NCBI GenBank assembly: GCA_916048095.2
Contig: OU696579.1
Span: 2,604,001 to 2,668,000 of the forward strand
DNA length: 64,000 nt
From: Sacculina carcini
Lineage: Eukaryota > Arthropoda > Thecostraca > Sacculinidae
Reading direction: 5' to 3'
Positions 1 to 64,000 of the stretch are shown piece after piece. The notes beneath the pieces were generated by a model, which did no database searches, was not told the origin of the DNA, and saw only the letters and a program-made list of their open reading frames with translations. A program made the translations under genes and the position numbers. How positions within the stretch are numbered: the stretch's first letter is position 1; the number at the start of each line of letters is the position of its first letter.

Positions 1-84
1 GTATGGAACCATTAAAAGGTTCTAAATCTAAGTTGTGTGCATGGATGAGATGTTTGTATTTTTTAAACAAATGCTGCCACTAAC

Positions 85-3000
85 CTGTCCTTCTTTTTGA
101 CCATGTGGGCGCGCAGCCAAAACTCCTCGCGTGACGCCTGCTGCGCGAGCCTGGCAGTGTTGGGCACCTCCACTGTACCACGACTGACACTCATCTAACC
201 AACAGCAACAACAAGCCATAACTGCCAGGCCTCAACAAGTCGTCAAACCAAGATGGCGGCTCATACAGTGAGATACACAATTGAAGCAAACATTCTATCA
301 AAACGAATTGGCCCGCTGATTGTGTGTGTTGCTAAACGAGCTGATGTTTCATAGCGGAGTATTTTTGGACCAATTGTCGTCTGATGTTACGTCACATGCG
401 AAGCGCAGGCAAATGTACTGCAATGATATACGCAATACCTTGATGCAAACGCAAATACTGCAAATATAAGTACTAGAAATATTTCACAAAAATATGCAAA
501 ATGTATCCAAATAAAATACCTACAAGAAAATTAAACATTCTTCCTAAAAATAAAATATATATACAGAAACTAATATATAAAATATACAGGATACTCAAGT
601 ACTAACATTTCACCAATATTTTAATTGTTTTGGCATTTTCGCGCAAACACCCCAGTTTGATGTGATTGTTGTTATTATTGTACCTTGGCGGCGCCGTCAT
701 CAACGCCAGAGTCGCGCTCATCACACATGATGTCATCACCGGCCGCGCCATCATCAGTGTCTTGCTCGTCATCATTTGTCTCATTATCTCGGCCGCTGTC
801 AACCTGCTGTCCACTGTCGCTGGACATCACCTGGTCGTCATCACGCTCATCATCACGCTCATCATCGCAATCAGTAGCATCCTCGCCATCACTGGTCGCG
901 CAAGTCGGGTTCGTCACAGACTCGCCACATTCCCCCGACAATTCGTCTTCACAACACACACAAGTATGGAGGGAATTAAACTACGATAGCAACAATTATA
1001 CAACATGCAAATTTGGCATGAAATGTACTTGATTACTTGATTCGGGCCTAACTTTCAATGATCACATTTCCCACGTTATAAAAGTTTGTCACCTCCAATT
1101 GAGGAATTTGTACACTATTCGAAAATATCTAAATCAGGAATCATTGACAATACTTGTTCATGGTCTTGTTGTTTCCCATATTGATTATTGTAATGCTCTC
1201 CTTGTTAGGCTTCCGTGCTATCAATTGCAAAGATTACAATCGATCCTAAACCGTTGCGCTCGTTTAATTTTTCATCTACCGGCACATAAACCCACCTCGC
1301 AATATTTAAGGCAGCTTCACTGGCTTTCTATAGTCGAGAGGATTGAATTCAAGGTGTGTCTACTAGTGTTCAAGGCCTTGTTATATGGTAAACCGCAAGA
1401 TATCTGTGATATGCTCTCTAACAGAGACATTGTTGATGAAACTGTACGTGTAAGGACTAGATCGGTTTCGCGGGCCAGGCAGCTAGATGAGTCTCGTTCT
1501 GTCAATGATGCATTGGCTCTTTCTGCCCGTTCTTGCCGCTATGTGGCGCCGATATATTTTAATAAGCCCCCTCTCGGTGTGAGGAGCTCAACCAGTGTTG
1601 AGTCGTTCAAAAAAGCGTTGAAGACTTACCTGCCCTTAAGCGCACTTATGGTAATTAGCTTGTTTTATCGTGATTCGTGTGCTATCGTGTGTGAATTATG
1701 TAAATAGCGCCACTGAGAGGCTGGTTTCTGTAGCGGCGCTTTATAAATAAATGTTGCTCTTGCAGTGTTTGAATAAAAAATATAAAAACAAACTGTTAAG
1801 ATGTATGTGTAAAGACAAATTTGAAATGCCACCACACACGTAATCATCTATATATAGCCTTGGCGATGAAAACACAGTTTCATATTTGCCATATATATCG
1901 AAGCATAATCGCAATTACAAATTAGCAATTATCAATTTAACTGAAACTTTTCTGCAGCAGTTTTATACAACCAAAATGTGAATACTCATTTTGTCATCGA
2001 CCCATCATTTCTACATGCTCTTCAAGACTTTAACAAGTGTTTGTCTATTTGTGTGTGTGTGTGTGTGTGTGGAGAGGGGGTACTGACTGAGCAATTTCAG
2101 CTTGTCGGGGGGCACGTACTCGCCCCATTCAACCTGTTCCTGCTTGAATGGCGACAAATGCGGCGGAAGTTCAACGCCGGGAAAGTACAGTTGTACAGGA
2201 CGCAGCTGACCGGCGTTCAACGAGTCAAACAGCCATTGAGGCTGCACGTAGTACCTGCCACAGCACAACACACAAGAATGAGCTGAAACGAACATGAAAA
2301 ACAATGTGAAAAATAACGAAATTCGGGAAATGGAATTGACACAACACATTCATACATACATATATGGACAGAATTAAGGAATTGGCGAAAATGAAAAACA
2401 ACAGCCAACACACATACGTACACACATACACCGCACAATCATGCACAAACACCAATACGGGAACAAAAAGGAGGCAATGTACTTTGGGGAGTTTTTATCT
2501 CGAAATAAACAAAGAGAAACAAATAGAAACGAGCCAATTTATGGTATAGAACAGTAAGAACCCAAATCACACAACTAATACAGTAGCAACTATGAGCGTT
2601 GCACCTTACATTACTAGTAGACAAACACACAAACACACACAGTCGTGTTGTGACAGTGTTGAAGATCGCAGCGTTCACTTTATTCACGTTTGTTCAGCAA
2701 ATTTAGAGTCACATGAAGACCAATGAGTTTCAAATATATGTATAAAAAAATAAATGCGGAGAATATACAAACATTTGTCAAAAAAATTGAATCCATCGAC
2801 TGGAATGGCATATTCTCCATAAATAAAGTTATTGAGTTATTTTAAACATTCTATGAACAATTAGTCAATGAATTCAACACGCACTTCCCTGGTAAGAAGA
2901 TCAAACACCACAGGAAGTAAGTTATCAGTCCACATATCACCAAATCCCTCAAAAAGAGCATAAATGAGAAAAATAGACTGAGAAGGCTATCCCGAAAATG

Positions 3001-6000
3001 GTCTATAACCTACAAAAACATCTGTGGCGTATCATATGTACATTTATCACTCTTTCTGTTTGTAGCTCATTTGCTCTTCTTCCAATTGTCAGTAACACTG
3101 TGTAGCCAACTGTACGTATGTGTGTCTGTATGTCTGGGAGTTGAATGTGTTTCAGTGTGAGGGTGTGTGCACCTGATTTGTATGCTTGTCTGTGTGACAG
3201 ACGGGAAATCGTTCGTTTGGTCATGTGAAGAGTGTATGTCTGTTGTGTTGTATGTATGGGTATGTTTGTTTGTGTGTGCGATTGTGTGTCATTATGGGTC
3301 ATGTGACCAAGCTTATATGAATCCTGAACGCGGTGATCGGTGATTCAGTTGGGTCAACTCGTGTGTCAGTTATCGTATCTGATCGCCGCATCTATATATC
3401 TCGCCGCTGCAATCGAACCGAAGTTTTCTTGTGTGGACCAGATAACCACACATCAATACATAAAATATAGAAATACACTTACTAACACATTGAGAGCCGC
3501 AAAAGTAAGTACTTTAAAGATAAACTCTTGGAAAGCAACAATGACCAAAAAAACAATGACAAATTTCAGGTTCCTTCATGGGGAGACAGGCAAATAAATT
3601 CAAAACATAGATTTGGACACACCAAACACAAAAATAGCCAATTGCTCCAATCCAATCTGCTCAATACCGTCCTCATTTCTTGAAACATAATTAATTTTAG
3701 CCAACGAACAATTTGTATTAAGACAAAACCGCTCGACTGAATTAGCAATTTTGAATTTTACATATGAAGTGTACAGAAATCTCGAAGGAAATTAATTGGT
3801 CGCAGGTATATTTATTGACCTCTCAAAAGCATTCGACACCATCGACCACAGCATACTTTTCCATAGACTTCAAAACATAGGAATAAGAGGAAACTGCCTA
3901 AAATTGATAAAAACGTCACCTGCAACAATCAGAAATCCTCGGAAGAGTCTGTCCAGAGGGGGGCCCTACAAGGTTCAATATTGGGACGTATATTATTTCT
4001 CATATACATCAATGATATTATTAACACCAGCTCTAACCTACATTTCACTATTTACGCTGACGATATTACCTTATTGATGAAACACAAAAATCCCGCAACT
4101 CTACATTCCTTACTTACATCAGAACTCAAGACAATCCATGACTGGACTACACTCAATGGAATACGCCAACACCACCAACACTAAATTTGGGAATCATTGT
4201 TGACGAACATTTCAACTGGAAATATCAGATAAACGCTGTTTGCACCAGGCTTTCCAGAATCACAGGAATTCTCTATCGCGTGAGACATAATCTGACAATG
4301 GATATCATGATCACCTTACACTACTCCCTCTTTTATCCTCACTTAACATACTGCATCACGGTGTGGGCCAGCACATGGCCGTCCTTCTTAAAATCTCTAT
4401 CCACAACACAAGACAAATTCATGAGATGCATCGCCTTCAGAAACAAAGACTCGACTCAGTACACGACATATACACAGACAAACATATCATGAAAGTCCAG
4501 TCTATTCACAAATTCTACTCAATACTACTTGTATACACAACAATAGAAACACACTTGTTCTTTAACTACATCACTCATGACAGAAACACAAGATCATAAT
4601 GTACCGACTTGGAGATTCCTCCTGCCAGAACTGAGCTATACAAGAACAGTATCTTCCACTCTGCCCCACCAGCATTTAACACGCTAAACAGACAACTAAA
4701 ATCACTATTGGCACAACGCAAATATCACCTCTTCAAAAAGACACTCACACTCTATTTGTTTAATAATGATGAATCCCAAAATGATGAAGCCCAATAAAGG
4801 TACGAACATGTTAGTGATTGTCTGAAACCAATTTTCAATGCTGCTTAATGTTTATGTTTACACATATTGTCATTGCATGTAAGCATCATGTTGTCAACGT
4901 GTTATAACATGTATTCCTCAACAACGAATTTGTTAAAACCATATTGTTAAAGGTTAAATGCCTAAGTGGCAGCTGCTACACGGGAAGAAGCCGAAGCTTA
5001 TGAACACACAGGTGTGTCCCGTGCAGCTCGCTGCCACCGCAGAACCGACCCTATCCACGCTATGACGCCACAAGGACGAAAAACGTATTAGAGAGGACCA
5101 CCTCCCCAGAATGCATGGCACAACACATGACTGATATCTGGTACCATCAATTTCTGCTGGGTTGACAGGGGCTGTTGGATTATAGAATTCGCCCAATGAA
5201 ATTCTGCTCCGCCGGGTTTCGAACCACGGACCGCTTGTTAGGCGGGTGTGCTAACACTACACCACGCAGTCGATATGCCCAAAAGAATGTGAATTGCCTG
5301 TATAAATGATGTATTGACCAATAAACGTATGGACGTATGAACACACACACACACAATGAAGCGTGTTGCGCCAACCTCGAAGTGTATTTGGCGGCAGTCA
5401 TCTTGCGATCGACCACCTGGTGCGTGATGGTTTGGTCGGTCTCCGCATAGGTGGCGCCAGGAGCACAGGTCGCGTCCCACGAGCATACGCCGCCCAGCGC
5501 GCGAATCAACAGTACACACGGCTCGCGAGGCACCTGCGTGAACAGAAGCGGCGCAAACAACGCGACATTCACTACCACACAGCTCAGTGGTGAAGCGACA
5601 CCCCGAAGGGCAATGGGTATTGTGCTAAACACAGCATACAAGGAGGTACAGAACACATGTTCACGCGAGAATTATGATAAATTATATCCATATGTAATAG
5701 ATTCAATTCAATTGATGTGTGTGTGTGTGTTCAACGTAAATTTTTTCCGTGGGACCTTTCGATTCGTGCGCGTGACTGAATCGTCCAACAACACAATTAT
5801 TCACAATTACAAGCCACATTGATATGACACAACACTAACAACTACACTCACCTCGCGCCCGATAAAGAAGCGCATGTTGTCAAACAGCGCGCACGTGCGA
5901 CGAACCAGCTCGCGCTGCTGCTGCAACTGTTGCAGCTGATCGCCCGAGGCCATCGACATGAGCGCCATCTGTCGTTCCTCCTCGTCATCATCGACAGCGT

Positions 6001-9000
6001 CATGGCTGGCGGCGGTGGACGTGGCTTGACGCAGTGGACAGTTGAGAGCGGCCACGCGCTCCTCCAACAGCTCATCGACCGATAAGCTGGCCGTCGTCGG
6101 CCGTTTGCTGTCACGAGCCCGCACCGTCTTCTTGCCGCCGTTCAGCTTATGATTACTGGCGGTGGTTTTGTCCTCTGTGGTGTCGGCATCTGCAAGCCAC
6201 ACAGAACACACGCACACACAGACACAGGCGAATAAGACATATACGATGCACAATGAGTAGATCCGAGCAAAAAAGCAAACAAATTATTCCAATCATGCTT
6301 CCTCCTAGCCTATTTCTATAATATTAAATATTATAATTATAGACATATTACTATACATTACTACATACAGAATAATTAACAATAAATATAAACTAAATAT
6401 GAATGAAAAAAGAAAATAATAAATATGAAAAAATAACTGAATAAATAACAGCCAGCAGTCAATTCCGCTCTTTCAGTAGCATGCTATTAACTTTGGCCTT
6501 GAATTTGTTCACATTGTTCTGCGAGAAAAAAACCTCCCTCAATGCGTTCCAAGTACCCACATTCGCCGGAAGGAAGCAACGTTGGAATTGCTTTTACGAC
6601 AACGAATTGGAGATTTACGGTATATTGCGCAATTTCTACACAATGTCTCAGCTGCGCAGACAGTATTATTTGCGACAATTACAATGCGGCATTCAACAAA
6701 CTGACACATGCATTTGGCGGCAGGCCGGGTTTATCGTAAATCCCTGAAAGCGCACTGGTTTTGGGCATTTATAACCCGGTGACATGAACACCATGTATAC
6801 CAAGAAAGACGACACGTACATGTACACAAGCAAACACGGAGCGACAGGTGAGAAACACACATACACATGCACAGAGCGTAATATCAAGCACATATTGGTT
6901 ACGCATGAAGCAAGCACGCACACAAGAAATCTCACTGTCAAGTACGAATGCACGCACAAATAAAGACTTGAGCAATTGAAACACGGAAACACACATACAA
7001 AGTGGGGCCAAGAAGTTTAAGCCCCAACAATTCCGAACATGAACATTTCGAGTGTAGCTCGTCATGTTTCGCCAAGCCCACACCGGACAATTGCTGACAC
7101 CGCCTCTCTTTCGTTAGTATGCTATTGGCTTGGGCTTTAAAATCGCCCAAATTTCAATATATTTCACATACCTCACAATATTGTGTGTATGTATGTATGT
7201 CTGCTTATGTGTATGTATGTGCACGCGTGTACACTGTACATTTTCTGATGTGCATGTGAATATGATTGTGTGAGCGCTTGTGTTTGAGTTGAAGTTTAAG
7301 AGACGATTTTGGGATAGTTTAGTGTAGTGACCTGCAGTAGTCAAGGCGAGATAAAACGAGAGACTGAACAAGTTTGATGGCTGAGTGCTGATGAAAAAAA
7401 GACGGATAGGGTAGAGAGAGCGAAGAATTAAGCGACAAGAACGAGCAATAATAATAGCATTAGAGGAAAGAGAAGAGAAGGAATAAAAAACAACACCAAT
7501 AATTTCAACTCTGGAAGAAGGAGGGAATAGAAGAAGTGGTGGGAAATAAGACGGGGTGAAGAGCAATATATTTCGATCTTGCCGATTAAAGAAGATGACG
7601 AGATGGTATCAGGATGGGTAAAAAAGTCAGGGAACATGAAGTTGAATGTCGTGTCGTGCGCATATATGAAAGTGGATACTATGGCGCCTAATAACCGATC
7701 CAGGGGAAGATGAAGAAGTTTAACAACAGAGGACCAAGTATAGAATATTGAAGGACACCAGGTACCAGAGCAGTGATTCCCAAACGGTGTGCCGCGGTAC
7801 CAAGATCTTTGAAGATCTTTTGATGATGACGATGATATGTGAGCCGCCAAAATTCTTTGAAGATGCCGCCAAAATTCAGGGGAAAAAATTGCATATTTGT
7901 ATTATAATACCATTTTTGTAATAGGATCAGTGTAAAGAATATTTTCAATTATGTTGCACCGATGCAAAATGTCGAAATGAAAAAATACATAATAAAAACG
8001 GAGATTATAAATATGTAAATCCTTATAAGGGTGTCGGGAATTATTGAAAGGCTTGCCAAGGACACCGCAAACTAGAAAAGTTTGGCATCCACTGCACTAG
8101 AGGATTTCTATTTCTACGAATTTCTACGGTTTTAGAGATAAGAACGCAGCAGAGAAAGGACAGTATCAGAAACATTTATGTGCGAAAGATCAACAAGAAT
8201 TTCGTGGTCTACCAGATCACACGTGGAACTCATAAACTCGTGAGATAAGAACAGTGAAGACATGAGAAATGAGATGCCTTCAGTAACACTAATGAGTAGG
8301 GTGACCTTTTGGTGCGCTAAAAATCCTAAAAATTCCGCCAAAAAGTTACACTTAAATTTTTGCAGAAAATTCACTAAAACCCGGAAAAATTAGTGAAAAT
8401 CACATGGTTATGAAAAACTAACTTGTGAGAAAAAAATGTACTTTTGACATTCAATAACTAATACAACGATACGTTTTGAGCATTTGCGGTTGTGCTAGGA
8501 TTGCATGCTTAATGAGCTACAACTGTCACCTCACTGGCGACAAGGGTGACATTTGGATGCGATAAAAATCGCAAATAGTTGCGCTAAAAAGATGAGCTCA
8601 ATGTTTCGCTAGAATATCACCAAAGTTAAATAATAGGGTAATAAAAGTTAAACACTGAAATCACTCCTTAACATTACACTTTGGGAGTTTCACGTTTTGT
8701 TTCTGCATTTTGAACATTTGCGGTTGCGTTAAGATTGTGTTTCACATGCTTGTCTAGTCTGTCGAATCTGTCGAACTGATGCCTGGTAGCGGCATTTAAA
8801 TCTACAATATAATTTGATAGACTCACTCGATGTAAATTTTCTTAAATGTTCCAAGGTCTAAACAGATTTTGCAGATAAAACATCATCTGATTATGCGGTG
8901 AATTTATTCAAGTACTGTCGATCCAACTAGTTGCTCTAAGATTGCTCGAAAATATAAAAATTAAAGTTTAATTGTATCTCACAAATGCACGTGTCTATAT

Positions 9001-10509
9001 CAGAGATTTATGTCTATATAATATTTTATATGTCTGTATTATGTGTATGGGAACATACATGCGCAGTATGTTTAGTACCACATACTGACACAATGTCTAG
9101 CACCACACATGGACACAATGTCAAGGACATTTTCACATGCAATGTTTTTATTTTAGATTTTTAGCTAGATTTTGTCCTGAACGCTCTAGTGAATACTTCA
9201 CGTGCTTTGCATATAAACTCAGATGTTGATTTCGCAACAGAAAGAAATAATAGGCGGATGAAGTAAATATTTATAGTGGGGCTAAATATTTTATAATGGC
9301 TTGTTAAAGTTTTTTTAGAAGATATATCATTTTTTTTGGAAAACATTGCATGTGGAGGACATTTTTAAAAACGTTTTTCAAGGAGGCTAAGCCCCCCTGC
9401 AAAATTCCTGGATCCGCCATTGTCTCCATTGATCGCTGTGTTAAATCTATCAGTCGTCGGTGGAAAGGACATGGTCTTGAATAAACGGTTATATCTTTTG
9501 GAATGTTAACACTACATATTTGAAAAATATATCATCTTGTAGAAGACAAAATTTCCAATCTGTGGATATAAAACAATGTCAATTCTGTTGAGCAGTTTTC
9601 CTCAAACCCGTGGCATAAAACCCCCAAAATGTGAAAAACTCGTTTGTGCACACACATACACACACACACAGACAGAATAACGTTTTTATTATTATCGGGT
9701 TTATATGTTTATATGCAACAAAACCTAGCCTATGACCTTCTTGCATCCATTTTACCCATAGGGACCAAGTTTCATCAAAATCGTTCCAGTGGTTTAGGAG
9801 GAGATAGGGTAAACAGACACAAATGACCTCAATGACCTTGAAAATGACCTCGGAGGTCAACAAAACCTAGCCTATGACCGTCTCGCATGCATCTTACCCC
9901 TAAGGGACCAAGTTTCATCAAAATCCGTCCAGTGGTTTAGGAGGAGATAGGGTACAAACAGACGTTTAGAAAATTTGCAATCAGTATAGGGCAAAAAATA
10001 CCATCAATTAGGCCCTTCGGGCCTATTTGGATAATTCCAGTAGATTTTTGCATAACATAGGTGATGTGTTTGATAAATTGTAGATGTTTGTCCAAATGCA
10101 CGCCTATAACTTTTACGGTCTCGCTTTCCACTATAATGCTGTCATGAAATGTGATCTCAATTTTCGGGAACGTCTTGAGTATTTTGTGCGAAATATTATC
10201 TAAGATCTATCTAAATAAATAATCTCAAAATCTCTCAATCTGTCAATCTCAATAATCTAAATATAATCTATATTATCTATATTATATTAGAAAGATCATG
10301 CTTATCAGCGAGGGAAATATACAATGACCCAAGAAAAACGATATCTAGTAATAATGTGTTATTAATCAATTGTAGATATCCACTATCAATTATTTCCTCC
10401 GCATTCACACACATCCTGCTGGGCGGATACCACCACACACCCACGAGCCGACAACCCAGTGTGTGTGTGTGTGACAGAGTATGAGAGCAGGTTATTGGAC
10501 AGAGCGAGC

Positions 10510-10541
<32 letters not shown>

Positions 10542-13500
10542 GAGCGAGAGAGCGAGAGAGAGAGAGAGCGAGAGAGAGAGAGAGCGAGAGAGAGAGAGAG
10601 AGCGAGAGAGAGAGAGAGAGAGAGACGGCCTGACCTTCATTGGTGCCAGTGAGCGCCAGTCGCGGCGGATAGTGCAGATTGAGAGTCTGATACAGTCGGA
10701 ACACGACGAAGCCGAGAAACGTCGTGTAAAACTCGCAAAATATCGTCATCACCTTGAGATCAACGTCTTGTGGTCTCTGCGAGCAAGCACACAAACACAC
10801 AGCAATAAAAGACAAATGTGGCCTCGTAACTGATCCATACTGACGACGCAAATACACAAAATCCAGATTCACAACACTCGAACACACGAACACACAATTT
10901 AAACAAGATACAGTTTTTACATATTGGTGTCAAAAAACGAAAAACAAAAATCATATTGATGGATTATAAACACTAAAATTGTTAATATTGGAGAAGAAAA
11001 AAGGGGAGAAATTGATTGTGACATTTACATGGGGAATACAAACTTCAACATGAAAGTATATTCAAAACAACATCATCAACAAGCGGACATAAATATTTCA
11101 TCCAGACCTGACTAAAATAAACGTAGAAAAGTAGATTTATCCTAATATTAATTATAGGTGCATTGATGAATGGAACAAAATACCGACCTACATCATGAAC
11201 GTTGTACGTTACAATACCAGAACGCTGCATAATTATAACAGATGCAAAACGACGAAGGCGTCCTATGTGACAGTCAACCTGACCAAACACAACTAAGAGC
11301 CATCAGTTCGCTCACTGACCGTGTAGACAAACTGGTGTGGCATGACCCAAGTCACCGTGTGACCCTGAATATCGGCCTGAAAATAGAAGCCTCGGATCGA
11401 AATGAACGCCTTGCGCAATGCTCGTGCCTCAATCACGTAGTGCATAAACTCAACAGTCAAACGCCGACAGTCGGACACGATTTCTGATACCGCCACACAC
11501 ACAAACACACACACACACACACACACATACACACACAAACACAAACACACACACGATGATTGCAAGTTTTCTGGTGTAGGTACAGCGCCTGATGAACTTC
11601 ATTCCAAGTGCCGACAGAAAGTGCTGCACTGCACTTAGGCACTGAAAGATCCAGCAATCGCAAGTTACGAGCAAACACTGACAAAACTGACATCGTATTA
11701 GTGGAGCACCCGAGTTGATGATCAAAAAGAGGCGAAAATCCGCCAGGGCCGACTCCTGTTGCAGTCAATGTTGGATTTAATGGTAGAAAATGTTGAATAA
11801 AAAAGTGAGCTTAGTCTGACTGTGTGCGCCATACACTTATAACCGGCACTGTAAATAGTATTTGTATAAAAGCGTTAAAACACCATACAGGTCGACAATA
11901 ACCTGCCTCGATATGATGTTGTGTGCCTCAATGTGGTTTTAGTGGATGGTAATAAACCTCTCAGTATAGAAAAATTAATATTAGAGAAAATAAACACACA
12001 CACACACACACAGGCGCGCGTGCGTCACCTGTGGATACTCGGAACACGGCAGGCATGATAGCGAACAGTGAGCAAAGAGTGAGTGCGTCGTCCATGTCGC
12101 CGAGTGCGTCAGAAAACGTCGGATATCTGACAGTGCAAACGACAAATGAAATAAACGTACTGAATTTACACCGGATAAATGGGAAAAAACAAAAAAATAA
12201 ATGTTCACACAAACTGGACAATAAAGTTAGCAAAGAAATGAAGAATACAAAAAGAGAAAAAAGCAAATTGGCTAGAAGAAACGGGAAACAAGTTCACCTT
12301 TCTTTGACAATATTATCGAGCTGGTACTTGGAGCGTCGCTCGGTGAGTCGCTTGGCACCGACGCGGTCACCTTTGCCCACGGCCTTCTGTATCTTCTTGT
12401 GCAACGCCTTGAACGCCACCGACGAAACACACACACACACAGATATGGTCGAACAGTGTATCAATATACAGCCGAATGTGACTTCAAAAGTATAGGCGAA
12501 GGCAGAGCGATACACTAGATTTAAATACAATATCACATGTTGGGCTAGAATTTTTACTGCTCTAAATTCATATAATGCTAATTTACACTTTTATAATTAT
12601 TAGCACAGTTATAAAACAATTACTTTCCGATAATAACCTAGAAAATCTAGGAATAAAAGTTAACATCCAATTGAAAGGTTTTACCCGAAAAAGTAACTGT
12701 AAGTAAAAAGTAAGTATTGCTAACTGTTTTGAAATTAAGCAATAGAGCAACAAAGGCGTAGCAAACAGCACTTACCGGCCTGTTGACTCGAAACCGAGAA
12801 TGATAAGCAAATTGAATTACAAGATGACAAGCGCAAGTGTACGCATACACACACACACACATACACACACACGCACACACACATGTAAAGACTGGCGACG
12901 AAACTTGCTCCGAAACTGATGGACAGGACCTATGAGGAACGACTCCAAGCTCTGAACCTAACTAGTCTGGAGGACAGAAGAAAGCGGGGAGACCTGATAA
13001 ACATATTTAAGTACATGAAAGAGATAACTACTCCAGTAATTACAGGTTTTTATAAGCAGATGAAAGGAAGAGGACACAAGTATAAATTAAGGAAACCCCG
13101 TTGCAAAAAAGATATAAAGAAGTACAGCTTCCCATACAGAGCTATAGATAGTTGGAATAAACTACCCAAGGATATTGTCGAAAGTGAAAAAATATCAGAG
13201 TTTAAAAGTAAAATTGATAGGTTGAGACAGGTCAGCTCGAGCTTAAGCTCAAATCCTGTAGAACAACTCGGTGAGTACATGCGCACACAGACGTTGCAAG
13301 GTCTTATGATGACCCCCGAAGGTAATAATTGGGGCCTCCATTATAAATGTGATAGAGCTGTGATTTGAGAAAACGCAGTTAGGAGCAGTTCCCTGATCTC
13401 CTGGGGACTTTTATGCGCTACTTTATAAATCTCAATTCCTACTTTACAAAATATCATGCGTATGGCAACGGGGCCCCTCAACACTCGGACCCATCCCCGG

Positions 13501-13803
13501 CGGGGGGTGGTTGCTACGATTCTGCATACGCAGACACACACACACACACACATATGCACAAACCTTGTTGTCCCACATCTTCCAGATCATCGGCTCGTGC
13601 AGCAGAAACTGAATGTCCTTCTTATAGTAGAGTGTTTTTATTTCAGTGGAGCCTTTCTGCGCGCGCGCTCGCTTGATGGGCTCGCGCGGATAAATGCCCT
13701 TCATGACGCACAGCCGTCGAAAATCTCGCAAGTTTATCTGCAGTTTTTTGAGCGCCTGCTTGCGGGTCAAGTACCACGTCGCCTCGCCGTGTGAGTACTT
13801 CAA

Positions 13804-13836
<33 letters not shown>

Positions 13837-15928
13837 ATGCAAAATGATCAACAGAAATACCGTACCAGCCCACTATCTTGCTATATTTTTATGGGCGAAT
13901 AAAGCGTGAGCCAGCCTCATGACACATCCTATTGTGTGCTCATCTACTGCGATAGCACCATAGACTCAAACAAGGTGTTAATGAACCAACTAGGGACAGG
14001 CTTACACCGCGAACATCTGACACCAGTTCAGCACCAAAGCAGCTGGTTACTCAACTTTTCGCGCAATTTGTTTCAACAAAAGAAGCGACTCACGCAGGTA
14101 GTTTTGAGGATTAGTTAAGCAAGCTTTTACTATGCTGAATGCTGAGGTAAATTGCATAATGTGACGAATTGACTGACCTATAACTGAGTTAATATATATA
14201 ATTGGCCTATAGAACCACTTCCGATTATATTTTGTTGTGATGTAATTGGAAACCACTTGCTTGTGAGCGCATGGTTTTGGCGTGCATATGTATACGGATA
14301 TATGTAAGCGTGAGTGAGTGTGTGTGTGTGTGTGCGGCTGGTCTGTCTTGTGTTCAAGTGTGTTTGTGTTAACCTTTGAGAAGGTCAAAGGCCGGTTGTG
14401 TAAGCGTGCGGCAGTTGACGTGTGGATTATATTGTGTGCAGTTCTGCAGGTGTGTGTGGTCGTGTAGGTGTGTGTTGAGTTGGGTTGTGTACAGTCGGGT
14501 GTATTCGTTACTGCGTCCTGAGTTAATCGTGTTCATCTTCATTCCCTTGTTTTGTATCTTTCTAACAATGTTTCATATTTTACTTTGTTATATGTAACTT
14601 TTATTCTTGTGTTTAGTAATCGTTTGTTTTGTACATTGTGTATTGCATGTTGTGCATTAGATATGGCATAGGATAGGATAGAATAGGTTAGGCAACGAGA
14701 AAGTAGTGGTCGCACGCTCACACACAGATAACACATACATTACCAGAATACGTTGGAATACAGAACACAGCATTCGTTGCACACACGTAGACACACACAC
14801 ATACACTGCAAGACATTAAGAGAAAGCAGGGCAGCACGTGCAAACGCATATATCACACACACCAGTGTGTAAGACTATGTGCGTGTTGCCGGGCGTGTTG
14901 CATTGTGGTGACCTTGCGGTCCGTAACTAATGAGGTCGTGCACAACTTGGAGCTGAATAATGTTGTAGGCGGCGCTAGCTAGCACTATACAAGCACAGTG
15001 TTTTCACCATTCGGGAGATAGGAATAGAAGATCAGCGGCAGTAGAGAGATGGGGAAGCAGCGGGAATAGATAGATTGAAGCGGCAGCGGATGGAATAGAG
15101 ATTTAGCAGCAGCAGTAGAGGAGATTCAGTAGAGAAGTGGAAAGGTTCAGAGGGAGAATGGAACGAAACAGAGTATAGCAACACCAGAGGATAGAACGGG
15201 AGAGCAGATAGGATAGAACACTGGATATAACGTTAGGACAAATATAGTTAGGAACTGCAACATTAGACGTAATATCACGACGAAATTGTGGACTCCGTGG
15301 TGCAGTTGTTAGCACACCCGCCTCACAAGCGGGAGGTCCGTGGTTCGAAACCCGGCGGAGCAGAATTTCATTGGGCGAATTCTACAATCCCACAGCCCCT
15401 GTCAACCCAGCAGTAAATGGTACCAGATATCAGTCATGAGTTGTGCCATGCATTCTGGGGAGGTGGCCCTCTCTAATACGTCTTACGTCCTTGTGGCGCC
15501 ATAGCGTGGAGAGGGTCGGTTCTGCGGTAGCAGCGAGCTGCACGGGGCACGCCTGTGTGTTCATAAGCTTCGGCTTCTTCCCGTGTAGCAGCTGCCACTT
15601 GAGCATTTAAAAAAAAATACATTGTTTCTTCAGCAATCAACTGTGTTTGGAATCGGCAATAAGAGTTATCGCGGCACACAACGTCAAGGGGCCTGCTCCA
15701 CTTGAACTATCACGACTGAAAACAACACTTACACTTTTCGTCACTGTCATTCATCGCAATGAATCGCTTGTGAGAAGCATTTGTACAATGGCAACGAGGG
15801 CGGTGAAACCACACTTGTCAATACCAAAAGTCACACCAAATAAACAACTACACCATAAATACTGAATATTAATCAAATGTCATTAATTACGTACTCACCT
15901 TCTTCAATCTTTTACCAGTGCCAGTCAT
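85..15928 (-). CDS. PES1: Pescadillo homolog, ribosome biogenesis factor (11 exons, 3' end beyond window)
   Basis: Pescadillo is the nucleolar PeBoW-complex subunit (with BOP1 and WDR12) needed for 27S/32S pre-rRNA processing and 60S maturation. Exons in transcript order: 15899-15928, 13564-13797, 12298-12419, 12029-12126, 11320-11483, 10635-10776, 5852-6189, 5376-5533, 2088-2254, 684-946, 85-194. All phases agree. Residues 1-263 are the Pescadillo N-terminal domain ([47 protein letters not shown]). Exon 7 is a polar linker. Exons 8-9 form the BRCT domain ([32 protein letters not shown]). Exon 10 is the acidic stretch, and exon 11 the basic tail start ([15 protein letters not shown]). The start codon at 15928 gives [10 protein letters not shown], joining the conserved [14 protein letters not shown]. 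The coding part seen is 1826 nt (608 codons), already longer than human PES1 (about 588 residues), and exon 11 ends at a good donor (GTTAGT), so more exons lie to the left. Exon 3 has no AG acceptor (see findings). Confidence 0.95.
195..683. other. PES1 intron 10, no recognisable content
   Basis: AT-rich intron sequence between PES1 exons 10 and 11. I see no gene, transposon or strong repeat in it. Confidence 0.5.
1038..1765 (+). mobile_element. CR1/L2-like LINE fragment, reverse transcriptase C-terminal region
   Basis: Lies in PES1 intron 9, opposite to the gene. The reading frame from about 1038 to 1707 shows the typical post-RT region: [61 protein letters not shown] and a terminal [10 protein letters not shown]. 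The frame is open over at least 202 codons, so the insertion is not very old, but endonuclease and catalytic RT motifs are missing (5' truncated). Confidence 0.8.
2052..2072 (+). repeat. (GT)n next to the PES1 exon 9 donor
   Basis: On the transcribed (minus) strand this reads (CA)n and begins about 15 nt after the donor GTCAGT at 2087-2082. It is one of the donor-side CA tracts discussed in the findings. Confidence 0.8.
2750..4810 (+). mobile_element. Degenerate LINE with EN-RT linker and RT domain
   Basis: In PES1 intron 8. The translated pieces run in order along the plus strand with frameshifts: a linker ([17 protein letters not shown] near 2950), then [20 protein letters not shown] (3805 on), [12 protein letters not shown] and YADDITLLM (3990-4080), [20 protein letters not shown] (4190) and a C-terminal tail to about 4800. 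The RT core box YADD is readable. About 3020-3420 does not translate as LINE and may be an insertion or unrelated DNA. The element is dead. Confidence 0.75.
4949..5272 (-). mobile_element. tRNA-derived SINE, copy A
   Basis: Reverse-oriented copy of the SINE seen at 15291 and 49574. On the minus strand it starts with a tRNA-Val-like head (A box TGGTGTAGTGTTAGCA, B box GGTTCGAAACC), then the shared body (AGAATTTCATTGGGCGAATT, CCTTGTGGCG, TGTTCATAAGCTTCGGCTTC) and ends near 4949 with GCATTTAACCTTTAAC. It sits between PES1 exons 8 and 9. Confidence 0.85.
6470..8375 (-). mobile_element. Degenerate CR1-like LINE remnants (interrupted by a hAT MITE)
   Basis: In PES1 intron 6, same orientation as the gene. 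Minus-strand fragments include [20 protein letters not shown] and VLSLLRSYL (8132-8260), matching the RT box normally read as DLSAAFDTVDHEILL, then [17 protein letters not shown] (about 7690-7765) and ATTFNFMF-type text. C-terminal tails occur at about 6480-6620 ([15 protein letters not shown]) and 7095-7140 ([14 protein letters not shown]). Many frameshifts are present. The two RT pieces are separated by the MITE at 7771-8094, so the MITE inserted later. Confidence 0.6.
7771..8094. mobile_element. hAT-like MITE nested in LINE
   Basis: Left end CAGTGATTCCCAAACGGTGT; the reverse complement of the right end is CAGTGGATGCCAAACTTTTC. Both are typical hAT termini. Flanking 8-mers TACCAGAG (7763-7770) and CACTAGAG (8095-8102) agree at 6 of 8 positions, as expected for an aged hAT target-site duplication. 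There is no transposase coding sequence, so it is non-autonomous. Confidence 0.75.
9362..9425. mobile_element. Relic hAT-type terminus
   Basis: The reverse complement of 9404-9425 reads CAATGGCGGATCCAGGAATT and is followed by a G-rich stretch, resembling the CAGTGGCGG-type ends of the MITEs at 38675 and 43351. No partner end was found, so this is a truncated relic. Confidence 0.45.
9715..9962. repeat. Tandem duplication of a LINE/SINE-type 3' tail
   Basis: Two direct copies (about 9717-9812 and 9861-9958) share ACCTAGCCTATGACC, GGGACCAAGTTTCATCAAAA and GGTTTAGGAGGAGATAGGG. The phrase TTTCATCAAAATCCGT followed by GTTTAGG and ACAGACG is common in 3' ends of RTE-like retroposons of invertebrates. 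It is preceded by (CA)n at 9650-9672. The family assignment is tentative. Confidence 0.6.
10010..10200 (-). mobile_element. Short LINE fragment
   Basis: Minus-strand reading gives [20 protein letters not shown] and YVMQKSTGI, the segment after the RT thumb usually read as KVLGVHLDSNLNFNDHI. It is in PES1 intron 6; no other domain is attached. Confidence 0.6.
10503..10624. repeat. (GA)n microsatellite with C interruptions
   Basis: About 120 bp of GA repeat broken by regular GCGA units. On the PES1 strand it is (CT)n starting about 10 nt after the exon 6 donor, and it is followed in the transcript by (CA)n at 10459-10474. Peptides read across it (RERERE, LSLSLS) are not genes. Confidence 0.9.
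11494..11556. repeat. (CA)n microsatellite at the PES1 exon 5 acceptor
   Basis: Interrupted CA repeat on the plus strand, so (TG)n on the transcribed strand, ending about 12 nt before the exon 5 acceptor AG at 11485-11484. It occupies the place of the polypyrimidine tract. Confidence 0.9.
12888..13290 (+). mobile_element. 3' end of a CA-tailed CR1-like LINE
   Basis: In PES1 intron 2, opposite to the gene. It encodes the C-terminal region [39 protein letters not shown] and [15 protein letters not shown], then ends in AATCCTGTAGAACAACTCGG followed by TGAGTACATGCGCACACAG. The same 3' end occurs on the minus-strand LINEs at 34538 and 39455, so these three are one family. The upstream side starts directly at a (CA)n run. 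Confidence 0.8.
13810..15290. other. PES1 intron 1, microsatellite-rich
   Basis: No coding sequence recognised. It holds (CA)n at 13803-13826 (the sense TG tract of the exon 2 acceptor) and (GT)n at 14314-14334 (sense CA), further CA runs at 14785-14860, and a purine-rich stretch at 15020-15200. Confidence 0.5.
15291..15620 (+). mobile_element. tRNA-derived SINE, copy B (best preserved)
   Basis: 15291-15363 folds as a tRNA-Val-like head: acceptor stem CTCCG/CGGAG, A box TGGTGCAGTTGTTAGCA, anticodon arm CCCGC-CTCACAA-GCGGG (anticodon CAC) and B box GGTTCGAAACC. A 250-bp body shared with copies A and C follows, ending in an A-rich tail (AAAAAAAAA near 15608). No functional tRNA is claimed, since the head is attached to the body in every copy. 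Confidence 0.87.
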
Positions 15929-16589
15929 ATTGACGAATGAATGGATCACTAGTAGATGAAAACCAGAGTACGGAAAAAACTTAACGCAAAAAATAGATGC
16001 TAAATTCTAAGCATAACAGCCTGAAAAGCCACTTAACAGAAGGAAAACGCAACCCAACTTCGGCACCCACGCTTATTGCACACTTGCGCGAAACGACTGC
16101 GCTGTGAATGAGATATTAATAAAACATTTGACATCATAATCAAAAGCAGCTAGTTGAATCGTTTCTCTTCATTTTCATCGACATGTTATTTTTTCAATGT
16201 AATCTATAATGCAAATTATTTCTATGAAGTCTTGATGATCGACCCACATCTGCTGCTATTGAATTTTGATCACACGCGATTGAGATGAAATTTTGTTCGA
16301 TGTAGTTAGATCGGTTTTTGTATTGTGTTTTGCTTGCTGGAACTTCATGGTATGCAAGCAATCAATCAAATATATCTTAAGCGGTCACTAAATTATTTTC
16401 GAATTTATATGATTTAACCAAAATACCGGTTGTACTTTGACAAAGTGACATATTATCTAGGATGAAACTGTCGTGTCTCATTCATTCGTACCTCATTCAC
16501 AGCAAGTATTGCTTTTTGATTTTCTTTGTGATTGCTTCTTGAAGATGTGATGAGGCGAGGACGTTCAGCGGCGCTCAGTTGATTAGCTC
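15929..16589. promoter_or_regulatory. Shared head-to-head intergenic region between PES1 and NALCN
   Basis: The PES1 start codon (minus strand, 15928) and the NALCN start codon (plus strand, 16590) face away from each other with 661 bp between. It should hold both 5' UTRs and promoters. I see no clear TATA box and no open reading frame of note; the composition is moderately AT-rich. An upstream non-coding NALCN exon cannot be excluded. That it acts as a bidirectional promoter is inferred from the layout only. Confidence 0.5.
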
Positions 16590-60281
<43,692 letters not shown>

Positions 60282-61512
60282 ACGGCGGTTGTGGGGTTGC
60301 GATGTTCTTCGTCGTGCGACTGAAGTGTGTGATTGAAGTGCTTGGGTCGATAGTTTCGCAGAAATGTGTGCAATGTGATGATGGCCGATCGCATGGAAGG
60401 ATAGTGTAGATAGTAGATGATAGATATCTTGTGTAGACATTATTCTATGTATTGTATCGCTATCGACTGCACAAGAGGATGCTTGTTTCGTACCTGCTTC
60501 ATGAGCGCAAATTTACATTTCCTATACGACAAAACAACGGCACAAATTCCGATTCCATTTGCAATTTAATGTGTTGCATTGTGGCTTTTCTTCGAGGGCG
60601 AGGGCTATCGATTCTAGCGCTGCTATTGTAACGTGCTCCCCATGGTTGACTTGGGCTTTTTAGACGACCACGCGGGCAAATTCTGAGTAGTGAGCGTATA
60701 ATAAGTGATTATTGATTAGTGATTGTGTTCTCACGCTTTAGAACAGAACTTGTTTTGCTATTGTACCAATGCTCTACGCGAACATTTACAATAATTGCCG
60801 TTAGAAATACTGTTTCTCAAACGTATTGTTGCTGTTGGAGGATAATTTGTTCTTGACAAGCTCATGTGGGAACTTGCACGGTTCATTGCGACTCTTGGAA
60901 TTTCTGCTCAAGAAAACGACGTCTTTGTACGGCCCGTTCTCTTGAAATTCTTGGTCAGGCATTGTGTTATAATTAAGGCTAAATCGTTTCTACTACTTAG
61001 GCTGAGTTCATGCAGAGACAATGGCACGCAAGTATTGGTAAACACGACACCACGGTGTGCAGTGGATTTGTGTATGTATGTGTGTACGTCACAATAAACC
61101 AACAACATATATTCTACCGTTTCAAACGATCGATAATATACGACTGGCATTGCCTGTGCACCGATCAAGCCCAGAACCAGCGTTCCACATGATAGATGCA
61201 TAACAAGAGCACCAACATCACTTCAAACATCTGGTGCCAATTTAGATCGGATACCCAACTGTGTTTCTGGGAAGTAAAAACAGTCCGCGAGCGACAAGTG
61301 CGACAACATGCAGGAGCATCAGTGTGCATTTCAACTGTGGGTGCTCCCGAATAGAAATCAGTCTCCTGTTCTACGCAACACAAGCAAAAACTACCGCCAA
61401 CGAAAATATCGCAGACTTATATTTGTTGTCGGTCGTTTCTACCACATTCCACGAATGTACGGCGAGACATAGCCAACAAAAGCCAACACACTCGCCGTGT
61501 GATCCAGCTTCG
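60282..61512 (+). other. NALCN 3' UTR and intergenic DNA, with a candidate poly(A) signal
   Basis: After the TAG stop (60279-60281) I see no further coding sequence. An AATAAA hexamer at 61093-61098 is a plausible NALCN polyadenylation signal, giving a 3' UTR of about 0.8 kb. The rest separates NALCN from the convergent UPF3 gene. The exact cleavage site cannot be read from sequence alone. Confidence 0.45.
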
Positions 61513-62048
61513 CTAGCGACTGCGACGAAACACCACCGTTCCTGACGCGCCATGTTGCCGCGTGTCAGCGTCGCGTGCATTACGAGATCCGCGCCACGCG
61601 CCGCCACCACTGTCAGCAGCGCCGGCGCCGGTTGGTTCCTCACAGGCGGCCGTGTCAGGGTCGACACGACGTCGGCTCGAGTACTTGCCCATGCCGGGCC
61701 GATAGATGGTCATCGCGGGACGATCCTAACACACACACACACATACACAGACACACACGCACACGCACACACACGCACGCACATACACAGACACACGCAG
61801 TAGACACAGGTGCACACACGAATTTGTACGGAGACAAATACGAAACAAACACATACAAGCTGACCTTGTTGCGAATTTTTCGTTGGCTCGAATATTTGTG
61901 GGTCGGTCTGGCGGTCGCATCGGTCGCACCGCCGCCGCCTTCATTGCTGTCTGGAACGGCGTCGTCGCCAACAGCAGCAGTCTGCCGTGCTGTCGCCGAC
62001 AATGCTGGCTTGCACTTGATTACAACAGCACTCTCGCCAATACTCTCC
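61513..62048 (-). CDS. UPF3: UPF3, regulator of nonsense transcripts: last two coding exons
   Basis: Exons in transcript order are 61865-62048 and 61513-61725 (stop at 61513-61515). The junction joins RKIRNK to DRPAMTIYRPGMGKYSSRRR. That is the conserved UPF3 C-terminal motif that binds the exon junction complex (human UPF3B has RRIRNKDRPAM followed by LYQPG). UPF3 links exon junction complexes to UPF2 in nonsense-mediated decay. The upstream exon is low-complexity (GDDAVPDSNEGGGGATDATA), as is usual between the RRM-like domain and the motif. It opens at a TTAG acceptor with one base completing a codon, so earlier exons, including the RRM-like domain, must lie to the right; I could not place any in the window. 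The intron 61726-61864 is mostly TG repeat in the sense strand. About 65 residues follow the motif core. Confidence 0.8.
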
Positions 62049-62955
62049 CTAATCATGCGCACACACACACATACAGGATTATACAGATACAGGATAACCG
62101 TTTGCGCGTACTTATGCATGTACACTATACGCCGCTATGTATGTACCGTATGTACCGACCATTAAGCCCACCTGACCATGCCATTTTCAGGCCCGAAATG
62201 CCAAGTTTTTAGTAGCACGGTCCACTCGCGGCCACCATTCGTATTGTGCACGACAAATGTTTCCTTTTCACAATAAGCCCACCCAAAATTTCAACATTTC
62301 TCCGGTTCTATTTTTCAAATGCTTTGTTTGTTCCACAAATCACAACCACGACATGTATTTCATAACGCGCACAGAACAACGGCGCGATTAAAAAGAACAA
62401 AAAAAGCACCGACAAAAAACAGCTACACGGCGACGCAATATGACATCAACACAGAGCGCAATAAATAATCACAACAAAATTCACACAGTAAAAATAAGAA
62501 ATCAACTAATTTCAGTGCAAAGATAATCGGGCAGATATAGGAGATAGAAAAATTGATTACAGGTCACGAAAACACGTGGAGGCAAAAACAAGCAAAAGAT
62601 GAGTGCGCACTTTATTCGGATAAATTTTGGCATAGGGTGTAAAACAGTGAGAAGAGGGATCAAAAGATTAAGTACGTGCGTAGAGATGAAGAGAAAGAGG
62701 GAGATAGAAGGATATGAGATGCAAGTGAATTATAGAAGCGAGGGGCAAAAAAGTAAATTAGTTTGCTGACCAGGGAGATTCACACAACGCTCTAGGACAT
62801 TGTAGAAGTCGTGAAATACGGGCGGAGGGATTTGAGGCTCGAGATAACTGTGCACTATATTTACAATAGCAATACAATAATACACGAACAATATGATAAC
62901 ACGTCACGACATGCACACAACCACTGCTGGACACACTGACTCGTGGCGGGTAGCG
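62049..62955. other. UPF3 intron, no recognisable content
   Basis: Upstream of the penultimate UPF3 exon I see CA/AT-rich intron sequence with no exon or element I can support. Confidence 0.45.
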
Positions 62956-62959
62956 TCAT

Positions 62960-63640
62960 CCACGCTAGCCGCGCCCGCGACCTCTGGGCGGGCAGCACCA
63001 CACTACAATAACAAACGTACAAGATATACAGGCTGATCGACACTGTCCAACAGCTTGAAAATAATACAGGAGACGGAAATGAATTCGCGGAATAATAGGT
63101 AGCCAACGAAGATTGTACAAATGATGAGATGTATGAACACAAACAACGGATGAGAGGACAAACCTACAACATTGATTGATCACCGTCTGAAATGGCTTCA
63201 AATAGCATCGCGGAGTGTTGAAATATAAAATAATACAATAATCTATGCGAGGAAATACCAGTGTTTTGATTAACTTAATGGCAGACGCTTTTCGAGAAAT
63301 GGACGCATGGGATGCAGCACACACAGAATACGATGGCATTACGTGTACGAGTGACAGAACTAATATTATTGCTAAAAGTGAGAGAGGAATCCATAATTAC
63401 ACCCAAGTTTCGCACTGACGAACGTAAAGGAAATGGAAGAATAGGTGGAGTTAGACGAGGAGGGTGAAAACCATGAATTCAGTTTTAGAAGAATGTATAA
63501 GAAGACGACGAGAAGCAGCCCATTCAGACATAGTATGAGTAGGGAGTTCAAACATACACGATCAGTAGGGAAACGGAAGTGGACATAGCAGTTGAATGTC
63601 GTCGGCATAGATATGAAAAGCCACAGAATAACGTTTTAGA
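62960..63640 (-). mobile_element. Degenerate CR1-like LINE fragment
   Basis: Minus-strand reading: SEWAASRRLLIHSSKTEFMV (about 63470-63530), matching the usual WMxxNRLLLNPxKTEFL, then KLIKTLVFPRIDYC, VINQCCRFVLSS and LRWLPIIPRIHFRLL (63050-63290). It lies in the putative UPF3 intron, same orientation. Frames are broken. Confidence 0.7.
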
Positions 63641-64000
63641 ATAGGACACAGTGAGGACATGTACAGGTCGAAAGGGGACGCTTTTTTCAAAATATACAAT
63701 ATGTTGAAAAACTTCCTCTCCTATCATGTGTTAATTTAAGTTTTTTCAGGAAACTATTGCACATATTTGCACTTTATTAACATTGATAAAATTCATACTA
63801 TAATGAAGCTTGTTCATTTGGATAAATAAAACACTAGCAGACGAAATGTGTTCACACTGAAATAGCTCAGGCCATTCAGCTCACCATGGAGAATATGGAG
63901 TAGAATGCTGGATCCAAACATGAGCTTGAAGACCGGAATCTACAGTATACAAATGCCACAGATACTGTGCTGTTAACTTGCTGAATTAGTGAAGAAAAAC
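63641..64000. other. Right edge, nothing recognised
   Basis: AT-rich DNA with no clear exon or repeat; presumably UPF3 intron. Confidence 0.4.

Follow-up and report, generated by a model that had tools for sequence, protein, structure and literature searches.

TG-rich tracts before the acceptors of a NALCN-like gene and other genes, with weaker CA tracts at donors and little sign of general pairing between them

The introns of the window, by which we mean the whole 64,000-base stretch analysed here (positions 2,604,001-2,668,000 of contig C11, in an assembly of 264 Mb in 43 contigs), raise the question of how a 3' splice site is marked when the bases before it are repeats of TG. A preliminary description had read these introns as carrying (CA)n after the donor and (TG)n before the acceptor, two tracts that would pair in the pre-mRNA and bring the splice sites together. 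We find that the TG half of this pattern is real, that the CA half is weaker and that pairing as a general device is improbable.

Junctions were assigned in a NALCN-like gene and in PES1 (Table 1). The joined NALCN exons matched human NALCN by phmmer over residues 1-670 of 684 in a first part and 33-855 of 873 in a second, and 25 of the 27 junctions lay in gapless alignment as read by eye from printed alignments; the other two are 32946/33245, with a one-residue gap nearby, and 52453/53254, with five extra residues. PES1 matched the human Pescadillo chain in two aligned stretches, with all five junctions used gapless on the same by-eye reading. The window set comprised 32 introns whose two ends could both be assigned, 27 of them from NALCN and five from PES1, after prior exclusion of the NALCN stretch 42649-44653 between exons, everything 3' of 58934 and the PES1 introns with an unclear end. 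An intron end was scored as carrying a run when a TG or CA run of at least 6 nt lay in its terminal 60 nt. NALCN intron 54757-57258 has a GC donor instead of GT, a choice made because it renders the protein alignment gapless. The 13.2-kb NALCN intron 18621-31821 contains a GC-rich stretch (about 54% at 20001-26000). It also holds open frames that by eye resemble mobile-element proteins, one of 762 aa (23817-26105) being reverse-transcriptase-like and others, on the minus strand within 20050-20840, integrase-like. Intron 57486-58781 includes some 70 tandem copies of a 17-bp unit (57506-58649).

TG runs were present in the last 60 nt of 27/32 introns (23/27 in NALCN and 4/5 in PES1) and CA runs in none. 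The trend described earlier for about 26 of 32 NALCN introns is thereby confirmed at the count given here, and the same pattern was seen in PES1, where six of the seven acceptors examined carried TG rather than at least seven as had been claimed. Introns without a TG run were NALCN 16694-16962, 46275-47019, 51819-52256 and 54757-57258 and PES1 12298-12126; three acceptors with an unclear donor (NALCN 44653, PES1 11483 and PES1 6189) also had one. Windows of 60 nt from the interiors of these introns (n=4484) contained TG in 9.7% and CA in 4.0% of cases, and interior CAG decoys were preceded by a TG run in 67/503 cases (Fisher p=1e-17 against the true acceptors). For the 24 introns of at least 260 nt, random placement gave a mean of 4.8 and a maximum of 11 with TG, where 20 were observed. 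Intron by intron, TG coverage favoured the acceptor end in 26 and the donor end in three (p=1.5e-5). The equal frequency of CA and TG at both ends that the preliminary description had named as counting against its proposal was not seen. Coverage by TG runs peaked at -16 to -30, at 0.448 in the window and 0.128 in the 81 acceptors of other genes treated below, and beyond -75 fell to 0.08-0.12 and 0.01-0.05, respectively.

Table 1. Genes of the window and the repeat tracts beside their splice sites
Feature	Position	Strand	Basis
NALCN-like sodium leak channel gene, 29 exons assigned	16593..58934	+	phmmer match, human NALCN structure
PES1 (Pescadillo) gene, assigned part	2040..13770	-	phmmer match, Pescadillo homolog 8fkp
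TG tract before acceptor of exon 17470	17423..17459	+	sequence, run count
TG tract before acceptor of exon 18493	18426..18489	+	sequence, run count
GT tract before acceptor of exon 33245	33196..33226	+	sequence, run count
TG tract before acceptor of exon 41922	41818..41902	+	sequence, run count
TG tract before acceptor of exon 42263	42192..42234	+	sequence, run count
GT tract before acceptor of exon 44653	44596..44633	+	sequence, run count
TG tract before acceptor of exon 45744	45655..45737	+	sequence, run count
TG-rich tract upstream of exon 47674, taking up most of a 159-nt intron	47515..47660	+	sequence, run count
TG-rich tract before acceptor of exon 51654	51620..51647	+	sequence, run count
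TG tract, about 299 copies, its end 4 nt from exon 53254	52653..53249	+	sequence, run count
CA on the plus strand, TG in PES1 sense, before PES1 exon 11483	11494..11554	-	sequence, run count
(CA)n from intron position 22 after exon ending 32445	32467..32531	+	sequence
CA-rich tract after donor of exon ending 34359	34374..34424	+	sequence
CA-rich tract after donor of exon ending 45864	45868..45893	+	sequence
(AC)16 from intron position 8 after exon ending 47794	47802..47833	+	sequence
CA-rich tract after provisional donor 42649	42655..42692	+	sequence

The absence of a polypyrimidine tract, also part of the original account, was borne out: the longest pyrimidine run at -42 to -3 was between 1 and 6 nt across the 32 introns, and base composition at -4 to -33 was 42.5% T, 36.1% G, 11.7% C and 9.7% A. 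TC runs occurred in the last 60 nt of 1/32 window introns and 0/81 others, as compared with 2.6% of interior windows, so a pyrimidine microsatellite is not enriched at acceptors. When the 100 nt upstream of each of 113 acceptors (32 in the window and 81 elsewhere) were searched for the branch-site motif CTRAY, no peak and no consensus emerged.

Evidence for the donor tract is of a lesser order. CA runs were found in the first 60 nt of 7/32 introns and TG runs in 6/32, so that CA, although above its interior rate, is hardly commoner there than TG. The long or clustered cases follow 32445, 34359, 45864 and 47794, single 6-nt runs follow 17804, 32946 and 33967, and CA tracts also follow the provisional donors 42649 (NALCN) and 2088 (PES1). 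Per-intron CA coverage was higher at the donor end in seven and at the acceptor end in three (p=0.34). All seven runs were in NALCN and none in the five PES1 introns. The link to transcript sense holds to the extent that PES1, on the opposite strand, shows the TG part.

We examined whether these features extend beyond the window using a further 263.8 kb of the same genome, consisting of the surroundings of ion-channel exons (L001-L020), a U2AF2 locus (L021), TDP-43 loci (L022-L023) and one fixed coordinate on each of four contigs (L024-L027). Exons were called by a simple gene finder with an acceptor model confined to -3..+1 and a strand-symmetric non-coding model, genes and exons below score limits were dropped, and L024 yielded none. 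A confounder is that 30 exon starts were placed on a drop list and that three exons of low score were added by hand while their flanks could be seen, so that bias is possible in these counts; a filter against acceptors lying inside exons removed 1/81 and was of little use. In these gene-finder models TG runs preceded 21/81 acceptors and CA runs 4/81 (p=0.0003), CA runs followed 13/76 donors and TG runs 7/76 (p=0.23), and interior windows contained TG in 12.2% and CA in 7.4%. No TG run was present at 60/81 acceptors, or at 58/72 when the TDP-43 loci were omitted. The proportion with TG varied among channel groups (0/6, 6/16, 4/19, 1/11 and 0/7), TDP-43 loci (3/3, 1/3 and 3/3) and the remaining groups (1/2, 1/2, 1/5 and 0/4); one TDP-43 acceptor is probably misplaced by about 24 nt, the likelier site lying directly after the TG tract. 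For the 58 introns with both ends, the per-intron comparison gave 14 against 6 for TG (p=0.12) and 11 against 5 for CA (p=0.21).

Base composition at 80 of the 81 acceptors, taken as -4..-33 minus -100..-160, showed gains of 6.8 points for G (CI 3.9 to 9.7) and 5.2 for T and losses of 3.1 for C (CI -5.3 to -0.8) and 9.0 for A, with only a weak T excess where no TG run was present. The trend in other genes is thus a milder one, of which NALCN represents the extreme. Pooling both sets gave TG at 48/113 and CA at 4/113 acceptors, TG at 13/108 and CA at 20/108 donors (p=0.0004 for CA at donors versus acceptors), and interior rates of 5.8% for CA and 11.0% for TG. Among the three TDP-43 paralogs, intron 2 could not be aligned with dust on and yet has a TG tract near the acceptor in all three, and intron 1 has one in 2/3. 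Introner-like copies were considered as a source of the tracts and rejected: intron-versus-intron BLAST produced 121 hits besides identity, some within one intron, and the 39 inspected looked like dispersed repeats in long introns instead of shared intron ends. Elsewhere in the genome we encountered tandem protein-kinase domain arrays in single open frames of about 1500-2900 aa, many copies scoring equally among the 130 of 714 candidates scored, at C20:3.26-3.46 Mb, C24:7.69-7.78 Mb, C31:15-87 kb, C15:7.16-7.31 Mb and other loci.

Pattern counts across the whole genome give a mixed picture of polarity. These were made on one strand, with the pattern read backwards as control, and include repeat families and tandem copies throughout; because overlapping starts are counted inside long repeats, the non-redundant side was used. 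Donor-like AGGTRAG was followed within 25 nt by (CA)7 299 times (reversed control 121) and by (TG)7 97 times (reversed control 210). At acceptors, (TG)7 followed by CAGGT within 12 nt occurred 1276 times (control 278), a count made for the TG tract only, and with the tract end fixed the GT tract preceded CAGGT 879+794=1673 times against 516 in the control (3.2-fold) and the AC tract 233+228=461 times against 269 (1.7-fold); base rates in the sample were 686 per Mb for CAGGT and 749 for TGGAC. For TYCAGGT, TG (118, control 54) and CA (67, control 33) both stood at about twice the control, indicating no polarity in that subset. Polarity in these genome-wide counts is upheld by the donor-like sites and by the CAGGT acceptor comparison but not by TYCAGGT.

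The acceptor tract has a defined position and a sense polarity, is enriched in U and G and depleted of C, and is present in several genes; that it is functional and read by proteins is what we infer. The reading that we favour, at slightly better than an even chance, is that a U/G-rich tract, with the (UG)n microsatellite as its extreme form, would stand in place of the polypyrimidine tract at about -5 to -40 of the acceptor and be read as single-stranded RNA by the proteins that mark the 3' splice site. Donor CA would be a separate and weaker feature, either read by another protein or merely avoiding extra GT sites. Like the canonical polypyrimidine tract read by U2AF2, it is rich in U and sits immediately before the acceptor AG; unlike it, G takes the place of C (36% and 12% in the window), so that the region is not C+U rich and G poor, and no pyrimidine run exceeds 6 nt in window introns. 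Against a protein-read tract stand the majority of outside acceptors that lack TG, the lack of polarity for TYCAGGT, the non-significant tests in the 58 other introns, the repressive action of TDP-43 near mammalian splice sites and the retention of most U2AF2 contact residues (both treated below).

Candidate readers may be found in the genome. Two divergently placed U2AF2 genes (C26:1031601-1037400), which could read U at every second base or have a changed RRM2, each align to human U2AF65, are intronless over the matched part and are open across nearly the whole protein. The copies share 128/192 residues in RRM1-RRM2 and 120/125 downstream, with 4 mismatches in 354 nt of the 3' part; near-identical 3' parts beside diverged RNA-binding halves suggest recent conversion of the former. 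Among the residues named in an excerpt of PMC4786784, both copies keep Q147, N155, N196, K225, R227, V254, D256, K260, F304, K329 and G338. Both have R for K340 and E for D272, and T252 and K292 differ in one copy each. At residue 268 N is replaced by G or P and at 289 N is replaced by H in both copies, two positions that we take to touch bases and that are absent from that list. Since most of the listed contact residues are kept, a changed base preference is a candidate only. UG binders such as TDP-43 or CELF may also serve: three TDP-43 genes were recognized by the N-terminal domain, two of them head to head, and one copy, judged by eye, presumably differs at the RRM1 aromatic positions. RRM2 of one copy aligns to 4bs2. 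UG-binding proteins defining the acceptor, the alternative offered in the preliminary description, would fit the sequence evidence better than pairing of CA with TG.

That pairing, in which donor CA would bind acceptor TG, loop the intron and replace U2AF2 as in zebrafish, is improbable as a general mechanism. AC/GT repeats were reportedly noted at Fugu intron ends by Yeo et al. in 2004. Zebrafish provides the precedent for U2AF2 replacement by such repeats at intron ends (Lin et al., in an excerpt of PMC9198270), and the present introns resemble the fish ones in having AC after donors (commoner there than at acceptors in the pooled counts), GT before acceptors, a weak pyrimidine tract and a transcript-sense polarity; a few, namely 47794-51285, 45864-46144, 34359-38004 and 32445-32858, have both tracts. 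They differ in that the acceptor tract is far commoner than the donor tract, that there is no excess of both tracts in one intron and that pairing across exons is equally good. Among 81 introns scored over 60-nt ends, TG was present in 9/16 with donor CA and in 26/65 others (Fisher p=0.27), which leaves 26/35 TG-acceptor introns without donor CA, and over 100-nt ends of 76 introns there was no co-occurrence beyond chance (p=0.79). (CA)5 and (TG)5 together in 100-nt ends were found in 4/80 introns where about 2.1 were expected (3 versus 1.93 in 29 and 1 versus 0.16 in 51), these being few cases.

Calculated energies gave pairing no support either. Duplexes of an intron's own ends were no better than those of swapped ends (permutation p=0.49, 80 introns; p=0.84 for the 29 of the window), and the donor end scored -24.4 with the acceptor end as compared with -22.0 with a random interior piece (p=0.14, 51 introns). 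In NALCN the acceptor tract paired over the intervening exon with the first part of the following intron at a mean of -29.7 kcal/mol versus -25.9 with its own donor end, and more strongly in 15/25 cases (p=0.84). The TG-rich and (AC)16 tracts that flank one 121-nt exon (47674-47794) gave -97.9 across the exon and -5.6 within the intron; pairing of this kind would be expected to favour skipping or circles. Across the genome, overlapping matches at a spacing of 90-120 numbered 16849 for CA..TG and 19050 for TG..CA, with no excess of the former, a comparison confounded because a short exon between TG and CA gives TG..CA at the same spacing. On modelled energies, pairing could still serve single introns, such as 45864-46144 (-47) and, in the L004-L008 group, one of 191 nt (-72).

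A more serious competitor, which we judge possible and yet clearly less probable than a protein-read tract, is slippage combined with filtering, whereby U/G-rich seeds at acceptors would expand to (TG)n with no dedicated reader. TG would be tolerated at acceptors, as it keeps the U's and creates no new AG, and CA would be purged; near donors TG would be purged as a source of extra GT sites and CA left. The great abundance of both repeats in the genome, evident from the pair matches above, is consistent with this, as is the dependence of TG frequency on the gene, from NALCN to channel groups with none. Filtering alone only removes, however, and TG at 42% of pooled acceptors exceeds the interior sum of TG and CA (about 17%), so that expansion or selection must favour TG at that place. 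The recurrence of the tract at a matching position in the otherwise unalignable second introns of the three TDP-43 paralogs also tells against slippage, though a shared seed could explain it. It is most unlikely that the pattern is an artefact of choosing acceptors because a TG tract precedes them: exon ends outside the window are gene-finder calls with some curation by eye, but the acceptor and non-coding models of that program would hardly prefer such tracts, and for NALCN and PES1 the gapless junctions largely refute it. Folding of UG tracts as pUG quadruplexes acting in splicing or silencing is scarcely more than conceivable; long tracts do exist, such as the one of about 299 copies, yet the fold prefers 12 G (excerpt of PMC12962679) and an unbroken tract of at least 23 nt occurs in the last 100 nt of only 4/27 NALCN introns.

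A bolder form of the protein-read tract, which we regard as unlikely, is that the U/G tract has replaced the polypyrimidine tract as the general 3' splice-site signal of this lineage with co-evolved readers, namely the two U2AF2 genes sharing RRM2 changes at 268 and 289 and the three TDP-43 genes, so that a sequence repressing exons in mammals would have turned into one defining constitutive exons. Cryptic exons repressed by TDP-43 carry (UG)n (excerpts of PMC5446763 and PMC13343711), and TDP-43 bound near mammalian splice sites represses them (PMC13343711, in the same excerpt). The present introns likewise have (UG)n beside splice sites; unlike those cryptic exons, the exons here are conserved and coding, encoding NALCN and PES1 residues. 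In Fritillaria borealis duplication of U2AF1/U2AF2 is linked to non-canonical 3' ends (excerpt of PMC13326754), which recalls the two U2AF2 genes and unusual 3' splice sites of this genome, but here AG is kept and duplication and tract merely coexist. Titles and abstract openings from a partial coverage of the literature contained no animal example of UG tracts serving generally as the tract of the 3' splice site.

Should the UG tract prove functional, it would show that the base preference of a core splicing signal can change from C to G within animals, and this genome would offer a natural system for studying how U2AF2 and UG binders such as TDP-43 share recognition of the 3' splice site. 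Gene finders trained on pyrimidine tracts would in that case misplace acceptors in this genome. If the pattern instead reflects merely slippage and filtering, it would clearly illustrate how splicing can set the orientation of microsatellites.
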